Origin: Picosynechococcus sp. PCC 7003
GTDB lineage: Bacteria; Cyanobacteriota; Cyanobacteriia; Cyanobacteriales; MRBY01
Length of the DNA: 64,000 nucleotides
NCBI RefSeq assembly: GCF_001693255.1
Contig: NZ_CP016474.1
Coordinates: 1,010,661 to 1,074,660, forward strand
Direction of reading: 5' to 3'
In this document: piece after piece, positions 1 to 64,000 of the stretch
Layout of the letters: each line of letters starts with the position of its first letter
How positions within the stretch are numbered: the first letter of the stretch is position 1
Notes under the pieces: model-generated
The model's input: the letters and a program-made list of their open reading frames with translations, nothing else
What the model was told of the DNA's origin: nothing
The model's database searches: none
Position numbers and translations under genes: made by a program

Positions 1-109
1 GGATGAGTCCCGCAGTTTGCAGGATGATATCCAAAAAGTGACGGATGAATTCACCGCCAAAATCGATGAGTTGCTCAAGATCAAAGAAAAAGACATTATG
101 ACGGTCTAG
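1..109 (+). CDS. frr: Ribosome recycling factor, C-terminal end (5' truncated by window)
   Basis: The window opens inside a reading frame (bases 2-109) encoding the last 35 residues of ribosome recycling factor, stop TAG at 107-109. The stretch [18 protein letters not shown] followed by [10 protein letters not shown] matches the C-terminal helix of Frr, where the family ends in an E-I-M-x-V tail. Frr releases ribosomes from mRNA with EF-G after termination. Only the tail is visible, so nothing can be said about the start or promoter. A strong hairpin directly downstream closes the transcript. Confidence 0.85.
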
Positions 110-113
110 GGTA

Positions 114-145
114 TCGGGGTTTACCATGGTAAACCCCGACATTTT
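114..145 (+). terminator. Intrinsic terminator after frr
   Basis: A 26-base perfect palindrome (114-139; arm TCGGGGTTTACC) begins five bases after the frr stop and is followed by CATTTTT. This fits a rho-independent terminator for the + strand. The centre is CCATGG, so the true loop must open a few of the central pairs. Confidence 0.75.
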
Positions 146-174
146 TATATATTTGCAATTGATGGGTTTTTGTG

Positions 175-450
175 ATGGGTAATGTTTTAACGTCTGATTT
201 AACTCAAATCGATAGCCTCGAATTGGCACAGGCACTAGCCGCTAAATTGGCGATCGCCCCCAACGATTGGCACAAACTGAAAGGCAACCGCAAAGTCCAG
301 GCTCAGCAGCATTTATCGGCGGCCCTGGTTTTTCTATTAAACGATAACCCCGCCGCCGCCCTACAACACCTAGAACAGGCCCAAGGTTGGTTAGACCGGA
401 CAATCTCCGCGCCCCCTTGCCCCGACCACGGCCGTAAAACCGCGTCCTAA
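175..450 (+). CDS. Small conserved cyanobacterial protein (DUF6439-like)
   Basis: A 91-residue protein without signal peptide or membrane segment, predicted to be mostly helical. Features are an N-terminal LELAQALAAKLAI helix, the NDWHKLKGNRK segment, a second helix AALVFLLNDNPAAALQHLEQ, and a conserved-looking tail with RTISAPPCPDHG. I recall this pattern from a small cyanobacterial family of unknown function (DUF6439), but no search was run. ATG at 175 is preferred over the GTG directly before it (172); neither has a strong Shine-Dalgarno sequence. Its stop overlaps the stop of the converging guanylyltransferase-like gene by four bases (CTAA). Confidence 0.7.
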   Translation: MGNVLTSDLTQIDSLELAQALAAKLAIAPNDWHKLKGNRKVQAQQHLSAALVFLLNDNPAAALQHLEQAQGWLDRTISAPPCPDHGRKTAS

Positions 451-2975
451 AATTCCGGGAGATCACCGTTTTGCTCCCGCTCAATAAAGCTTTGCACCTT
501 ATGGCGGTAATCTCGCAACGATTCTTCGACCCACTCCCGACTTTCACTATTCACATAAATATGTACCAATGGTTCTCCGGCGTCGGGTAGCACCAGCACC
601 CAGTTATCCGAGACCGGATCAATAATTTTGACGCCATCAATTAGCACGAGGCGATCGCTGTCGTGGATTTCTACCAGATGTCGCATTAAAGCCCCCTTCA
701 CCCGCCAGGGACAACGCATGGTGTAAGACTTATGGAAAACTATCGGTAATTCTGCTCGAATTTGACCGAGCGATCGCTCTTGGATCGTCAGCATCTCAAT
801 CAGCTTGGCGATCGTAAACATCGCATCGAAACCGGGGTGTAGCTCCGGAAAAATAAAACCCATATCGCCGCTTCCCCCCAACACCACATGGGGATTATTC
901 CGGCACGCTTCCATGAGGGCAGTGGGGTTAGCTTTGGTGCGAATCACATGGCCATCATGGCGGCGGGCAATTTGCTCCACAGCACTCGACGCATAGATGG
1001 GCACAACGACGGAACTGCGGGGACTGGCCGTGAAGAGAATGCTCGTCAGCAAGGCCGTGAGGCGCTCCCCATAGATAGCCAGTCCTGATTCATCGACGAG
1101 GGTAAGTTGTTCCCCATTGGCCGCAACCTGTACCCCCATGCTGGCACGCAGTGCTTCTACCACATGGCCCAATTGCAAAAGGAGGGATTCTTTCTCTTGA
1201 CCCACGGGGGAATTTTGTTTGAGGCTGGCATTAAGCACCACGGCATCACAGCTAAATTTATTCAAAATAGTCGGTAAAACAGCACCCGACACCGCATAGG
1301 CATAGTCAATGACCACCTTCGAGCCGCTATTCATCAGGGCCCCAATATTGAGATGATCTTCAAAGCGCTGGCTGTATTGCTCAATGACTTGTGCCGGACA
1401 GGACATTTCGCCAATTTCGGCGATCGCCACCCGTCTGAGATCCTCTTTAAAATAGACCCCCTCAATTTTCTTTTCCTTCGCCTTCGAGATATTGATCCCT
1501 TGACGATCGAGAAATTCAATTAGCAAATGATCTGACCGTTCCGGGTGGAGACGCACATGGATTCCCCCTTCCACGTCTAAAATATTGGCCATTGTCCGGG
1601 CAATGGGAATGGCCGTGGCCTGGAGATTTTGCACGCCAATCCCCGCCGACATTAATCCCGCAATCAAGGAACGACTGACCATCCGCGAGACACTGCGCTG
1701 ATCCCGCGAGACCAGCACCATCGAGCCAATTTTTAAAGTCGAACCGTAGGCCGCCCCTAGTTTGACGGCAAATTCGGGGGTGATGTCAATATTGGCGAGG
1801 CCAGAAACTCCCCGCTGGCCAAACAGATTGCGCTGGGCTGTGCTCCCCCAGATGAGGTTGATATTCACAATCGCCCCGGCTTCGATCCGTTTATTGGGCC
1901 AAATTCTCACGCCGGTACCGATGTGGGCTTCTTCTTCCACTGTGGATAATGCCCCCACCACGGCCCCTTCTAAAATGTGGGCACGGCGATCAACCCGGCT
2001 TCCCCGCACTACTGTGCAAGCCCGCAATTGCACTTCTTCCCCCAAGACCACGCCGTTCCAAAGAATTGGCCGTTTGAGATCAGAATCGGCACCGACGGTT
2101 ACGTTATCGCCAATGACCGTACCGGGTTCAATGTGCACCCTGGCACCAATGCGGCAATTATCACCAATCATCGCCGGGGGAGAAATAGTGGCACTGTCGT
2201 CGATAAAAGTATTATTACCAATCCAAATCCCTGGCGATCGCTCCTCATAGGAATATTCCACATGGACTTTCCGGGCGAGGGCATCGTACTGGGCTTTACG
2301 GTAGGCATCGAGGTGTCCGACATCGCACCAATAGCCATCGGCAATGTAGCCATACATCGGTTCCCCTCGGTCGAGGAGTAGGGGAAAGAGATCCTTCGAA
2401 AAGTCGCATTCTTCATTTTCCGGAAGGTATTTCAGCACCTCCGGCTCAAGGATGTAAGTCCCTGTGTTGACGGTATCAGAGAAAATTTCGCTGGTGGAGG
2501 GTTTTTCGAGGAAGCGGCTAATTTGCCCGTTTTCTTCGGTAATCACGACACCAAACTCAACGGGGTTAGGCACACGGGTAAGGACGAGGGTCGCTTTAGA
2601 ACCTTTTTCGCGGTGGAAGGCGATCGCCGCCGCGAGATCAAAATCGGTAATGCTATCCCCACTAATCACCACAAAGGTTTCGGTGAGCAGTTCTTCGACA
2701 TTTTTGACGCAGCCCGCCGTCCCTAAAGGTTGATCTTCTTCTACGGCATAATGCATTTTGACCCCAAACTCGTGGCCATCCTGAAAATAGTCCCGCATAA
2801 TGTCCGGCACATAGTGGAGCGTGGCAATGACTTCGGTAATGCGGTGGCGTTTGAGTAGATTAATAATGTGCTCAGCAATGGGGCGATTGAGCACTGGCAC
2901 CATCGGCTTCGGTAAATCACAAGTCAGGGGACGTAGTCTTGTCCCGGCACCGCCAGCCATTAAAACTGCACGCAT
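447..2975 (-). CDS. Mannose-1-phosphate guanylyltransferase-like protein with degenerate phosphomannomutase domain
   Basis: An 842-residue fusion. Residues 1-240 are a nucleotidyltransferase with the signature LMAGGAGTRLRPLT and PKPM, and catalytic-type aspartates in SGDSITD. Residues about 250-370 form a left-handed beta-helix of hexapeptide repeats. Residues about 380-840 align in order with phosphomannomutase/phosphoglucomutase. The family makes NDP-sugars, probably GDP-mannose, for surface polysaccharides. The mutase part lacks the catalytic TASHNP serine loop (GGIHVRLHPERSDH stands there) and a recognisable DGDxDR metal loop, so it is probably a regulatory or structural remnant. The ATG at 2975 is chosen because GGAG lies eight bases upstream; an in-frame extension to 3026 has no ribosome site. 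This architecture is common in cyanobacteria. Confidence 0.85.
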   Translation of the reverse strand: MRAVLMAGGAGTRLRPLTCDLPKPMVPVLNRPIAEHIINLLKRHRITEVIATLHYVPDIMRDYFQDGHEFGVKMHYAVEEDQPLGTAGCVKNVEELLTETFVVISGDSITDFDLAAAIAFHREKGSKATLVLTRVPNPVEFGVVITEENGQISRFLEKPSTSEIFSDTVNTGTYILEPEVLKYLPENEECDFSKDLFPLLLDRGEPMYGYIADGYWCDVGHLDAYRKAQYDALARKVHVEYSYEERSPGIWIGNNTFIDDSATISPPAMIGDNCRIGARVHIEPGTVIGDNVTVGADSDLKRPILWNGVVLGEEVQLRACTVVRGSRVDRRAHILEGAVVGALSTVEEEAHIGTGVRIWPNKRIEAGAIVNINLIWGSTAQRNLFGQRGVSGLANIDITPEFAVKLGAAYGSTLKIGSMVLVSRDQRSVSRMVSRSLIAGLMSAGIGVQNLQATAIPIARTMANILDVEGGIHVRLHPERSDHLLIEFLDRQGINISKAKEKKIEGVYFKEDLRRVAIAEIGEMSCPAQVIEQYSQRFEDHLNIGALMNSGSKVVIDYAYAVSGAVLPTILNKFSCDAVVLNASLKQNSPVGQEKESLLLQLGHVVEALRASMGVQVAANGEQLTLVDESGLAIYGERLTALLTSILFTASPRSSVVVPIYASSAVEQIARRHDGHVIRTKANPTALMEACRNNPHVVLGGSGDMGFIFPELHPGFDAMFTIAKLIEMLTIQERSLGQIRAELPIVFHKSYTMRCPWRVKGALMRHLVEIHDSDRLVLIDGVKIIDPVSDNWVLVLPDAGEPLVHIYVNSESREWVEESLRDYRHKVQSFIEREQNGDLPEF

Positions 2976-3147
2976 AAAAAATCTCCGCTGTACCGCAATA
3001 TCAAAATACGCGGCGGACTCAGCCAAAAAAATTCCCTGGGCGATGTCGCGATCAAAGAAGTTACTTGGTTGTCCCGCTGCCTCTCTTACTTTGGCATTGT
3101 ATTGTGGAGTTCTCGGTTTGACGGCAATGGTTCGCTAACAAGAGACA

Positions 3148-3460
3148 ATCTGTGACATCTTTCCCGCCGCAAGCGGGCGGGGCATCCCAACCTCACGATT
3201 GAGTATTCCTACCCCATGCCACTTATCTAGGTCGTAGACCCCCGACAGACCGACGCTCGACTTGAATGATGCCGAACCAAGTTCGGCATCCGCTCGCTCG
3301 ACTTGATAGGCTGTTTCCCTTCCCCAGAGTCCCTGGGTACAGATTGAGCACAACAGAGAAACTTCTGTACAATTCCCAGACTTTGGAGGCCCCGGCAATG
3401 CCTGACTTTCACTCTCAACTGGTGGGCTGCGAACCAGGTTTATTTTATCACGCCCCAAGG
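3148..3460 (-). mobile_element. Solo end of an IS200/IS605-type (TnpB) element, no intact gene
   Basis: This stretch carries several stem-loops and no convincing protein. A 10-bp perfect stem with a three-base loop lies at 3268-3290 (GATGCCGAAC arm), flanked by direct copies of GCTCGACTTGA (3254 and 3296). A GC-rich hairpin (3163-3180) is followed on the minus strand by AAAGATGTCA. The same arrangement, GC-rich hairpin then GTATGTCA, ends the tnpB element at 22.48 kb in this window. I read it as the right-end/omega-RNA region of a lost or internally deleted TnpB element. A 107-codon frame runs through it on the minus strand but starts with TTG, has no ribosome site and shows no zinc-finger or RuvC motif. 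Confidence 0.5.
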
Positions 3461-3561
3461 GGCGAGGAATTAACCCTTAGAGATTAAAATTTAGAATCTC
3501 AATACTTCTTAAAACAACAAAACCCCACCCAGAGGTGAGGCTATTGCTTTTTGATTCAATT

Positions 3562-3638
<77 letters not shown>

Positions 3639-3837
3639 ACGCTTTTACTAGCATAAGTCCCAAACAGAAAAATGGCAACCCCCCAGGAAAGATTCTTGGG
3701 AATATTGGTAGTCTGCACTCGTTAAACAGGCAACAACCAGCTTTTGGCAAAACCATCAACGGGGGAAGGCGATCGCCTAAAATGGGAACGCAGATTTTCT
3801 GCCGCTGCGTGATGTTTTGTAATTTTTGGCGTAACCC

Positions 3838-4710
3838 ATGAGCCAAGCTGATCCCCAAGCCTCCCTGAGTCGTCTCAAACAAACCCTAGCCCAATTGCAA
3901 CAGGTGGTGGCCGACCTGGAAGCAGGTACCGCCCAAATTCCAACGGCGGCCCTCGATACCCTGAGTACCGATACAGAAAATCTGATTCAGCAACTGAAAC
4001 GGGAACAACCAGCAGCAATCCCAGAAGCAGTTATCCCCGTAGTGGAAGTCCCGGCGAATACTCCTGGAGTCGAAGTACCGACGACCCCAGTGCCCAAGGT
4101 TAAACCCCGGCGTGTTGAACCCGTACCCCGTCGGCCCCGGCGACAACCTTGGTGGCAGCAACAAAAACTTTGGCTGGGGGCGGCAACGGCGGCGATCGCC
4201 TTTATTTTTCTTTGGAAGTTCACGACCCAAGCACCTCAGATCAGCGACGAAATTGCCCAATCCCCTGTGACGGAGCCGACAGAAGAAGTCTCTCCTGTTA
4301 CCCCCAAGCCAGAAACCCCCGCGCCGCAAGTGGCCCCCAAAGTTTCTGAACCGGCCCCAGTCGCCAGCGCAGAACCCCCCAAGCCCCTGACCCCGGAGCA
4401 GCGTTTAATTGCGGCGATCCAGGCTCAGCTAGATGAAGTCACCCAACCCTATGGGGACAACATTGTGCGCACCATCCAAGCCGATTTTGAGACGAATACC
4501 CTACGGATTACCGTGGGTGATGCCTGGTATCTCTTGCGAGAAGGGTTGCAAGATCGTTTGGGTATGGAGGTTTTAGACCTAGCCCAGTTGCTAGATTTTA
4601 AGAAGATGGTCGTGGAGGATTTAGCGGGAAACTTCGTGGCGCGGAATCCGGTCGTGGGTGATCGCCTTGTGATTGTGCGGCGCTATCAAGATTTTCAAGG
4701 AGAAAGCTGA
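3838..4710 (+). CDS. Conserved single-pass membrane protein, function unknown
   Basis: A 290-residue protein. Residues 1-60 are a helical, probably coiled-coil region (LSRLKQTLAQLQQVVADLE). A proline- and arginine-rich linker leads to a single membrane segment at about 112-128 (LWLGAATAAIAFIFLW). A second proline/glutamate-rich linker and a C-terminal domain of about 100 residues follow. The C-terminal domain (DEVTQPYGDNIVRTIQADFE and GDAWYLLREGLQDRLG) looks folded and is the most conserved-looking part. Arginines before the segment suggest a cytoplasmic N-terminus and an outside C-terminal domain. I do not recognise a named family. It is transcribed away from the tRNA gene; no promoter could be fixed. 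Confidence 0.75.
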   Translation: MSQADPQASLSRLKQTLAQLQQVVADLEAGTAQIPTAALDTLSTDTENLIQQLKREQPAAIPEAVIPVVEVPANTPGVEVPTTPVPKVKPRRVEPVPRRPRRQPWWQQQKLWLGAATAAIAFIFLWKFTTQAPQISDEIAQSPVTEPTEEVSPVTPKPETPAPQVAPKVSEPAPVASAEPPKPLTPEQRLIAAIQAQLDEVTQPYGDNIVRTIQADFETNTLRITVGDAWYLLREGLQDRLGMEVLDLAQLLDFKKMVVEDLAGNFVARNPVVGDRLVIVRRYQDFQGES

Positions 4711-4792
4711 GCCAGATTTGAGTCGGTGCATTCAACCCATAAACCCGTTAAGATAGGGGCAACAGCGGACTGAATTGGGGACAATACTGACC

Positions 4793-5977
4793 ATGACAGC
4801 GGGAATGAGCAAACAAGGCAAAGTATCCATCCGGCCAGTACAGTATCGAGATCTCACGGCGATCGCCAATTTTGCCGCCGCAGCGGATCTAGATGGGCCT
4901 TCTCCCCTCGATATGCCCCTTGAGGACCACCTCGAAAATACTAAGAATTTCTACGGCCTCGTTAAGCTACTAAGTTTTTTCCCGAATCCCAACCAATACA
5001 GTTTCCACGGCTATGTCATTGAAGTCGATGGCCAGCTTGTGGGCTTCGTGAAGATCTCCCCCTTCAACTCCTCCCAAAGTACCTGGCGCGTCGAACAGGT
5101 AATCATCGACCCCCAGTTCCCCAAATTGCAATACCATGGCTCCGCCCGGGACCCAGGTTCGGCCCTGCTCCGGTATTGCTTTGACCATGTCGTGGAAGCC
5201 CGTAACTGGGTGTTAGAGGTGAATGTTAACGCTCAACAGACCCTCAGCCTCTACCGTCAAAATGGGTTCCAGCCCCTCGCGAAACTCACCTACTGGGCGA
5301 TCGCCCCGGAAATTCTCAGCGAATTGGCCCTCCAGGAACCCGCCCTACCCAATTTGATGCCCGTGGGCAATGCCGATGCCCGCTTGCTCTACCAACTCGA
5401 TACTGCCTCCATGCCGCCAATGCTCAGGCAGGTCTTTGATCGCCATGTCCAAGACTTTAAGAGTGCGCCCCTCAGCAATTTAATCTGCCGCGTTAAAAAT
5501 TGGACGCAACATGTGGATGTGGTCGAAGGGTATGTTTTTGAGCCCCAACGGAAAGCTGCTATTGGTTATTTCGCGGTGCAACTGGCCCACCAAGACCACA
5601 AACCCCACCATGGTCGCCTGACGGTGCACCCGGCCTACACTTGGCTCTATCCGGAACTGATGATCAAAATGGCGCAGATCGCTCAGATCCGACCAGAACA
5701 ACCTTTGTTGACTACCTCTACGGATTATCAGCCGGAACGGGAAGAATTTTTTGAAACGGTGGGTGCAACCCCCAGGGAACATACGCTTCTAATGTCCCGC
5801 TCAGTGTGGCACAAGGTACGCGAATCCCAGCCCCTTGAAGCGTTGCAATTATCAGGGGTACTCCAGGGTTTGCAGCCGATGCGATCGCCAATCCCCAGCC
5901 GCATCCATTGGTTTAAAAACCATCCCAGCCTAAAATTGCCAAAGGAATCCCAGCGGGATTTCTTCCCGGAAAATTAG
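4793..5977 (+). CDS. GNAT-family N-acetyltransferase-like protein
   Basis: About 394 residues. Residues 10-140 resemble a GNAT acetyltransferase: the VSIRPVQYRDLTAIANFA opening, a central strand with VDGQLVGFVKISPF, then a helix and LEVNVNAQQTLSLYRQNGFQ, the typical motif near the acetyl-CoA site. The C-terminal half resembles a second, weaker GNAT-like fold (HHGRLTVHPAYTWLYPELM). Substrate unknown. ATG at 4793 is used; an ATG four codons later is equally possible and an upstream TTG (4775) less likely. It ends nine bases before ruvX, so the two are probably co-transcribed. Confidence 0.75.
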   Translation: MTAGMSKQGKVSIRPVQYRDLTAIANFAAAADLDGPSPLDMPLEDHLENTKNFYGLVKLLSFFPNPNQYSFHGYVIEVDGQLVGFVKISPFNSSQSTWRVEQVIIDPQFPKLQYHGSARDPGSALLRYCFDHVVEARNWVLEVNVNAQQTLSLYRQNGFQPLAKLTYWAIAPEILSELALQEPALPNLMPVGNADARLLYQLDTASMPPMLRQVFDRHVQDFKSAPLSNLICRVKNWTQHVDVVEGYVFEPQRKAAIGYFAVQLAHQDHKPHHGRLTVHPAYTWLYPELMIKMAQIAQIRPEQPLLTTSTDYQPEREEFFETVGATPREHTLLMSRSVWHKVRESQPLEALQLSGVLQGLQPMRSPIPSRIHWFKNHPSLKLPKESQRDFFPEN

Positions 5978-5986
5978 GCACAGCAG

Positions 5987-6421
5987 ATGGAACCAGTGGC
6001 AGCATTGGGGCTCGATATTGGCCGTAAACGCATCGGGGTGGCTGGCTGCGATCGCCTCGGGCTTTTGGCGACGGCTTTAACGACCATTCAACGCACCACC
6101 CTAGAGGCAGATTTAGCGGCGATCGCCCATTGGATCGAACAGCGTCACATTCAAGTTTTAGTGGTAGGGTTGCCCTATGCCATGGACGGCAGCTTAGGGA
6201 AACAGGCGAAACAAACCCAAAAGTTTGCCCGTAAATTGGCAGAGGCCTTTGGGCTTCCCATTGAATATGTGGACGAACGCTTAACCTCCGTCGAAGCAGA
6301 AAACCAACTCAAAGCCGAAAAGCAGTATGACCGCCAACAAAAGGGCCTCGTCGATCAGCGGGCAGCCCAAATTATTTTGCAACAGTGGCTAGAGACAAGA
6401 CAGTGTGCCCCGACTTCCTAG
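5987..6421 (+). CDS. ruvX: Putative Holliday junction resolvase RuvX/YqgF
   Basis: A 144-residue RNase H-like nuclease. The first acidic motif is GLDIGRKRIGVAGCD, the central motif VVGLPYAMDGS, and the third DERLTSVEAE, followed by a C-terminal DQRAAQIILQQWL helix. All expected acidic residues are present and length is typical (about 140). YqgF proteins act on branched nucleic acids and/or pre-16S rRNA 5' maturation. It follows the GNAT-like gene closely. Its TAG stop overlaps the stop of the converging gene (CTAG at 6418-6421). Confidence 0.93.
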   Translation: MEPVAALGLDIGRKRIGVAGCDRLGLLATALTTIQRTTLEADLAAIAHWIEQRHIQVLVVGLPYAMDGSLGKQAKQTQKFARKLAEAFGLPIEYVDERLTSVEAENQLKAEKQYDRQQKGLVDQRAAQIILQQWLETRQCAPTS

Positions 6422-6858
6422 GTGACAGCATCAGAATTTCCTGAAGCGAACAGTTCAAAGGCTTTTTGGGAAAATCGTTGGAGGCGATCGCAGACATCTT
6501 TAGCGGGCTGATAATCGCCGACCAGTTGCCACTGGGCAATGGTTGAGAGTCGCCAAGCTTCCCCTTGGTGGTTAAAACCCGCCGTTTCAATGCCGATAAA
6601 GGTTTGCACTTGATCCAGGGGATCTGTGAAAAAACGAATTTGCACCAGCATGCTCCGACTTTGAAAACGGGGACTCCAGCCCGGCAGGTGAAAGCCAATG
6701 TCAATGGAATCTGGGTCCATCCATTCGCGAGTTTCGGGGTCATTGCGCCAGGGTTTGAGGTCGGCCTTTGCATCGGGGAATTCGGCCCGGAATAAATTCA
6801 CCACCGAGGCAATTTTCGTCGCCAGCTCAACGCCTAAGGCCCGTTCTGATGCATTCAC
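6418..6858 (-). CDS. Conserved protein of unknown function
   Basis: A 146-residue soluble protein without signal peptide. GTG at 6858 is the start: CGAGGAGG lies six bases upstream, a strong ribosome site. Recognisable segments are DPETREWMDPDSIDIGFHLP and MLVQIRFFTDP, suggesting a mixed alpha/beta fold, rich in aromatic residues. I do not recognise a domain. It converges with ruvX and shares a four-base stop overlap. No terminator lies between them, so transcripts of the two strands must overlap. Confidence 0.72.
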   Translation of the reverse strand: MNASERALGVELATKIASVVNLFRAEFPDAKADLKPWRNDPETREWMDPDSIDIGFHLPGWSPRFQSRSMLVQIRFFTDPLDQVQTFIGIETAGFNHQGEAWRLSTIAQWQLVGDYQPAKDVCDRLQRFSQKAFELFASGNSDAVT

Positions 6859-6984
6859 GTTTAACCTCCTCGGAATCTAGTAGACATATCTCAAGCTTAA
6901 CGAGTTGTGTTCTACGCTAAGGGAGAAATTCGCAGTTTTTTGACAATTGGTTTACAATCCCGCGAAAATTTGCCCCTTTATAAA

Positions 6985-7049
6985 TGTTTTAGCATCTGAG
7001 CAAGCCGTTGTCTGAGGGTTTCAAAACCAAAGCAGATTCGTCGAAGCGT
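6985..7049 (-). pseudogene. Detached remnant of the hflX 3' end
   Basis: On the minus strand this block encodes GFETLRQRLAQML followed by KHL and a stop. It matches the C-terminus of the intact hflX gene (GFETLRQRLAQML then VL) two kilobases away. Over 43 bases (6991-7033 against 9045-9087) I count 36 identities; the differences inside GFETLRQRLAQML are synonymous. Upstream, AACGCT and TCTGCT blocks can still be aligned with a 10-base gap, then similarity fades. There is no start codon or upstream gene body. It is a direct repeat in the same orientation as hflX and probably marks an integration or recombination event. Confidence 0.75.
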
Positions 7050-7082
7050 TAAAAATCAAGCGATTCCTTTGTTTTTTGCGCC

Positions 7083-7862
7083 TTAGCTGCGTTTACCAAT
7101 TTCGAGGAGTTTTGCTGACAGCATATCCGAAATGATCACCCCAGACATATCTGTACCTTCGAGGGTGGCTAAGGTTTGAAGTTGGAGGTAAAGACGTTGG
7201 GCTTGCATTTGCGGAATATCCAGTTCAACCATGAGGGTTCGGATAGCTTGGCTTTCACCTTTAGCATAGATAGATTTAGCAGCAACTTTTTTCAATTCGA
7301 CGTAACGTAGACGGCGCGCGTTCTCAGCGACTTCATCAAGAACGATACTTGTGACACGAATAGGTTCGAGGCCAACCAGGGTTAAACCTTTCGCTTCAAA
7401 ATCGGCTTCGATTTTCAGACGCAATTCCAGGGCTAGGCTACCGTCTTCTTCATTTTCACAAATCGATTCAATGGGGAGACGCTTGAGAACATCACGGGCA
7501 GCCGCAAGGAACCAAGTCTGGATATATTGCCCTAGTTCTAAGGTTTGGGATTGATCATTCGTCCGGACACAATCATAAAGACGTTGAGAATTGGCAACTT
7601 TATATTCAATTGAGGCATAAAATTCTTGAATGGTGCCATCGGGGATATTGATCCGTTGTCCGAAGACATTGGTGAGGCTGGGTTGAACTGGAATAATACA
7701 AACTTTTTTTTCTAAACCTAAGGGAAGCTGGAAATCAAGACCACCCGATGCAAAGCGGCGTTTTCCAAGACGCTCCATTACCCATACTTCGCGATCAGGT
7801 ACGATATGCAGGTTTGTGACAGCTAGAAAAATAATCCCGGCAAGCAGAAAAGCCCAAATCAT
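7083..7862 (-). CDS. SPFH/band-7 (prohibitin-like) membrane protein
   Basis: A 259-residue protein with an N-terminal membrane anchor (residues 1-18, IWAFLLAGIIFLAVTNLHIV) followed by an SPFH domain: VPDREVWVMERLGKRRF, IPVQPSLTNVFGQRI, and the helical EIRV-type stretch VLDEVAENARRLRYVELKKVAAKSIYAKGE, cut here into parts. Stomatin/prohibitin-like proteins form membrane microdomain scaffolds. The C-terminal region is predicted helical. The gene lies inside the segment bounded by two hflX 3'-end copies. ATG at 7862; no obvious Shine-Dalgarno. The pilin remnant begins almost back-to-back with it. Confidence 0.85.
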   Translation of the reverse strand: MIWAFLLAGIIFLAVTNLHIVPDREVWVMERLGKRRFASGGLDFQLPLGLEKKVCIIPVQPSLTNVFGQRINIPDGTIQEFYASIEYKVANSQRLYDCVRTNDQSQTLELGQYIQTWFLAAARDVLKRLPIESICENEEDGSLALELRLKIEADFEAKGLTLVGLEPIRVTSIVLDEVAENARRLRYVELKKVAAKSIYAKGESQAIRTLMVELDIPQMQAQRLYLQLQTLATLEGTDMSGVIISDMLSAKLLEIGKRS

Positions 7863-7864
7863 AG

Positions 7865-8230
7865 ATACAACCTAAGAAACCATCGCTTTTTCTAGGTATC
7901 CTATCACTACTTTTGTGACACTACCGGAATAGCTCTGGTAACTCAGGTAATTCTGGATCTCCCAACCCTCAGACCATTAGCTTCCAAAACCCGATTAGTG
8001 CTAGCTCTATCCCAGAGTTGATCTCCGATGTGATTAACGCTGCCTTGGGAATTTTGGCCGCTATTACTGTAGTAGTCTTGGTCATCTCTGGCTTTCGCTA
8101 TATGACCAGCTCCAATCCGGGAGAAGTAGCTCAAGCTACCCAGGGTATTACCAATGCCATTGTCGGTCTGATCATTATTGTGGGAGCTTTCCTGATTACT
8201 GACTATGTGATCTCTGCATTAGTTTCCTAA
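7865..8230 (+). pseudogene. Broken type IV secretion pilin-like gene
   Basis: From 7919 the frame reads a Ser/Gly/Asn-rich linker, FQNPISASSIPELISDVINA, two hydrophobic helices (GILAAITVVVLVISGFRYM and AIVGLIIIVGAFLITDYVIS) joined by a TSSNPGEVAQATQ loop, and a stop at 8230. This resembles the small two-helix T4SS pilin family (VirB2/TrbC-like, PF18895 type). Directly upstream in the same frame lies IQPKKPSLFLGILSLLLL, a good signal-peptide core, but a TGA (7916-7918) interrupts it and no ATG, GTG or TTG precedes it. The only in-frame start is TTG at 8018, which would give a 70-residue protein without export signal. I therefore call it a decayed gene; recoding of TGA is unlikely here. Confidence 0.6.
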
Positions 8231-8266
8231 AAAGAAAAACACTCTAATCGTATACGAATAGAGTGT
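8228..8266 (-). terminator. Terminator for the minus-strand gene at 8282-8887
   Basis: An 8-bp inverted repeat (ACACTCTA, 8239-8266) encloses the smaller palindrome TCGTATACGA. Read on the minus strand it is followed by a TTTTTCTTTTT tract (8238-8228), a classical rho-independent layout. It separates the converging pilin remnant and membrane protein gene. Confidence 0.7.
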
Positions 8267-8281
8267 ATAGTAAATTGTAAC

Positions 8282-8887
8282 TTAGCGTGCCACAATTTGA
8301 GGGGGGACTCCTATGCCACCTGGAGCAATGGTAGGGTCCGAATAGATCTCATAGGATGTTCTGTCTGGATATCTACTCGGACTTTCAAGAGATCGAGATA
8401 ATGTAACAGTAAAGGTATTATCTGATAGACTGAGAGGAAAGCACTCACTTTCATCTGCTATAAATTCATACCCATCTAAAGTGATTTTTTGCCCTTGGAC
8501 TCCTTGTCCTGGAATTCCTAAATAGGTAAAACACAGATTGAGTTCTTTCCCTTGGAGCGACTCTGGGAGAGTATACTCTCCACTCCGCGGGAGAGAAAGA
8601 CTCTGCCCAGGAGGTGCCACAATCGGTTCCGTGTTTCTCGGTCGATTTCGCTCCTCCTCTTCGATAATCCGCTCCGCTGCGGCTTGCTTTTCGGCCGCAA
8701 TCTCTTGGGGAGAGCGAGTGTCAATCGTACCCATGAAAGCAAGATGAGAGCGCGTACTCATCACTAGCCCAATCACAGAAATGACCAGCAGAGCCAGCGA
8801 TACCTTTCGCTGAAAAGACTTCATCCAGAGCGAGCCACCCAGAGAAAACAGAGCCAAGGCCCCAAACAATTGCATGAGAAAACTCAT
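8282..8887 (-). CDS. Membrane protein with C-terminal exposed domain, unknown
   Basis: 201 residues. Two hydrophobic segments at the N-terminus (residues 1-18 and 27-43, LFGALALFSLGGSLW and VSLALLVISVIGLVM) are followed by a charged helical stretch (AAEKQAAAERIIEEEERNR) and a beta-rich domain with LPRSGEYTLPESLQGKELNL. No family recognised. The start at 8887 is well supported by AAGGAG nine bases upstream. It lies between the two hflX-end copies, next to a pilin remnant, so it may be a cargo gene of the same island. Confidence 0.65.
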   Translation of the reverse strand: MSFLMQLFGALALFSLGGSLWMKSFQRKVSLALLVISVIGLVMSTRSHLAFMGTIDTRSPQEIAAEKQAAAERIIEEEERNRPRNTEPIVAPPGQSLSLPRSGEYTLPESLQGKELNLCFTYLGIPGQGVQGQKITLDGYEFIADESECFPLSLSDNTFTVTLSRSLESPSRYPDRTSYEIYSDPTIAPGGIGVPPQIVAR

Positions 8888-9034
8888 GAAACAATCTCCT
8901 TAGTATTACAAAAGATCTGCATACTTCGTATTTACGGGAAAAGCATCAAAGTATCGTGAAAATTTGCTCAGGCAACCCCAAGAAATCACTAATTTCATCT
9001 TCGGCTGAATGACTATTTAATTTCGACATTGTTG

Positions 9035-10660
9035 TCATAATACCAACATTTGAGCGAGCCGTTGTCGGAGGGTCTCAAAACCGAGGCGATCACTAGCAGA
9101 AATATAAACAGCGTTCGGATGGCGTAGCTTGGCTTCCTGGAGTGCTTCACTAGACACCTGATCCAGCTTATTAAAAACCAACAGGGCTTGGGCCGGCATA
9201 ATTGGCATTTCCCCCAGAATTTTTTCGACGGATTCTAACTGATGCTGCCACGCAGGATGGGACAGATCCACCACATGGATCAACGCATCGGCTTCGGTGA
9301 CTTCTTCGAGGGTCGCCCGAAATGCATCCACAAGGGCCGGGGGCAATTCATGGATAAAACCAACGGTATCCGTTAGTAAAATTGTCTGGGTTTGAAAGGC
9401 TTCATCGGTCAAAGTCAGCCGTCGGGTCGTGGGATCGAGGGTGGCAAACAATTGATCCGCCGCATAAACTTCAGCGTTGGTGAGGGCATTGATCAAGGTC
9501 GATTTACCCGCATTGGTATAGCCCACAATTGCGAAGGTGGGGACATCTTGCCGTTGCCGTTGACTCCGCATCCGGGAACGGTGGGCTTGCAGTTGATCCA
9601 CTTCTTTTTGCAGGCGACTGAGGCGACTTTGGATGGTACGCCGTTCCGTTTCGAGCTTTGTTTCCCCAGGGCCACGGGTGCCGATGCCACCCCCCAAACG
9701 GGACATGGCCTGACCCCGACCCACCAAGCGGGGCAAGAGATATTCTAATTGGGCTAATTCCACCTGGAGTTTCCCGGCCCGGGACTGGGCCCGCTGGGCA
9801 AAGATATCGAGGATCACTTCCGTGCGATCGCAAACTTTCACGCCCAGTTGTCGTTCCAGGTTGCGGCCCTGGGCGGGAGACATATCCCGGTCAAAGACGA
9901 CAAGATTCGCGCCGAGGGTTTGTACCTGGAGGGCAATTTCTTCTACTTTCCCGGTGCCGACAACGGTTTGGGGATGGGGTGTACTGCGTTTTTGTTCGAG
10001 GGTAAGCAGCACTTCCCCCCCAGCGGTATCCACCAAGCGGGCCAGTTCTGTTAGCCGATCCTGAAAGGGGCGATCGCCAATGTCTGCCGTTTGTAACCCA
10101 ACAAGAATCACCCGGTCATGGCTTTGGTCGACCTGTTGGGCCGTAAATTCTCGGCGAAATTCCGCCTCTAGTCCTTCAACGAGATCCAAAAAATCCTGTT
10201 GGGTCAGATCTTCTAAGGTTTGGGGTTCAGAAACCAGCCAATAGGCATGGCTCGGATGGGTCTGGGGGAGCAGATGGGCCACATAGACATTTTTGACGTA
10301 ACCCGCAGCCCCCCGGCCCCGTTTAGTCGTCCCTGTCCCCGTTAAAGTAAAGCTCACAAGGGCATCTAACCGTTGCAGCACCATCGCCGTTAAACTCGAT
10401 TCCTTGGGCGGTTCATCCTTCGGGCTAGCAGTCAGACAGCGGATGCCTGATAATCGCTCGGCACCATAGCGGGGTAATTCTAAAGGGGGAATTTGGGTTT
10501 GTCGGGGCGAACCAACCCCCACCCGGATCACTTTGCCGCGGCGGTTGAGATAGACACAAACCGCTTGGTTTAGCTCCGTACTCAGGGCCGCAATCCGTTG
10601 GGCTAATTCTGGAGTTGTCAGGCGATCGCCGGGCACAGCCTGTTGATACAGTCGTTGCAA
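9035..10660 (-). CDS. hflX: GTPase HflX
   Basis: 541 residues from TTG at 10660. A ribosome-associated GTPase. Cyanobacterial HflX has an extra N-terminal region (GSPRQTQIPPLELPRYGAER), then the HflX N-domain with the glycine-rich GGGIGTRGPGETKLETERR segment, a coiled coil, and a G domain: G1 GYTNAGKST, G3 DTVGF, G4 NKLD. The C-terminus ends QRLAQMLVL. The frame stays open and protein-like upstream of 10660 (TIHGNLKGLKSSQLKQ), as in relatives, yet contains no ATG, GTG or TTG; an ATC at 10714 sits eight bases after AGGA. True initiation may be non-canonical. The 3' end is duplicated at 6985-7049. Confidence 0.93.
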   Translation of the reverse strand: MQRLYQQAVPGDRLTTPELAQRIAALSTELNQAVCVYLNRRGKVIRVGVGSPRQTQIPPLELPRYGAERLSGIRCLTASPKDEPPKESSLTAMVLQRLDALVSFTLTGTGTTKRGRGAAGYVKNVYVAHLLPQTHPSHAYWLVSEPQTLEDLTQQDFLDLVEGLEAEFRREFTAQQVDQSHDRVILVGLQTADIGDRPFQDRLTELARLVDTAGGEVLLTLEQKRSTPHPQTVVGTGKVEEIALQVQTLGANLVVFDRDMSPAQGRNLERQLGVKVCDRTEVILDIFAQRAQSRAGKLQVELAQLEYLLPRLVGRGQAMSRLGGGIGTRGPGETKLETERRTIQSRLSRLQKEVDQLQAHRSRMRSQRQRQDVPTFAIVGYTNAGKSTLINALTNAEVYAADQLFATLDPTTRRLTLTDEAFQTQTILLTDTVGFIHELPPALVDAFRATLEEVTEADALIHVVDLSHPAWQHQLESVEKILGEMPIMPAQALLVFNKLDQVSSEALQEAKLRHPNAVYISASDRLGFETLRQRLAQMLVL

Positions 10661-10777
10661 CTGCTTGAGTTGACTACTTTTAAGACCTTTGAGATTACCG
10701 TGAATAGTGTCGATGGGCAGCTTCCTAGAACGAAATGAATACTAAATGATCATTAGGATATCGTGGCGAAATGTGCT

Positions 10778-11245
10778 TTATTCGTCAAGGCGAGGGGCCG
10801 CCGCCGTATCCGTGCGAGCATTGCCACAGACAAAGTCTAGGAGGCTCGCCCCAGTGGAACCAGGGGAAACCGTATTCACTTCCCCTTGATCACCGTAGTT
10901 TTTGTAAAAATCTGTGTTTTCACCGTTGAGGATAAACACCGAGATTTCCCGTAAACGGGTGACCCGCCGGGAGCAGTCCCCAGAATAGTAGGCACGGGCA
11001 TGGTAGCGCAATTCCTTCGAGGTGCTATCTCGATTGACGGCTTCTACTTCCCACCAAGCAAACGGCCCACTGCGTCTGATGGTTTTGGGGTTAACGTATA
11101 GCTCTTTTTCCATGTACTGGCCGTAGTCTTCGTCATAGCTACGACTGGCCACCACCTGTACCAGTTCTGCCTGGGCGACTAGGGGAACCATTAAAATCCC
11201 CGTGGCGATCGCCAACGTGCGCCAAAATTGTGAAAAATTACCCAT
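10778..11245 (-). CDS. Exported protein, surface-adhesin-E-like
   Basis: 155 residues with a clear signal peptide (ATGILMVPLVAQA, cleavage after AQA at about residue 26). The mature part is about 125 residues: ELVQVVASRSYDEDY, an ELYVNPKTIRRSGPFAWWEV segment and VTRLREISVFI. The pattern of strand, 'vn-p-s-i-r' motif and tryptophan resembles the surface-adhesin E family (PF16747), which is tentative. It would act in the periplasm or at the cell surface. Start: ATG at 11245 with GGAGG eight bases upstream; an upstream in-frame ATG (11323) would spoil the signal peptide. It is followed downstream by hflX on the same strand. Confidence 0.7.
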   Translation of the reverse strand: MGNFSQFWRTLAIATGILMVPLVAQAELVQVVASRSYDEDYGQYMEKELYVNPKTIRRSGPFAWWEVEAVNRDSTSKELRYHARAYYSGDCSRRVTRLREISVFILNGENTDFYKNYGDQGEVNTVSPGSTGASLLDFVCGNARTDTAAAPRLDE

Positions 11246-11376
11246 TGCCCGTCCTCCGCAAGGCACCAGAATCAAACACTGGGGAATGGTTTGAAGGCGA
11301 TCTGAACAATCGGCGATCGCCATTCGTTCTACTGGTTGGGAACTTCCCCAAATTCCTCAACCAGCAAGCCAAAACC

Positions 11377-11952
11377 CTATTGATAACGGTCAAGCAGGGT
11401 CTGTAAGCCCCCTTGGTAGCCATCCCCAACCGCATTGAGGCGCCATTCGCCCCCTTCCTTAACCACCTCTGCCATAATCAGAGCCGTCTCATTAGAGAAA
11501 TGTTCCTGGAGGGAGTAACGCAGCACCTCCGCCTTTGTTTCCACGTTCACGAGCCGGACGTAGGCATTTTGCACTTGACCAAAGCTTTGGCGACGCGCTT
11601 CCCCGTCATAGATCGAAATCGCAATCACAATTGTGGCAACATTCTCCGGCACTTTCCGAAAATCAATGATCATGACTTCATCATCACCTTCACCAGCCCC
11701 GGTGCGATTATCACCCATTAATTTGACGGCTTGTTCAGGATCGGGACTCGTCAAGTTATTGTAAAAAATAAAATGCTGGTCGGAAATAAGCTTGCCATTA
11801 TTCCCCAGCATAAAAATGGAGGCATCAAGGTCAAAGTCTGCCCCTGTGCCCTGTTGCTTTATATCCCAACCTAAACCAATAAAAGCGGCGGTGAGGCTTG
11901 GTGCAGCTTTCTTGAGGGAAATGCCTTGGCCCTTGTTTAGATTAATCGTCAT
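11377..11952 (-). CDS. TerD-family protein
   Basis: 191 residues covering one complete TerD domain. It opens with the typical MTINLNKGQGISLKK, then FIGLGWD and DFDLDASIFML, where the aspartates bind calcium, then HFIFYNNLTSPD, GDDEVMIIDFRKVP and IAISIYDGEAR, and ends with GDGYQGGLQTLLDRYQ. TerD proteins bind calcium and are linked to stress and tellurite resistance, with unknown biochemistry. It is a solo gene here, without the terABCEZ operon, and diverges from lpxD by 19 bases, so their promoters must overlap. ATG at 11952. Confidence 0.93.
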   Translation of the reverse strand: MTINLNKGQGISLKKAAPSLTAAFIGLGWDIKQQGTGADFDLDASIFMLGNNGKLISDQHFIFYNNLTSPDPEQAVKLMGDNRTGAGEGDDEVMIIDFRKVPENVATIVIAISIYDGEARRQSFGQVQNAYVRLVNVETKAEVLRYSLQEHFSNETALIMAEVVKEGGEWRLNAVGDGYQGGLQTLLDRYQ

Positions 11953-11971
11953 TTTCTATAGATAAAATTCG

Positions 11972-12997
11972 ATGAACGTTTCTGAATTAATTCAAGTTTT
12001 AAAGTCTGATCTCATTATCGATCATTCCCTCGGAAGTGACCCGGAGATTACGGGAGTCGCCGCCATTGATGCCGCAAAATCCCAGGAAATCAGCTACATC
12101 GAAGGGGGAAAATTTGCCGCAAGGGTCGATACAACGGCAGCTTCGGCGTTAATCTTGCCTGCGGATGAAGATTTGCAACAACGGGCGACAGATCGCGGTT
12201 TGGCTTGGTTTAGTACAAAGGAGCCGCGTTTGTTATTTGCGGCGGCGATCAAGGTTTTTTATCAGCCGTTTCGTCCGGCACCGGGCATTCATCCTACCGC
12301 TGTCATTGATCCGTCGGTACAGTTGGGTGAGGCTGTTTCGGTGGGTGCCCATGTGGTGCTTTATCCGGGGGTAAAAATTGGCGATCGCACTTGTATTATG
12401 GCCAATGTAGTGGTTTATCCCGATGTCGAAATTGGTGCTGATACGTTACTCCATGCCAATTGCACAATTCACGAGCGGGTCAAGATTGGCAATCATTGTG
12501 TGATCCACAGCGGTGCGGTGATTGGGGCCGAGGGATTTGGCTTTGTGCCCACGGCCCAGGGCTGGTTCAAGATGGAACAATCGGGAATTGTCGTCCTCGA
12601 AGATGGCGTTGAAATTGGCTGTAACAGTGCGGTGGATCGGCCTGCCGTGGGGGAAACGCGCATTAAAACCCAAACCAAACTGGATAATCTCGTCCATGTG
12701 GCCCACGGGGGAACCATCGGCTCAAACTGTGCCCTTGCGGCCCAGGTGGGTTTAGCGGGAGGTGTAACCGTCGGTAATAATGTGCTCCTTGGGGGTCAGG
12801 TGGGGGTTGCGAATCAGGCAGTAATTGGTGATGGGGCGATCGCCACAGCCCAAACGGGGATTAACAATCGAGTTGCCCCCGGAGAAATTGTCTCGGGCAG
12901 TCCAGCGGTGCCCAATGCCGTCTATCGGAAAGTCTCGGCCATTTATAAGCGTTTGCCAGAAATGTATGAGGTGTTTCGTAAACTCAAGAAGGGTTAA
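11972..12997 (+). CDS. lpxD: UDP-3-O-acylglucosamine N-acyltransferase
   Basis: 341 residues. It adds the N-linked acyl chain in lipid A biosynthesis. Residues 1-95 form the uridine-binding N-domain (ITGVAAIDAAKSQEISYIEG). Residues about 100-310 are left-handed beta-helix hexapeptides (IDPSVQLGEAVSVGAHV onward) containing HVAHGGTIGSNC with the expected catalytic histidine. A C-terminal helix (VYRKVSAIYKRLPEMYEVFRKL) ends the protein. Length matches LpxD. No lpxA, lpxB or fabZ lies nearby in the window. Its stop overlaps the dusB stop (TTAA at 12994-12997). Confidence 0.93.
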   Translation: MNVSELIQVLKSDLIIDHSLGSDPEITGVAAIDAAKSQEISYIEGGKFAARVDTTAASALILPADEDLQQRATDRGLAWFSTKEPRLLFAAAIKVFYQPFRPAPGIHPTAVIDPSVQLGEAVSVGAHVVLYPGVKIGDRTCIMANVVVYPDVEIGADTLLHANCTIHERVKIGNHCVIHSGAVIGAEGFGFVPTAQGWFKMEQSGIVVLEDGVEIGCNSAVDRPAVGETRIKTQTKLDNLVHVAHGGTIGSNCALAAQVGLAGGVTVGNNVLLGGQVGVANQAVIGDGAIATAQTGINNRVAPGEIVSGSPAVPNAVYRKVSAIYKRLPEMYEVFRKLKKG

Positions 12998-14085
12998 ATC
13001 ACCGCCAGTTGGGGCGTTTTTACGGCGGGAATACTGGCTTGGTTTTGTACTTGCTCAATGGCGGCATCGAGGAGGGCTTGACCCTCGGCAACAGTGTCGA
13101 TTTTGTTGAGGTGATCGCGGAAGTCTGCGGCTCTGGGAAAATCGCGACAATACCAAGTCAAGTGCTTACGGGATTGGTAAATGCCCTTTTGACCTTTATA
13201 TTCCCAAAGCCCGTCTAAATGCTCCTTGGCGCACTGGAGTAACTCCACCACCGTCGGTTGGGGCCGCCGCTGCCCCGTTTTGAGGAAATGATCAATTTCG
13301 CCGACTAAAAACGGATAACCGAGGGTTCCCCGGGAACACATCACCCCATCAGCGCCCGTTGCTTCCAGGCAGGCGATCGCCGCATCTACCGAAAAAATAT
13401 CCCCGTTGGCAATCACCGGAATGGAGAGGACTTCTTTCACTTTTTTAATCCACTGCCATTGGGCTTTCCCGGTATAGCCCTGGGCCCGGGTGCGACCATG
13501 TACCGTCAGCATTTGTGCGCCAGCGTCCTCTAAACGTCGGGCAAAATCAACAATGACAATCTCATCATCACCCCAGCCAATGCGGGTTTTAACGGTCACA
13601 GGCACATCGACAGCTTCCACTACCGCTTTCACAATGGCCACCGCCACATCCGGTTGCCGCAGGAGAGAACTGCCACCTCCCTTGCGGGTGATTTTATTCA
13701 CCGGACAACCCATATTGATGTCGATGGTTTGGGCGCCCTCGGCCACGGCTTTTTTGGCCGCTGTCCCCATAAAATCGGGGCGACAGTCAAACAGTTGAAT
13801 GCTGATCGGCTGCTCCCCTGGGTCAATTTCCATCAGCCTCGGCAAAGTCTGGAGATGGTGGACTTCCTGGGCGCGCACCATTTCGGTGTACATCATAGAA
13901 CTGGGGGCATAACGCCGCACCAAACGCCGGAAGACCAAATCCGTTACCCCCGATAGTGGTGCTTGGAGGACACGGCTCTGGAGGGTGACGGCACCAATTT
14001 TTAGGGGATTGTCTGAGATGTTGGTTTGGGGCGATCGCCTTGGGTCAGGATCAGCTATGGCAGTGGCTTCAGGGGTCGGGGGCAT
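12994..14085 (-). CDS. dusB: tRNA-dihydrouridine synthase (DusB/NifR3 type)
   Basis: 363 residues, FMN-dependent reduction of uridine in the tRNA D-loop. TIM-barrel motifs: VLQAPLSGVTDLVFR near the N-terminus, QLFDCRPDFM, INMGCPVNKITRKGGGSSLL with the catalytic cysteine, VTVKTRIGW, TVHGRTRAQGYTGKA, and IANGDIFS for phosphate binding. The N-terminal 28 residues are an unstructured extension. ATG at 14085 is used (a TTG directly upstream is in frame); Shine-Dalgarno weak. Only 14 bases separate it from the upstream response regulator-EAL gene, so co-transcription is likely. Confidence 0.92.
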   Translation of the reverse strand: MPPTPEATAIADPDPRRSPQTNISDNPLKIGAVTLQSRVLQAPLSGVTDLVFRRLVRRYAPSSMMYTEMVRAQEVHHLQTLPRLMEIDPGEQPISIQLFDCRPDFMGTAAKKAVAEGAQTIDINMGCPVNKITRKGGGSSLLRQPDVAVAIVKAVVEAVDVPVTVKTRIGWGDDEIVIVDFARRLEDAGAQMLTVHGRTRAQGYTGKAQWQWIKKVKEVLSIPVIANGDIFSVDAAIACLEATGADGVMCSRGTLGYPFLVGEIDHFLKTGQRRPQPTVVELLQCAKEHLDGLWEYKGQKGIYQSRKHLTWYCRDFPRAADFRDHLNKIDTVAEGQALLDAAIEQVQNQASIPAVKTPQLAVI

Positions 14086-14099
14086 CAAAAATTACCAAA

Positions 14100-15824
14100 T
14101 CATTCGGAAATATTGTATTTGGACAGGAGTAGCTGTTCGAGTTCTGCGGCACTCATCGGGTCGCCCAACAAAAAACCCTGGGCGCGATCGCAGTTGAGTT
14201 GCTGTAAACAGTCTAATTCTGCCTGGTTTTCAACGCCTTCCGCAATGACCAAGCGTTTCTGTTGGTGGGCGGTGCTAATGAGCGATCGCACGACTGTCTG
14301 TTGTGCCGATTTTTGGTGGATGTTGCGGATTAAGCTGGGGTCTAGCTTGAGGAAATCAAAGGGAAATTTTTTGAGATAAGCCAAAGAGCTATAACCCAGG
14401 CCAAAACCATCAAGGACAATTTTGACGCCGAGTGTTTTAATGGCCCTAAGGCGGCGGATTGTTGACGGCGCATTTTCTAAAAGGGTCGACTCCGTGAGTT
14501 CTAAAACGAGGTTGGCTGGGTTTAAGCTATTTTCAATGAGTAGGTGGCTGAGATCTTGGTGGAAGTGGAGTTGATTAAATTGAGCTACCGAGAGATTGAC
14601 CGCCATCTGGAATGTTGCATGGTCTTGGTTCGCCCAGCGGCGTAGCTGACGACAGGCTTGGGTCAGCACAAATTGATCGAGAATTTCGAGTAAGCCCATG
14701 GGCTTGGCGATCGCCAAAATTTCCTCAGCCGGAATGAGACCCCTCAAGGGATGTTCCCACCGCAGCAGTGCTTCTGCGCCGACGATCTCTTGCCCTGGGA
14801 GTTGGAATTGGGGCTGATAATGCACCTTTAACTGGTGGTGGTGATAGGCATCCCGCAGATCATCCGCTAAATCAAGACCCTTGGGGTAACTGTGCACCGT
14901 CATTGCTTTGGCCAATTGGTAGCGCGGCTCCCCTAAAGTTTGTGCCTGACGTTGGGCGGCCTGGGCTTGGGCGACCAAATCCCTGAGATTATTCGCATCC
15001 TGGGGATACTCGGCAATTCCTAGGCTTACGGACAGTAAAAATTCCTCGGTGGCAGTGGTTAGAAATTGCTGGAAAGCAGCCAGGATTTCCTGGGCGATCG
15101 CCTCAGTATCAGTCTGGACATAGGGACGCGTTAAAACGAGACAAAATTTCCCTGCCGCCAAACAAATGACTCGTCCCCGCCCTTGAATGACCTGATTTAA
15201 ACGATTGATAATGGCCTGGTTGAGATGATCTATTTCTTGGGGTTCGAGGTCATCACAGATTCGGTCAAATCGTTCAAAACCAACGATAAATAGCGGTAAC
15301 GCTGTCGCCTCATTCCTCCGGAGGGTCAAGGCGATCGCCTCAAAAGTTTCCTGGAGGCTAAAGCGATCGCCACAATCATGCTTTAGGTCGGGGGACGCTG
15401 TCTGGGGCGCTGCCTTTGGCGATGAATCTGGGGGGCTATAGTGATGTTGCAGGGAAGATAACTTACTCAAACGGGTGGCGATCGCCGACAGTAATTCTTC
15501 CTTTGTGAACGGTTTTGTTAAATAATCATCCGCCCCTAACCGCATGCCTTGGCGAATATCTTGTTTTTCTGCCCGGGCCGTCAAAAACACAAAGGGAATC
15601 ATCGCCGTTGCTGCCTCGGTCTGGAGCTTTTGTAAGACCCCATAACCATCCATTCCCGGCATCATCACATCACAAACAATCAAATCCGGTTGGTGCGCCA
15701 GGGCTAACTGCACACCCTGATGGCCCCCGGCTGCTTCTAGGACTTCATATTGTTGCTGCGCCAGGATTTTACGGATCAGCTTCCGCACAATATCATCATC
15801 TTCAATGACTAGAATTTTCGTCAT
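14100..15824 (-). CDS. Response regulator with degenerate GGDEF and EAL domains
   Basis: 574 residues. Residues 1-120 form a receiver (VIEDDD, phospho-acceptor in VCDVMMPGMDG, LTKPF). Residues about 155-300 are a GGDEF-like domain whose signature has become AAGKF, so no diguanylate cyclase activity is expected. Residues about 315-570 are an EAL domain with EALLRW, NLSVAQF and ELTES. In the metal-binding DDFGTGYSS motif the second aspartate is replaced (LDGFGLGYSS), so phosphodiesterase activity is doubtful. It may sense c-di-GMP rather than cleave it. ATG at 15824. It is followed closely by dusB. Confidence 0.9.
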   Translation of the reverse strand: MTKILVIEDDDIVRKLIRKILAQQQYEVLEAAGGHQGVQLALAHQPDLIVCDVMMPGMDGYGVLQKLQTEAATAMIPFVFLTARAEKQDIRQGMRLGADDYLTKPFTKEELLSAIATRLSKLSSLQHHYSPPDSSPKAAPQTASPDLKHDCGDRFSLQETFEAIALTLRRNEATALPLFIVGFERFDRICDDLEPQEIDHLNQAIINRLNQVIQGRGRVICLAAGKFCLVLTRPYVQTDTEAIAQEILAAFQQFLTTATEEFLLSVSLGIAEYPQDANNLRDLVAQAQAAQRQAQTLGEPRYQLAKAMTVHSYPKGLDLADDLRDAYHHHQLKVHYQPQFQLPGQEIVGAEALLRWEHPLRGLIPAEEILAIAKPMGLLEILDQFVLTQACRQLRRWANQDHATFQMAVNLSVAQFNQLHFHQDLSHLLIENSLNPANLVLELTESTLLENAPSTIRRLRAIKTLGVKIVLDGFGLGYSSLAYLKKFPFDFLKLDPSLIRNIHQKSAQQTVVRSLISTAHQQKRLVIAEGVENQAELDCLQQLNCDRAQGFLLGDPMSAAELEQLLLSKYNISE

Positions 15825-15857
15825 AACAAAATAGGTGATTCGGGTATGGCTCCCTTG

Positions 15858-16865
15858 CTACCCTCCTTTCGTTTGTCCTAAAGGCCGTCGTTTCTGGCTG
15901 GTCGTACCGTTGCTTTCAAATCGATCATAGGCGCTAACAATTCTCTGAACGAGGGGATGGCGCACGACATCCGCATCCGTCAGATAACAAAAGCCAATGC
16001 CTTCCACGGACTGGAGAATCTTGCTAGCCATAATCAAGCCCGAAGCCTGATGACTCGGCAAATCCGTTTGGGTGATGTCCCCGGTGATCACCATCTTAGA
16101 ACCGAAACCCAAACGTGTCAGCACCATTTTGAGCTGGGCTGGGGTCGTATTTTGAGCTTCATCGACGATCACAAAGGAATTGCTGAGGGTACGCCCCCGC
16201 ATATAGGCCAGGGGCGCGATTTCAATGCGTCCTTTTTCCATCAATTCCGGTAATTTGAGCGGATCGATAAATTGATAAAGGGCGTCATATAAGGGGCGTA
16301 AAAAGGGATCAACTTTTTGTTGCAAGTCCCCCGGCAAAAAGCCTAGTTTCTCTCCAGCTTCCACTGCCGGCCGGGTTAAAATCAACCGTTCGACTTCATC
16401 GCGCAGCAGGGCTTGGACGGCTAAGACCGAAGCAAGAAAGGTTTTTCCGGTACCCGCCGGCCCAATGCCAAAGGTGATGTCATGCTTCTGGATTAACTGG
16501 ATATATTGTCGCTGTCGAAAGGTTTTGGCGCGGATATATTCGCCACGTCTGGTTTTTCCTAGGGTTTGTTTTTGGAGGTCTTGGTATTCTTCGACTTGGT
16601 GGGTATCGATGGCGTGGAAGGCCGTTAGCAGATCTGGTTGGGAGATATGTTGAGCGATTTCCCAAAAAGGTTGTAGGAAATAGAGAGCTTTAACACAACG
16701 ATTAACAGCCTTTTCGCGACCTCGCACCAGTAGCTCTTGTCCCCGTAAGACCACACTTGTTCCGGTGTGCTGGGATAGAAATTTGAGGTTTTCTTCCTTG
16801 ACTCCAGAGAGGGCGATCGCACTTTCTAGGCTAGGGAGTTGAATGGTTTGCGAGGTTTCACTCAT
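15858..16865 (-). CDS. phoH: PhoH-family ATPase (PhoL/YbeZ-like)
   Basis: 335 residues. N-terminal KH-like RNA-binding region (LKFLSQHTGTSVVLRGQELL), then a RecA-like ATPase: Walker A GPAGTGKT, Walker B VIVDEAQNTTP, and sensor-type VITGDITQTDLP. The family is implicated in RNA metabolism and often neighbours ybeY, not seen here. Length matches cyanobacterial PhoH. Start at ATG 16865; an in-frame TTG two codons upstream is less likely. The tail SQKRRPLGQTKGG is basic. The promoter region lies between it and the OmpR-type regulator. Confidence 0.92.
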   Translation of the reverse strand: MSETSQTIQLPSLESAIALSGVKEENLKFLSQHTGTSVVLRGQELLVRGREKAVNRCVKALYFLQPFWEIAQHISQPDLLTAFHAIDTHQVEEYQDLQKQTLGKTRRGEYIRAKTFRQRQYIQLIQKHDITFGIGPAGTGKTFLASVLAVQALLRDEVERLILTRPAVEAGEKLGFLPGDLQQKVDPFLRPLYDALYQFIDPLKLPELMEKGRIEIAPLAYMRGRTLSNSFVIVDEAQNTTPAQLKMVLTRLGFGSKMVITGDITQTDLPSHQASGLIMASKILQSVEGIGFCYLTDADVVRHPLVQRIVSAYDRFESNGTTSQKRRPLGQTKGG

Positions 16866-16967
16866 GGGCAAGGTAAAAAATAGATCAGCCTTAATTATAG
16901 GCAGCGGAGGACGGAGAAAAAACTAAGGGAAGACTTCAGACCCTAACTTTTTGCGGTTCTTTCCCTG

Positions 16968-17684
16968 TTAGGTTTCGCTTAAGGAATTTAATGTTGTCTC
17001 GAACATATAGCCCACACCCCGCACGGTTTTGATCGGGGCTTCTTGATCCATAAGATTTTCGAGTTTGCGACGAATTTGCCCGATATGCACATCCACGACC
17101 CGTTGGTCGCCCAGGTAATCATAGCCCCACACTGCCTGGATCAGTTCTGAGCGTCGCCAAACTTTGTTCGCATTTTTCGCGAGGAAGTGGAGCAGGTTAA
17201 ATTCTAGGGCCGTTAGGTTGACAGGTTCTCCCTTTACAGCAACCACATGGCGCATCGGGTCAATGTTTAAATCTGCGAAATCGAGGCTTTGGTCTTGGGT
17301 CGGGACAACAACGGGCGATCGCCGACGGCGCAGAATCGCATGGACACGATGTTCAAGTTCAATAATGTCAAAGGGTTTGGTCAGATAATCATCTGCCCCT
17401 TGGGTAAAGCCTCGTACTTTATCGGTGGCATCGGTACGACTGGTCAGCATCAAAACATAAGTATCTTTCAACTCCTGCATTTGCTCACAAAGGGCATAGC
17501 CAAGGGTATCTGGCAAATTGATATCGAGGATGACTAGGTCAGGACTGAAGGATCGGAATGTTTCTGTAGCGGACTGCCCATCAGTCGCTGCGGCTACTGC
17601 ATAGCCCTTTTGTCCAAGAAATCGGACAATTAACGTGCGAATTGCGGGATCATCATCAACAACTAAAATTTTGGCACCGACCAT
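16968..17684 (-). CDS. OmpR/PhoB-family response regulator
   Basis: 238 residues. Receiver at 1-120: VVDDDPA acidic pair, phospho-acceptor in LVILDINLPD, conserved T in MLTSRTD and K in LTKPFD. C-terminal winged helix at about 135-232: LTALEFNLLHFLAKNANKV, VWGYDYLGDQRVVDVHIGQI and TVRGVGYMFE. A transcription factor answering an unknown histidine kinase; none is adjacent. It could be one of the cyanobacterial OmpR-type photosynthesis/redox regulators, but I cannot assign which. Upstream lies the 1.1 kb gene-poor stretch, which must hold its promoter. Confidence 0.9.
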   Translation of the reverse strand: MVGAKILVVDDDPAIRTLIVRFLGQKGYAVAAATDGQSATETFRSFSPDLVILDINLPDTLGYALCEQMQELKDTYVLMLTSRTDATDKVRGFTQGADDYLTKPFDIIELEHRVHAILRRRRSPVVVPTQDQSLDFADLNIDPMRHVVAVKGEPVNLTALEFNLLHFLAKNANKVWRRSELIQAVWGYDYLGDQRVVDVHIGQIRRKLENLMDQEAPIKTVRGVGYMFETTLNSLSET

Positions 17685-18806
17685 AGACTCTTAAAGATAC
17701 TTGCGGCGAATGGTAAATCAAGACTTAAGCTTGTTTGATTAGTGTACGGTTATATCTCTCCCTAGCACACCATTTTAGTGTAGTTTTGCGAAAAGTCTAT
17801 GGCGATCGCCCTGGGTAGCATCAGCGTTTTTTTGAAATTTGATTTGGCCAGTGAGTAAGCGACAAAACAGTCTAAATAGAACAACAACACAAAGCAATAA
17901 CCTTTATCGTTTCCCCAATCATCACGATGGTTATCTAAAATAGAACCTCTCATCTTTTTTCTTGGCGACTTTAGCTCGCGCTTATTTGCCGAGTTGGTTC
18001 TGCCAAAAAATACAAGGCTGCTAAATTTTCACAATGAGGTCTCTGTCTCTTTTTGTTTATTATTTGAACAGTTCATCCATAACTTAGTTTGATTACTGTT
18101 CAAAAGAAAAGTCAAGCCTTTAAAAGGATGTTTAAAAAGTCTTCCTTGCCCCCAGCCTGGGAAGAATCACCTGGATTTTTGGTTGAAAAAAGTCCCCGAT
18201 TTGGAAAATTGAAGGGGCGACTTGACAATATTTGATATTTTTCAGACAACCTCTAATTGTGATCTTTTATCCAATCTTTTATGAGTGCCCTCTAAGTTCA
18301 AAAAAAGGCGATCTATAAAAAATCGAGTTTGAACTTGAAAATCATTCGAAGAAGTGCTGACACAACTCGCTTAAAAGCTCGCGATCGCAGTCGGCGCAAT
18401 CAGTAAAATGAATTGAATGTTAAATGAACGTTTCATTGATGGACATCAGCCATAGTCCAGTGAGATGGTATTTCGTACGTGTTTATTCGTTGGCCTCTGT
18501 TCGACTGTGTGACGCTGTGCATCGAGTTTTGCCGGAGGGTCTCCAAAATTTTTTTAACTTTGGAGCGAGTTGGATGGGGAGATTGGCTTGACGGCTTACT
18601 CCGTTAGTCAGCCAGCGTTGAATATGGGTAGATGTGCTCTCTTGGGGAATTCTGCGGCGATCGCCTGGGACATTGCCAGAAAAAAATTCGATTTATGGAA
18701 AGCGCACCGGAAAACGCTCATAATAATAAACTGTATGAAGATTGGGTTACATTAAGAATCTAAGGATGTTCCAATAACCCAGTGGCATGCTCACAGGAGG
18801 AGGAGA
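17685..18806. other. 1.1 kb region without a convincing gene
   Basis: A+T-rich sequence between the OmpR-type regulator and the CPP1-like gene. Two possible frames of about 60 codons (minus 17762-17953, plus 18570-18755) have no ribosome site or domain and look accidental. Visible structure: a MITE-like unit (18125-18256), a 9-bp inverted repeat AAGTTCAAA at 18294-18336, and a 7-bp hairpin CTCCAAA/TTTGGAG at 18541-18565 with T-rich loop. It must hold two divergent promoters. An uncharacterised small RNA is possible but not shown. Confidence 0.5.
18125..18256. repeat. MITE-like repeat unit with degenerate terminal inverted repeats
   Basis: AGGATGTTTAAAAAGT near 18127 and the reverse complement of the sequence ending near 18254 (AGGTTGTCTGAAAAAT) agree at 12 of 16 positions. 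About 130 bases without coding potential lie between. The GGTTGTCTGAAAA type end resembles ends of small non-autonomous elements in cyanobacteria. Only one copy is visible in the window, so the call rests on the ends alone. Confidence 0.3.
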
Positions 18807-19427
18807 ATGAGCGAACAAAATCCCTACGAAACCCTTGGGCTTGCAAAAACGGCTTCATTTGAAGAGATCCAAGCAGCCAAACAAAAACTCAGCGCCAAAT
18901 ATGAAGGCGATCGCGCCGTGGTGGACAAACTCGAAGCGGCCTACGATGCGATTATTATGGATCGCCTCAGACAACGGCAACAGGGCACCCTAGACGTTCC
19001 GGATAAGATTCGCTTTGCAGAAACTTCTCAGAAGAAGGCGCAGGCGTCTCAACCCTTGGTTAAATCTCCCGAATTACCCCAGTGGTTGGTAGATTTGCGA
19101 GATACCCCAGAAACCAACACCTTATATACGGCCCTCGGCGTCAATGGGGCGATCGCCATTGCCGGAATATTCCTCGCAACGGATCTCACCTCAACCCTTT
19201 TAACCGTGGCGTTGATCGCGAATATTTATCTGCTCTACCGTAAAGAACAGCGCTTTGGACGGGCCGCCCTCATTGGGATTGTGGCCTTGATCGCGGGGAT
19301 TGCCCTTGGTAGTGGTGTGAATGCCATCCTCAATAGCACTGGCGTCACCGTGGCGATCGCCCCCGAACATCTTCTGTTAGTGCTTAGCAGTATTGTTTTC
19401 GGCTTGGGGACGAGTTTCTTAAGATAA
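18807..19427 (+). CDS. CPP1-like family protein (DUF3353)
   Basis: 206 residues. The N-terminus is a J-like domain (NPYETLGLAKTASFEEIQAA) without a clear HPD motif, followed by a linker and three or four membrane segments at about 110-200 (ALGVNGAIAIAGIFLAT, LLTVALIANIYLLY, AALIGIVALIAGIALGSG, LLLVLSSIVFGLG). The architecture is that of cyanobacterial and plastid CPP1/CDF1-like proteins; plant CPP1 is a chaperone-like protein for protochlorophyllide oxidoreductase. A very strong ribosome site (CAGGAGGAGGAG) lies just before ATG 18807. It converges with nusB, with 20 bases between the stops. Confidence 0.88.
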   Translation: MSEQNPYETLGLAKTASFEEIQAAKQKLSAKYEGDRAVVDKLEAAYDAIIMDRLRQRQQGTLDVPDKIRFAETSQKKAQASQPLVKSPELPQWLVDLRDTPETNTLYTALGVNGAIAIAGIFLATDLTSTLLTVALIANIYLLYRKEQRFGRAALIGIVALIAGIALGSGVNAILNSTGVTVAIAPEHLLLVLSSIVFGLGTSFLR

Positions 19428-19447
19428 TAACTCCTGGGGCAAGGCTG

Positions 19448-20089
19448 CTATTTGATGCTGTCCTCGGCCCGTAGGCGATCGCTCACCCGCCGCAGAACAC
19501 CATTAATAAAACGATGGCCATCTTCGTCAGAATATCGTTTTGCCAACTCTACTGCCTCGTTAATGGCCACCTTGTAGGGCGTTTCCAAAAACAAAATTTC
19601 AGCCACGGCGATGCGTAGAATATCGCGATCTAAGCGAGGTAAACGATGATATTGCCAATCAACCAAAGATCCGTCAATGACTTCTTTGATCTGATCATTG
19701 CGGCGTCGGAGTGTCGTGAGAATCTCTAACGCAAAATTACGCACCTCATGTTGGCGAGTTAACTGCAAAAATTCTGGCAACTCCACCACATGACCCAAGC
19801 GATTAATCGCCGCACGAGTTAGCTCCAGGGCTTCTTCGGCCATTGCGCGCGCGCTCTTAACATTGACAGCTAACGTTTCACTTCTCAGTAATTGCTCCTC
19901 TGCCCGAGCAACCTCACTGGCTGCATCCTCTAAGATGTCATGGATTTCGCTACCCAGGGTCCGAACCGCTGCCAACATCAATTCATCAAGCTCTACGGCT
20001 TCTAACTTATCGGGCTTGCCTTTGATCTGACTCAAGCTCAATAGAGCAATTTCACGGGCAACACTACGGGGCTGTTTTCGGGCGGGCAT
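19448..20089 (-). CDS. nusB: Transcription antitermination factor NusB
   Basis: 213 residues. The N-terminal helix [16 protein letters not shown] and the C-terminal half [20 protein letters not shown] (shown in part), [18 protein letters not shown] and [14 protein letters not shown] are diagnostic. The protein is longer than bacterial NusB (about 140 residues) because of a helical insertion at about 45-110, usual in cyanobacteria. It binds boxA RNA with S10 in rRNA antitermination. It lies 76 bases downstream of the DUF502 gene on the same strand and is likely co-transcribed with it. Confidence 0.93.
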
Positions 20090-20165
20090 AATCTAATTTC
20101 AGATAAACAATTAAAAAAATAAAAAAAAGCAAATTATTGCTTAATTACTTGGAGGCACCATTAAA

Positions 20166-20930
20166 CTACACTTCTTCCTCTAGAGAAAGCATATCCGCCT
20201 GGGGACTGTTCAATTCTTCGAGGGGACGCTCCAATTCACGGGACTTTTTACGGCGGGTAAGATTGAGAGGGATTGTGCCCCGCACCGATTTTCGCTCAGA
20301 CTCTGCTTCCGGACTCACAATCCCCCCAGAAATCAAGACTTTAAAGGCATCCTCAATGGACATCGATAGATTAATTACGTCATTTTCCGGCACCATCGCA
20401 TACCAGCCAGAGGTGGGGTTCGGAGTCGTCGGAATAAACACACTTAAAAGCGGATCGGCCACATGGGCCTGCAATTGGGGGCTCACGGTGCCTGTGACAA
20501 AACCAAGAGTCCAAACACCAGGTCGGGGATATTCCACCATCACAACCCGGCGGAAACGACTCTGGGAATCTCGCAAAAGGGTTTCTAGCAGTTGCTTTAA
20601 AGTTTTGTAAATTGCGCCAGCCAAGGGAATGCCCTGGAGAATTTGTTCCCCCACATCCAATAACCAACGCCCGACAAAATTTCGCGCCATCAGACCGATC
20701 ACCAAAATGAATGTCAGGGGAACGGTGATCCCAACGCCAATATTTAAGGCATTGGTCAAGATTGGATCCAGGCCATCGAACGGATTAATTTGCTTGGGGA
20801 TTTGCGTCAGAAAATTAATCACCCAAGTCGCAATGGTAATCGTCAACCAAATGGTGGTTGCTAGGGGAATGACGACAAGCAACCCAGCGATCAGATCGTT
20901 TTTTAAATCTTGTTTTAGACGTTCTAACAC
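20166..20930 (-). CDS. DUF502 membrane protein (LIKE-COV family)
   Basis: 254 residues. Two N-terminal membrane helices (DLIAGLLVVIPLATTIWLTI and NIGVGITVPLTFILVIGLMA) flank a loop with NPFDGLDP. A conserved GIPLAGAIYKTLKQ segment and a soluble domain with VMVEYPRPGVWTLGFVTG, FIPTTPNPTSGW and VISGGI-type ending follow, all typical of DUF502. Biochemical function unknown; plant homologues affect vascular patterning. GTG at 20930 is taken as start, ribosome site weak. The DUF502-nusB order is common in cyanobacteria. Confidence 0.88.
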   Translation of the reverse strand: MLERLKQDLKNDLIAGLLVVIPLATTIWLTITIATWVINFLTQIPKQINPFDGLDPILTNALNIGVGITVPLTFILVIGLMARNFVGRWLLDVGEQILQGIPLAGAIYKTLKQLLETLLRDSQSRFRRVVMVEYPRPGVWTLGFVTGTVSPQLQAHVADPLLSVFIPTTPNPTSGWYAMVPENDVINLSMSIEDAFKVLISGGIVSPEAESERKSVRGTIPLNLTRRKKSRELERPLEELNSPQADMLSLEEEV

Positions 20931-21143
20931 GGTAGGGCGAAGTTTCCTGGTAGGGAGATGGTGGACGAAATCGAGGAGATTGGCGCAGTGGGAAGCCGCG
21001 TTTGTGGGTCTAGGAAATCAGTGAAATTTTGAGGACTAGGATAAAAAAATAAGTGAAATGTTAAGAAAAAAGACGACGTAATCTATTTTACCGAAAAATT
21101 GGGTCTAAAGCCCCGTCCCTTCAGCAAGCTCAAGACAAGCCTT

Positions 21144-21290
21144 CTAGGACGGCTTTTTCTTTATCTTAAGGGATCGAATGTACTCTCTTAAGACATCAGA
21201 CTTAGATCGCCCAGTGAATTTGCAATAGGCTTCAAGCCTCTCAAACTCTTCATCTGCCAACCTAAAAAACACGCTTTTCTTCATTGTCAT
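21144..21290 (-). CDS. Small ribbon-helix-helix (CopG/Arc-type) DNA-binding protein
   Basis: A 48-residue protein reading MTMKKSVFFRLADEEFERLE, AYCKFTGRSKSDVLREYIRS, then a basic tail LKIKKKPS. The short beta strand (KSVFFRL), helix (ADEEFERLEAYCKFTG), the S-K-S-D helix cap and second helix (SDVLREYIRSL) are the ribbon-helix-helix pattern of Arc/CopG repressors, which bind palindromes as dimers of dimers. It diverges from tnpB with 29 bases between the start codons, and its start codon overlaps a perfect inverted repeat. I infer it represses itself and tnpB. The second methionine (21284) could also start translation. GC-rich sequence after the stop may form a terminator. Confidence 0.7.
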   Translation of the reverse strand: MTMKKSVFFRLADEEFERLEAYCKFTGRSKSDVLREYIRSLKIKKKPS

Positions 21291-21314
21291 TGTATATCGA
21301 TATGATATACAATG
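21288..21314. promoter_or_regulatory. 11-bp perfect inverted repeat between RHH gene and tnpB (candidate operator)
   Basis: CATTGTATATC (21288-21298) and GATATACAATG (21304-21314) are perfect inverted arms separated by GATAT. The repeat overlaps the start codon of the RHH gene and ends five bases before the tnpB ATG (21320). Dimeric RHH repressors use such sites. Alternatively the repeat could be a left-end hairpin recognised by TnpA. Confidence 0.6.
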
Positions 21315-21319
21315 GTAGC

Positions 21320-22444
21320 ATGAGAACCCTAAAGTTCAAGCTCTATCAAAGCAAGCGGAATCGACATCTCAAGCGCAGTATCAATGCGGCTGGGGTGATC
21401 TATAACCACTGCATAGCACTTCACAAACGGTACTACCGAATGTGGGGGGAGCACTTGAACTGCAACAAACTTCAGAGCCATATTGCCAAGTTGCGGAAAC
21501 GAACCCCGTTTTGGCAAACGATAGGATCTCAGGCGGTACAAGATATCTGTCAGCGTATTGAGAAAGCCTACCGACTGTTCTTTAAGCATCAAAAAAAAGG
21601 AGTTAGACCGCCCGGATTTAAGAAGGTCAAACGATACAAGTCGTTCACCCTGAAACAAGCCGGGTACAAATTCTTAGGCGGGAATCGAATCAAAATCGGG
21701 AACAAGATCTATCAATATTGGAATTCCAGACCGATAGAGGGAGCGGTCAAAACTTTAACTATTAAACGGACTCCACTTGGAGAATTGTTTTTGGTTGTGG
21801 TCATAGATAGCGCGGATGAGTTAGAAACCAAATTCGAGACAGGTAACATCGCTGGATTTGACTTTGGACTCAAGACGTTTCTTACTTGCTCGGATGGAAC
21901 TCAAATTGAGTCACCACAATTCCTAAAACAATCGATTCACGCCATCAAGAAAGCCAGTCGTCAGCACTCCAAGAAACCTAAAGGATCCGCCAATCGAGAA
22001 CGTGCCAGACTGAACCTAGTTCGTAAGCATGAAGATGTGGTGAATCGTCGGTCTGACTGGTTCTGGAAACTCGCCCATGAATTAACCAACAAGTTTGATG
22101 TGCTCTGTTTCGAGACATTAAATTTGAAAGGAATGCAACGGTTGTGGGGGCGAAAGGTTTCTGATCTGGCATTTGGAGACTTTCTTCGGATCCTTAAATG
22201 GGTCGCCACAAAGAAAGGGAAGCAAGTTGTGTTCATCGACCGTTGGTATCCCAGTTCTAAGACTTGCAACCACTGTGGTCATGTGTTGGAAAGCTTGGAT
22301 CTCAACACTAGAGAATGGCGTTGTCTGTCCTGCCAGTCGGTCAATGGGCGTGATGAAAATGCAGCCAAAAATATTTGTACGGTTGGGGCATCAACCGTTA
22401 AGTTAGGTGATGTTAGACAGGCAAAGCCTGCAATTGCTGTCTGA
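21320..22444 (+). CDS. tnpB: TnpB, RNA-guided nuclease of IS200/IS605 family
   Basis: 374 residues from ATG 21320. The N-terminus MRTLKFKLYQSKRNRHLKRS with helix-turn-helix region is typical. The RuvC triad is intact: D181 in GFDFGLKTF, E265 in CFETLNLKG, D345 in NGRDENAAKN. The inserted zinc finger is present (C316-x2-C319 and C335-x2-C338). TnpB cleaves DNA guided by an omega RNA made from the element right end. An upstream in-frame frame extends to 21284 but overlaps the palindrome and RHH start. No frameshift or premature stop is seen; the gene looks functional. The omega RNA should overlap the 3' end and the hairpin at 22454-22474. Confidence 0.93.
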   Translation: MRTLKFKLYQSKRNRHLKRSINAAGVIYNHCIALHKRYYRMWGEHLNCNKLQSHIAKLRKRTPFWQTIGSQAVQDICQRIEKAYRLFFKHQKKGVRPPGFKKVKRYKSFTLKQAGYKFLGGNRIKIGNKIYQYWNSRPIEGAVKTLTIKRTPLGELFLVVVIDSADELETKFETGNIAGFDFGLKTFLTCSDGTQIESPQFLKQSIHAIKKASRQHSKKPKGSANRERARLNLVRKHEDVVNRRSDWFWKLAHELTNKFDVLCFETLNLKGMQRLWGRKVSDLAFGDFLRILKWVATKKGKQVVFIDRWYPSSKTCNHCGHVLESLDLNTREWRCLSCQSVNGRDENAAKNICTVGASTVKLGDVRQAKPAIAV

Positions 22445-22484
22445 GCTTAGAATCCCCATGCGTTCACGCCGGGGAGTATGTCAA
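22445..22484 (+). ncRNA. Probable 3' scaffold of TnpB omega RNA / element right end
   Basis: Directly after the tnpB stop: AGAAT, then the hairpin CCCCATGCG-TTCA-CGCCGGGG and AGTATGTCAA. In IS200/IS605 systems the omega RNA ends at the right boundary and its guide is the flanking DNA just beyond it. The exact boundary is not known here; GTATGTCAA is proposed because the solo element at 3.15 kb ends alike. Confidence 0.5.
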
Positions 22485-22530
22485 TGAATTCTTTGGGGTT
22501 GCCAATGTGTCTGGATGATCCTTTGTCCGT

Positions 22531-22566
22531 AAAAATGGGGTGACAATTGTCAGTAGAGGTCACCCC
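22531..22566 (-). terminator. Terminator of the HpsJ-like gene
   Basis: An 8-bp perfect inverted repeat (GGGGTGAC at 22537-22544, GTCACCCC at 22559-22566) read on the minus strand is followed by ATTTTT. It lies 13 bases after the stop of the HpsJ-like gene and also blocks read-through into tnpB. Confidence 0.75.
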
Positions 22567-22579
22567 AGGCCGGAAAATA

Positions 22580-23407
22580 TTATTCAGAATCGGCGGGTGC
22601 TTCGGGTTTAGGGGCTTGGGATGGGGTTGTTTTGTTGAACCAAGCATTGCGGATGCCGAACCAACCCACAATCAGATAGGCAATCCCTAACAAAAGACTC
22701 CGGATACTGGTTGGGATAATTTCCTGGAGGACATTTCGGTTAGCTTCTTGTCGCTGTTTTGTCTGGAGCTCAACAACGTTTTGCTGTAGTTCCTCCAGTC
22801 GTGCATTCAGGGCTTCGGGGTCATTGACAAATTTTTGATAGTTGAGGAATTCTTGCCTTTGGGCTTCAACTTCGGCGATCTGCTGGGGCGGCACTTGACC
22901 GGAGTTGAGGGCTGTTTCTATTTCTTGGATCTGTTGCTCTAGCTGTTGTTTTGCCTCGGGATTTTGGGCGAGGGCTTGGAGCTGGCTATATTGTTGCTGG
23001 ACTTGTTGTTCTCGTTGTTGGGTTTCTTGTTCGATCTGGGCGATCGCCTGTTCCCGAATGCCCTGCATATTATCGAGGTGGATGGGGATCAAGATTAAGA
23101 AAATCACCCCAAGGACGAGGGAAAAAATAAAACTTAAAAAGCGACCATCTGTAATGGAAGCCCGCAGTTTTGCTGATTTTCCGAGATTGTCATCTAGCCA
23201 ACTGCCCAGAAGCAGAGCCACAATCCCAATCAAGGGGTTAATCCCTCTACCAACCACCTGATTTGTGAAATTAATTTGCCAAGCATTGTCCAGGGGGAGC
23301 CAAGGGAAGGCGGCAACGACGTAATCAACAAAGGAAGAAATTAATAGTACGCCCCCCAAAATCTTGAGACTCAGGGACGTAAAAGAAGCAAGGCGAACAT
23401 TATTCAT
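22580..23407 (-). CDS. HpsJ-like membrane protein with coiled coil
   Basis: 275 residues. Three membrane segments in the first 115 residues (LKILGGVLLISSFVDYVVA, GINPLIGIVALLLGSWLDD, FLSFIFSLVLGVIFLILIPI), a long glutamine/glutamate-rich coiled coil at about 125-225 (QREQQVQQQYSQLQALAQN), and a last membrane segment (SIRSLLLGIAYLIVGWFGI). The layout and N-terminal wording resemble the cyanobacterial HpsJ family, linked to polysaccharide export; that match is from memory. The C-terminus is proline-rich. ATG 23407. Confidence 0.7.
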   Translation of the reverse strand: MNNVRLASFTSLSLKILGGVLLISSFVDYVVAAFPWLPLDNAWQINFTNQVVGRGINPLIGIVALLLGSWLDDNLGKSAKLRASITDGRFLSFIFSLVLGVIFLILIPIHLDNMQGIREQAIAQIEQETQQREQQVQQQYSQLQALAQNPEAKQQLEQQIQEIETALNSGQVPPQQIAEVEAQRQEFLNYQKFVNDPEALNARLEELQQNVVELQTKQRQEANRNVLQEIIPTSIRSLLLGIAYLIVGWFGIRNAWFNKTTPSQAPKPEAPADSE

Positions 23408-23502
23408 ACTTTATGTATCAGTCAATGGGCGTTTATGGATGTCACCACTAGAATGACGAGTAACGCTATTTTAGGGGGCATGGTTCGTCCTCTGTAAAGT
23501 TT

Positions 23503-24261
23503 ATGACAAAATACTTGGAAATCCTGGATGACAAACCGGAACTCATTAAACGGGCGCTCCGTATTGTCATGGGCCGGATTGAGGAGGCGATCGCTCTTCG
23601 GGGTGTCTGTACCATCGCCCTTGCCGGGGGCAGCACCCCCAAACCGTTATACGAAAAATTAGCAGAACAATCCCTCCCCTGGGCGCAACTCCACATTTTC
23701 TGGGGAGATGAGCGCTATGTGCCCGCCGATCACCCCGATAGTAACCAACGGATGGCCCGACTCGCCTGGCTGAATCAGGTGCCGATTCCAGAGGACAATA
23801 TTCACCCGATGCCCACTGAGGCGGCAGATCCCCAGCAAGATGCAGCGGCCTATGATGCCACATTAAGAAACTTTTTTGGCGATCGCCCCTGGCCTAGTTT
23901 TGATATTGTGCTGTTGGGCATGGGAGATGATGGCCACACGGCTTCGTTATTTCCCCAAACGGCGGCCCTAACGGTTGGCGATCGCCTGATCACCGTCGGC
24001 GAGAAACAGGGAGAACCCCGGCTGACCTTTACCGTGCCGCTGATTAATGCCGCCCACAGTATTATTTTTCTTGTCGCTGGGGCAAATAAACAGGAGGCCC
24101 TCCAGAAAATTTTCCATAGTGACGCCGACGGGTGTGCCTACCCCAGTAAACTGATCAACCCAGACCACGGTGTTCTCTGGTGGCTCCTGGATGCTGCCGC
24201 TGGCGATCGCCTCGCCCCCGATGAAGCAATCTATCAAACGAAAGCTCGCCCAGAGCCTTAA
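23503..24261 (+). CDS. pgl: 6-phosphogluconolactonase
   Basis: 252 residues, hydrolyses 6-phosphogluconolactone in the oxidative pentose phosphate pathway. Family motifs: IALAGGSTPKPLYEKL, FWGDERYVPADHPDSNQRM, and LLGMGDDGHTASLFP with the catalytic histidine region. C-terminal LINPDHGVLWWLLDAAAG. Length is normal. It starts at ATG 23503, and the FHA gene follows 36 bases after its stop, so they may share a transcript. No zwf, opcA or gnd lies nearby. Confidence 0.95.
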   Translation: MTKYLEILDDKPELIKRALRIVMGRIEEAIALRGVCTIALAGGSTPKPLYEKLAEQSLPWAQLHIFWGDERYVPADHPDSNQRMARLAWLNQVPIPEDNIHPMPTEAADPQQDAAAYDATLRNFFGDRPWPSFDIVLLGMGDDGHTASLFPQTAALTVGDRLITVGEKQGEPRLTFTVPLINAAHSIIFLVAGANKQEALQKIFHSDADGCAYPSKLINPDHGVLWWLLDAAAGDRLAPDEAIYQTKARPEP

Positions 24262-24297
24262 AATAAAACCATTCTTTCCCCTTGACCACCCACTGTC

Positions 24298-25110
24298 ATG
24301 ATTAGTTGTCCCAACTGTAACCACCAAAATCCTGACGGCGCTGTCCAATGCGAAGCCTGTTATACCCCTCTCCCCCAAGCATCGGCCTGTCCCCAATGTG
24401 GGGCCGCCGTCCAAAGTAATGCCGCCTTCTGTGGTCAATGTGGCTTTAACCTGCAACAGGCCGCTCCCATGGCAGAACCCGAAGAATTACCCAAAACCGT
24501 GGTTCCCAATGCTCCCAGTGCCAGCGTTCCGCCCACAGCGCCCCCTGAGCCCACCATGGACTTTCTAGAAATTCCCGAAGCGGATTTCCCTGATTTCCCT
24601 GATTTCCCTGACTTTTTCGAGGCAGAAGAAATCGCAACTCCCGCCGTTGCTGAATCCCCAGAATTGCCCGATCCCTTTACGTTAGATTTTGAAGAACCAG
24701 ACCCCACCCCAGAGGTGCCCCCAACGCCCGCTCCTTCCCCGACGACTGTCCAAGGGCCAAGGCAGGCAACCCAAATTCAAGTGCAGACCGCGAGCTTGCT
24801 CCATGTACAAACCCAGGTTTCCTTGGAAATCCCCGAACATCTCGATGTGATTCACATTGGTAAACCCAACGAGACCATTCCTCCAGATATTGATGTCTCT
24901 GGTTTTCCAAACTCCGAGGTGGTGTCACGGATCCATGCAGACCTACGCCAAGAAGCGGGCCTCTACTACATCGAAGATACCGGCAGTTCCAATGGCACCT
25001 ACATTAACCATGTACCCCTCCTCGTCGGCAATCGACATCGACTCCGGGCTGGCGATCGCATTGGTTTAGGCAAAGGCGATAAAGTGACGTTTATTTTCCA
25101 AATCAGTTAA
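24298..25110 (+). CDS. Double zinc-ribbon protein with C-terminal FHA domain
   Basis: 270 residues. Two zinc ribbons at 1-52: CPNCNHQNPDGAVQCEAC and CPQCGAAVQSNAAFCGQC, with all eight cysteines in CxxC pairs. A long acidic/proline-rich linker (55-160) contains the tandem DFPDFPDFPDF, a nine-base DNA repeat (about 24585-24611). Residues about 180-268 are an FHA domain with HIGKP, SRIHADL, and DTGSSNGTYINH: the phosphothreonine-binding S-R-I-H and SSNGT residues are present. It likely reads Ser/Thr kinase signals; partner unknown. It lies 36 bases after pgl. Confidence 0.85.
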   Translation: MISCPNCNHQNPDGAVQCEACYTPLPQASACPQCGAAVQSNAAFCGQCGFNLQQAAPMAEPEELPKTVVPNAPSASVPPTAPPEPTMDFLEIPEADFPDFPDFPDFFEAEEIATPAVAESPELPDPFTLDFEEPDPTPEVPPTPAPSPTTVQGPRQATQIQVQTASLLHVQTQVSLEIPEHLDVIHIGKPNETIPPDIDVSGFPNSEVVSRIHADLRQEAGLYYIEDTGSSNGTYINHVPLLVGNRHRLRAGDRIGLGKGDKVTFIFQIS

Positions 25111-25320
25111 AGGCAATTTGCCAATCTTGTCATCTTGCAGCAGCCATTGAGGCGCATTGGTTTAGAAAAACTTATCAATACCCCCCAAAATTCCCTAAGA
25201 GGTTCTGATACCGGAGTTTCCCGGAACAACGATATACTAATTCAGTGATGTCACTTTTGTTGGAAATCCCTGCCTCGATACATTCCCTTAAAAATCCATC
25301 GTGCAGGCCAAAGAACCCCT

Positions 25321-26439
25321 ATGAACTCAGGAATCGATCTTCAAGGTAGTTTTATCGAAACCCTCCAATCCTTTGGATTGTCCCATGAAATTGCCAAGAC
25401 TATTTGGCTACCCCTACCGTTGTTACTAATGATTATTGGCGCGACGGTTGGTGTTTTAGTCGTTGTGTGGTTAGAGCGAAAAATTTCAGCGGCAGCCCAA
25501 CAACGGGTTGGCCCGGAATATGCAGGCCCCCTAGGGGTTTTACAGCCGGTGGCCGATGGTTTAAAGCTGGTTTTCAAAGAAGATATAGTCCCCGCTAAAA
25601 CAGATCCCTGGCTCTTCACCCTAGGGCCGGCTCTCGTGGTCATTCCGGTCTTTTTGTCCTATCTCATCGTTCCCTTTGGACAAAATTTGGTGATTACGGA
25701 TTTAAATGTGGGGATTTTTCTGTGGATTTCCCTATCGAGCATTGCCCCCATTGGCTTGCTGATGTCAGGCTACTCTTCTAACAATAAATATGCGCTGCTG
25801 GGGGGACTCCGTGCTGCGGCCCAATCAATCAGCTATGAAATCCCCCTGGCCCTAGCTGTATTGGCGATCGCCATGATGTCCAACAGCCTGAGCACCATTG
25901 ACATTGTCGAACAACAATCCGGCTACGGCATTTTAGGTTGGAATATTTGGCGGCAACCCATTGGTTTCCTCATTTTTTGGATTGCGGCCCTCGCTGAATG
26001 TGAGCGTCTTCCCTTTGACCTCCCGGAAGCCGAAGAAGAACTGGTCGCCGGCTACCAAACTGAATATGCCGGGATGAAGTTTGGTCTGTTCTATGTCGGT
26101 TCTTACGTCAACCTTGTACTTTCGTCCCTGATTGTATCGATTCTTTACCTGGGCGGTTGGGAGTTTCCGATTCCCCTTGATAAGCTTGCCGGTTGGTTAA
26201 ACGTTGCTCCCAGTACCCCTTGGCTCCAGGTCATCACCGCTTCTTTGGGGATCATTATGACCCTCGTCAAAACCTATGCTTTGGTCTTTATCGCTATCCT
26301 CCTACGCTGGACTTTACCCCGAGTGCGCATTGACCAACTTTTGAACTTTGGCTGGAAGTTTCTCCTTCCCGTTGCCCTCGTTAATCTATTGCTCACGGCG
26401 GCCCTAAAACTAGCTTTCCCCTTTGCCTTTGGGGGCTAG
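25321..26439 (+). CDS. ndhA: NAD(P)H-quinone oxidoreductase subunit 1
   Basis: 372 residues, eight or so membrane helices, homologous to NuoH/ND1. Motifs: [20 protein letters not shown] near residue 55, the quinone-channel loop [20 protein letters not shown], and [14 protein letters not shown]. Part of thylakoid NDH-1, which accepts electrons from ferredoxin for respiration, cyclic flow and CO2 uptake. It is the first gene of ndhA-ndhI-ndhG-ndhE. The promoter probably lies in the 210 bases upstream; I could not fix it. Confidence 0.97.
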
Positions 26440-26490
26440 ATTTTTGTCGTTTCTTTCCTCTTCTTTGTTTACCCTCTCACCCCATGTCCT

Positions 26491-27102
26491 ATGTTTAAAA
26501 TCCTCAAACAAGTCGGTGACTATGCCAAGGATGCAGCCCAGGCAGCCAAGTATATTGGTCAGGGTCTCTCGGTAACCTTTGATCACATGCGGCGGCGGCC
26601 GGTGACGGTGCAATATCCCTACGAGAAGCTCATTCCTTCAGAACGGTTTCGTGGCAGAATTCACTTTGAATTTGACAAATGTATTGCCTGTGAAGTTTGT
26701 GTGCGGGTTTGTCCGATCAATCTACCGGTCGTGGATTGGGAATTTGATAAAAGCATCAAAAAGAAAACCCTCAAACATTACAGCATCGACTTTGGGGTTT
26801 GTATTTTTTGTGGTAACTGCGTCGAATACTGCCCCACCAACTGTCTGTCGATGACGGAAGAATATGAATTAGCAACCTATGATCGCCACGAATTGAACTA
26901 CGATAATGTGGCCCTGGGTCGTCTGCCCTACAAGGTAACCCAAGACCCAATGGTGACGCCTCTCCGGGAGTTGGCCTATTTGCCCCAAGGTGTCATTGAC
27001 CCCCATGATCTGCCTCAAGGTAGTCAACGGGCTGGAGAACATCCAGAAGATATTCTTGAACGCCTAAAGGCCGAAAAGAAACAAGAAACAGCCGATCAAT
27101 AA
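26491..27102 (+). CDS. ndhI: NAD(P)H-quinone oxidoreductase subunit I (two 4Fe-4S)
   Basis: 203 residues. Two ferredoxin-type cluster motifs: [16 protein letters not shown] and [16 protein letters not shown], each C-x2-C-x2-C-x3-C-P. An N-terminal amphipathic helix ([20 protein letters not shown]) contacts the membrane arm and is typical of the cyanobacterial form. It passes electrons to the quinone site in NDH-1. The C-terminal 40 residues are a cyanobacterial extension. 51 bases after ndhA. Confidence 0.97.
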
Positions 27103-27164
27103 GAGTCGAATTGGTTAAGCAAGATTAGTGCAGGTGTGAATTTAGCAGGAGTTTAAAAAGAACT

Positions 27165-27782
27165 GTGAATTTAGCAGAAGATGTTCAAATTGTTTCGTTC
27201 GTCATCTTAATGTTGATGATGTTGGGGTCGGCCCTTGGGGTTGTGCTCTTTGAAAATATTGTCTACTCGGCATTTTTGCTGGGAGGCGTGTTTATCAGTA
27301 TTTCTGGGTTCTATATTCTGTTAAATGCGGATTTCGTCGCGGCGGCCCAGGTCTTGATTTATGTGGGGGCCATTAACGTTTTGATTTTGTTTGCCATCAT
27401 GTTGGTGAATAAAAAAGAAGACTTTAGTCAGATGCCTGGTCGCCTCATTCGTCAGGGAGCAACGGCTCTAGTTTGCTTGGGTCTTTTTGCCCTCCTCGGC
27501 ACAATGGTTTTGGTAACGCCCTGGGAATTGTCTTCAATTTCTCCGGCAGCGGTCGGGAATTCTGTGGTGGCGATCGCCAAACATTTCTTTAGTGATTTCC
27601 TCCTGCCCTTTGAATTGGCCTCGGTACTCCTCCTCATTGCCATGGTGGGGGCAATTATTCTGGCCCGTCGCGACATCATTCCTGAGATTACAACCACAGA
27701 CGAAGGCAGCACCGGCCTTCAGTTACCAGAGCGTCCCCGGGAGCTCGCCGCCGCCAGTAGCCCCAAATCCGAACAAAACTAA
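27165..27782 (+). CDS. ndhG: NAD(P)H-quinone oxidoreductase subunit 6
   Basis: 205 residues, five membrane helices (NuoJ/ND6 family): [60 protein letters not shown], a fourth at about 100-120, and [20 protein letters not shown]. The start is GTG 27165. The start region TGTGAATTTAGCAG is present twice, also at 27135, where it opens a six-codon mini-frame ending in TAA; GGAG from that copy serves as ribosome site about 14 bases before GTG. C-terminal tail soluble. Confidence 0.95.
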
Positions 27783-27799
27783 GCTTTTTTTTGACACCC

Positions 27800-28111
27800 A
27801 TGCAAATTCAACTTGAATACATCCTGGTTCTCGCTGCCGCCCTATTTTGCATCGGCATTTATGGTTTAGTCACTAGTCGCAATGCCGTCCGCGTTTTGAT
27901 GTCCATTGAGCTCTTGCTAAACTCCGTCAATCTCAACTTTATGGGCTTTTCTAATTTCCTCGACCCCGGCGAAATCAAAGGACAAGTCTTTACCGTTTTC
28001 GTCCTGACCGTTGCCGCTGCCGAAGCCGCCGTTGGTCTAGCGATTATCCTAGCCATTTACCGCAACCGCAACACCATCGATATGGAACAGTTCAATTTGC
28101 TGAAATGGTAG
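27800..28111 (+). CDS. ndhE: NAD(P)H-quinone oxidoreductase subunit 4L
   Basis: 103 residues, three membrane helices of the NuoK/ND4L family: [40 protein letters not shown] with the conserved membrane glutamate, and [20 protein letters not shown] with the second one. The start is ATG 27800; an upstream TTG (27791) is in frame but unnecessary. Last gene of the ndhAIGE operon; a strong terminator follows. Confidence 0.97.
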
Positions 28112-28153
28112 CTCCGCAAATCCAAGCATAACGTTAATAAACTTCATCTTTTT

Positions 28154-28187
28154 GAGAGGGATCAGTCTACTGGTCTCTCTTTTTTTC
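28154..28187 (+). terminator. Terminator of ndhAIGE operon
   Basis: GAGAGGGATCAGT, loop CT, then ACTGGTCTCTCTT pair over about 13 positions with some G-U pairs, followed by a run of T. It lies 42 bases after the ndhE stop. Confidence 0.85.
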
Positions 28188-28362
28188 TTCATAAAACATA
28201 AGGTTATCAAATAATAACAAGATAAACTAAAACTTAAACTTAACTATCAAAGGATTGAGATAACATTAAGACCACGACAGCACAAACGACATTGTGGGAT
28301 TGGCCGTAGCAATCCTCAAGCATCGTCCCGTGATTGCGATAAAGATAGATAAGGAAAAATAC

Positions 28363-29829
28363 ATGGTTTCGACACTTTCTCCTCAAGCAACCCAATTACC
28401 CAATATTTGCGGTCAGGAGCAGGAAATTTCAGAGATTGTCAATCACAGCGAAAAAATCTTTCTCGACCGGAGTGATCTCAATCTCGATCAAGTGAAGGCT
28501 GGGTTTGCCTGTGCCCTGCATATGCACCAACCCACCATTCCCGCCGGAACCGATGGCGCACTCATCTGCAATTTGCAGCATATGATGGAAAATCCCCACG
28601 ATGGTGATAACCACAATGCCACGGTGTTTGCTTGGTGCTACAGCCGTATGGGAGAATTCATCCCTGAGTTAGTAGAGGCAGGCTGCAGCCCCCGGATTAT
28701 GTTGGATTATTCTGGGAACTTGCTCTGGGGTCTACGGCAAATGGGCCGGGAAGACGTCCTCGATAACCTCAAAAAAATCACCACCGATGCCCGTTATCAG
28801 CCTTATGTGGAATGGCTAGGCACTATGTGGAGCCATGCGGTTGCCCCTTCGACGCCCATCCCCGATTTAAAATTGCAAATTCAGGCCTGGCAGCATTATT
28901 TTGCGGAAATCTTTGGGGTCGAAGCCCTGAAGCGGGTTAAGGGATTTTCTCCCCCAGAAATGCACCTCCCCAACCACCCGGATACACTCTTTGAATACAT
29001 CAAAGCCCTCAAGGAATGTGGTTACCGTTGGCTCTTGGTGCAGGAACATTCCGTGGAGCGTTTGGATGGTTCTGGTTTACACCACGATGACAAGTATCTC
29101 CCCAATCGCCTGGTGGTGAAAAATTCCCGGGGTGAGGAAATCAGCATTACGGCACTGATTAAAACCCAGGGGTCGGATACGAAACTGGTGGCCCAGATGC
29201 AACCCTATTACGAAGCCAAGAGCCGCGATCGCCAACAGTTGGGCGGTCAAGCAGTGCCTTGTTTGGTTTCCCAGATTGCCGACGGGGAAAATGGCGGCGT
29301 GATGATGAATGAATTCCCTGGGGGCTATCTCCCGGCTTGGCACGACATTAAAAACGACGGTAGTGTTGTGGGTTTTAACGGCACGGAATATCTTGAACTC
29401 CTAGAAGCGAAGGGGATTACCGAAGCCGATTATCCGGTGTGTCAGGCGGTGGGCCAAGCGAAGATTTGGACAAGACTGGAGGCGGAAAATCAAGGTGTTA
29501 CGCCAGAAACCGTCAATCAGGCGATCGCCTATTTGAATGAGCATGATCACCAATTCCATGTGGATGGCGCTTCCTGGACGAATGATCTCAGTTGGGTCAA
29601 GGGCTATGAAAATGTCCTGGAGCCGATGAATGAACTGAGTGCCAAATTCCATGAAAAATATGACCGCCTCGTGGCCGAAGACCCCAGCGTGACGAAAACA
29701 GAAGCCTATCAGCGATCTTTGTTGTATTTGCTGTTGGTAGAAACCAGTTGTTTCCGTTATTGGGGCCAGGGCACTTGGACGGACTATGCCCGGAAGCTCT
29801 ACAGTGATGGGCTTGCAAGTTTGGCTTAG
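28363..29829 (+). CDS. Glycoside hydrolase family 57 protein
   Basis: 488 residues. GH57 features: the N-terminal strand ACALHMHQPTIPAG, the region GCSPRIMLDYSGNLLWGLRQ, GTMWSHAVAPSTP, a FSPPEMHLPNHPD segment where the GH57 nucleophile glutamate is expected, and YRWLLVQEHSVE. The family acts on alpha-glucans (amylases, 4-alpha-glucanotransferases, branching enzymes); the exact substrate cannot be read. ATG at 28363 follows AAGGA by eight bases and is preferred over an upstream start at 28294. It stands alone between two terminators. Confidence 0.88.
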   Translation: MVSTLSPQATQLPNICGQEQEISEIVNHSEKIFLDRSDLNLDQVKAGFACALHMHQPTIPAGTDGALICNLQHMMENPHDGDNHNATVFAWCYSRMGEFIPELVEAGCSPRIMLDYSGNLLWGLRQMGREDVLDNLKKITTDARYQPYVEWLGTMWSHAVAPSTPIPDLKLQIQAWQHYFAEIFGVEALKRVKGFSPPEMHLPNHPDTLFEYIKALKECGYRWLLVQEHSVERLDGSGLHHDDKYLPNRLVVKNSRGEEISITALIKTQGSDTKLVAQMQPYYEAKSRDRQQLGGQAVPCLVSQIADGENGGVMMNEFPGGYLPAWHDIKNDGSVVGFNGTEYLELLEAKGITEADYPVCQAVGQAKIWTRLEAENQGVTPETVNQAIAYLNEHDHQFHVDGASWTNDLSWVKGYENVLEPMNELSAKFHEKYDRLVAEDPSVTKTEAYQRSLLYLLLVETSCFRYWGQGTWTDYARKLYSDGLASLA

Positions 29830-29858
29830 GGCTTGTACCTAGAGTGATGTGATGGCGT

Positions 29859-29892
29859 AACTCTTCCGGTCTTGGACTGGGGGAGTTTTTTC
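29859..29892 (+). terminator. Terminator after GH57 gene
   Basis: AACTC...GAGTT stem with inner CC/GG pairing around the loop region GGTCTTGGACT, followed by TTTTTTC. It ends the monocistronic GH57 transcript before the cysteine desulfurase. Confidence 0.65.
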
Positions 29893-29996
29893 TTGCTTTG
29901 ACTTTGCATTATCCTAGGATATTCCCTGAGTTGCATAGGCTGACGGGTTGACCCTAATTTGCGTATGCTAAGGGAACCATTGAGCGATCGCCCACC

Positions 29997-31160
29997 ATGC
30001 AAATTTACCTTGATTACAGCGCCACAACGCCCCCCCATCCTTTGGTGATCCAGCGGGTGCAAGCAGTCTGTGGCCAAACCTGGGGCAATCCCTCCAGCTT
30101 ACATGGTTGGGGCAATCGGGCCGCCACCCTCCTAGAAATGGCCCGGATGCAAGTAGCGAGCCTCATTGGTGTAGCGAACCCCGATGAAATTATTTTTACG
30201 GCGGGGGGCACCGAAGCAGATAATCTGGCGATTTTTGGCATTACAGACCAGTACCGAGAGCCGCAACATCTGATTATTTCCCAGGTGGAACATCCGGCGA
30301 TCGCCAAGGCCGCAGATTTCCTCGAAACTCAGGGCTGGCAAGTGACGCGACTCGGAGTCGATCGCCGCGGGCAGGTAGACCCCCAGGATCTAGAAAAGGC
30401 GATTCAAAGCAATACAATTTTAATTTCGGTGATCTATGGCCAGAGCGAAGTGGGCACCATTCAACCCATTGCCGAACTGGGGGCGATCGCCAAAAAACAC
30501 AACATCATCTTTCATACCGACGCGGTTCAGGCCGTGGGACGGATTCCCATTGATTTACACCAGCTTCCCGTGGATTTGCTTTCTCTTTCTGGGCACAAAA
30601 TCTATGGCCTCCAAGGGGCTGGTGCGTTGTATGTACGCGATGGCATTGAGCTTCAGCCCCGACTCTACGGCGGTGGCCAAGAACACAACTTGCGCTCCGG
30701 CACCCAAAATTTACCCGGTATTGTCGCCTTGGGGATGGCCGCCGAACTCGCCCAGGAAACTATGGCCCAAGAAATTGAACGCCTGAGTTACCTCCGCAAT
30801 TTTTTGTTAAACCGAGGCAGCAGTGGTGAACATCTGCAAATTACAGGCGATCGCCATCACCGCCTACCGCACCATGTCAGTTTTGCCTTGCGCAAAGATT
30901 CACCCCTCCTGGGCCTGACCGGGAAAACCCTCGTGCGTCAAATGAACCTCGCCGGAATCGGCATTAGTGCAGGGTCTGCCTGCCACAGTGGGAAGCTGAA
31001 TCCCAGCACGACCCTCAAGGCGATGGGCTACAGCGATCAAGAGGCCCTCTCCGGGATTCGCTTAACCCTAGGTGCACAAACCCAAATGGAAGATATAGAA
31101 TGGACGGCGATCGCCCTCGAACAAATTTTGCAGCGACAACCTACCGTGCTTCTGGCATAA
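29997..31160 (+). CDS. Cysteine desulfurase (NifS/IscS-like)
   Basis: 387 residues, PLP enzyme delivering sulfur from cysteine for Fe-S clusters and thiolation. Motifs: YLDYSATTPPHP at the N-terminus, TAGGTEADNLAI, QVEHPAI, the PLP lysine in SLSGHKIYGLQGAG, and the catalytic cysteine loop GISAGSACHSGKLNPS. This is the group I (NifS/IscS) arrangement. It is not next to iscU or nifU. The KaiB-like gene follows 14 bases later, suggesting co-transcription. Confidence 0.93.
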   Translation: MQIYLDYSATTPPHPLVIQRVQAVCGQTWGNPSSLHGWGNRAATLLEMARMQVASLIGVANPDEIIFTAGGTEADNLAIFGITDQYREPQHLIISQVEHPAIAKAADFLETQGWQVTRLGVDRRGQVDPQDLEKAIQSNTILISVIYGQSEVGTIQPIAELGAIAKKHNIIFHTDAVQAVGRIPIDLHQLPVDLLSLSGHKIYGLQGAGALYVRDGIELQPRLYGGGQEHNLRSGTQNLPGIVALGMAAELAQETMAQEIERLSYLRNFLLNRGSSGEHLQITGDRHHRLPHHVSFALRKDSPLLGLTGKTLVRQMNLAGIGISAGSACHSGKLNPSTTLKAMGYSDQEALSGIRLTLGAQTQMEDIEWTAIALEQILQRQPTVLLA

Positions 31161-31174
31161 CCTGACCAAAATAC

Positions 31175-31513
31175 ATGGCTTCTGACTTCTCCAATGATCC
31201 CTCCCCGCAGCGGGATCCAAGCCCTCCCATCCACCACAAACAAAATGAATTTTATGTGCTCTATCTCTACGTTGCTGGCGGCAATAGCCATTCCCGCTGG
31301 GCGATCAACGAACTAGAAAGCATTTGCAGTGAATATCTCTCCGGACGCCACGAAATCCGGATCATCGATATTTACGAGCATCCCGACCTCGCTGAATCAG
31401 AACGGATCGTTGCCACCCCGACGCTAATCAAAAAATTACCGCCCCCCCTACGAAAATTTATCGGTGATTTATCCGACCGGGAGAGTATTTTGATTGGTTT
31501 AGATATTTGGTAG
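31175..31513 (+). CDS. KaiB-family protein, short C-terminus
   Basis: 112 residues. Residues 25-112 match KaiB: FYVLYLYVAGGNSHSRWAIN, IRIIDIYEHPDLAES, IVATPTLIKKLPPPLRKFIG and DLSDRESILIGLDIW. KaiB switches fold and binds KaiC in the circadian clock. Two differences from canonical KaiB: a proline-rich N-terminal extension of about 24 residues, and an end right after GLDIW, without the usual acidic tail of about 15-20 residues. There is no kaiA or kaiC beside it. It is better seen as a KaiB paralogue than as the clock kaiB. It follows the desulfurase gene by 14 bases. Confidence 0.85.
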   Translation: MASDFSNDPSPQRDPSPPIHHKQNEFYVLYLYVAGGNSHSRWAINELESICSEYLSGRHEIRIIDIYEHPDLAESERIVATPTLIKKLPPPLRKFIGDLSDRESILIGLDIW

Positions 31514-31565
31514 AAGCCATGGGGAGAGACCGCCCAACCGCTATACTGACAGACGTTCTGTTTTA

Positions 31566-32426
31566 ATGTGGGCTGTTATGGCAGGGGAAAATCCTGAAGC
31601 AAAACTTTCGCGTCGCCTGGCCCTGGTGGGGGTGACGATGACCGGGCTATTTGTGGCGATCGCCCTTGGCGCACCCCTCTTACAAAATATTGGCTGGCTG
31701 AAAGACCCCCTCGATTCCCTGAGTTTCCCGATCCACAGTCCTCCCAGTTGGAACCATTGGTTTGGTACGAGTCGCCAGGGTTATGATGTTTTGTCCCGCA
31801 CCCTCTTTGGCACCCAGGCGGCCCTCAAGGTGGTACTACTAGCCACAAGCCTGAGTTTAATCATTGGTGTCCCCCTCGGCATGGTGAGTGGATATTTCGG
31901 CGGCAAGGTGGACCGGGTACTGCTCTTTTTGATGGATACGATCTATACCCTACCGGGATTGCTATTGTCCGTTACCCTCGCCTTTGTGGTGGGAAAAGGG
32001 GTGATTAATGCGGCGATCGCCTTGAGTATTTCCTATGTGCCCCAATATTTCCGGCTTGTCCGCAACCGCACCACCAGCGCCAAAACAGAATTGTTTATCG
32101 AAGCAGCTCAGGCCATGGGTGCAACGCCGAGGCGAATTTTGTCGAAATATTTATTTCGCAATGTAATCCAGAGCGTGCCGGTATTATTTACCCTCAATGC
32201 CGCCGATGCGATTTTGATTCTGGGGGGCTTGGGCTTTTTGGGTTTGGGCTTACCCGATGGAACGCCGGAATGGGGCCACGATCTGCGCCTTGCCCTCGAT
32301 GCTTTGCCAACGGGGATTTGGTGGACGGCGCTGTTTCCGGGGTTAACCATGACCCTGATGGTGATGGGCTTATCGCTACTGGGAGAAGGCTTAAATACCT
32401 GGCTAAATCCGGCTGATCGCCGTTAA
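31566..32426 (+). CDS. ABC transporter permease, DppC/OppC type
   Basis: 286 residues, six membrane helices. The N-terminal OppC-type segment is followed by HWFGTSRQGYDVLSRTLFGT, a hallmark of dipeptide/nickel permeases, and by the EAA loop EAAQAMGATPRRILSKYLF that contacts the ATPase. The substrate is probably peptide or nickel, but no binding protein, second permease or ATPase lies next to it. Start at ATG 31566; ATG 31578 also possible. The stop overlaps the converging acyltransferase gene by four bases (TTAA). Confidence 0.9.
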   Translation: MWAVMAGENPEAKLSRRLALVGVTMTGLFVAIALGAPLLQNIGWLKDPLDSLSFPIHSPPSWNHWFGTSRQGYDVLSRTLFGTQAALKVVLLATSLSLIIGVPLGMVSGYFGGKVDRVLLFLMDTIYTLPGLLLSVTLAFVVGKGVINAAIALSISYVPQYFRLVRNRTTSAKTELFIEAAQAMGATPRRILSKYLFRNVIQSVPVLFTLNAADAILILGGLGFLGLGLPDGTPEWGHDLRLALDALPTGIWWTALFPGLTMTLMVMGLSLLGEGLNTWLNPADRR

Positions 32427-33298
32427 GGGCAATCTTTCGGACGGGATTCCACCTCAGCGATTAATTGGTCTAATTCCCGTTGCATTTCCCCTAAAACCCG
32501 CTGGTAACAGGCTTCAACGTAGGGGCGATCGCCCGCCGGTGCCCGGCCATATTTTTCAAAGCGGATCGGCGGACAGACCCGTGTATACATTTTTGTCGGC
32601 AGGGGAAAGTTGGGTAGGGGGCCAAAGGCGACCCCCCAGGGTAAACCGAGATAAATGGGAAAAACCTCCGGGTCGATGTTAAACAGCCACGGCAGGTTAA
32701 ACGCTTTTAAAAATTTTTTGAGGGGTTCGTAGATATCTTCAATGACAAAAATACTGTCGTGGGCCCCCCAGGAAATCAGTGGCACAATGGGCACTCCCTG
32801 GCGCAGAGCTAGTTTAATAAATCCCCGCCGCTCGGCAAAGTAAATCTGATTTCTCTGGGCATGGGGCCGAAAAACATCTTGACCGCCCCCCGGATAAACG
32901 AGGACATTGGCCCCGGCCTTCAACGCGGCGATCGCCATTTTCGGATGCGCTTGAACTGCACCCGTTTTGACGGCAATTTTCGCTAATTCTGGGAAAGCTA
33001 GCCAAATATTCGGGTGCATCAGGCCATAGGTGGGTCTTTCAACCCCATACCGCTGAAACCAGTCATACATCATCATCCACATATCCGGTGCCGCAAGGCC
33101 GCCATTGTGGGAACCGACTGCTAACACTGGCTCATCTGTCGGTAAATTTTCCCAGCCGCTAGTTTCTACCCGAAAATAAAATTTGTAGAGCCACTCCCAG
33201 AGGGGCAGCAAACGCCGAATGGTTTCTGGGTCGCGCCCCTCAAGGGACCAACCGTCTAAGGGCGGATCCAGGGGCGGAAATGGCGGAAAAAGGGGCAT
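32423..33298 (-). CDS. Lysophospholipid acyltransferase (PlsC)-like protein
   Basis: 291 residues. Acyltransferase fold with blocks LAVGSHNGGLAAPDMWMM (the H-x4-D type block appears as HNGGLAAPD), NVLVYPGGGQDVF and VPIVPLISWGAHD. The sequence is closest to the DAGAT/hemolysin-type acyltransferases, with a proline-rich N-terminus (PLFPPFPPLDPPLDGW). Likely role: acylation of glycerolipids at the membrane. The start is ATG 33298 because an upstream extension would run into the divergent epimerase gene. Converges with the ABC permease. Confidence 0.82.
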   Translation of the reverse strand: MPLFPPFPPLDPPLDGWSLEGRDPETIRRLLPLWEWLYKFYFRVETSGWENLPTDEPVLAVGSHNGGLAAPDMWMMMYDWFQRYGVERPTYGLMHPNIWLAFPELAKIAVKTGAVQAHPKMAIAALKAGANVLVYPGGGQDVFRPHAQRNQIYFAERRGFIKLALRQGVPIVPLISWGAHDSIFVIEDIYEPLKKFLKAFNLPWLFNIDPEVFPIYLGLPWGVAFGPLPNFPLPTKMYTRVCPPIRFEKYGRAPAGDRPYVEACYQRVLGEMQRELDQLIAEVESRPKDCP

Positions 33299-33364
33299 AA
33301 TAGCGACAAAACAGGACTTTACAGTTCTTAAAATTATGGCATGGTTTGTTAAGGAGGAATTCCC

Positions 33365-34195
33365 TTGGTGAAAATTGCAATTATTGGTTGTGGCTATGTG
33401 GGCCAGGCGATCGCCAAGCAATGGACAACGGCGGATCATCAAGTGACCGTGACGACAACAACCCCCGAAAAAGTCCCTCAGTTACAAGAAATCGCCTACC
33501 AAGTGAAAGTTCTCAGCGGTGATCAACCTGAAGCCCTCCAAGAGCTTTGTGAAGGTCAAGATGTTGTGCTTTTGGCGGTGGGTTCGAAGGGACGCACCGA
33601 AGCAAATTATCAACAGGCCTATTTAAAAACAGCGCAAAATCTCGCCCAGGCCCTCACCCATAACGACACCGTTAAACAGGTGATCTATACCAGCAGCTAC
33701 GCCATCGTCGGCAATCACCACGGTGCCTGGGTTGATGAAAATACCCCCGACAAACCGCCCCATGTTTTTGCAGAAATTCTTTTGGCAACGGAGCAAACCC
33801 TAAAGGCGATCGCCACAGATTCACGTCAGGTTTGCATACTCCGCTTGGGGGGCATCTATGGTGAAGGCCGAGAAATCAAGAAAATTTTCCAGCGGGCCAT
33901 GGGCCAAGTCCGGCCTGGTGACGGTAGTGAATACGGTAACTGGATTCATTTAGAAGATATTGTGGCGGCGATCGAATTTGCCCAGGCTCGCAACCTCAGC
34001 GGTTTATTTAATCTTGTTTGCGATGAGCCGTTGCCCCGGCGGGAATTACTCTCTCGTTTGGCCGAAAAATACGCCCTGCCCCCGGTACGCTGGGATGCGA
34101 GCCAACCTTCTGATCGCCCTTTAAATGTGCGTGTGTCTAACCAAAAATTAAAAAATTTAGGGTTTACATTCCGCCATCCGACGATTGAAGTTTAG
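33365..34195 (+). CDS. NAD-dependent epimerase/dehydratase (extended SDR)
   Basis: 276 residues. Rossmann N-terminus VKIAIIGCGYVGQAIAKQW, then VLLAVGSKGRTEANYQQAY, VIYTSSYAIVG with the catalytic serine region, CILRLGGIYGEGREI, and WIHLEDIVAAI. The canonical YxxxK motif is not obvious (EILLATEQTLKA stands there), so it may be an atypical SDR. Start at TTG 33365, with AAGGAGG seven bases upstream; GTG one codon later is an alternative. Divergent from the acyltransferase gene. Confidence 0.85.
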   Translation: MVKIAIIGCGYVGQAIAKQWTTADHQVTVTTTTPEKVPQLQEIAYQVKVLSGDQPEALQELCEGQDVVLLAVGSKGRTEANYQQAYLKTAQNLAQALTHNDTVKQVIYTSSYAIVGNHHGAWVDENTPDKPPHVFAEILLATEQTLKAIATDSRQVCILRLGGIYGEGREIKKIFQRAMGQVRPGDGSEYGNWIHLEDIVAAIEFAQARNLSGLFNLVCDEPLPRRELLSRLAEKYALPPVRWDASQPSDRPLNVRVSNQKLKNLGFTFRHPTIEV

Positions 34196-34242
34196 ATTGA
34201 GAAACAAAGAGTTACGACCCAAGGTAGAGCTGACCTAAAAAT

Positions 34243-35052
34243 ATGCCCATTGATTTTATTCGCGGTGCCAGTTACCCATTCCGCGCCGTGAGATTTTTTT
34301 CCCATCACCCGAAGCTTTTGCAATATTTAGCGATTCCCCTTGGCGTGAATGTTGTACTGGGTGGATTGCTTTATACTTTTTCGCTGCGTTGGGCTTGGCG
34401 GACGGCGGGGACTGGCTACACTTGGGTGAGCACCAGTCTGATCGGCTTAATTGATCGCTTACCTCCCTGGTTACAGTGGTTAGATTACGGCGCAAATTTT
34501 CTGGGGGGGCTGTTAGGCCTTATTTTCATCGCGGCAGTGTTTATTGCGGTTGGATTGCTACTGGTACAGTTTGGCGTTATTCTTGGTGCCCCTTGGTATG
34601 GCCAACTGTCAGAAAAAATTGAAAAACTCCGCACCAGTCGCCTGGAAATCATTGAAGTGGGCATTATCCGCGATATTGGCCGCGCCATTCTCTTTGAACT
34701 AAAAAAACTAGCTTTGGTCTTGGCGATCGCCCCCTTGCTGTTTGGGATTAACTTTTTGCCGGGAATTGGTAGCGTTCTATCTTCCTTGGGAGGCCTGGCG
34801 GTAACCCTAACGATCATTTGCCTTGATTTTTTCGATGCCGCCCTTGAGAGGCGGCGATTTACGTTTCGCCAAAAGTTGCGGCAAGTTTATCAGGCTTTAC
34901 CGGGTAGTGCGGGGTTTGGCCTGGTTTGTCTTGGGTTGATCAGCCTACCTTTGCTCAATCTTGTCACAATTCCCCTCTGCGTTGCCTCCGGCACTCTGTT
35001 TGTATGCGATCGCCTGTTGCCAAAGCTAAATCCCCCCGCCAGTGACGATTAG
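34243..35052 (+). CDS. EI24/CysZ-like membrane protein
   Basis: 269 residues with four to five membrane helices. The N-terminal FIRGASYPFRAVRFFSHHPK, the first helix YLAIPLGVNVVLGGLLYTF, the ILGAPWYGQLSEKIEKL amphipathic segment and C-terminal GFGLVCLGLISLPLLNLVTI fit the EI24 family (PF07264), which includes the sulfate transporter CysZ. Function in cyanobacteria is unknown. It follows the epimerase by 47 bases on the same strand. Confidence 0.8.
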   Translation: MPIDFIRGASYPFRAVRFFSHHPKLLQYLAIPLGVNVVLGGLLYTFSLRWAWRTAGTGYTWVSTSLIGLIDRLPPWLQWLDYGANFLGGLLGLIFIAAVFIAVGLLLVQFGVILGAPWYGQLSEKIEKLRTSRLEIIEVGIIRDIGRAILFELKKLALVLAIAPLLFGINFLPGIGSVLSSLGGLAVTLTIICLDFFDAALERRRFTFRQKLRQVYQALPGSAGFGLVCLGLISLPLLNLVTIPLCVASGTLFVCDRLLPKLNPPASDD

Positions 35053-35076
35053 AAACCTAGGAATTCCCTTCTCTTA

Positions 35077-35244
35077 ATGCTTCTCGATGGGACAAGCTTA
35101 CTTATTTATCAATTACGCCACGGAACATTAATCCTCTTAATTGTCAAACCCCAAGGGGCGATCGCCTCGGAAGAAGACGATAAACTGCAGAAAGCAACCA
35201 TTGACTTGGTACTTTACAAACGCACCGCAGTAGCAAATGGCTAG
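35077..35244 (+). CDS. Possible 55-residue protein, unknown
   Basis: An open frame from ATG 35077 to TAG 35244 between the EI24 gene and crtR. It reads MLLDGTSLLIYQLRHGTLIL, then LIVKPQGAIA and a charged, helical end. There is no ribosome site and no known domain; the GAIA stretch is only a translated GCGATCGC site. It could be a small gene, a gene remnant or chance. Listed because no other gene fills the 346-base gap. Confidence 0.25.
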   Translation: MLLDGTSLLIYQLRHGTLILLIVKPQGAIASEEDDKLQKATIDLVLYKRTAVANG

Positions 35245-35398
35245 CTTTAAATTAGCCCAGAAACGTTGAATTACAAACGTTTTTTGATTTTTTTTAAGCG
35301 GTGTCCATGGCACATCAAGGTTTATGAATTAGCCTTAAGTATTGTAAACTACCCAAGGATTAACCAAATTTCACAGACATCGAGGAGAACAGGAGCTT

Positions 35399-36286
35399 AT
35401 GACGGCGGCGGCAGCGTCATCATTGGTAATGTCAAGGGAGTATTTGCGTCCCCCTGGTGGGATGAACCCCAATGTGTGGATGATCATCATTGCAGTCGGA
35501 TTGATCGCCACCTCCGTGGGAGGCTATTGGTTTTGGGGTTGGTATGACTGGATTTGCTTCCTAGAAAATGTTTTAGCGCTGCACCTTGCGGGAACAGTGA
35601 TCCATGATGCGTCCCACCGCGCCGCCCATAGCAACCGTGCGGTCAATACCATCCTGGGCCATGCCAGTGCTCTCATGTTGGGATTCGCTTTTCCCGTTTT
35701 TACCCGAGTCCATCTCCAGCACCACGCCCACGTCAACGATCCTGAAAATGACCCCGACCATTTCGTTTCAACCGGCGGCCCCCTCTGGATGATTGCCGCC
35801 CGTTTTTTCTACCACGAAATCTTTTTCTTCAAGCGTCGTCTGTGGAAAAATTACGAGTTGCTAGAGTGGTTCCTCAGCCGTGCCTTTTTGGGCGTCATTG
35901 TCTACCTGGGTATCCAGTATGGCTTCATTGGCTACATCATGAACTTTTGGTTTGTCCCCGCGTTGGTGGTTGGTATTGCCCTGGGTTTGTTTTTTGATTA
36001 TTTGCCCCATCGCCCCTTTGAAGAACGCGATCGCTGGAAAAATGCCAGGGTTTACCCGAGCAAGCTCCTCAATATTTTGATCCTTGGGCAAAACTATCAC
36101 TTGGTACATCACCTGTGGCCCTCGATTCCTTGGTATAAGTATCAACCCGCCTATTACTACATCAAGCCCCTGTTAGATCAAAAGGGTTCTCCCCAATCAT
36201 TGGGGCTGCTCCAGGGGAAAGATTTCCTCAGTTTCCTCTACGATATTTTTGTGGGCATTCGCCTGCACCACAAACCTAAATCCTAA
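35399..36286 (+). CDS. crtR: Beta-carotene hydroxylase
   Basis: 295 residues, membrane di-iron desaturase family. Four hydrophobic segments and histidine boxes: HDASHRAAH, HLQHHAHVNDPENDPDH, and NYHLVHHLWPSIPWYKY. This pattern is that of cyanobacterial CrtR, which makes zeaxanthin from beta-carotene (and hydroxylates myxol-type rings); it differs from CrtZ. Start at ATG 35399, with GAGGAG and AGGAG just upstream. mrp starts 14 bases after its stop. Confidence 0.92.
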   Translation: MTAAAASSLVMSREYLRPPGGMNPNVWMIIIAVGLIATSVGGYWFWGWYDWICFLENVLALHLAGTVIHDASHRAAHSNRAVNTILGHASALMLGFAFPVFTRVHLQHHAHVNDPENDPDHFVSTGGPLWMIAARFFYHEIFFFKRRLWKNYELLEWFLSRAFLGVIVYLGIQYGFIGYIMNFWFVPALVVGIALGLFFDYLPHRPFEERDRWKNARVYPSKLLNILILGQNYHLVHHLWPSIPWYKYQPAYYYIKPLLDQKGSPQSLGLLQGKDFLSFLYDIFVGIRLHHKPKS

Positions 36287-36300
36287 ATTTTCCTGAAGTT

Positions 36301-37362
36301 ATGGCTGATACCCAAGCAATTCTGGCTGCCCTCCGTCCCGTTCAAGATCCTGAGCTTCAAAAAAGCCTGGTGGATCTCAATATGATCCGCAATGTCTCTG
36401 TGGAGAATGGCACGGTGAAATTTACCCTGGTGCTGACCACACCCGCTTGCCCCCTCAAAGAATTTATCGTCGAGGAGTGCAAAAATGCTGTGCTGCCTTT
36501 ACCTGGGGTCAATGCCGTAGATGTGGAAGTTACCGCCGAAACCCCGCAACAAAAGGCGCTGCCTAGCCAACAGGGCATTGATAATGTCAAAAACATCATT
36601 GCCATCTCCAGCGGCAAAGGGGGCGTTGGTAAAAGTAGTGTTGCAGTGAATGTGGCGATCGCCCTGGCCCAAACTGGCGCAAAAGTCGGCCTCTTGGACG
36701 CGGATATCTACGGGCCAAATGTGCCGAACATGATGGGCATTGGCGAAGTAGAGATTAAGGTCGATAAAACAGGCGGCCAAGATATTCTCCAGCCAGAATT
36801 TAACCATGGGGTCAAACTGGTTTCCATGGCATTTTTAATTGATCCGGATCAACCGGTGATTTGGCGGGGGCCGATGCTCAATGGCATCATTCGTCAGTTT
36901 CTCTACCAAGTGAACTGGGGAGAGCTAGATTATCTCATCGTTGACATGCCCCCCGGTACTGGTGATGCCCAACTAACGATGGCCCAGGCGGTACCCATGG
37001 CCGGTGCTGTCATTGTCACCACTCCCCAAACCGTTTCTCTCTTAGACTCCCGTCGGGGCCTCAAGATGTTCCAGCAAATGGGAGTTAATGTGCTGGGAAT
37101 TGTTGAAAATATGAGCTACTTTATCCCGCCGGATCTGCCAGATCGCCAATATGATCTGTTTGGTTCTGGGGGCGGCGAAAAGACTGCAAACGAGCTAGAT
37201 GTACCTCTCCTCGGCTGCATCCCCCTAGAAATTGCGCTCCGGGAAGGGGGCGATACTGGGGTACCGATTGTGGTCGCCCAACCGGAATCTGCTTCGGCCA
37301 AGGCTCTGGTCTCCATTGCTAAGGCGATCGCCGCAAAGGTTTCTGTGGCTGCCCTGGCCTAA
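36301..37362 (+). CDS. mrp: Mrp/NBP35-family Fe-S cluster carrier ATPase
   Basis: 353 residues. N-terminal DUF59/MIP18 domain (residues 1-90: ALRPVQDPELQKSLVDLNMI), then a ParA-like P-loop domain: deviant Walker A SGKGGVGKSSVAVNVA, switch I DADIYGPNVPNMMG, switch II DMPPGTGDAQLT. No C-terminal CxxC pair is seen. It carries 4Fe-4S clusters to apoproteins. It sits 14 bases after crtR and is likely co-transcribed; sufE lies shortly downstream on the other strand. A strong terminator follows. Confidence 0.93.
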   Translation: MADTQAILAALRPVQDPELQKSLVDLNMIRNVSVENGTVKFTLVLTTPACPLKEFIVEECKNAVLPLPGVNAVDVEVTAETPQQKALPSQQGIDNVKNIIAISSGKGGVGKSSVAVNVAIALAQTGAKVGLLDADIYGPNVPNMMGIGEVEIKVDKTGGQDILQPEFNHGVKLVSMAFLIDPDQPVIWRGPMLNGIIRQFLYQVNWGELDYLIVDMPPGTGDAQLTMAQAVPMAGAVIVTTPQTVSLLDSRRGLKMFQQMGVNVLGIVENMSYFIPPDLPDRQYDLFGSGGGEKTANELDVPLLGCIPLEIALREGGDTGVPIVVAQPESASAKALVSIAKAIAAKVSVAALA

Positions 37363-37399
37363 ATTGAATCCCTAAATTCAACTGAATTAACACGAAAAA

Positions 37400-37423
37400 G
37401 GGGGCATCAGCCCCCGGTTTTTT
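37400..37423 (+). terminator. Terminator after mrp
   Basis: GGGGGC-ATCA-GCCCCC hairpin followed by GGTTTTTT: a compact rho-independent terminator 37 bases after the mrp stop. Confidence 0.9.
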
Positions 37424-37473
37424 GGTGAATATTTCTGAAAATCACCGTCGAAAATCGCAATGGTTCTTAACGA

Positions 37474-37839
37474 TTAGCGGTTGATTTTCTTCGCCATGTT
37501 ACGGAACATGTCCATGCTGCTATCGACCTTGAGGTTGGGGCGAGGTGCCGCAGGGGTGATGGGGGTGCTGGCAGCTTCAGAAGAAGCCTTAGTTGCTTCT
37601 GTCGCTTGGGATACAGCTTGCTGATTTTTGTTCAGCTTACGGGCTACTTCCGAGGAAACTTGGGTCACGACGGTTGCGCCCCCTTGACCCTTCAGTTTCG
37701 GAAAAGTCCGCTTAATGGTTACGGACTTCTTCATCAATTCGGTATCACCAAGGGTCTGGGCTTCTTCAAAGTCGAGGAAGTAATCACTCTTGGGAGTTTC
37801 GTTCTTTTTCTTGCCGCCAAATAAGCCAAAAAGTGCCAT
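37474..37839 (-). CDS. Conserved cyanobacterial protein, unknown
   Basis: 121 residues. The N-terminus MALFGLFGGKKKNE is followed by KSDYFLDFEEAQTLGDTELM and MKKSVTIKRTFPKLKGQGG, then a low-complexity Ala/Ser/Thr/Gln linker and the tail MDMFRNMAKKINR. It is basic, has no membrane segment, and the ends look conserved while the linker does not. No family recognised. The start is ATG 37839; an in-frame extension to 37866 has no support. It is on the same strand as sufE, 67 bases downstream of it. Confidence 0.65.
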   Translation of the reverse strand: MALFGLFGGKKKNETPKSDYFLDFEEAQTLGDTELMKKSVTIKRTFPKLKGQGGATVVTQVSSEVARKLNKNQQAVSQATEATKASSEAASTPITPAAPRPNLKVDSSMDMFRNMAKKINR

Positions 37840-37906
37840 AAGATTTGAATTTTCTTTTTTTAACAAACAACATTACTTGTTGTAAATGATATCAAAATTT
37901 TCTCAT

Positions 37907-38350
37907 TTATGAGTTGGAACTCGCTTCCAACCCCACTTCGAAGCCCTTGGCTTTTTTTTGCATCATTTTAAAAATGTTGTAAAAACCGTTGGCCCGGGAC
38001 GGCGTCAGGCTCACATTAAGACCTGTTTCTTCGATAAAGTCCGGGGCGATCGCCAGGATCTCGGCGGGAGATAAACCATTTAAACCGGTAATCAACAGTC
38101 CTACCAATCCTTTCACGAGTTGGGCGTCAGAATCCCCATGGTAAGTCACTTTGCCCGCTTCGTAGTCTGCTGTAATGAAGACCTGGGAAACGCAACCATG
38201 GACTTTATTATTGGCATTTTTTTCGCTGTCGACCATGGGTTCGAGCTTATTGGCGTACCACAAAAGCTGTTGATATTTTTGCTTGGGATCTGTTTTTCGC
38301 TTAAACCGACTGACGATTTTTTCGAGGTTAGCAGGCAACGTTCTAGGCAT
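37907..38350 (-). CDS. sufE: SufE-family Fe-S assembly protein
   Basis: 147 residues. Motifs: KTDPKQKYQQLLWYANKLEP, VHGCVSQVFITADYE with the sulfur-accepting cysteine, and GLVGLLITGLNGLSPAEIL. SufE accepts persulfide from SufS and stimulates it. Length is typical. Start at ATG 38350; a GTG two codons upstream is possible. mrp, an Fe-S carrier, is nearby on the other strand. Confidence 0.93.
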   Translation of the reverse strand: MPRTLPANLEKIVSRFKRKTDPKQKYQQLLWYANKLEPMVDSEKNANNKVHGCVSQVFITADYEAGKVTYHGDSDAQLVKGLVGLLITGLNGLSPAEILAIAPDFIEETGLNVSLTPSRANGFYNIFKMMQKKAKGFEVGLEASSNS

Positions 38351-38482
38351 AATCACTTAAAAATAAACGTCTACAAAATTCAAAACTTCTATTGTTAAAT
38401 ATTGTGACAAAAAAAGATTGGCGATCGCCACTGGGTCAATCACCAACGGGGCCTTAGGGAGACCCAATGTTTACAACAGAAA

Positions 38483-39538
38483 TTAGTGCCGTAAAAAGGC
38501 CGGTAAATCAACCACCGGCGCAGACATCGGTCGTTTCTGGCTCCGGGGACTGTTGAGGGTCGGCGCAGGCCAGTTATTGTTGGCTTCTGTTTTGGCTGGA
38601 GTCTCCATGGGCGCCCTAACCCGCCGTTTTGTTACAGGCGGGGTAATCCGGAGGGCTGCTTTTAAACTCATGGTAGGCTTCAGCCCTGAAGCGGCCCCAG
38701 GGGATGCTTCCATTCCTTCGATTTCTTCTTCGAGGGCCGCTAACTGACGATCAAGGTCAGCCTCGGTGTGGGGATCTGCTTTGGCGATCGCCGGTATTGC
38801 TGGCTCAATTGTCGTTGTGTCCGGCTCAGACCAAGGTTGAATGTTAGAAGCCTTGGGCATCGAAGCTTCCCCGGTTGCCAAATCGTTTTCCACGGGAATA
38901 TCTGCGCATTCATCCAGGGCCGATTTGTACTGGAGGGTGTAGCGTTGTTGCCGTTGGAGCCGTACCTGGAGATCCTTAATTTCTTGTTCTGCGGCGAACA
39001 GTTTTTGCTGCTGCTCGTTATAGGATTCCTGGAGCAGGGCACATTCGCGCTCAATTTTCGCCAACTGCGTTTGACTGGTTTGGAATTTGTATTCTAATTC
39101 TGCGAGCATCTCTTGGTATTGGCGGGCATTTTGTTTGGCTTGTTCAAGCTCTTGTCCCAACTGACTAAGCTGTTGCTGGCTCGTATTGAGTTCGTCGCTC
39201 TGCTGGGTAATGAGACTGTCGGCGCTGCGGGAACGGATAATGTGGGCCTGGAGCTTTTCTTGGGATTCGGCTAAAGCTTCTTCGAGTTGGACAACGGTTT
39301 TAACCAGTTCGCGGTTGTGCTGCCTCAGTTTGTGGGCAATGACATAGCCATCGGCGTTGGGATTTGGCTTCGGAATCGTGGGACTAGGACTAAAAGACTC
39401 TGGTGGTTGTTTTTCAGAATGACCCAGATCTACGGCACTGGTCGCTTCGGTCTCGGGGGCCTGGGGGGGAGACTGATTGAAGTTAGCTTCGGTCTCGGGG
39501 GGCGTTGGCTCTGGCGAGGGGAAGTTAAAGTTGCTCAT
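38483..39538 (-). CDS. Coiled-coil protein, unknown
   Basis: 351 residues. Proline-rich N-terminus (SNFNFPSPEPTPPETEANFN), conserved-looking NADGYVIAHKLRQHNRELVK, then a continuous coiled coil at about 80-220 rich in Gln, Glu and Leu, and a basic, disordered tail with KRRVRAP and DLPAFLRH at the very end. No membrane segment or signal. Cytoskeleton-like or scaffold role is possible but unproven. ATG 39538 is chosen; a longer frame to 39763 would be unlike the rest. Confidence 0.65.
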   Translation of the reverse strand: MSNFNFPSPEPTPPETEANFNQSPPQAPETEATSAVDLGHSEKQPPESFSPSPTIPKPNPNADGYVIAHKLRQHNRELVKTVVQLEEALAESQEKLQAHIIRSRSADSLITQQSDELNTSQQQLSQLGQELEQAKQNARQYQEMLAELEYKFQTSQTQLAKIERECALLQESYNEQQQKLFAAEQEIKDLQVRLQRQQRYTLQYKSALDECADIPVENDLATGEASMPKASNIQPWSEPDTTTIEPAIPAIAKADPHTEADLDRQLAALEEEIEGMEASPGAASGLKPTMSLKAALRITPPVTKRRVRAPMETPAKTEANNNWPAPTLNSPRSQKRPMSAPVVDLPAFLRH

Positions 39539-39776
39539 AGTTGTGCTGATGTAGACGGGACGCGAAAGGGAAACAGGAGATGTAATGGGTTTTGCTCTGC
39601 AGTGTACCAAGGGATTTAGCCAAGTTTGACAAAATTTGCGAAATTTTATCGTTTTTTCAATGGGCTCATCCCCAAGGAATTGCCCTGGCGGGGCAGGGTT
39701 CTCCAAAGTCTTGTCCCAAGTGTATCTGAATTGAACCATGGCGATCGCCAAATTGCATACCACTCCCGTAGGATTC

Positions 39777-40490
39777 TTAGGTGCTTGGAGCCATGGCCAC
39801 TTGGATCATTTCCGCAGGGCTTAGGTTCGGGTGCGTAATCCGGCCATCCCGGAGCCAGATAATCCGCTTCGTTTGCCGGGCCACTTCCGTTTCGTGGGTG
39901 ACCATCACCACGCTCATGCCATCGTCATGGAGGGTTTGAAATAACTCTAAAATTTCTTGGGTTGTCCGGGAGTCTAAAGCGCCGGTGGGTTCGTCCGCTA
40001 GCAGCAGCAATGGTCGGTTCACAATCGCCCTGGCGATCGCCACCCGTTGTTGTTGCCCTCCGGAGAGTTGGTTGGGACGATTATAGAGACGACTGCCCAA
40101 ACCCACTTTAGTCAAAGCAGCGACGGCCCGGTCGCGCCGTTCCTGGGGGGGGACATTGCCATAGACCATCGGCAAAACGACATTTTCGAGGGCGCTCATC
40201 TGGGGTAAGAGATGAAATTGCTGGAAAACAAACCCAATGTTGCGATTCCGAATGGTGGCCAGTTGGCGATCGCTGAGGGTGGCAACATTCTGACCATCGA
40301 GGAAATAATCACCACTGGTGGGCTGATCGAGGCAACCAATGATATTCATCAGGGTTGATTTGCCGGAACCCGACGCCCCCATAATGGAGCAGTATTCTCC
40401 GGCTTGGATGCTGAGTTCTACCTGTTTGAGGGCATAGATTTGAGTGTCCCCTTGGCCGTAGACCTTAGAGAGATTATGGATTTCGATCAT
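39777..40490 (-). CDS. ABC transporter ATP-binding protein (MacB/LolD type)
   Basis: 237 residues. Walker [11 protein letters not shown]-loop [18 protein letters not shown], signature [14 protein letters not shown], Walker [14 protein letters not shown]-loop VTHE. Layout and the [17 protein letters not shown] opening match the MacB/LolD/FtsE class, which work with FtsX-like permeases in lipoprotein release or efflux. No permease gene is adjacent in the window. Start at ATG 40490. Confidence 0.92.
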
Positions 40491-40573
40491 TGATTTTTGT
40501 TGGGCGATCGCACAGTTGATCCTCATTCTAGGCCACAATCTTTGGGGTCTGCCGTTGTCCAGGTTTTCACGCT

Positions 40574-41059
40574 ATGCCCCAAGAAATCGAACGAAAGTTT
40601 CTCGTGATTGGCGATCGCTGGCGGGATCTCGCCCCGGGGATTCCCTATCGTCAAGGCTATCTCCAACGAACCCCCGAAAAAACAGTGCGGGTGCGCATTG
40701 CCGGAGAGCAGGCTTTTTTGACGATTAAAGGTAAAACCGAAGGGATCAGGCGCTTGGAATTTGAATATCCGATTCCCCTAATTGAAGCCTTAGAGATGCT
40801 AGAACATCTTGGCGATCGCCCCCAGATTGAAAAAATTCGCTACCGCATTCCCCTCGATAATTTCCTCTGGGAAGTCGATGAATTTCTCGGCGAGAACCAA
40901 GGCTTAATCCTGGCGGAAATTGAACTCACCACTGCCGATCAAGTCTTCCCAAAACCCAATTGGATTGGCCCTGAAGTGAGCCACGAGCCCCGCTATTACA
41001 ATGCCAATCTTGTTAGCTATCCCTACTGTCAATGGTCCCCCACAGAACAATCCCCCTAG
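40574..41059 (+). CDS. CYTH-domain protein (triphosphate tunnel metalloenzyme)
   Basis: 161 residues. The EIERKFLV signature at residues 4-11, then YRQGYL, RVRIAGEQAFLTIKG, RRLEFEYPIP, IEKIRYRIP and the acidic strand AEIEL line the tunnel. Family members hydrolyse inorganic triphosphate or similar; a few make cAMP. Compared with the family all ExExK residues are present. Divergent from the ABC ATPase gene by 83 bases and 69 bases upstream of chlM. Confidence 0.92.
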   Translation: MPQEIERKFLVIGDRWRDLAPGIPYRQGYLQRTPEKTVRVRIAGEQAFLTIKGKTEGIRRLEFEYPIPLIEALEMLEHLGDRPQIEKIRYRIPLDNFLWEVDEFLGENQGLILAEIELTTADQVFPKPNWIGPEVSHEPRYYNANLVSYPYCQWSPTEQSP

Positions 41060-41128
41060 GGTTTCCCAAAGCTGCTACATTATTGGATCGATAACAAAAT
41101 CCTTTAATTTTTTTGAATCCAAAGCGCC

Positions 41129-41824
41129 ATGACCTCCTCCCTCAATGACAAAACCATCGTCAAAGATTATTTCAATGCCAAGGGCTTTGACCGTTGGCGA
41201 CGCATCTATGGTGATGGGGATGTCAACAAAGTCCAGGCTGATATCCGCGTCGGGCACCAACAAACCATTGATAAAGTGGTGGCTTGGCTCAAGGCCGATC
41301 AAAATCTCAACCTCAGAAGCATTTGTGACGCTGGCTGTGGGGTTGGTAGTCTCAGTATCCCGCTGATGGAGGCTGGTGCGCGCTCGATCTACGCCAGCGA
41401 TATTTCTGAAAAAATGGTTGGTGAAGCCCAGGAACGGGCCGCAAAAATCTTTGGCAACACCCCTAATCTCAAGTTTGAGACCAAAGATCTTGAAAGCATC
41501 AGCGGCAAATACAACACGGTAATTTGCTTAGATGTGCTGATTCACTACCCCACCGAGGATGCGGCAAAAATGATTGCCCACTTGGCCTCCCTCAGTGAAG
41601 ATCGCTTGATTCTCAGTTTTGCGCCAAAAACGTTTTGGCTGACGATCCTCAAAAAAATTGGTGAATTTTTCCCTGGCCCCAGTAAGACCACCCGTGCTTA
41701 CCAACATAAGGAACAGGATATCCGCCAAATCTTAATTGATAACGGTTTTGCGATCGCCCGCACCGAAATGACCAGCACCCGTTTTTATTATTCTCGCCTG
41801 TTGGAAGCAGTCCGCCTCCGGTAA
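41129..41824 (+). CDS. chlM: Magnesium-protoporphyrin IX methyltransferase
   Basis: 231 residues. SAM-dependent methyltransferase: VKDYFNAKGFDRWRRIYGD at the N-terminus is specific to ChlM/BchM. SAM-binding motif CDAGCGVGSLSIPLMEAG, then YASDISEKMVGEAQ and VICLDVLIHYP. The C-terminal TRAYQHKEQDIRQIL and TRFYYSRLLEAV are also typical. It methylates Mg-protoporphyrin IX in chlorophyll synthesis at the membrane. Other chl genes are not adjacent. Confidence 0.95.
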   Translation: MTSSLNDKTIVKDYFNAKGFDRWRRIYGDGDVNKVQADIRVGHQQTIDKVVAWLKADQNLNLRSICDAGCGVGSLSIPLMEAGARSIYASDISEKMVGEAQERAAKIFGNTPNLKFETKDLESISGKYNTVICLDVLIHYPTEDAAKMIAHLASLSEDRLILSFAPKTFWLTILKKIGEFFPGPSKTTRAYQHKEQDIRQILIDNGFAIARTEMTSTRFYYSRLLEAVRLR

Positions 41825-41865
41825 CATCTCCCTAAATTTTTCCTGGAAAGGAGATTTTCGTCGGC

Positions 41866-43122
41866 CTAGGGGGCTAAATAGGAACACCAATCGCTCCAGC
41901 CTCCAGGGTATAGTTTCAGGTTATGGTGGCCGGTAAGTTCCAAAGAGAGCCAGTTGACGCAGGCCGTGACCCCGGAGCCGCAATACAGCACAATCTCCTG
42001 CTCAGGGGAGAGGTTTTTCCAGAGGGCTTGCTGTGCTTCCGGTGATTGGGCGAACCCTTGGGCATCGGTAACTTGCTTCCATGGGACATTGAGTGCCCCA
42101 GGGATATGTCCGGCGATCGGATCAATAGGTTCAAGTTTGCCCAAATAGCGATCGCCATCCCGAGCATCGATCACCAGCCGTTGATTGTCCGTCGCGATTA
42201 GTAAATCCTGACGATTCATAACCAACTGGGGTTGTAAATTTGGCTCAAATTGACCGGGCTTAAAATCAGGAATGTCACTGGAAACAAGCCTTTGGGCATT
42301 CTGCCAAGCCGGGAAGCCACCATCCAATAGGCGGGCCTTGTCATGGCCATAGTATTTGAGCAACCACCAAAACCGCGCCCCAAAAGCACAGTGAAAATCA
42401 TCATAGATAATCACTTCGGTGCGATTGCGCTCAATGCCGAGGCGAGAAAGCAACTGCCCAAAGGCTTCAGGATTAGGTAGGGGATGCCGCCCCCCATGTT
42501 TTTGGACGGGGCCAGAGAGATCCCGGTCGAGGTGCAGGTAATAAGCCCCCGGAATATGACCTTGCTGGTATTGCGTTTCCCCCCAGGTCGGGTCATTCAG
42601 TCGGAAACGACAATCCACAATCACAAGGTTGGGATCATCTAGGCGATCGCCCAATTGATCAACAGTGATGAAATGGGAAGACAAACGGGGCATTAGATGT
42701 TTAACGATATGTAAATAATTCTGCTGCCGCTGGGGATCACGGCGGTAAGTGAGGTGATTGGCGACCTTCTGTAGAATCATCATGCCACGACCGCCCGCAT
42801 CTTCTAGGGTCGTTTGCTGGTGTTGTTGGGTGGCGTAATATTGCTCTAAATCAAAGACGGTGGGGCTGTGGTCCCAAATGCGGATTTCTAAGCTATGGTG
42901 ACTGAGACAAAGTTCAACGGTGATCTGGCACTGCTTGAGATCTTCTCCGTGGGCGTGACGCACAGCATTGGTAAATCCCTCGGCGATCACAATTTTGCAC
43001 TGGAGCCAATCTTGGCTAGCAAGGCGATGGCGCAGCTGAAAAGCCTCACAGCGTCGGAGGAGCGGATCTAACTGAGCCGTATCGCTGGGAATTTGGAATT
43101 GAAATTGGTCTAAGATAGCCAA
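41866..43122 (-). CDS. Fusion of RsbW-like anti-sigma kinase domain and tandem rhodanese
   Basis: 418 residues. Residues 1-140 are a HATPase_c_2 domain: N-box EGFTNAVRHAHGE, a D-box variant IWDHSPTVFD and G-box AGGRGMMILQKV. Residues about 147-418 are a complete two-domain sulfurtransferase: VIVDCRFRLNDPTWGE, GHIPGAYYLHLDRDLSGPVQ, HGGRHPLP, and catalytic loop LYCGSGVTACVNW. The junction (VKHLMPRLSSHFITVDQL) contains a methionine where a stand-alone sulfurtransferase could start, so the fusion may come from loss of a stop codon. The frame is uninterrupted. Divergent, 49 bases away, lies an RsbU-like phosphatase gene. Confidence 0.88.
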   Translation of the reverse strand: MAILDQFQFQIPSDTAQLDPLLRRCEAFQLRHRLASQDWLQCKIVIAEGFTNAVRHAHGEDLKQCQITVELCLSHHSLEIRIWDHSPTVFDLEQYYATQQHQQTTLEDAGGRGMMILQKVANHLTYRRDPQRQQNYLHIVKHLMPRLSSHFITVDQLGDRLDDPNLVIVDCRFRLNDPTWGETQYQQGHIPGAYYLHLDRDLSGPVQKHGGRHPLPNPEAFGQLLSRLGIERNRTEVIIYDDFHCAFGARFWWLLKYYGHDKARLLDGGFPAWQNAQRLVSSDIPDFKPGQFEPNLQPQLVMNRQDLLIATDNQRLVIDARDGDRYLGKLEPIDPIAGHIPGALNVPWKQVTDAQGFAQSPEAQQALWKNLSPEQEIVLYCGSGVTACVNWLSLELTGHHNLKLYPGGWSDWCSYLAP

Positions 43123-43171
43123 AGTACAGCCATAAAAAGGGATATTCTCCCTTGGTAGTTTAACTTAAGTA

Positions 43172-44302
43172 ATGCCTCAGATTCTTGTCATTGATGATGA
43201 CCTTGCGATGCGGGTTCTCTTAGAACGGACCCTCAAGCGTAAGGGTTATCAAGTCACCACTGCGAGTGATGGCAAAACGGGATTGGACTTGGCGATCGCC
43301 ACCCAGCCCGATCTCATCATTTCCGATTGGATGATGCCGGAAATGAACGGCATTGAAGTCTGCCAAGCCGTGAAACAACATCCCGACCTGTCAACTACTT
43401 TTTTTATTTTGTTGAGTGCCCTCGATGCCGTTGAAGATAAGGTAATGGGTTTAGATGCAGGAGCCGATGATTTTCTCTGTAAACCCATTAGTAGCCACGA
43501 ACTAGAAGCTAGGGTTAGATCTGGCCTGCGGATTTGTCGTCTCACCCAGGATTTGACTGCCCAGAAACGCGCCTTAGAGTCGGAACTGGCCGAGGCGGCC
43601 CAATACGTTAAATCCCTCTTGCCAGACCCCCTCTATCGAGATCACTTACGGATCGATAGCTGTTTTATTCCCTCCTCTCAATTAGGGGGTGATGGCTTTG
43701 ATTATTTTTGGCTGAGTCCCCAGGAATTGGTGTTTTATCTCTTGGATGTGTCGGGCCATGGCCTCAAAGCGGCGCTTCCTTCCATTAGCATTTTGAACCT
43801 ACTGCGATCGCGGAATAAGACCAAAGGCCTCGATTACCGTAGCCCCCAGGCTGTTTTGAATCACCTCAACCGCACCTGTCAATTTCTTGAACAGCAAGAA
43901 CAATATTTCACCATGTGGTACGGGGTTTATGACGTGGATGACCGGATCGTCACCTATGCTTGCGCAGGCCATCCCCCAGCGGTGCTAGTGAAACCCAATA
44001 CCGGTGAACCGCCACAATTGCTGAAAGCCCAGGGGTTTCCCATTGGGATGTTGCCCCCCGACCTCAGTGTCTATGAAGAACACAGCCTTTATCTGCCGTT
44101 TAATTCCCGTTTGTATCTGTTTAGTGATGGGGTCTATGAAAATACGGCGGCGATCAACCACAAGCAGCAATGGAATCTTTTTTTGAACTTCCTACAGCGG
44201 TTCCAGGGCGATTCTCTCCAGCCCCTGGTCAAAAGTATTGGCGATCGCCTCCACCAAAATCACCTCGAAGACGACTTTTCACTCCTCCGTTTGACCCTCT
44301 AG
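43172..44302 (+). CDS. Response regulator with PP2C/SpoIIE phosphatase domain (RsbU/RssB-like)
   Basis: 376 residues. Receiver at 1-120 (VIDDDLA, phospho-acceptor in IISDWMMPEMNG, CKPIS), a helical linker, and an SpoIIE-type PP2C domain at about 155-375 with LGGDGFDYFW, LLDVSGHGLKAALPS, ACAGHPPAVL, LYLFSDGVYE and DDFSLLRL. Metal-binding aspartates are present. Such proteins dephosphorylate anti-sigma antagonists in partner switching. The divergent gene encodes an RsbW-like kinase domain, the natural counterpart. Its stop overlaps the larB stop (CTAG). Confidence 0.92.
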   Translation: MPQILVIDDDLAMRVLLERTLKRKGYQVTTASDGKTGLDLAIATQPDLIISDWMMPEMNGIEVCQAVKQHPDLSTTFFILLSALDAVEDKVMGLDAGADDFLCKPISSHELEARVRSGLRICRLTQDLTAQKRALESELAEAAQYVKSLLPDPLYRDHLRIDSCFIPSSQLGGDGFDYFWLSPQELVFYLLDVSGHGLKAALPSISILNLLRSRNKTKGLDYRSPQAVLNHLNRTCQFLEQQEQYFTMWYGVYDVDDRIVTYACAGHPPAVLVKPNTGEPPQLLKAQGFPIGMLPPDLSVYEEHSLYLPFNSRLYLFSDGVYENTAAINHKQQWNLFLNFLQRFQGDSLQPLVKSIGDRLHQNHLEDDFSLLRLTL

Positions 44303-45069
44303 CGCAATTTCGCCGCTGTCCGCAGAATTTGTCCCGCCAAGATTGCCGCCCCAAAGCCATTATCAATATTCATCACACCGATACCTGCCGCACAGGAATT
44401 GAGCATGGTCAGGAGGGCAGATACCCCCCCGAAACTCACCCCATAGCCAACACTGGTGGGCACCGCAATCACAGGGCAATCGGCAAGACCCGCCACCACG
44501 CTAGGCAAAGCCCCCTCCATGCCCGCCACCGTAATCAACACATCCGCTTGTTCGATCACATGGCGATGGCTCAAAAGGCGATGGATCCCCGCCACGCCCA
44601 CATCCCAAAGACGGTTGACCGCAAAGCCCGATAACTCTGCAGTGACAGCAGCTTCTTCGGCCACGGGTAAATCGGCGGTACCGGCGGTCAAAATCGAAAT
44701 AGTCCCCCGATGGCGCACCTGGGGCGGTTCCTGAATGAGGGCACAGATACGCGCTTCAGGAAAATAGGTGAGGTTATGCACCTTGGGCTGTAGTTGATGA
44801 TAGGTCTCCACATCAATGCGCGTCGCCATGACAATCGGGTGGCGATCGCCCATCGCTCGCATAATCTGGGCAATGTGATCCGGTGTTTTACCAGGCCCCC
44901 AGATCACTTCCGGAAAGCCCGTGCGCAATTGACGGTGGTGGTCAATTTTTGCAAAGTCACCCACCGCTTCGAAGGTCAGGTACTTAAGCTCTATCAAAGC
45001 ATTGTGGGGACTGACTACCCCCTGGGCCACCGCTTCAAGTAACTGTTTGAGGGCCTCAGGATCGCTCAT
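44299..45069 (-). CDS. larB: LarB, nickel-pincer cofactor biosynthesis carboxylase
   Basis: 256 residues. LarB is an AIR-carboxylase-like enzyme that carboxylates and hydrolyses nicotinic acid adenine dinucleotide. Motifs: PEVIWGPGKTPDHIAQIM, TAGTADLPVAEEAAVTAE, WDVGVAGIHRLL, VAGMEGALPSVVAGL, and VPTSVGYGVSFGGVSALLTM. The last two are PurE-like. Length matches (about 250). larC, larE and larA are absent in the window. It converges with the PP2C gene. Confidence 0.9.
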   Translation of the reverse strand: MSDPEALKQLLEAVAQGVVSPHNALIELKYLTFEAVGDFAKIDHHRQLRTGFPEVIWGPGKTPDHIAQIMRAMGDRHPIVMATRIDVETYHQLQPKVHNLTYFPEARICALIQEPPQVRHRGTISILTAGTADLPVAEEAAVTAELSGFAVNRLWDVGVAGIHRLLSHRHVIEQADVLITVAGMEGALPSVVAGLADCPVIAVPTSVGYGVSFGGVSALLTMLNSCAAGIGVMNIDNGFGAAILAGQILRTAAKLR

Positions 45070-45102
45070 GAATAACCTTGTAGGAAAAGATCGCGCCGCG
45101 CC

Positions 45103-45540
45103 CTAGTTGAGGACTAGCCACTTCTGGCCATTGAGCCGCTGGAGCACATAGCCGACCATCAAGGGGAGATTGACCCGACGTTCATCGATCATGAAAGACT
45201 CTAGGGTACTGTGGGGGGACCCATCCGTCGCAAAAGACCAAGCCTTTTGGCCTTTGATGTCTGCATCAATGAAATAGAGGATAAATTGCCGCTTGTTATT
45301 GAGCCAACTCCCTTGAAGCTGCCAACAGACTTGGGACTCTAAACCCTTGATCGGAATATTCGTTTCGATAAACTTGAGACCCATGTCCCCGATGCCATTT
45401 TCCTTGAGGGTAGTTTGTAGCTCCGGGAGAAAATGATTTTCAATAAACTCCCCAAAGGGTTTTTCTTCTATAGCGGGGGGCTTTTCCTTTTTTTTCGCGG
45501 CGGGGGCTGCTTTGGATTTGGGATCGGTTGTTTCTGCCAT
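45103..45540 (-). CDS. DUF2996-family protein
   Basis: 145 residues. A lysine/alanine/proline-rich N-terminus (SKAAPAAKKKEKPPAIEEKP) precedes a compact domain at 28-145: FGEFIENHFLPELQTTLKEN, VCWQLQGSWLNNKRQFILYF, SFATDGSPHSTLESFMIDER and QRLNGQKWLVLN. It looks like the cyanobacterial and plastid DUF2996 family. No signal peptide. Function unknown. It lies 33 bases upstream of larB on the same strand. Confidence 0.78.
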   Translation of the reverse strand: MAETTDPKSKAAPAAKKKEKPPAIEEKPFGEFIENHFLPELQTTLKENGIGDMGLKFIETNIPIKGLESQVCWQLQGSWLNNKRQFILYFIDADIKGQKAWSFATDGSPHSTLESFMIDERRVNLPLMVGYVLQRLNGQKWLVLN

Positions 45541-45683
45541 AATCTGCCGAAAAGTTGAGAGGGTTCACGAAGGGCAAAGGGGTTTTGCTCTTTTTCATTT
45601 AAGCATATCCAAGTTTAGCGTGGGGGACGTGGCACAATGGGATGACAAATTTTTTTGTTGGACATTTTTAAAGGAGTGAGTTC

Positions 45684-46328
45684 GTGGGGCGATCGCGCGT
45701 TCGACAGCATGTCAATCCCTTAACTGATAAGTATCAACAGGTGTTTCAAATGCCAAATTGGTCAGACATTTTTGCTGATCTGACAGCCCCTTTACATCTT
45801 GATATTGGTTGTGCGCGGGGGCGGTTTATTTTAGAGATGGCCCAGCGGTTTCCAGAACGTAATTTTGTTGGCGTAGAAATCCGCGAACCCCTAGTAGACG
45901 ATGCCAACGAAATCCGGGATCAACTGGGGCTGAAAAATCTCCACTATGTTTTTGCGAATATCAATACCTCCCTCCAAGTGCTGTTGGACTCCTTACCGAC
46001 GGCAACCTTAACTTGGATCACGATTCAATTTCCCGATCCTTGGTTTAAGAAAAAGCACCACAAACGCCGGGTTGTGCAACCAGATTTAGTTGATATTTTG
46101 GCGAAACATACGCCCCAAAAGCTGGTTTTATTTTGCCAGTCGGATGTAGAAGAAGTTGCTTTGGAAATGAGAGAAAAGTTTCTGGAGCATGAAACCTTCG
46201 TCCTCGCCCATGATGCGTTTTGGCTGCAAGAGAATATATTTCCAGTGCCGACGGAACGGGAAGTCGCCACGGCCAATAAAGGCGAGCCTGTCTACCGTTT
46301 TCTCTTACACAAAAAAGGCACTACATAA
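45684..46328 (+). CDS. trmB: tRNA (guanine-N7-)-methyltransferase
   Basis: 214 residues. TrmB methylates G46 in tRNA. Motifs: RSRVRQHVNPLTDKY at the N-terminus, SAM-binding LDIGCARGRFILEMAQRFP, FVGVEIREPLV, QFPDPWFKKKHHKRRVVQP with the catalytic region, and the C-terminal TEREVATANKGEPVYRFL. Start at GTG 45684, with AAAGGAG about nine bases upstream. Solo gene. Confidence 0.95.
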   Translation: MGRSRVRQHVNPLTDKYQQVFQMPNWSDIFADLTAPLHLDIGCARGRFILEMAQRFPERNFVGVEIREPLVDDANEIRDQLGLKNLHYVFANINTSLQVLLDSLPTATLTWITIQFPDPWFKKKHHKRRVVQPDLVDILAKHTPQKLVLFCQSDVEEVALEMREKFLEHETFVLAHDAFWLQENIFPVPTEREVATANKGEPVYRFLLHKKGTT

Positions 46329-46503
46329 AGGGTACCTGGGCGATCGCCCCAAAAGCGCCTAAATTTTTTAGCGAGACTTTAGTCCCCTAACACAAATTAC
46401 CCAGTCCTAAGCCGAACCGTTGATTTCGGTTAACCGCGTTGTCTCAAAAATGTGCCGATCTTTACAATGGGGGGATACAAAGCTTTCTGCGGACAACATT
46501 GCT

Positions 46504-48381
46504 ATGAGCATCAAAGACAACCCCCCCTCTCGAACGAGGCAAATTGGCTCCATTTTGTTGTGGCTGACGGGACTTTTTTTCCTGGTGAATGCCTTTTTCC
46601 CTAATTTGTTTGGTGATCCGACTCCCCAGGTGCCCTACAGTCTCTTTATCAATCAAGTAGAAGATGGTCAGGTGGCCCGTGCTTCCGTTGGCGATCGCGA
46701 AATTCGTTACCAACTCAAAGCCGAAGGGGAAGAACAGCAGGGAACAATTCTCCGCACAACCCCCATTTTTGACCTCGATCTCCCCAAACGTCTCGAAGCC
46801 AGTGGCGTTGAATTTGCCGCGCCCCCCCCAAAAAATAATTTCTTCGGCAATATCTTGGGTTGGGTGATCCCGCCAATTATTTTTGTCTTAATCTGGCAAT
46901 TTTTCATTGGTCGCAGTGCTGGCGGTGCCGGTGGAGCAGGGGGAGCGCTCTCTTTTACCCGCAGCAAAGCGAAAGTTTATGTCGAGGAGGAAGCCACAAA
47001 GATTACCTTTGATGACGTGGCTGGTGTCGAGGAAGCGAAAACTGAACTCACAGAAATTGTTGAATTTCTCAAAACTCCCCAACGTTACACGGCGATCGGT
47101 GCCAAAATTCCCAAGGGGGTATTGTTGGTCGGCCCTCCGGGAACCGGTAAAACCCTCATGGCGAAGGCCGTTGCTGGCGAAGCTGGCGTGCCATTCTTTA
47201 GCATCTCTGGCTCTGAATTTGTCGAACTTTTTGTTGGGGCTGGGGCGGCTCGGGTGCGGGATCTCTTTGAACAAGCCAAGAAAAAAGCGCCCTGTATTAT
47301 TTTTATCGATGAATTAGATGCCATCGGCAAATCCCGGGCCAGTGGCGGCATGATGGGGGGCAATGACGAACGGGAGCAAACCCTCAACCAGCTCTTAACT
47401 GAAATGGACGGTTTCTCGGTGGGAGATGCCACCGTAATCGTGCTGGCAGCAACAAACCGCCCTGAAACCCTTGATCCGGCGTTGCTCCGCCCCGGACGGT
47501 TTGACCGCCAGGTCTTAGTGGATCGCCCGGATCTCGGCGGACGTCTAAAAATTCTCGAAATCTACGCCAACAAAGTCCAACTCGACAACGAAGTTAATTT
47601 AAAAGAAATTGCCACCCGTACCCCTGGGTTTGCGGGGGCTGATTTGGCCAATCTCGTCAATGAAGCGGCCCTACTGGCGGCCCGCAATAAGCGCGAGAAG
47701 GTGACCCAGGCAGATTTTTCAGAAGCGATTGAACGGGTTGTCGCCGGCCTGGAGAAAAAAAGTCGGGTCTTGTCGGATAAGGAGAAGAAAATTGTGGCCT
47801 ACCACGAAGTCGGTCATGCCCTCGTCGGTGCGTTGCTCCCTGGGGGAGGCCGAGTTGCGAAAATTTCTATTGTGCCCCGTGGGATGGCAGCCTTGGGTTA
47901 TACCCTACAAATGCCGACGGAAGATCGTTTCTTAATGGATGAACGGGAAATGCGTGATCAGATTGCAACCCTACTCGGAGGCCGCTCAGCAGAGGAAATT
48001 GTCTTTGGTTCGATCACCACTGGTGCCGCCAATGATCTGCAACGGGCCACGGATCTCGCCGAACGGATGGTCACCACCTACGGCATGAGTAAAGTCCTCG
48101 GCCCCCTCGCCTATGAACGGGGTTCCCAAAATAATTTCCTCGGTGAAAACATGATGAATCCCCGCCGCATGGTCAGTGATGAGACGGCCCAGGCCATCGA
48201 TGCAGAGGTCAAAGAAATTGTCGAGACAGCCCATGATCAGGCGATCGCCATTTTGCGGGCCAACCGAGATCTACTCGAAACAATCTCCCAAAAAATCCTC
48301 GATACAGAGGTCATCGAAGGAGAAGAACTCCAAGGCTTCTTAAACCAAGCCGTCAAACCTGAAGCCCAGATTTCGGCCTAG
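46504..48381 (+). CDS. ftsH: ATP-dependent zinc metalloprotease FtsH
   Basis: 625 residues. Two membrane segments (about 18-36 and 112-130, the second ILGWVIPPIIFVLIWQFFIG), AAA domain with Walker A GPPGTGKT, Walker B CIIFIDELDAIG and SRH ATNRPETLDPALLRPGRFDR, then the HEVGH zinc motif and C-terminal helices. It degrades damaged membrane proteins; cyanobacterial FtsH repairs photosystem II. Which of the usual four copies this is cannot be told. ATG 46504 is preferred; an in-frame start at 46420 would add an atypical N-terminus. A hairpin terminator follows. Confidence 0.96.
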   Translation: MSIKDNPPSRTRQIGSILLWLTGLFFLVNAFFPNLFGDPTPQVPYSLFINQVEDGQVARASVGDREIRYQLKAEGEEQQGTILRTTPIFDLDLPKRLEASGVEFAAPPPKNNFFGNILGWVIPPIIFVLIWQFFIGRSAGGAGGAGGALSFTRSKAKVYVEEEATKITFDDVAGVEEAKTELTEIVEFLKTPQRYTAIGAKIPKGVLLVGPPGTGKTLMAKAVAGEAGVPFFSISGSEFVELFVGAGAARVRDLFEQAKKKAPCIIFIDELDAIGKSRASGGMMGGNDEREQTLNQLLTEMDGFSVGDATVIVLAATNRPETLDPALLRPGRFDRQVLVDRPDLGGRLKILEIYANKVQLDNEVNLKEIATRTPGFAGADLANLVNEAALLAARNKREKVTQADFSEAIERVVAGLEKKSRVLSDKEKKIVAYHEVGHALVGALLPGGGRVAKISIVPRGMAALGYTLQMPTEDRFLMDEREMRDQIATLLGGRSAEEIVFGSITTGAANDLQRATDLAERMVTTYGMSKVLGPLAYERGSQNNFLGENMMNPRRMVSDETAQAIDAEVKEIVETAHDQAIAILRANRDLLETISQKILDTEVIEGEELQGFLNQAVKPEAQISA

Positions 48382-48435
48382 GCCCCAAATCTCTAACAGC
48401 AATTTAGAAATGTAAAAACATCATTTCCCAGGGCT

Positions 48436-48461
48436 TTCCCAATGGCCATGGGAACTTTTTT
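48436..48461 (+). terminator. Terminator after ftsH
   Basis: TTCCCA (48436-48441) and TGGGAA (48449-48454) form a stem around ATGGCCA, then CTTTTTT. It overlaps the stop codon of the converging exported-protein gene by two bases. Confidence 0.75.
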
Positions 48462-49149
48462 ATGGTGTGGTGGTTTCTGGGGGAGTTACGTCTTCTACTT
48501 CCGGTAGGGCAGGCATGCTAGGTAAAGCAGGAATCCCTGCATCGGGAATTTGTCCTTCGCTTGGGGGTGGTGTAATCGTCTCTGGGGTTGGATTTGTCGG
48601 GGCTGGCGACGTTGCGGCTTCGTTGCTCGCGACGGGCTGACTGAGATTCAGGAGGACATCTACTTCAGGATAATAACTAGCCCACTGTTTGATGTTGGGG
48701 TTCTGTTGCCAATCCTGTTGGGAAATGCGCAAGTTAAACAGAGGGGCGATCGCCACATCATTTTGACCAACCACTAAGAGATCCAATGTGCTTGGGGTGG
48801 GACTTTGTCTAAATAAAAAAGGGATCAGTAGTTCGGTGCGATCTTCAGCCTGGCGCATAAACCAGGAATAACGACTGGGAGGAAGACCAGAACTCAACGG
48901 TTCAAGACCATTAATTTCAATGGCATCGAAACGGAGCATGCAAGACATTTCTGGGGTGATCGTTGGATCCTGGGGAGGCTCGGCGTAATCACAGGTCAAT
49001 TGGGGCGGCACTTGGGCGATCGCCTGGGGGGACATCGAGCTTAATAAACCAACTAAGCCCACCAGACTCCAACAAGATCTAGAGGCGAAACCGAGGGCCA
49101 ATGGGAAGAGGGATTGGGCAGAGATGCGGTTTTGAAAACAATAGAACAT
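48460..49149 (-). CDS. Exported DUF-type protein, unknown
   Basis: 229 residues. A long signal peptide (LVGLVGLLSSMSPQAIAQVP, cleavage near AIA-Q at about 46), a middle domain of about 120 residues (LTCDYAEPPQDPTITPEMSC with two cysteines that may pair; WFMRQAEDRTELLIPFLF; LDLLVVGQNDVAIAPLFNL), and a Pro/Thr/Glu-rich tail. Probably periplasmic or surface-linked. No family recognised. Divergent from the hybrid histidine kinase with 263 bases between. Confidence 0.65.
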   Translation of the reverse strand: MFYCFQNRISAQSLFPLALGFASRSCWSLVGLVGLLSSMSPQAIAQVPPQLTCDYAEPPQDPTITPEMSCMLRFDAIEINGLEPLSSGLPPSRYSWFMRQAEDRTELLIPFLFRQSPTPSTLDLLVVGQNDVAIAPLFNLRISQQDWQQNPNIKQWASYYPEVDVLLNLSQPVASNEAATSPAPTNPTPETITPPPSEGQIPDAGIPALPSMPALPEVEDVTPPETTTP

Positions 49150-49412
49150 CGGCGAAACCTACAATAGGAGCGCGAAAGGAAGGCAAAAGCCTTGTATGAT
49201 ATCATCCTACCGAAAAAATACCTGTCGCCAAGTCAGGCATGATCATCCTCTGCCCTTGACACGTTTCGTCTCAAGACACGAAGATTCTTTTGGCAACCCC
49301 TCAGCTTGCCATAAACTTTCTTTAGAAAAGCTTAGATCTAAAGCCTCCGTCGAAAATTAGGGCCATGCTAGACAGCAACGAGATCTGTCTGATTGGTCTC
49401 TTTACGTAATTC

Positions 49413-51695
49413 ATGATTCTTAACGCCATCACTCCCGATATTTCTTGGACTGCCCCCTGGAATGTGCTGCAACAGCTGTGTCATCTTTGGCGGCGGTTTG
49501 GCATCGGCATCGATCCCCGCGATCGCCTATATATCAGTGGCGCCCAATTACAAGAGGCAGGACTGGCCCTCGATTACGACGTTTTTCATCTCCTCATCGA
49601 AACGGATTTTACGGCCCTGCTGTGGGCTAAGGCCATTGATCCCGCTGCAGTTTCTCCGGAAGCGCTATCAGCTCCAGGGGGACAATATGAAATTTCTATG
49701 GTATTTGACCCCCAGGCGATCGCCCCCCTCATTGCGACCCTCCTCGGTAGTCATATTGACTTTCCCCAATTGAAGGCCCTGCGAAAAAAGATCTTGCCCC
49801 AACGCTCGGCGATTCCGCCGGATCTGATGGTGGGTCTCCTGGAGATTGTGCGATCACCGTCCATTCAAGAAACCGTACCAGAGGAGGCGGTGGTGCCAAA
49901 CCAGCCCCTCAATATGTTGCTGAGCCAGCGCCTAGAGCAGGAAAAAATTCTCAATAATGTCACCCACCGCATCTACCAAAACCAAGATCTGATGGTGACG
50001 GTGCGCATGGCCCTCGAACAAGCCCAACGGTTATTACGGGTTGATCGCCTGCTGGTTTATCAGCTCGATTTACCGACGGCGGATCCAGAGCGTTTTGTAA
50101 ATCGGGTCACCTTTGAAGTGGTGTCCTCAGAAAAAGTTTCTTCTCTGTTGCATTTCGACCAAGATGAATGCCTGACGAACAATCAACTGATCAAGGATGC
50201 CTACCTCAAGGGTAAGCACTTGGCGGTGAATGATATTGAGACGCAACCGAACCTCAGTCCCTGTTTTAAACAACAGCTCCAAGGAATGCAGGTCAAGGCG
50301 AAGTTGGTGGTGCCCCTCATCGTCGAGCAGCGCCTCTGGGGTTTGCTCATCGCTCACCAATGCCATAGCCCCCGCCGCTGGCGCAAAAATGAAGTTACTT
50401 TTCTATCCCATGTGGCGGAATATTTGGCGATCGCCATCCTCCAAGCCCGGTCTTACCAGCAACTCCGCGAACAAAAAACTAGCCTTGAGACCCTCGCCCA
50501 ACAACGCGCCCGGGAACTAGAAGATGCTCTCCTCTCCGCCCAGGTGGCCAGCCAATCGAAAAAAGAATTTATCCACATCATGAGCCATGAGCTCTTGACC
50601 CCCCTCACGTCGATCATTGGTCTATCCAATACCCTCAGCTATTGGACAGCCGACGAAAATCCCAAAAAGCTCTCCCCCGAAAAACAGCGCGTTTACCTCC
50701 AGACCATCCACGAAAGCGGCACTCGATTACGCAATCTGCTCCAAGATATCCTTGATTTTTCCCAAACGGAAGCGGCCCGATCTGTGTTGGATTTACAGAA
50801 ATTTTCCCTGAAGCAATTGTGTTACCGGGTTCTCAATGGGTTCCAAGAATTAGGCGATCGCCAGGGGATCAGCCTCAAATTTATCAATCAGCTAGAACCA
50901 GAACAAGACTCTTTTTACGCCGACCCCATTCGCCTCGAAAAAATCCTCAGTCACCTTTTATCCAATGCCATCAAATTTACCTCCCACGGCGGTGAAGTCA
51001 CCTTTAGCCTTTGGCGGGAACAACAACAGGATGTCATCTTCCAGGTCAAAGACACGGGCATTGGCATTCCCCCCCAGCAAATTCCCCTCCTGTTTGAGCA
51101 GTTCCAGCAACTCGAACCGTCCATGAGTCGTCGCTACGATGGGGCGGGGTTTGGTTTAGCCCTCGTCAAACAGCTCGTCGAAATTCACCAGGGACAAATT
51201 CACGTCACCTCCACCCCCAAAAAAGGCTCTATCTTCACCGTCCGCATCCCCAACCAAGTGCCCCGCAATCTTCACCCCGTGGGTAAGGGGAGTGTGGGCG
51301 GTAACCAAGGCGGCACCATTGTGCTGGTTTCCCAGGATGAAGAAATGGCGACCCTGATTTGTGAGTTGTTAACGGCGACGAACTACCAAGTGATTTGGCT
51401 GATCGATAGCGAAATTGCCAGCCGTCAGATTAGTGCTCTCCAGCCGATTTTAGTGATTCTCGATGCCCACCAACATAAAATTCAAATTGAAGACATTATC
51501 GACAGCCTCAAAATGGCCCCCCAAACCCAACAAATCCCCACTCTCTTGACGGGCGATCGCCTCAACGATGATCAGTGGCAAAAATTACAAAAACGTGGCT
51601 TCCAAGATTACCTCCCCAAGCCGATCCACAGTGAAAAACTGATTGACATGGTGAACCATTACGTCACCCGCCACTACCTCGCCAATACTCTTTAG
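49413..51695 (+). CDS. GAF-domain hybrid histidine kinase
   Basis: 760 residues. N-terminal 170 residues unassigned, then a GAF domain (about 180-345: DLMVTVRMALEQAQRLLRVD, VPLIVEQRLWGLLIAHQC) lacking an obvious chromophore cysteine pattern, HisKA with phospho-histidine in FIHIMSHELLTPLTSIIG, HATPase_c (N-box LSHLLSNAIKFT, G1 DTGIGIP, G2 GAGFGLALVKQLV), and a C-terminal receiver-like domain. In that receiver the acceptor region VILDAHQHK keeps an aspartate and LPKPI a lysine, but the acidic pair is SQDEE, so phosphotransfer is uncertain. No response regulator is adjacent. Confidence 0.9.
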   Translation: MILNAITPDISWTAPWNVLQQLCHLWRRFGIGIDPRDRLYISGAQLQEAGLALDYDVFHLLIETDFTALLWAKAIDPAAVSPEALSAPGGQYEISMVFDPQAIAPLIATLLGSHIDFPQLKALRKKILPQRSAIPPDLMVGLLEIVRSPSIQETVPEEAVVPNQPLNMLLSQRLEQEKILNNVTHRIYQNQDLMVTVRMALEQAQRLLRVDRLLVYQLDLPTADPERFVNRVTFEVVSSEKVSSLLHFDQDECLTNNQLIKDAYLKGKHLAVNDIETQPNLSPCFKQQLQGMQVKAKLVVPLIVEQRLWGLLIAHQCHSPRRWRKNEVTFLSHVAEYLAIAILQARSYQQLREQKTSLETLAQQRARELEDALLSAQVASQSKKEFIHIMSHELLTPLTSIIGLSNTLSYWTADENPKKLSPEKQRVYLQTIHESGTRLRNLLQDILDFSQTEAARSVLDLQKFSLKQLCYRVLNGFQELGDRQGISLKFINQLEPEQDSFYADPIRLEKILSHLLSNAIKFTSHGGEVTFSLWREQQQDVIFQVKDTGIGIPPQQIPLLFEQFQQLEPSMSRRYDGAGFGLALVKQLVEIHQGQIHVTSTPKKGSIFTVRIPNQVPRNLHPVGKGSVGGNQGGTIVLVSQDEEMATLICELLTATNYQVIWLIDSEIASRQISALQPILVILDAHQHKIQIEDIIDSLKMAPQTQQIPTLLTGDRLNDDQWQKLQKRGFQDYLPKPIHSEKLIDMVNHYVTRHYLANTL

Positions 51696-51768
51696 AACAG
51701 CAAAAAAAGAAGGCGATCGCCAACTGTTTCTAGCACGATCCAACTACGCCCACCCCTCACCCTCGGCC

Positions 51769-52716
51769 ATGCGCAACCTATACCCCCCTCTCCACCCCTA
51801 CCACAGCGACAAACTCCCTGTTTCCGACCTCCACACCCTCTATTACGAAGAATCCGGCAATCCAGATGGCAAACCCGTCGTCTTTATCCATGGTGGCCCC
51901 GGCGGCGGCTGTCCCCCGATCTATCGCCAATTTTTTGATCCGCACCAGTGGCGCATTATTCTGTTTGACCAGCGGGGTGCAGGCCAGAGTACCCCCAGGG
52001 CAGAACTACGGGAAAATACCACCTGGGATCTGGTGGCTGATATCGAAAAAATACGCGACCACCTCGCCATTGACCAATGGTTTATCTTTGGTGGCAGTTG
52101 GGGCAGTACCCTCGCCCTCGCCTATAGCCAAACCCACCCAGACCGCTGCCTTGGCCTCATCCTGCGGGGAATTTTTATGCTCCGTCAAAAGGAAATCCAG
52201 TGGTTCTATCAATACGGAGCCAGCGAAATTTTTCCCGATGCTTGGGAAAGTTACCTCAAACCCATTCCCCCCGAAGAGCGCCATGATCTCGTGGGTGCCT
52301 ATTACAAACGCTTAACCAGCCCCGATCCCCAAATTCGTTTGGAAGCAGCCCAGGCCTGGTCTGTGTGGGAAGGTAGCACCAGTCGGTTAATTCCGTCGGC
52401 GGCCAGTAAAGTGAGTTTTGCGCGCCCCGAATTTGCCGAGGCCTTTGCCCGGATTGAATGCCATTATTTCGTGAATAAAGGTTTTTTCGCCACGGAAAAC
52501 CAACTCCTAGAAAATATTGATCGCATCCGTCATTTACCAGCAGTCATTGTCCAAGGTCGCTATGATGTGGTTTGTCCGATGACCAGTGCCTGGGAACTCC
52601 ATCAAGCCTGGCCGGAGGCAAAGTTTGTCCTGGTGCCTGAGGCAGGTCACTCGGCCTTTGAACCGGGCATTCAAACGGAATTACTAAACGCAACGGATGT
52701 GTTTGCAACCCTATAG
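51769..52716 (+). CDS. pip: Proline iminopeptidase
   Basis: 315 residues, alpha/beta hydrolase releasing N-terminal proline. Motifs: FIHGGPGGGC oxyanion region, FDQRGAGQST, nucleophile serine in FGGSWGSTLALAYSQTHP, acid in VQGRYDVVCP, histidine in PEAGHSAFEP. Length and order are typical of PIP (peptidase S33). Start at ATG 51769. cbiT follows 22 bases after its stop and could be co-transcribed. Confidence 0.93.
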   Translation: MRNLYPPLHPYHSDKLPVSDLHTLYYEESGNPDGKPVVFIHGGPGGGCPPIYRQFFDPHQWRIILFDQRGAGQSTPRAELRENTTWDLVADIEKIRDHLAIDQWFIFGGSWGSTLALAYSQTHPDRCLGLILRGIFMLRQKEIQWFYQYGASEIFPDAWESYLKPIPPEERHDLVGAYYKRLTSPDPQIRLEAAQAWSVWEGSTSRLIPSAASKVSFARPEFAEAFARIECHYFVNKGFFATENQLLENIDRIRHLPAVIVQGRYDVVCPMTSAWELHQAWPEAKFVLVPEAGHSAFEPGIQTELLNATDVFATL

Positions 52717-52738
52717 TTTTTATCTTTTGGCAGCATTT

Positions 52739-53329
52739 ATGGCTTGGCATTACCAAACCCCTGGCATTCCGGATCACCTGTTTAAACGTTTACCGGGTAT
52801 TCCCCTGACAAAACGGGAAGCACGGCTTTTGATTATCTCGGCCCTGCGGATGGAGGCGAATTCTGTGCTCTGGGATATTGGGGCTGGGACGGGGACAATT
52901 TCTGTTGAAGTCGCCCTTTTGTGCCCCCAAGCCCAGGTGATCGCCGTTGAACGGGATGAGGAAGTGGCAGATTTAGTACGGCGCAATTGTGCGCATTTTC
53001 AAACCGACAATATTACGGTGATTGAGGGAAACGCGCCGGAGTGTTTTGCCCAGATTGCCACGAAGCCAGACCGTATTTGCCTCGGCGGGGGGAAACCGAT
53101 CAAAATTCTGTTGAGTGAGGCTTGGCACTGTTTACAACAAGGGGGCCGGGCGGTGGCGATGGCAACCAATTTGGAACAGCTTTATCAGCTTTCGGAGGGT
53201 TTTTCGGAACTACAGGCCCGGAATGTGGAGGTGGTTCAGGCGGCAATTAATCGCTTGGAAACCCAGGGGATGCGTCAGGTATTTGCGGCAGTAGACCCGA
53301 TGTTTATCTTGAGTGGGGAAAAAATTTAG
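52739..53329 (+). CDS. cbiT: Precorrin-6B C15-methyltransferase CbiT-type
   Basis: 196 residues. GIPDHLFKRLPGIPLTKRE at the N-terminus and SAM motif LWDIGAGTGTISVEVALLCP are characteristic of CbiT; also IAVERDEEVADLVRRN and ICLGGGKPIKILL. It catalyses decarboxylating methylation in cobalamin (pseudocobalamin) synthesis. In cyanobacteria CbiE and CbiT may be separate or fused; here only CbiT. ATG 52739 is preferred; a frame extending upstream overlaps pip. Confidence 0.88.
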   Translation: MAWHYQTPGIPDHLFKRLPGIPLTKREARLLIISALRMEANSVLWDIGAGTGTISVEVALLCPQAQVIAVERDEEVADLVRRNCAHFQTDNITVIEGNAPECFAQIATKPDRICLGGGKPIKILLSEAWHCLQQGGRAVAMATNLEQLYQLSEGFSELQARNVEVVQAAINRLETQGMRQVFAAVDPMFILSGEKI

Positions 53330-53388
53330 GGGCGAGAAATACTTGTAAAATAAACCCCTGGCTTCGATGGAGTAATCAAAAAAAGACA

Positions 53389-54210
53389 ATGCGCCCCCGC
53401 AAACGATTTGGTCAACATTGGCTTACGGATCAACGGATTTTAGATGAGATTGTCGCGGCGGCAAACCTGCAACCGACAGACCGGGTTTTAGAAATTGGGC
53501 CAGGGAAAGGGGCCTTAACGGGCCGTTTATTGCCTCAAGTAGAAGCCTTGCTCTCGGTGGAGATTGACCGGGATCTGTGCAAGTATATGGTCAACAATTA
53601 TGGCGATCGCCATAATTTTTTACTCCTCGAAGCGGACTATCTCCAGGCAGATATTAATGAATTTTTAGGGGATTTTCCCCAATTTCAGAACCCCCGCAAG
53701 GTGGTGGCGAATATTCCCTACAACATTACGGGGCCGATTTTAGAGAAGCTCCTGGGCACCATTGACCGACCAAACCCAAATCCCTTTGAGTCCATTGTTT
53801 TGTTAATCCAAAAAGAAGTGGGCGATCGCCTAGTGGCCCATCCCTGTACTAAAGCTTTTGGGGCCTTGACTTTGCGGGTGCAATATCTCGCTGATTGTGA
53901 AACGGTTTGTGTCGTTCCCCCGAAGGCCTTTTACCCGAAACCAAAGGTCGAATCGGTGGTGGTGCGCCTGCGACCCCGGCCCCTCGCCCAGCCAGCCCAG
54001 AACCCGAAACTACTTGCAACCCTGATCAAGGTGGGCTTTGCCAGTAAGCGTAAAATGCTGCGCAATAACCTCAAAAGCCTTTACAGTCCAGATATTCTTG
54101 ACCCGATTTTTGCCGATCTCGACATTAGCCCCCAGGCGAGGGGAGAAGAAGTGGATCTGTTGCAGTGGATTGCCCTGAGCGATCGCCTGAATGATTACCC
54201 AAAGGAATAA
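53389..54210 (+). CDS. rsmA: 16S rRNA dimethyladenosine transferase
   Basis: 273 residues, RsmA/KsgA. Motifs: RKRFGQHWLTDQRILDEIV, SAM-binding VLEIGPGKGALTGRLL, VANIPYNITGPIL (the NIPY catalytic motif), and VPPKAFYPKPKVESVVVRL. It dimethylates two adenines in the 3' helix of 16S rRNA. Start at ATG 53389. The 3' end overlaps the cupin gene on the other strand by 16 bases. Confidence 0.95.
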   Translation: MRPRKRFGQHWLTDQRILDEIVAAANLQPTDRVLEIGPGKGALTGRLLPQVEALLSVEIDRDLCKYMVNNYGDRHNFLLLEADYLQADINEFLGDFPQFQNPRKVVANIPYNITGPILEKLLGTIDRPNPNPFESIVLLIQKEVGDRLVAHPCTKAFGALTLRVQYLADCETVCVVPPKAFYPKPKVESVVVRLRPRPLAQPAQNPKLLATLIKVGFASKRKMLRNNLKSLYSPDILDPIFADLDISPQARGEEVDLLQWIALSDRLNDYPKE

Positions 54211-54485
54211 TGCTTTTTCACGGGCTGGGTGATGTCCCAGGTACAGGCCAGGCCCGCCGCAAAGGTGACAAGATCTCCTTTGCCCATGGTGACGGGGGAG
54301 CCGCCCTCTGGAGTTACAGTCACTTCCCCCTCAAGGAAATAGCAGGTTTCCGCCTCATCGTAAGACCAAGGGAAGGTGGAGACTTCCTTCGTCCAAATGC
54401 CCCAGGTGTTGACCCCCAGTGCCGCTAACCGTGCTGGGCTGGGTTGACGTTCAATGTGAATGGATTGCTGGTTTGTTGTAACCAT
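54195..54485 (-). CDS. Small cupin-domain protein
   Basis: 96 residues covering one cupin barrel: LGVNTWGIWTKEVSTFPWSY, ETCYFLEGEVTVTPEGG, GDLVTFAAGLACTWDI. It resembles the cupin_3 (DUF861/EutQ-like) group, with WSYDEAETCYFLEGE in place of the usual W-x-E-T-C-Y motif. Metal ligands are partly missing (no H-x-H), so it may bind rather than convert a ligand. It converges with rsmA and overlaps it by 16 bases. ATG 54485. Confidence 0.85.
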   Translation of the reverse strand: MVTTNQQSIHIERQPSPARLAALGVNTWGIWTKEVSTFPWSYDEAETCYFLEGEVTVTPEGGSPVTMGKGDLVTFAAGLACTWDITQPVKKHYSFG

Positions 54486-54537
54486 GGTTTTTCTGAAAAA
54501 GACTACAAATCAAGGGCGTTTCGATTTTAAAGGAAAG

Positions 54538-55278
54538 CTAGTTTTGGAAATACAGGCGACCATCGAGATCCATCAGTCGGACTCGCACATTCATTAACTC
54601 TGCCTCTTCCCGTTGGGCAAAAGGCCCGATGGCAATGTGAGGCCCCCTGGGAGCGCTTTTGGCTTCGATCAAATCCTGTTGGATGCCCATACGCCGCAAT
54701 TGATCTTGAATATCTTGGCCCTGGCCACGGCTGGGAATCGCGATGAAATAGCCACCATGGCTGCTAACGACTGGGGGGCTGCTGGCCACAAACGCATCCC
54801 CGGCATCCATGTCCGTAATCTGGGCGGCAATGCCACTGGCCTGGAGGTTGGCCCGGAGGGTTTCTGCGTTTTCTCGCTCAGAAAATAAACCGGCTTGGAT
54901 GCGATCGCCTTTCACAAAAGCAGTTGGTTCCACTTGGCGCACCGTTGCCAACATCAAGGGGCTAGATCCGACTACTTCAACCCGGTAGCGGGCGCTTGGT
55001 CTCGACGCCGGGGTGACAAATGCGGAGGGCGTCGTCGTGGTCATCGTGGAGGTCGGAGCCTCAAAAATGTATTCTTGGCCAGGGGCTGCCGTCGATTCAA
55101 AGCCATCGTAAAACACAGGTTCTGAGGCCGGAGCTTCTTCCCAGAGGGGAATCACTGGGGGCACAGGGGGTAACGGCTCAAAGGTGAAAATTTCTTGGGC
55201 GATCGCCCCAGGCGAAAATAGCACAAATCCCCCAAGAACAGCCAATAGGGGACACAGATTAGGGCAAGACTTCGACAC
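54538..55278 (-). CDS. Exported SPOR-like domain protein
   Basis: 246 residues. The start is GTG 55278: GGAGG lies nine bases upstream, and translation from there gives a proper signal peptide (CPLLAVLGGFVLFSPGAIAQ). An upstream TTG at 55353 would put a basic 25-residue prefix before it. A Pro/Thr-rich linker follows, then a C-terminal region with two SPOR-like halves: IQAGLFSERENAETLRANLQ and IAIGPFAQREEAELMNVRVR. SPOR domains bind peptidoglycan lacking stem peptides. Probably periplasmic. Confidence 0.75.
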   Translation of the reverse strand: MSKSCPNLCPLLAVLGGFVLFSPGAIAQEIFTFEPLPPVPPVIPLWEEAPASEPVFYDGFESTAAPGQEYIFEAPTSTMTTTTPSAFVTPASRPSARYRVEVVGSSPLMLATVRQVEPTAFVKGDRIQAGLFSERENAETLRANLQASGIAAQITDMDAGDAFVASSPPVVSSHGGYFIAIPSRGQGQDIQDQLRRMGIQQDLIEAKSAPRGPHIAIGPFAQREEAELMNVRVRLMDLDGRLYFQN

Positions 55279-55386
55279 CGATCTTTTCCTCCGTAAACAG
55301 ACGGGGTAAATAGGCTTTTTTGACAATCTTAGTAAAGATTTGGCCAAACGCAAATGCTAACCCCAAGCCCCGTCGAGGTTGAAAAT

Positions 55387-56955
55387 TCAAACTGGTATGA
55401 GGGTCGGCTTTTGGGACACAATTTTTGCCGTTAAGGCTTCTTCCAAAGGCGATCGCCCCAAACGAGCTTCCAGAATCGCCATCACTTCCCGACCGAAATC
55501 ATTCGGATTTTGCCGCCAAGCCTCGAGACACACCTCCCCGAAGAAAGAACCGAGGGGTTCCAGGTTCCATAGAAGTTTTTTCGCCGTCCAGGGCATCAAA
55601 CTCATGGGGTTGTAGTCTGGCTTCAGCACCGCTTGATCAAAGGCATATTGTTCGAGGTGGGTGTGGGGCTGGAGGCCAATAAAGAAAATGGCGGGTTCTA
55701 CCTTATCGACCCCAAAGATTTTTTCGAGTTCCCGGTGGTAGGCGATGGTTTGGCGGATCGTATCAAAGGTCTCATCAATGACATTAAAGGAATAATTCAC
55801 CGAGACCACATCATTAAAGCCCGCCGCCTTGAGATCTCGGCAATTTTGCAGTACCCGCCGCAGGTTGTAGCCCATGCGCATTTTTCGCACGAGTTCCTGG
55901 GAGCCGCTGGTGATACCAATCTCGAAATAATTCATCCCCGTTTGCACCATCAGATTACAGATTTCTGGGGTCAAATTATCGGCGCGAATATAGGAAGCCC
56001 AGTGAATATCGTCCATGCCCGAATCGCGGATCGCCTGGAGCAGTTCCACCACATCATCCATGTATTTTTTCGCTGGGATAAATTGGGCATCGGTAAACCA
56101 AAAATTGCGAATTCCCCGATTGTAGAGTTGGCGCATTTCCGCCACCACTTCGGTCGCTGGATTGACCCGGACTTGTTTCCCCTCGACGACGGTGTAGACA
56201 CAGTAACAACAGTTGTGGGGACAACCCCGTTTCGTCTGGACGCCAATGTAAAAATCGTTTTCCTGGAGGTAATAATCAAACTCCGGCCAGATTTCAGCAA
56301 TGTACTGGTAATTGCAAGCGGTTTTTTCGATGGGGGTGGGTTCTTCGTGGATCATGCCGGGCCGTAGCTCTGCTTGGCCCACAACGTAACAGCGTTGATC
56401 GCTAAAGTCTTGGCCCCGGAGTAGGCGTTCTAGGAGGGTTTCGCCTTCGCCGATGGAGACGATCGCCCCTTTGGGCAACGCGGTTTTGAGTTGTTCGTAG
56501 AAGACGCTGACAGCCCCTCCACCAACGACCATTTGTGCTTCGGGGTTATACTGTTGGGCTTTTTGGAGGCCGCGCTTAATGAGTCCTAGGTTGCGCCACA
56601 GTTCGCCATAATAGGCCGCCATCACCTTGAGTCCCCCGAAGGCTCCCCTTAACTTGATGAAGGGATTCTTCGCGTAGAAAATCTCAAAGGAATTTTGTAG
56701 GGGATTACCGCCCCGACCACCCACGGGGGCATAGATCTGGATATCACGCCAGGAAAATACTAACAGCGTCGGCTTGAAAGCGGCGATACAGTCATCAAGG
56801 GCTTTTTTGTAATCCAGGGGTGGTACGGCCCCCAGGTCGAAAATCTTTTGTTCAAGGTTCGGGAAGAGCTTATGGACATGATCTGCTAGGTACACCACGC
56901 CAATGGGAAAGATCGGGTTACAAGGGAGGCGGACGTAGAGGAGGCGCTGAGTCAT
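55387..56955 (-). CDS. B12-binding-type radical SAM protein
   Basis: 522 residues. N-terminal cobalamin-binding-like Rossmann domain (LPCNPIFPIGVVYLADHV to about 190, with VVGGGAVSVFYEQL and SIGEGETLLERLL), then a radical SAM barrel with GCPHNCCYCVY (C-x3-C-x2-C cluster cysteines), YIRADNLTPEIC and FEIGITSGSQELVRKMRMGY. The C-terminal part has KKLLWNLEPLGSFFGEV. Substrate unknown. Conserved across cyanobacteria as a long solo gene. Divergent from phoX with 517 bases between. ATG 56955. Confidence 0.88.
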   Translation of the reverse strand: MTQRLLYVRLPCNPIFPIGVVYLADHVHKLFPNLEQKIFDLGAVPPLDYKKALDDCIAAFKPTLLVFSWRDIQIYAPVGGRGGNPLQNSFEIFYAKNPFIKLRGAFGGLKVMAAYYGELWRNLGLIKRGLQKAQQYNPEAQMVVGGGAVSVFYEQLKTALPKGAIVSIGEGETLLERLLRGQDFSDQRCYVVGQAELRPGMIHEEPTPIEKTACNYQYIAEIWPEFDYYLQENDFYIGVQTKRGCPHNCCYCVYTVVEGKQVRVNPATEVVAEMRQLYNRGIRNFWFTDAQFIPAKKYMDDVVELLQAIRDSGMDDIHWASYIRADNLTPEICNLMVQTGMNYFEIGITSGSQELVRKMRMGYNLRRVLQNCRDLKAAGFNDVVSVNYSFNVIDETFDTIRQTIAYHRELEKIFGVDKVEPAIFFIGLQPHTHLEQYAFDQAVLKPDYNPMSLMPWTAKKLLWNLEPLGSFFGEVCLEAWRQNPNDFGREVMAILEARLGRSPLEEALTAKIVSQKPTLIPV

Positions 56956-57138
56956 GGTGAAAATGAGCAGGCGTTGTTACATAAGTTAACTCTCATTATA
57001 GGGAAAATCCGCAGCGGGGCGATCGCCTTGGGGTGATGACGAATGCCTGTTCAAAAAATGGACAACCCTCAAATGCATCGTAATTGTCGATTTCAAAGCC
57101 AACAGATCTGCTTTTTTCTTAAACAGATTAAAAGAAAA

Positions 57139-57193
57139 CTTAAAGTTTTAGCTAAATAATCTTAATTGACGCTTAATTCAAGTAGAGATAATT
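57139..57193 (+). promoter_or_regulatory. PHO box (four 11-bp-spaced repeats) and -10 of phoX
   Basis: Starting at 57139, 57150, 57161 and 57172, exactly 11 bases apart, are CTTAAAGT, AGCTAAAT, CTTAATTG and CTTAATTC. Cyanobacterial PHO boxes bound by SphR/PhoB are 8-bp direct repeats with 3-bp spacers, consensus near CTTAACCT. A GATAAT -10-like hexamer follows at 57188-57193, the spacing expected when PHO boxes replace the -35. The phoX start codon is 280 bases further, giving a long leader, unless other promoters exist. Confidence 0.7.
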
Positions 57194-57472
57194 GTAATCG
57201 ATATCTTTTATGGTTGCCCATTTGCGCTGATCCGATTTCCTTGAACTGTAGATAAAGCTCTTATTTCAAAACGCCAAAAAGAACTTCAAGCATTTGCTTT
57301 TCAAGGATTTTTATTTGAATGAAAGTGTATTACAAGAATTAATTTACCATAAAAAAATGGCATGAATTTTTGTGTAAAACACTCAAAATTCAAACCCAAT
57401 GGTCGGGGGCAAATTGAAATATTCCTTCCTTAAAACATCTTTGAGATGCTGTAAACTAAGCACCCTACAATC

Positions 57473-59308
57473 ATGATTCACGACGACGGCAGAAGTAATT
57501 ATTCAAATAATCGCCCTTTCCAAGACATTCTCAAGGCGCGATTCTCCCGCCGGAGTATGCTCCAAAAAAGCATGATGCTCTCCGCTGCTGGTTTTATCGG
57601 GGCGATCGCCGGCAATAGCGTCCTCAAACCCAGCACCGCCGCCACCCAAGTTGCCCAACGGAACACGAGCCCTCTCCTCGGTTTCAATGCCGTAACCCTG
57701 GCCCAAGGCAATGGCCCCATACCGAGCATTTCCAGCGACTACCAATACCAAGTGTTGATCCCCTGGGGGACTCCCATCCAACCCGGTGGCCCCGAATACA
57801 ATGGCGATCCCAACACCCGGCCTACCGCCGAGGAACAAGCCCAGCAAATCGGCATCGGCCACGATGGGATGTGGTTTTTCCCCATTGGCAACAACAATGA
57901 CCATGGTTTGTTGGCGATTAACCATGAATTTGGCATCAACGAACACGTCCTGGGTAAAGCAGATCCAGCCAGCCTTGAGGATGTGCGATTGTCCCAACAT
58001 GCCCATGGTGCCTCCGTCGTTGAGATCAAGAAAAATAATCGTGGCGTTTGGGAAGTGGTGCGCAGTAACTATGCCCGTCGGATCCATGCCAATACCCCCA
58101 TGGCTTTCAGTGGCCCGGCGGCGAATCATCCCCTCCTACAAACGGCAGCGGGGAATTCTCCCAAAGGGACGATTAATAACTGTTCTAATGGTCACACTCC
58201 CTGGGGAACATATCTCACCTGCGAAGAAAATTTCAACACCTACTTCGGGGCCACTGGGGAGTGGACAGCCACCGAAGCCCAGGCCCGCTACGGCCTCGCC
58301 AGCAGTTCTCGCTATGGCTGGGCAAACTATGACGAGCGGTTTGACCTGTCCAAGGCAGCTTACAAAAACGAAGAAAATCGCTTTGGCTGGGTCGTTGAAA
58401 TTGACCCAATGGATCCCAACCAGACCCCCATTAAGCGGACAGCCCTCGGTCGCTTTAAGCATGAAGGAGCAGAAGTGGTCGTCGGTCGGGGTGGCCGCGT
58501 GGTTTGCTACATGGGCGATGACGAACGTTTTGACTACATTTATAAATTCGTTTCGGCGAACAATTGGCAGTCCATGCGGGCGCGGGGCATCAGTCCTTTC
58601 GATGAAGGTCAACTGTACGTTGCCAAGTTTAATGATGATGGCTCTGGAGAATGGTTGCCCCTCATCATGGATAACCCAGCCTTACAAGGAAAATTCCAAG
58701 ACCAAGCTGAAATCCTTGTGTATACTCGCTTAGCGGCAGATGCGGCTGGAGCAACACCAATGGATCGTCCGGAATGGATCACCGTTGGCACCGAAGAAAA
58801 TGTTTATTGTGCCCTCACCAACAACAGCCGTCGCACGGAAGCCGATGCGGCAAATCCCCTGGCACCGAATCCCGATGGTCACATTATTCGCTGGCAGGAT
58901 AGCGATCGCCATGTGGGGACAACCTTCACCTGGGATATTTTTGCGATCGCCCAAGATACCCATGGCACCGAAGCATCTTTTGCCTCTCCCGATGGGCTGT
59001 GGGCGGATCCCGATGGCCGCCTGTTTATCCAAACCGATGGTGCCCAAAAGGACGGCTTAAATGACCAATTGCTTGTAGCTGATACCAATACTAAGGAAAT
59101 CCGGCGTCTCTTTACCGGGGTGACAGACTGCGAGGTGACAGGCATTACAGTCACTCCAGAGCGGCGCACTATGTTTATTAACGTGCAGCATCCCGGCGAT
59201 GGTAACCCTGCCGCCACTAATTTCCCAGCCCCCCAAGGCAGTGGCATGGTGCCCCGGGATAGCACCGTGGTCATCACCCGTAAAGATGGCGGTATCGTTG
59301 GCTCATAG
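57473..59308 (+). CDS. phoX: PhoX-family alkaline phosphatase (Tat-exported)
   Basis: 611 residues. The N-terminus carries a twin-arginine signal: FSRRSMLQKSMMLSAAGFIG then AIAGN. The mature part is a PhoX/DUF839 beta-propeller: NDHGLLAINHEFGINEH, NCSNGHTPWGTYLTCEEN, GRFKHEGAEVVVGRGGRVV, YMGDDERFDYIYKFV, FASPDGLWADPDGRL and CEVTGITVTPERRTMFINVQ. These are the conserved acidic and cysteine blocks of the calcium/iron enzyme. It releases phosphate from esters in the periplasm. A PHO-box array upstream fits induction by phosphate starvation. Confidence 0.93.
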   Translation: MIHDDGRSNYSNNRPFQDILKARFSRRSMLQKSMMLSAAGFIGAIAGNSVLKPSTAATQVAQRNTSPLLGFNAVTLAQGNGPIPSISSDYQYQVLIPWGTPIQPGGPEYNGDPNTRPTAEEQAQQIGIGHDGMWFFPIGNNNDHGLLAINHEFGINEHVLGKADPASLEDVRLSQHAHGASVVEIKKNNRGVWEVVRSNYARRIHANTPMAFSGPAANHPLLQTAAGNSPKGTINNCSNGHTPWGTYLTCEENFNTYFGATGEWTATEAQARYGLASSSRYGWANYDERFDLSKAAYKNEENRFGWVVEIDPMDPNQTPIKRTALGRFKHEGAEVVVGRGGRVVCYMGDDERFDYIYKFVSANNWQSMRARGISPFDEGQLYVAKFNDDGSGEWLPLIMDNPALQGKFQDQAEILVYTRLAADAAGATPMDRPEWITVGTEENVYCALTNNSRRTEADAANPLAPNPDGHIIRWQDSDRHVGTTFTWDIFAIAQDTHGTEASFASPDGLWADPDGRLFIQTDGAQKDGLNDQLLVADTNTKEIRRLFTGVTDCEVTGITVTPERRTMFINVQHPGDGNPAATNFPAPQGSGMVPRDSTVVITRKDGGIVGS

Positions 59309-59347
59309 CCCTTGGACGATTTAGTTAAGATTTGGCGTTACGGCTTA

Positions 59348-59386
59348 GTCACCTCGGCGATCTAACCCTGGGGTGACTTTTTCTTT
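59348..59386 (+). terminator. Terminator after phoX
   Basis: GTCACC (59348-59353) and GGTGAC (59372-59377) form a stem with an 18-base loop, followed by TTTTTCTTTTT. Confidence 0.75.
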
Positions 59387-59442
59387 TTATCGGCCAAGGG
59401 GTTAAGCTGGATTGTGCTTTGTTGATTGCCAAATTTTTGTCC

Positions 59443-60069
59443 ATGTCCCCAACGACTCACGCCACGGGTCAAGACCCAGAAGTCCAGCTCCAACGGGTTT
59501 GTACCCAAGCCTACGGCGAGCCTTTGCAACTGCTTTGGTGGGAAATTGCCAATGCCCAGGGGAGCCTCAAGGTCATTTGTCGGGAACCGCGCCGGGGATA
59601 TTACGTTGAAGTGTTCTTACACCGCACCGCTGAAGGCTATCAACCCAGCCACGGTTTGGTGACGGCCTTTGCGACTTTATTAAAACCTGACCCCAGTCGC
59701 TGGGAAAGTTTGACCCAACGGGCCACGGCAACGGACTGGCAGGCCCTCGATCGCTTGTGGTTCTACGCCTTGACCATTCTTGGAAGTGAGATTCTCTGGG
59801 GCGATGAAACGACCATTGGGATCACGGTGGCTGAAAAGGCGATCGCCCGGTTTGGCTATGCAGTGCCCGACCCATCATTGCTTCCGGTGTTGATCTTTGA
59901 AAATCGGGCCTTGGGGTTAAATTTGATCAGCTATGTTTGCGATCCAGATCATTTCGCCGGTGAAAATCTCCTCTACGATCACCATACCCGCCGGGGGGAA
60001 GCCTACCCAAGCCTGTTTGAGGCCCAAACCCGCTTGAAACAAAAGCTAGAGTTGTATTCCCCTAGCTAG
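59443..60069 (+). CDS. Conserved protein, unknown
   Basis: 208 residues, soluble. Segments ARGYYVEVFLHR-like (here RRGYYVEVFLHRTAEGYQPS), VTAFATLLKPDPSRWESLTQ, LWFYALTILGSEILWGDETT and LISYVCDPDHFAGENLLYDH. Acidic and tryptophan-rich. The closing helix is ARTRLKQKLEL-like. No domain recognised. ATG 59443 is preferred over TTG 59419. It stands between phoX and sucC with terminator-like sequence on both sides. Confidence 0.68.
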   Translation: MSPTTHATGQDPEVQLQRVCTQAYGEPLQLLWWEIANAQGSLKVICREPRRGYYVEVFLHRTAEGYQPSHGLVTAFATLLKPDPSRWESLTQRATATDWQALDRLWFYALTILGSEILWGDETTIGITVAEKAIARFGYAVPDPSLLPVLIFENRALGLNLISYVCDPDHFAGENLLYDHHTRRGEAYPSLFEAQTRLKQKLELYSPS

Positions 60070-60330
60070 ACGGCGGCGATCGCCCAGAATTTATTGGGTT
60101 CGAGCAACCCTAAATAATCCGTTGAGATCCCAGATAAAACTTAATCTAAAAAAAGCCATTTCTTTAACTGTAATTAACTTTTCTACCTTGGACACCTAAT
60201 TACCTAAATAGACTAAAAAAAATAAAGCCAAATCATTGCACTATGGCACTGGAACCTCTGGTCTTGATGACTAGGGTTCGGGTTTTAAGTTAGGCTTGAG
60301 TTGAGAAATATAGAGGTTGCCTCTGCGCTA

Positions 60331-61497
60331 ATGGAATTGCTCGAATACCAGGCAAAACAACTTTTTGAACAGGTGGGGATACCCACGTTGCCGTCCCAGA
60401 TTATTGCCGATCCCCGGGAACTGAAACAATTGCAAATTCCCTATCCCATTGTGCTGAAGTCCCAGGTACGGGCTGGGGGACGGGGTAAGGCAGGGGGCAT
60501 TAAACGGGTGCAAAATACCATTGATGCGATCGCCGCTGCGCGGAATATTTTTAATTTGGCGATCGCCGGGCAATACCCTGATGTTTTGTTGGCAGAGGCC
60601 CACTACGAGCGCAAGCAGGAAATTTTCTTGGCGGTGGTTTTAGATTATGAATTGCAGCGGCCTGTGCTTTTGGGGTCAGCCCACGGCGGCATGGAAATCG
60701 ATCAGCTTTTGGCGAATCTCCATCAAGTGGTGATCAAAGACTTTTTTTCCCCGTTCCAAGCCCGCCACCTCCTCAACAAAATGGGCATCCGGGGTGCGTT
60801 GGTGCCTGCCTTGAGCGACATCATCAAAAAAATGTACGATCTGCTGCTCACCAAGGATTTAGAGCTGGTGGAAATCAACCCCTTAGGCATTAACCAAGCC
60901 GGGGAATTAATGGCCCTTGATGGTAAGGTGACCGTCCATGATACGGCTCTCCGTAAGCACCCTGAAATCGCCCTGTTTTACGAGCACCAAAACCAACTCA
61001 GTTTTACCCCAGAGGCTGCACCCCTCTCTTGGCACCATGATGTCCAAGGAGGCACAGTGGGCATTGTTTGTTATGGAGTGGGGGCGGCGGCGTTGATTTG
61101 GGATATGCTCCATGACCTCAAGGGCCACCCAGCCTGCTGTTGGCTCCTTGGCCCCCGCGCCCAGGGTCGGGTGTTTTCGCCCTACGACCTAGATGAGCAG
61201 ATCGAGACCATCCTCGAACAATTGGCTGCCCTCCCGCAGATTAAGGTTATTTTGTTGAACTTGGTGGCGGAAGCAGAAATTAATCAGCGCATTTTGGCAA
61301 CTTTAACCGCCCATTTTCCCCAATTGGCGATCGCCCCGGATGCTGACCCCGATCCAGAGCTGCCTGAGTTGCCCCAACAAATTATCGTGCGCTGTTTACC
61401 TTCCCTTGATCCGGCGATCGCCCCTGGTTGCCATTGGGAAGAAGATTTAGAGGCCGCCGTCAAACAGGCGATCGCCCTCAGTAAACCCGAAACCTAA
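60331..61497 (+). CDS. sucC: Succinyl-CoA ligase beta subunit-like (SucC)
   Basis: 388 residues. ATP-grasp N-domain: MELLEYQAKQLFEQVGIPTL, VLKSQVRAGGRGKAGGIKRV, LELVEINPLGINQAGELMAL, and DGKVTVHDTA. The C-terminal CoA-ligase domain is divergent: the usual GGIVRCD-type loop is replaced by LNLVAEAEINQRIL. Forms SucCD, converting succinyl-CoA to succinate in the TCA cycle; cyanobacteria also have other routes. ATG 60331 follows a weak site; a TTG at 60301 would lengthen it without reason. sucD follows after 44 bases. Confidence 0.9.
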   Translation: MELLEYQAKQLFEQVGIPTLPSQIIADPRELKQLQIPYPIVLKSQVRAGGRGKAGGIKRVQNTIDAIAAARNIFNLAIAGQYPDVLLAEAHYERKQEIFLAVVLDYELQRPVLLGSAHGGMEIDQLLANLHQVVIKDFFSPFQARHLLNKMGIRGALVPALSDIIKKMYDLLLTKDLELVEINPLGINQAGELMALDGKVTVHDTALRKHPEIALFYEHQNQLSFTPEAAPLSWHHDVQGGTVGIVCYGVGAAALIWDMLHDLKGHPACCWLLGPRAQGRVFSPYDLDEQIETILEQLAALPQIKVILLNLVAEAEINQRILATLTAHFPQLAIAPDADPDPELPELPQQIIVRCLPSLDPAIAPGCHWEEDLEAAVKQAIALSKPET

Positions 61498-61541
61498 AAC
61501 GCCTTTCAACTTCTCTCACACAGGACTTAGACACAACGGCA

Positions 61542-62477
61542 ATGGCTTGGCATACAAATCACAATATTTTGATTCAAGGGATCCATACCCCCCTTGCCCA
61601 ATACTATCTCCCCCGGATGGTCGCCTATGGCACCGAGATTATTGGGGGCGTCAGTGCCGGGGGCGGCGGCGAGACCCGCGATGGCATTCCCACGTTTGAT
61701 TTAGTCACAGAAGCCAAGGCTCAGGTCGGCGAGATCACCACCAGTTTGATCTTTGTTGAACCCTTTAACGTTTTGGATGCGGCCTTTGAGGCGATCGCCG
61801 CCGGGATCAAACAACTGATCATCATTTCTGCAGGAGTACCGCCTTTGGATATGGTACGGCTGCTCTGCCAAGCCCAACAAGAAGATGTCCAGATTCTCGG
61901 GCCAGGGAGCAGTGGGTTAGTGATTCCGGGGCAACTGTGGCTGGGGACAAACTTTGTCAACCACTTTCAACCCGGCGAGGTCGCGCTTCTTAGTCGATTT
62001 AGTAGCCTCTCCCAGGAGGTGGCAATTCTCCTCAATCAAGCGGGTTTGGGCCAATCCTATGTGGTGGATGTGGGCAACGCCGATCTGCCGGGTTCCCATT
62101 TTGCCCAGTGGCTCCACTACCTCGATCAAGATCCCCACACCAAGGCGATCGCCCTTTTAGGCCGTTACGGCTCCCAAGAAGAAATTGATCTAATCCCTTT
62201 GATCCGCGACCACATCGAAACCCCCGTAGTCACTTACCTCTGTGGCAGTCACGCCCCCATCCAGCGCAGTTGTCATGATGCCGGGACAATTATCGCCAAC
62301 CAGCTTTCCTACTGCATTAGCGACACCTACACCCCAGCGGAAATGCACAGCGCCTTCAAACAGGAAAAACTCGCCTTTGGTCGTAATATCAAAGAAATTC
62401 CGACCCTGATCAAAAAAGCCCTCCAACCCCCACGCAGTCGCAGCCGTCGCCCCAAAAATTCTTCCACGACCCCTTAA
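61542..62477 (+). CDS. sucD: Succinyl-CoA ligase alpha subunit-like (SucD)
   Basis: 311 residues. CoA-binding N-domain (ILIQGIHTPLAQYYLPRMVA, GTEIIGGVSAGGGGETRDGI, PTFDLVTEA), then PGSSGLVIPGQLWLG and FSSLSQEVAILLNQAGLGQS. The phosphohistidine site, usually MGHAGAI, reads SCHDAGTI: the histidine is kept, neighbours differ. The C-terminal tail is basic (RSRSRRPKNSSTTP). Forms the heterodimer with SucC, encoded just upstream. Confidence 0.9.
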   Translation: MAWHTNHNILIQGIHTPLAQYYLPRMVAYGTEIIGGVSAGGGGETRDGIPTFDLVTEAKAQVGEITTSLIFVEPFNVLDAAFEAIAAGIKQLIIISAGVPPLDMVRLLCQAQQEDVQILGPGSSGLVIPGQLWLGTNFVNHFQPGEVALLSRFSSLSQEVAILLNQAGLGQSYVVDVGNADLPGSHFAQWLHYLDQDPHTKAIALLGRYGSQEEIDLIPLIRDHIETPVVTYLCGSHAPIQRSCHDAGTIIANQLSYCISDTYTPAEMHSAFKQEKLAFGRNIKEIPTLIKKALQPPRSRSRRPKNSSTTP

Positions 62478-62558
62478 ATTTGCATGATCCAAACCCTATC
62501 CCCAGCATCGGATCTAAGATAAACTTGGCAACCGAAATGCTCAGCATCCCCGACATCC

Positions 62559-63425
62559 ATGGCACAAATTCTTGATGGCAAAAGCTTTGCCCAAAAAATC
62601 CAAGCAAACCTTAAAACCCAGATCGCGGCGATCGCCCCCAAAATGGGTCGCCCCCCAGGTCTCGCCGTGCTGATGGTTGGGGATAATCCCGCGAGCGCCG
62701 CCTATGTCCGCAACAAAGAACGCGCCTGCGAAAAAATTGGGATGGCCTCCTTTGGTAAACATTTTCCCGCTGATATTACCCAAGGCGAACTCGAAGCCGT
62801 AATCCAAGACCTCAATCAAGATGACCGGGTTGACGGAATTTTAGTGCAATTACCGTTGCCGCCCCACCTAGATGCTGTGGGTTTGCTCCTAACCATTGCC
62901 CCCGAAAAAGACGCAGATGGGCTGCACCCATTGAACCTAGGCCACCTCGTGCGCTCCGAACCGGGCCTGCGCAGTTGTACCCCCTACGGTGTGATGGAAT
63001 TGCTTAAGGAATACAACATCCCCCTCGAAGGGAAAAAAGCCGTGGTGGTGGGCCGGAGTATTTTGGTCGGGAAACCCATTGCCCTGATGCTCCTAGAAGC
63101 GAATGCCACGGTGGCGATCGCCCATTCCCGCACCCAAGACCTCGCCGCGCTCACCAGGGAGGCCGATATCCTCGTGGCCGCCATTGGCAGACCTGAATTT
63201 ATTACCGCTGACATGATCAAGCCCGGTGCCGTGGTCATTGATGTGGGCATTAATCGCATCGTCGATACTGCGACAGGTAAATCTCGCCTAGTGGGAGACG
63301 TCGCTTACACAGAGGCCGCCCAAGTCGCCGCCCAAATTACCCCTGTCCCTGGTGGGATTGGCCCCATGACCGTGGCGATGCTCCTGCAAAATACCTTCAA
63401 CAGCTACCAAGCCAAGGCCGAATAA
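62559..63425 (+). CDS. folD: Bifunctional methylene-THF dehydrogenase/cyclohydrolase
   Basis: 288 residues. FolD interconverts methylene-, methenyl- and formyl-tetrahydrofolate. Motifs: [20 protein letters not shown] with the catalytic Y-x3-[59 protein letters not shown] for NADP, and [16 protein letters not shown]. All catalytic residues are seen. Start ATG 62559; a terminator follows. Confidence 0.97.
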
Positions 63426-63454
63426 GCGTTTTTAGACATCAATTCTGATGGAAT

Positions 63455-63482
63455 ACTCTCTCCGCCTGGGGGGAGTTTTTTT
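63455..63482 (+). terminator. Terminator after folD
   Basis: ACTCTCTCC and GGGGGGAGT pair (some G-U) around GCCT, followed by TTTTTTT. Confidence 0.75.
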
Positions 63483-63574
63483 GTCTTCAACAAGGGGGAT
63501 TTCCCAAGAAAATTAGCCCAAATAGGTCGATTTTTGATTAATGAAGATATTTTTCAAGGATCCTTTCTGAGCCA

Positions 63575-63609
63575 AAGGGTACGCTAGCATCACAACAGAA
63601 GTTACCCTT
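63575..63609. promoter_or_regulatory. Inverted repeat upstream of spsA
   Basis: AAGGGTA (63575-63581) and TACCCTT (63603-63609) are perfect inverted arms 21 bases apart, about 80 bases before the spsA start. Candidate regulator site; spsA is often salt-responsive. No factor can be named. Confidence 0.3.
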
Positions 63610-63690
63610 GGGTTACGCTTTGCGATTCATTTTTCAACGAGAACCAAATCCCTTGCCACGGTTGACATTGGGTATGTCCCCAGAGCAACG

Positions 63691-64000
63691 ATGATGCGTC
63701 CCCAATCCCCTCGATACATCGTTTTAATCAGTATTCATGGTCTCATCCGCAGTCAAAATTTAGAATTGGGCCGTGATGCTGATACGGGTGGCCAAACGAA
63801 ATATGTGGTAGAACTTGCTGCTGCCCTGGCCCAGCACCCAGACATCGAACAGGTCGATTTGATTACCAAGCAGATCATTGACCCAAAAGTAAGTGCCGAC
63901 TATGGTCAGCCCTGCGAACTCATTAACGAAAAAGCCAATATTATTCGCATCTCAGCCGGGATTGATGACTATATCCCTAAGGAAGAACTTTGGGATTACC
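63691..64000 (+). CDS. spsA: Sucrose-phosphate synthase, N-terminal part (cut by window end)
   Basis: 103 codons are visible. RYIVLISIHGLIRSQNLELG, RDADTGGQTKYVVELAAALA and QVDLITKQI are the glycosyltransferase-family-4 N-domain of sucrose-phosphate synthase, with the GGQTKYV motif binding the acceptor. It makes sucrose-6-phosphate from UDP-glucose and fructose-6-phosphate. Start at ATG 63691 or the ATG just after; an earlier ATG in this stretch is out of frame. Whether a phosphatase domain follows cannot be seen. Confidence 0.9.
   Translation, partial: MMRPQSPRYIVLISIHGLIRSQNLELGRDADTGGQTKYVVELAAALAQHPDIEQVDLITKQIIDPKVSADYGQPCELINEKANIIRISAGIDDYIPKEELWDY

What the first reader, a model, noticed from the sequence alone, without database searches (positions are those of the whole stretch)
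21144..21320. TnpB element with a divergent ribbon-helix-helix gene and a shared palindrome
A 48-residue RHH protein, too short for usual ORF cut-offs, is encoded back-to-back with an intact tnpB. Between them is an 11-bp perfect inverted repeat (CATTGTATATC/GATATACAATG) overlapping the RHH start codon and ending five bases before the tnpB ATG. This is the layout of an autoregulated repressor-operator pair. It would make TnpB nuclease expression repressible by an element-encoded regulator, in an element lacking tnpA.
Basis: partly seen in the sequence, partly recalled or inferred. Interest (0 to 1): 0.75.

Follow-up and report, generated by a model that had tools for sequence, protein, structure and literature searches.

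The report
Repressor gene paired with TnpB nuclease
A small DNA-binding protein gene sits back-to-back with the RNA-guided nuclease gene of a cyanobacterial jumping element, in the place where a transposase gene lies in related elements, and comparisons suggest, without yet proving, that it switches the nuclease gene off.

Summary
Observation confirmed. An RHH (CopG-like) gene lies 35 nt from, and divergent to, tnpB inside one 1393-bp IS605-type element (21092-22484; empty site in a relative) without tnpA. The pairing recurs: 9 of 9 RHH hits in the genome (about three independent elements), 15 of 29 fetched loci in other genomes of the order, 48 of 80 in the genome collection. From the tnpB side, 19 of 30 close tnpBs have a divergent RHH gene and 5 a divergent tnpA there. 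RHH is under purifying selection (dN/dS 0.08-0.09). The conserved operator unit is TATATC-N5-GATATA, not the full 11-bp arm; it overlaps the predicted -10 boxes of both genes. Types I and II differ cleanly in operator half-site even across two TnpB groups; other types are less clear. Best explanation: a minimal CopG-like autorepressor that throttles tnpB, and perhaps its mRNA-derived guide RNA. Binding and repression are inferred, not shown. Nine literature searches listed no paper seen to describe this. New variant of a known kind: an IS200/IS605 element with an apparently exchangeable repressor-operator cassette in the tnpA slot.

The parts
21092..22484 (.). Whole IS605-type element, 1393 bp, inserted 3' of TTAC (21088-21091) without target duplication
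   Evidence: Empty site TTTTAC|TGAATTC in a same-genus genome (L178), flanks 90% and 88% identical
21092..21170 (.). Left end with a GC-rich imperfect palindrome (GCCCCGTCC...CTAGGACGGC); the last RHH codons and stop (KPS-stop) are read through it
   Evidence: Sequence; similar left ends in RHH-bearing relatives; right boundary approximate
21144..21284 (-). RHH (CopG-like) gene, 46 aa from the conserved MKKSV start (48 aa from the alternative ATG at 21290)
   Evidence: PF01402 E 1.6e-5; start conserved in relatives; dN/dS about 0.08 in its type; model best match CopG-DNA 1ea4, E 0.15
21291..21296 (-). Putative -10 of the RHH gene (TATACA), ending 6 nt before the ATG at 21284
   Evidence: TATA[CT]N ends 5-6 nt before the RHH ATG in 17 of 19 type I regions; pattern chosen after inspection, and a plain best match to TATAAT in the same call gave scattered distances
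21288..21314 (.). Inverted repeat CATTGTATATC-GATAT-GATATACAATG
   Evidence: p = 0.003 by shuffling
21293..21309 (.). Conserved operator core TATATC-N5-GATATA (half-sites 21293-21298 and 21304-21309)
   Evidence: Full dyad in 17 of 19 type I regions; TATATC or GATATA in 19/19 type I, 0/17 type II, but also 4/7 type III regions; only copy of the dyad in the 64-kb window
21284..21289 (+). Putative -35 of tnpB (TTGTCA)
   Evidence: TTGTCA-18-TACAAT, 10 of 12 matches (1 site found; shuffles give mean 2.2, so weak on its own)
21308..21313 (+). Putative -10 of tnpB (TACAAT), ending 6 nt before the ATG; predicts a leaderless tnpB mRNA
   Evidence: the best -10 match ends exactly 6 nt before tnpB ATG in 44 of the 56 regions of 24-45 nt
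21320..22444 (+). tnpB, 374 aa, RNA-guided nuclease; RuvC and zinc-ribbon motifs look intact by eye
   Evidence: NF040570 E 2.3e-69; phmmer hit to the TnpB structure 8bf8, E 3.6e-38
22450..22484 (+). Right end hairpin and end of the inferred omegaRNA scaffold (GAATCCCC...CGGGGAGTATGTCAA)
   Evidence: Sequence and similar right ends in relatives; boundary; omegaRNA role inferred; no Rfam match up to E 1

Best explanation
The element carries its own transcriptional brake. The 46-aa RHH protein forms dimers (inferred from the fold) that bind two half-sites, TATATC and GATATA, about one helical turn apart. Each half-site overlaps a predicted -10 box: one of tnpB, the other facing it and belonging to the RHH gene. 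Binding would block both promoters at once, so RHH would repress itself and tnpB. Published work on another TnpB shows that the enzyme makes its guide RNA from its own mRNA (PMC10278001, abstract and passages), so the same switch may also lower the guide. Because RHH is diffusible, copies with the same operator would damp each other, and tnpB would be expressed in a burst when the element enters a cell without the repressor or when RHH is diluted. The RHH gene plus operator occupies the slot that holds tnpA in related elements, so these are non-autonomous elements that would have to move with a transposase supplied from elsewhere. Supported by comparison: the layout, co-conservation, selection on RHH, a different operator for RHH types I and II, and the slot exchange. 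Inferred: dimer binding, repression, guide control, the burst and the copy-number logic.
For: Co-conservation: 9 of 9 RHH hits in the own genome (E<=1; seven are copies of one element) lie divergently beside tnpB; 15 of 29 fetched loci in other genomes of the order (in one, L044, tnpB is deleted internally); 48 of 80 in the genome collection, with no tnpB hit in another arrangement; 5 of 8 viral-contig loci. These sets overlap in organisms. From the tnpB side, 19 of 30 have a divergent RHH gene. Selection: median dN/dS 0.08 in type I (24 pairs from 14 sequences) and 0.09 in type II (76 pairs from 17), maximum 0.19. Position: the best -10 match ends exactly 6 nt before tnpB ATG in 44 of 56 regions; 77% have a 5/6 match ending at 4-9 nt against 6% shuffled. 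Repeats: inverted repeats with p<=0.05 in 20 of 75 regions and direct repeats in 15 of 75, 3.75 each expected. Operator and RHH: type I half-site in 19/19 type I (12 with TnpB group A, 7 with B) and 0/17 type II; type II half-site in 16/17 type II (13/14 with A, 3/3 with B) and 0/19 type I. Partial rank correlation of operator with RHH, TnpB held fixed, 0.36 (0 of 500 permutations). Fold: best structural match CopG-DNA 1ea4, TM 0.70/0.76, probability 0.97. Slot: L022 and L003-L009 share left end (about 90%) and tnpB-right end (84-86%) but have tnpA or RHH in between.
Against: No binding, expression or mutation data; promoters are predicted only. The operator also correlates with TnpB when RHH is held fixed (partial 0.27, 0 of 500), and the median operator similarity for same RHH/different TnpB (0.253, 102 pairs) is only a little above same TnpB/different RHH (0.2125, 231 pairs), so shared descent explains part of the pattern. 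The half-site motifs were chosen after seeing the data and are not all specific: the type I motif also occurs in 4 of 7 type III regions and the type V motif in several other types. Taken singly, 55 of 75 regions have no inverted repeat at p<=0.05. Inverted repeats also lie between divergent tnpA and tnpB in tnpA-bearing elements. The Foldseek E-value is weak (0.15). In type II the apparent RHH -10 lies most often (6 of 15) only 3 nt from the ATG. Some RHH genes are truncated (L032, L141, L161), and many tnpBs have none (L011-L017 in the own genome; L192, L193). 14 of 29 and 23 of 80 RHH loci show no tnpB.
Confidence: 0.75

Rival explanations
1. The RHH protein is a transposition accessory factor that binds the element's ends and helps or limits TnpA supplied in trans, as RHH relaxosome proteins do at plasmid origins (recalled).
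For: The protein is RHH and has weak, sub-threshold hits to TraY and NikA families; the gene takes the tnpA slot.
Against: In the window element TATATC and GATATA each occur once, at the intergenic dyad, and not near the ends (exact matches only).
Confidence: 0.08
2. A toxin-antitoxin-like pair: RHH neutralises TnpB protein directly and only secondarily regulates transcription.
For: Structural neighbours include RHH antitoxins; divergent layout; NCBIfam RelB-like hits far below cut-off.
Against: The protein has only 8 residues beyond helix 2, so there is no C-terminal partner-binding arm of the sort known from RHH antitoxins (recalled). RHH types I and II each occur with TnpB groups A and B, and group A occurs with types I-IV, which argues against a dedicated protein interface, though types V, VI and VII were each seen with one TnpB group only.
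Confidence: 0.07
3. RHH represses only itself; the overlap with the tnpB promoter is a by-product of compact divergent promoters.
For: Very short intergenic regions force overlap; many related RHH genes have no tnpB neighbour.
Against: In type I the right half-site overlaps the tnpB -10; RHH is under purifying selection although the window element has no other gene than tnpB.
Confidence: 0.08
4. The inverted repeat is only two face-to-face AT-rich -10 boxes and is not bound by RHH; the RHH gene is a passenger.
For: The outer arms are mostly not symmetric beyond shuffled expectation in relatives; tnpA-bearing elements also have intergenic inverted repeats; the type I motif overlaps the -10 and turns up in 4 of 7 type III regions.
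Against: dN/dS 0.08-0.09; repeat type and sequence differ between RHH types (inverted in I and II; direct repeats of 11-bp period significant in 4/7 type III, 2/6 type IV, 3/7 type VI), which promoters alone do not predict.
Confidence: 0.07

Closest known systems
IS200/IS605 family, tnpB-only (IS1341-type) elements
   Same: tnpB with a right-end hairpin, insertion 3' of TTAC without target duplication, no tnpA
   Different: Carries an RHH gene and putative operator in the place of the divergent tnpA; no paper seen in nine searches describes this layout
CopG repressor of plasmid pMV158 (PDB 1ea4, 1b01, 2cpg)
   Same: Minimal RHH fold of about 45 aa (best structural match); proposed autorepression at a site inside a promoter and proposed copy-number role (pMV158 biology recalled)
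   Different: Proposed to control an RNA-guided nuclease gene on a transposon, and is divergent rather than co-transcribed
RHH antitoxins of type II toxin-antitoxin systems
   Same: RHH fold, adjacent partner gene, autoregulation (recalled for antitoxins, inferred here)
   Different: No C-terminal toxin-binding extension; the partner is TnpB; DNA-level rather than protein-level control proposed
cis inhibition of TnpB by its own mRNA (PMC10278001, abstract and passages)
   Same: A brake on TnpB activity encoded by the element
   Different: That is an RNA effect; here the proposal is a trans-acting transcriptional repressor
TldR, TnpB-related RNA-guided repressors (title and start of abstract of PMC13418256 in the listing; otherwise recalled)
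   Same: Links TnpB-family genes with transcriptional repression
   Different: There the TnpB relative is the repressor; here TnpB keeps nuclease motifs and is the proposed target of repression

Membership tests
IS200/IS605 (tnpB-bearing) element | Encodes TnpB | tested here: met
   NF040570 234.6 bits against a cut-off of 100
IS200/IS605 (tnpB-bearing) element | Insertion 3' of a short target with no duplication, with an empty site elsewhere | tested here: met
   TTTTAC|TGAATTC in L178
IS200/IS605 (tnpB-bearing) element | Y1 transposase tnpA (absent in tnpB-only members) | tested here: not met
   No tnpA within 21092-22484; Y1_Tnp search of the genome gives one full-length hit on contig C3 and one partial hit elsewhere. 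Absence is compatible with the tnpB-only subgroup
Ribbon-helix-helix (CopG/Arc/MetJ) protein | RHH domain by profile | tested here: met
   PF01402 25.1 bits against a cut-off of 20.5
Ribbon-helix-helix (CopG/Arc/MetJ) protein | N-terminal strand then two helices, CopG-like fold | tested here: inconclusive
   pLDDT 87.6, helices 11-24 and 28-38, no strand assigned in the monomer model; 1ea4 TM 0.70/0.76, probability 0.97, but E 0.15
CopG-like autorepressor | Repeat operator inside its own promoter | tested here: inconclusive
   Half-sites overlap both putative -10 boxes; promoters are predicted, not mapped
CopG-like autorepressor | Specific DNA binding and repression | not testable with these tools
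   Needs gel shift and transcript measurements
Type II toxin-antitoxin RHH antitoxin | C-terminal toxin-binding region (recalled as defining) | tested here: not met
   46 aa, ends 8 residues after helix 2

The most novel reading that the evidence does not exclude
Cyanobacterial TnpB elements include a class of nuclease-plus-repressor elements: an exchangeable RHH-operator cassette has repeatedly taken the place of tnpA and acts as a shared, copy-number-sensing switch for the RNA-guided nuclease and its guide, so the elements persist quietly in residents, fire on entry into naive cells or plasmids, and move with borrowed transposase.
Probability: 0.4. Interest if true: 0.78.

Novelty: new variant of a known kind. 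Interest (0 to 1): 0.64.

Why it matters
How TnpB expression is controlled in nature is, as far as the papers seen show, largely open; the control described in the passages read is post-transcriptional (PMC10278001). An element-encoded candidate repressor with a located candidate operator makes transcriptional control directly testable. If true it would help explain how tnpB-only elements tolerate carrying a DNA-cutting enzyme, and would give small natural repressor-promoter pairs, in several types, for controlling TnpB tools. The genes are easy to miss at about 46 codons: in two plasmid records looked at, the RHH gene beside tnpB was not annotated.

Tried and rejected
Chance pairing: rejected. 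End-binding accessory factor: exact half-sites not found elsewhere in the element. Full 11-bp arm as operator: not conserved outside the core. Known RNA family in the element: no Rfam match up to E 1. PDB sequence search with RHH: one irrelevant hit at E 0.047, replaced by a fold search. Outside cyanobacteria: in 5 non-cyanobacterial plasmid loci with related tnpBs my profile found no RHH; 2 had co-directional tnpA. These 5 were picked by me from 60 listed of 68 records: a small sample, not a survey. Two cyanobacterial plasmid loci also lacked RHH (L192, L193), and one plasmid RHH hit lacked tnpB (L168). Of 8 viral-contig loci 3 lacked tnpB (L170, L175, L176). PF01402 did not reach E 0.01 for representatives of RHH types II, IV, V, VI and for L047; these rest on similarity to the linked family. 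RHH types are my own labels by N-terminal motif. The TnpB, tnpA and RHH profiles in scripts were built here from few sequences (tnpA from one, L022), so misses are possible. In one search the RHH profile was widened once with its own hits; 26 of 104 pairs were dropped as duplicates. One search used 54 of 78 pairs, one search used 75 and one search used 56 (length and completeness filters). An earlier count said 16 of 29, which should be 15; entry 4 says 18/19 for the type I dyad, which should be 17/19.

Full report
WHAT IS THERE. A minus-strand RHH gene (PF01402, E 1.6e-5) and tnpB (NF040570, E 2.3e-69) are divergent, with a perfect 11-bp inverted repeat between them. In relatives the RHH protein starts at MKKSV, so the likely start codon here is 21282-21284, with a 35-nt gap to tnpB. 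A genome of the same genus has the uninterrupted site TTTTAC|TGAATTC (L178). This defines the element as 21092-22484, 1393 bp, inserted 3' of TTAC without duplication. The RHH gene is inside the element and its stop codon lies in the left-end palindrome (sequence). There is no tnpA in the element. A Y1_Tnp search of the genome gives one full-length hit, on contig C3, and one partial hit.

CO-CONSERVATION. In the own genome the RHH query gives 9 hits at E<=1 and all 9 lie beside a divergent tnpB. Seven of these are copies of a second element (94.9-100% identical to L007), so independent cases are about three. In 148 genomes of the order, 77 have RHH hits at E<=1e-4. Of the 29 loci fetched from other genomes, 15 have a divergent tnpB, including the six best-scoring ones (L028-L033); in one of the 15 (L044) tnpB is internally deleted; 14 have none. 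In the genome collection 180 relatives were found and the best 80 kept, all cyanobacterial as I read the record titles; several come from the same genome and some are the same places as. 48 of 80 have divergent tnpB within 600 nt (44 of them within 65 nt), and no tnpB hit lies in another arrangement. Of the 32 without a hit, 3 are at a contig edge (L080, L081, L132). By eye six more show tnpB pieces or a TnpB outside my profile (L076, L078, L083, L088, L095, L134; L083 confirmed as NF040570). In the other 23 no tnpB was seen. In viral contigs 5 of 8 loci have the pair. From the tnpB side, 24 of 291 cyanobacterial genomes have a relative of the window TnpB at E<=1e-70. Of 30 loci (own included), 19 have a divergent RHH gene, 5 a divergent tnpA and 6 neither by these profiles; in none were both found. 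Two of the six (L141, L148) were recovered with the widened profile; L139 looks like an RHH start by eye.

THE SLOT. L022 on contig C3 has divergent tnpA and tnpB. The seven L003-L009 copies share its left end (about 90% over 87-93 nt) and tnpB to right end (84-86% over about 1270 nt), but in between they have RHH and a different promoter region with no alignment. Within the window's own TnpB group the slot holds RHH types I, II, III, IV or tnpA. The simplest reading is exchange of a gene-plus-operator cassette with tnpA; which came first was not tested. L007, L008 and L009 are 100% identical over 1513 bp at different sites, so RHH-tnpB elements have moved recently without their own tnpA, presumably with transposase in trans (inference).

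OPERATOR AND PROMOTER. The dataset is 104 pairs, 78 unique. In the 56 regions of 24-45 nt the best -10-like hexamer ends exactly 6 nt before the tnpB ATG in 44, which predicts leaderless tnpB mRNA; 77% have a 5/6 match ending at 4-9 nt, against 6% in shuffled regions. Longer regions (about 50-61 nt, mostly with TnpB groups B and E) were not in that count. For type I, TATA[CT]N ends 5-6 nt before the RHH ATG in 17 of 19; that pattern was chosen after inspection, and a plain best match to TATAAT gave scattered distances. Each half-site of TATATC-N5-GATATA thus overlaps one putative -10 box. By shuffling, inverted repeats reach p<=0.05 in 20 of 75 regions and direct repeats in 15 of 75, with 3.75 expected for each; most regions taken singly are not significant. 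Types I and II use inverted half-sites (7/19 and 8/17 significant); direct repeats with an 11-bp period are significant in 4/7 type III, 2/6 type IV and 3/7 type VI. Types I and II separate cleanly across TnpB groups A and B: type I motif 19/19 in type I and 0/17 in type II; type II motif 16/17 in type II and 0/19 in type I. Other motifs are less specific: the type I motif is also in 4 of 7 type III regions, and the type V motif in several types (motifs chosen after inspection). A partial rank correlation of operator with RHH is 0.36 with TnpB fixed (0/500), but operator also tracks TnpB with RHH fixed (0.27, 0/500), and the medians for same RHH/different TnpB (0.253) and same TnpB/different RHH (0.2125) differ little. 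Outer arm positions are mostly not more complementary than shuffled columns. tnpA-bearing elements also have intergenic inverted repeats, so a repeat alone is not proof of an RHH operator.

SELECTION AND FOLD. Median dN/dS is 0.08 (type I, 24 pairs from 14 sequences) and 0.09 (type II, 76 pairs from 17), maximum 0.19; only pairs with synonymous differences between 0.15 and 0.7 per site were used. A model (pLDDT 87.6, pTM 0.57) matches CopG bound to DNA best (1ea4, TM 0.70/0.76, probability 0.97, E 0.15).

MECHANISM. The proposal is that RHH represses itself and tnpB at one shared operator. Purified TnpB was shown to make its guide RNA from its own mRNA (PMC10278001, abstract and passages); if that holds here the guide is controlled too. 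Cross-damping between copies and a burst on entry to naive cells follow logically and are untested. TnpB helps element spread in plasmids (PMC11870625, passages), which gives a reason to keep but restrain it.

KNOWN OR NEW. Nine literature searches of the held library (five of them name RHH or CopG) listed no paper that I saw to describe an RHH gene with tnpB. Passages of PMC3119063, PMC8303175, PMC8987985, PMC6563490 and PMC9956272 were read and describe none; the other listed papers were seen as listings only. The library lacks many subscription papers, so absence is not proof. In two plasmid records the RHH gene beside tnpB was not annotated. Five non-cyanobacterial loci had none, so the pairing may be mainly cyanobacterial, but this was not surveyed.

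VERDICT. A real, recurrent, selected gene pair; a repressor of tnpB is the best explanation (0.75). It is a new variant of a known kind.

Noticed in passing
G000 contig C1, L003-L009: Seven copies of a second RHH-tnpB element (94.9-100% identical to L007), all with TGAAC at the left boundary (target or element end not resolved) and without tnpA: recent movement, possibly with transposase from L022 on contig C3.
   Followed up: partly
L140, L144, L150, L153, L164 (upstream of tnpB): tnpA-bearing relatives of the window element have a different intergenic inverted repeat (GTAGAT...ATCTAC type in four, weaker in L144) of unknown role.
   Followed up: partly
L032, about 1581-1627: Inverted repeat with 21-bp perfect arms spanning both start codons beside a truncated RHH frame.
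   Followed up: no
L102, L105, L106, L108, L109, L118: A related RHH gene lies 35 nt from, and divergent to, an open frame of 87-99 aa conserved among these loci; the L102 copy has no NCBIfam match. Possibly another RHH-controlled gene.
   Followed up: no
L083, L095: A much more divergent TnpB (416 aa in L083, NF040570; cut short in L095) also lies divergent to an RHH gene, with GTACAA at a similar place.
   Followed up: partly
L011-L017 in the own genome: Seven tnpB genes have neither divergent RHH nor tnpA by my profiles, with what looks like the left end close to tnpB in several.
   Followed up: partly
L167, 2906-5141 (Nostoc plasmid pTCL26-01_C): Eleven tandem annotated copies (the last cut) of a 51-codon ORF with a 211-bp period, beside an RHH gene and tnpB remnant.
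   Followed up: no
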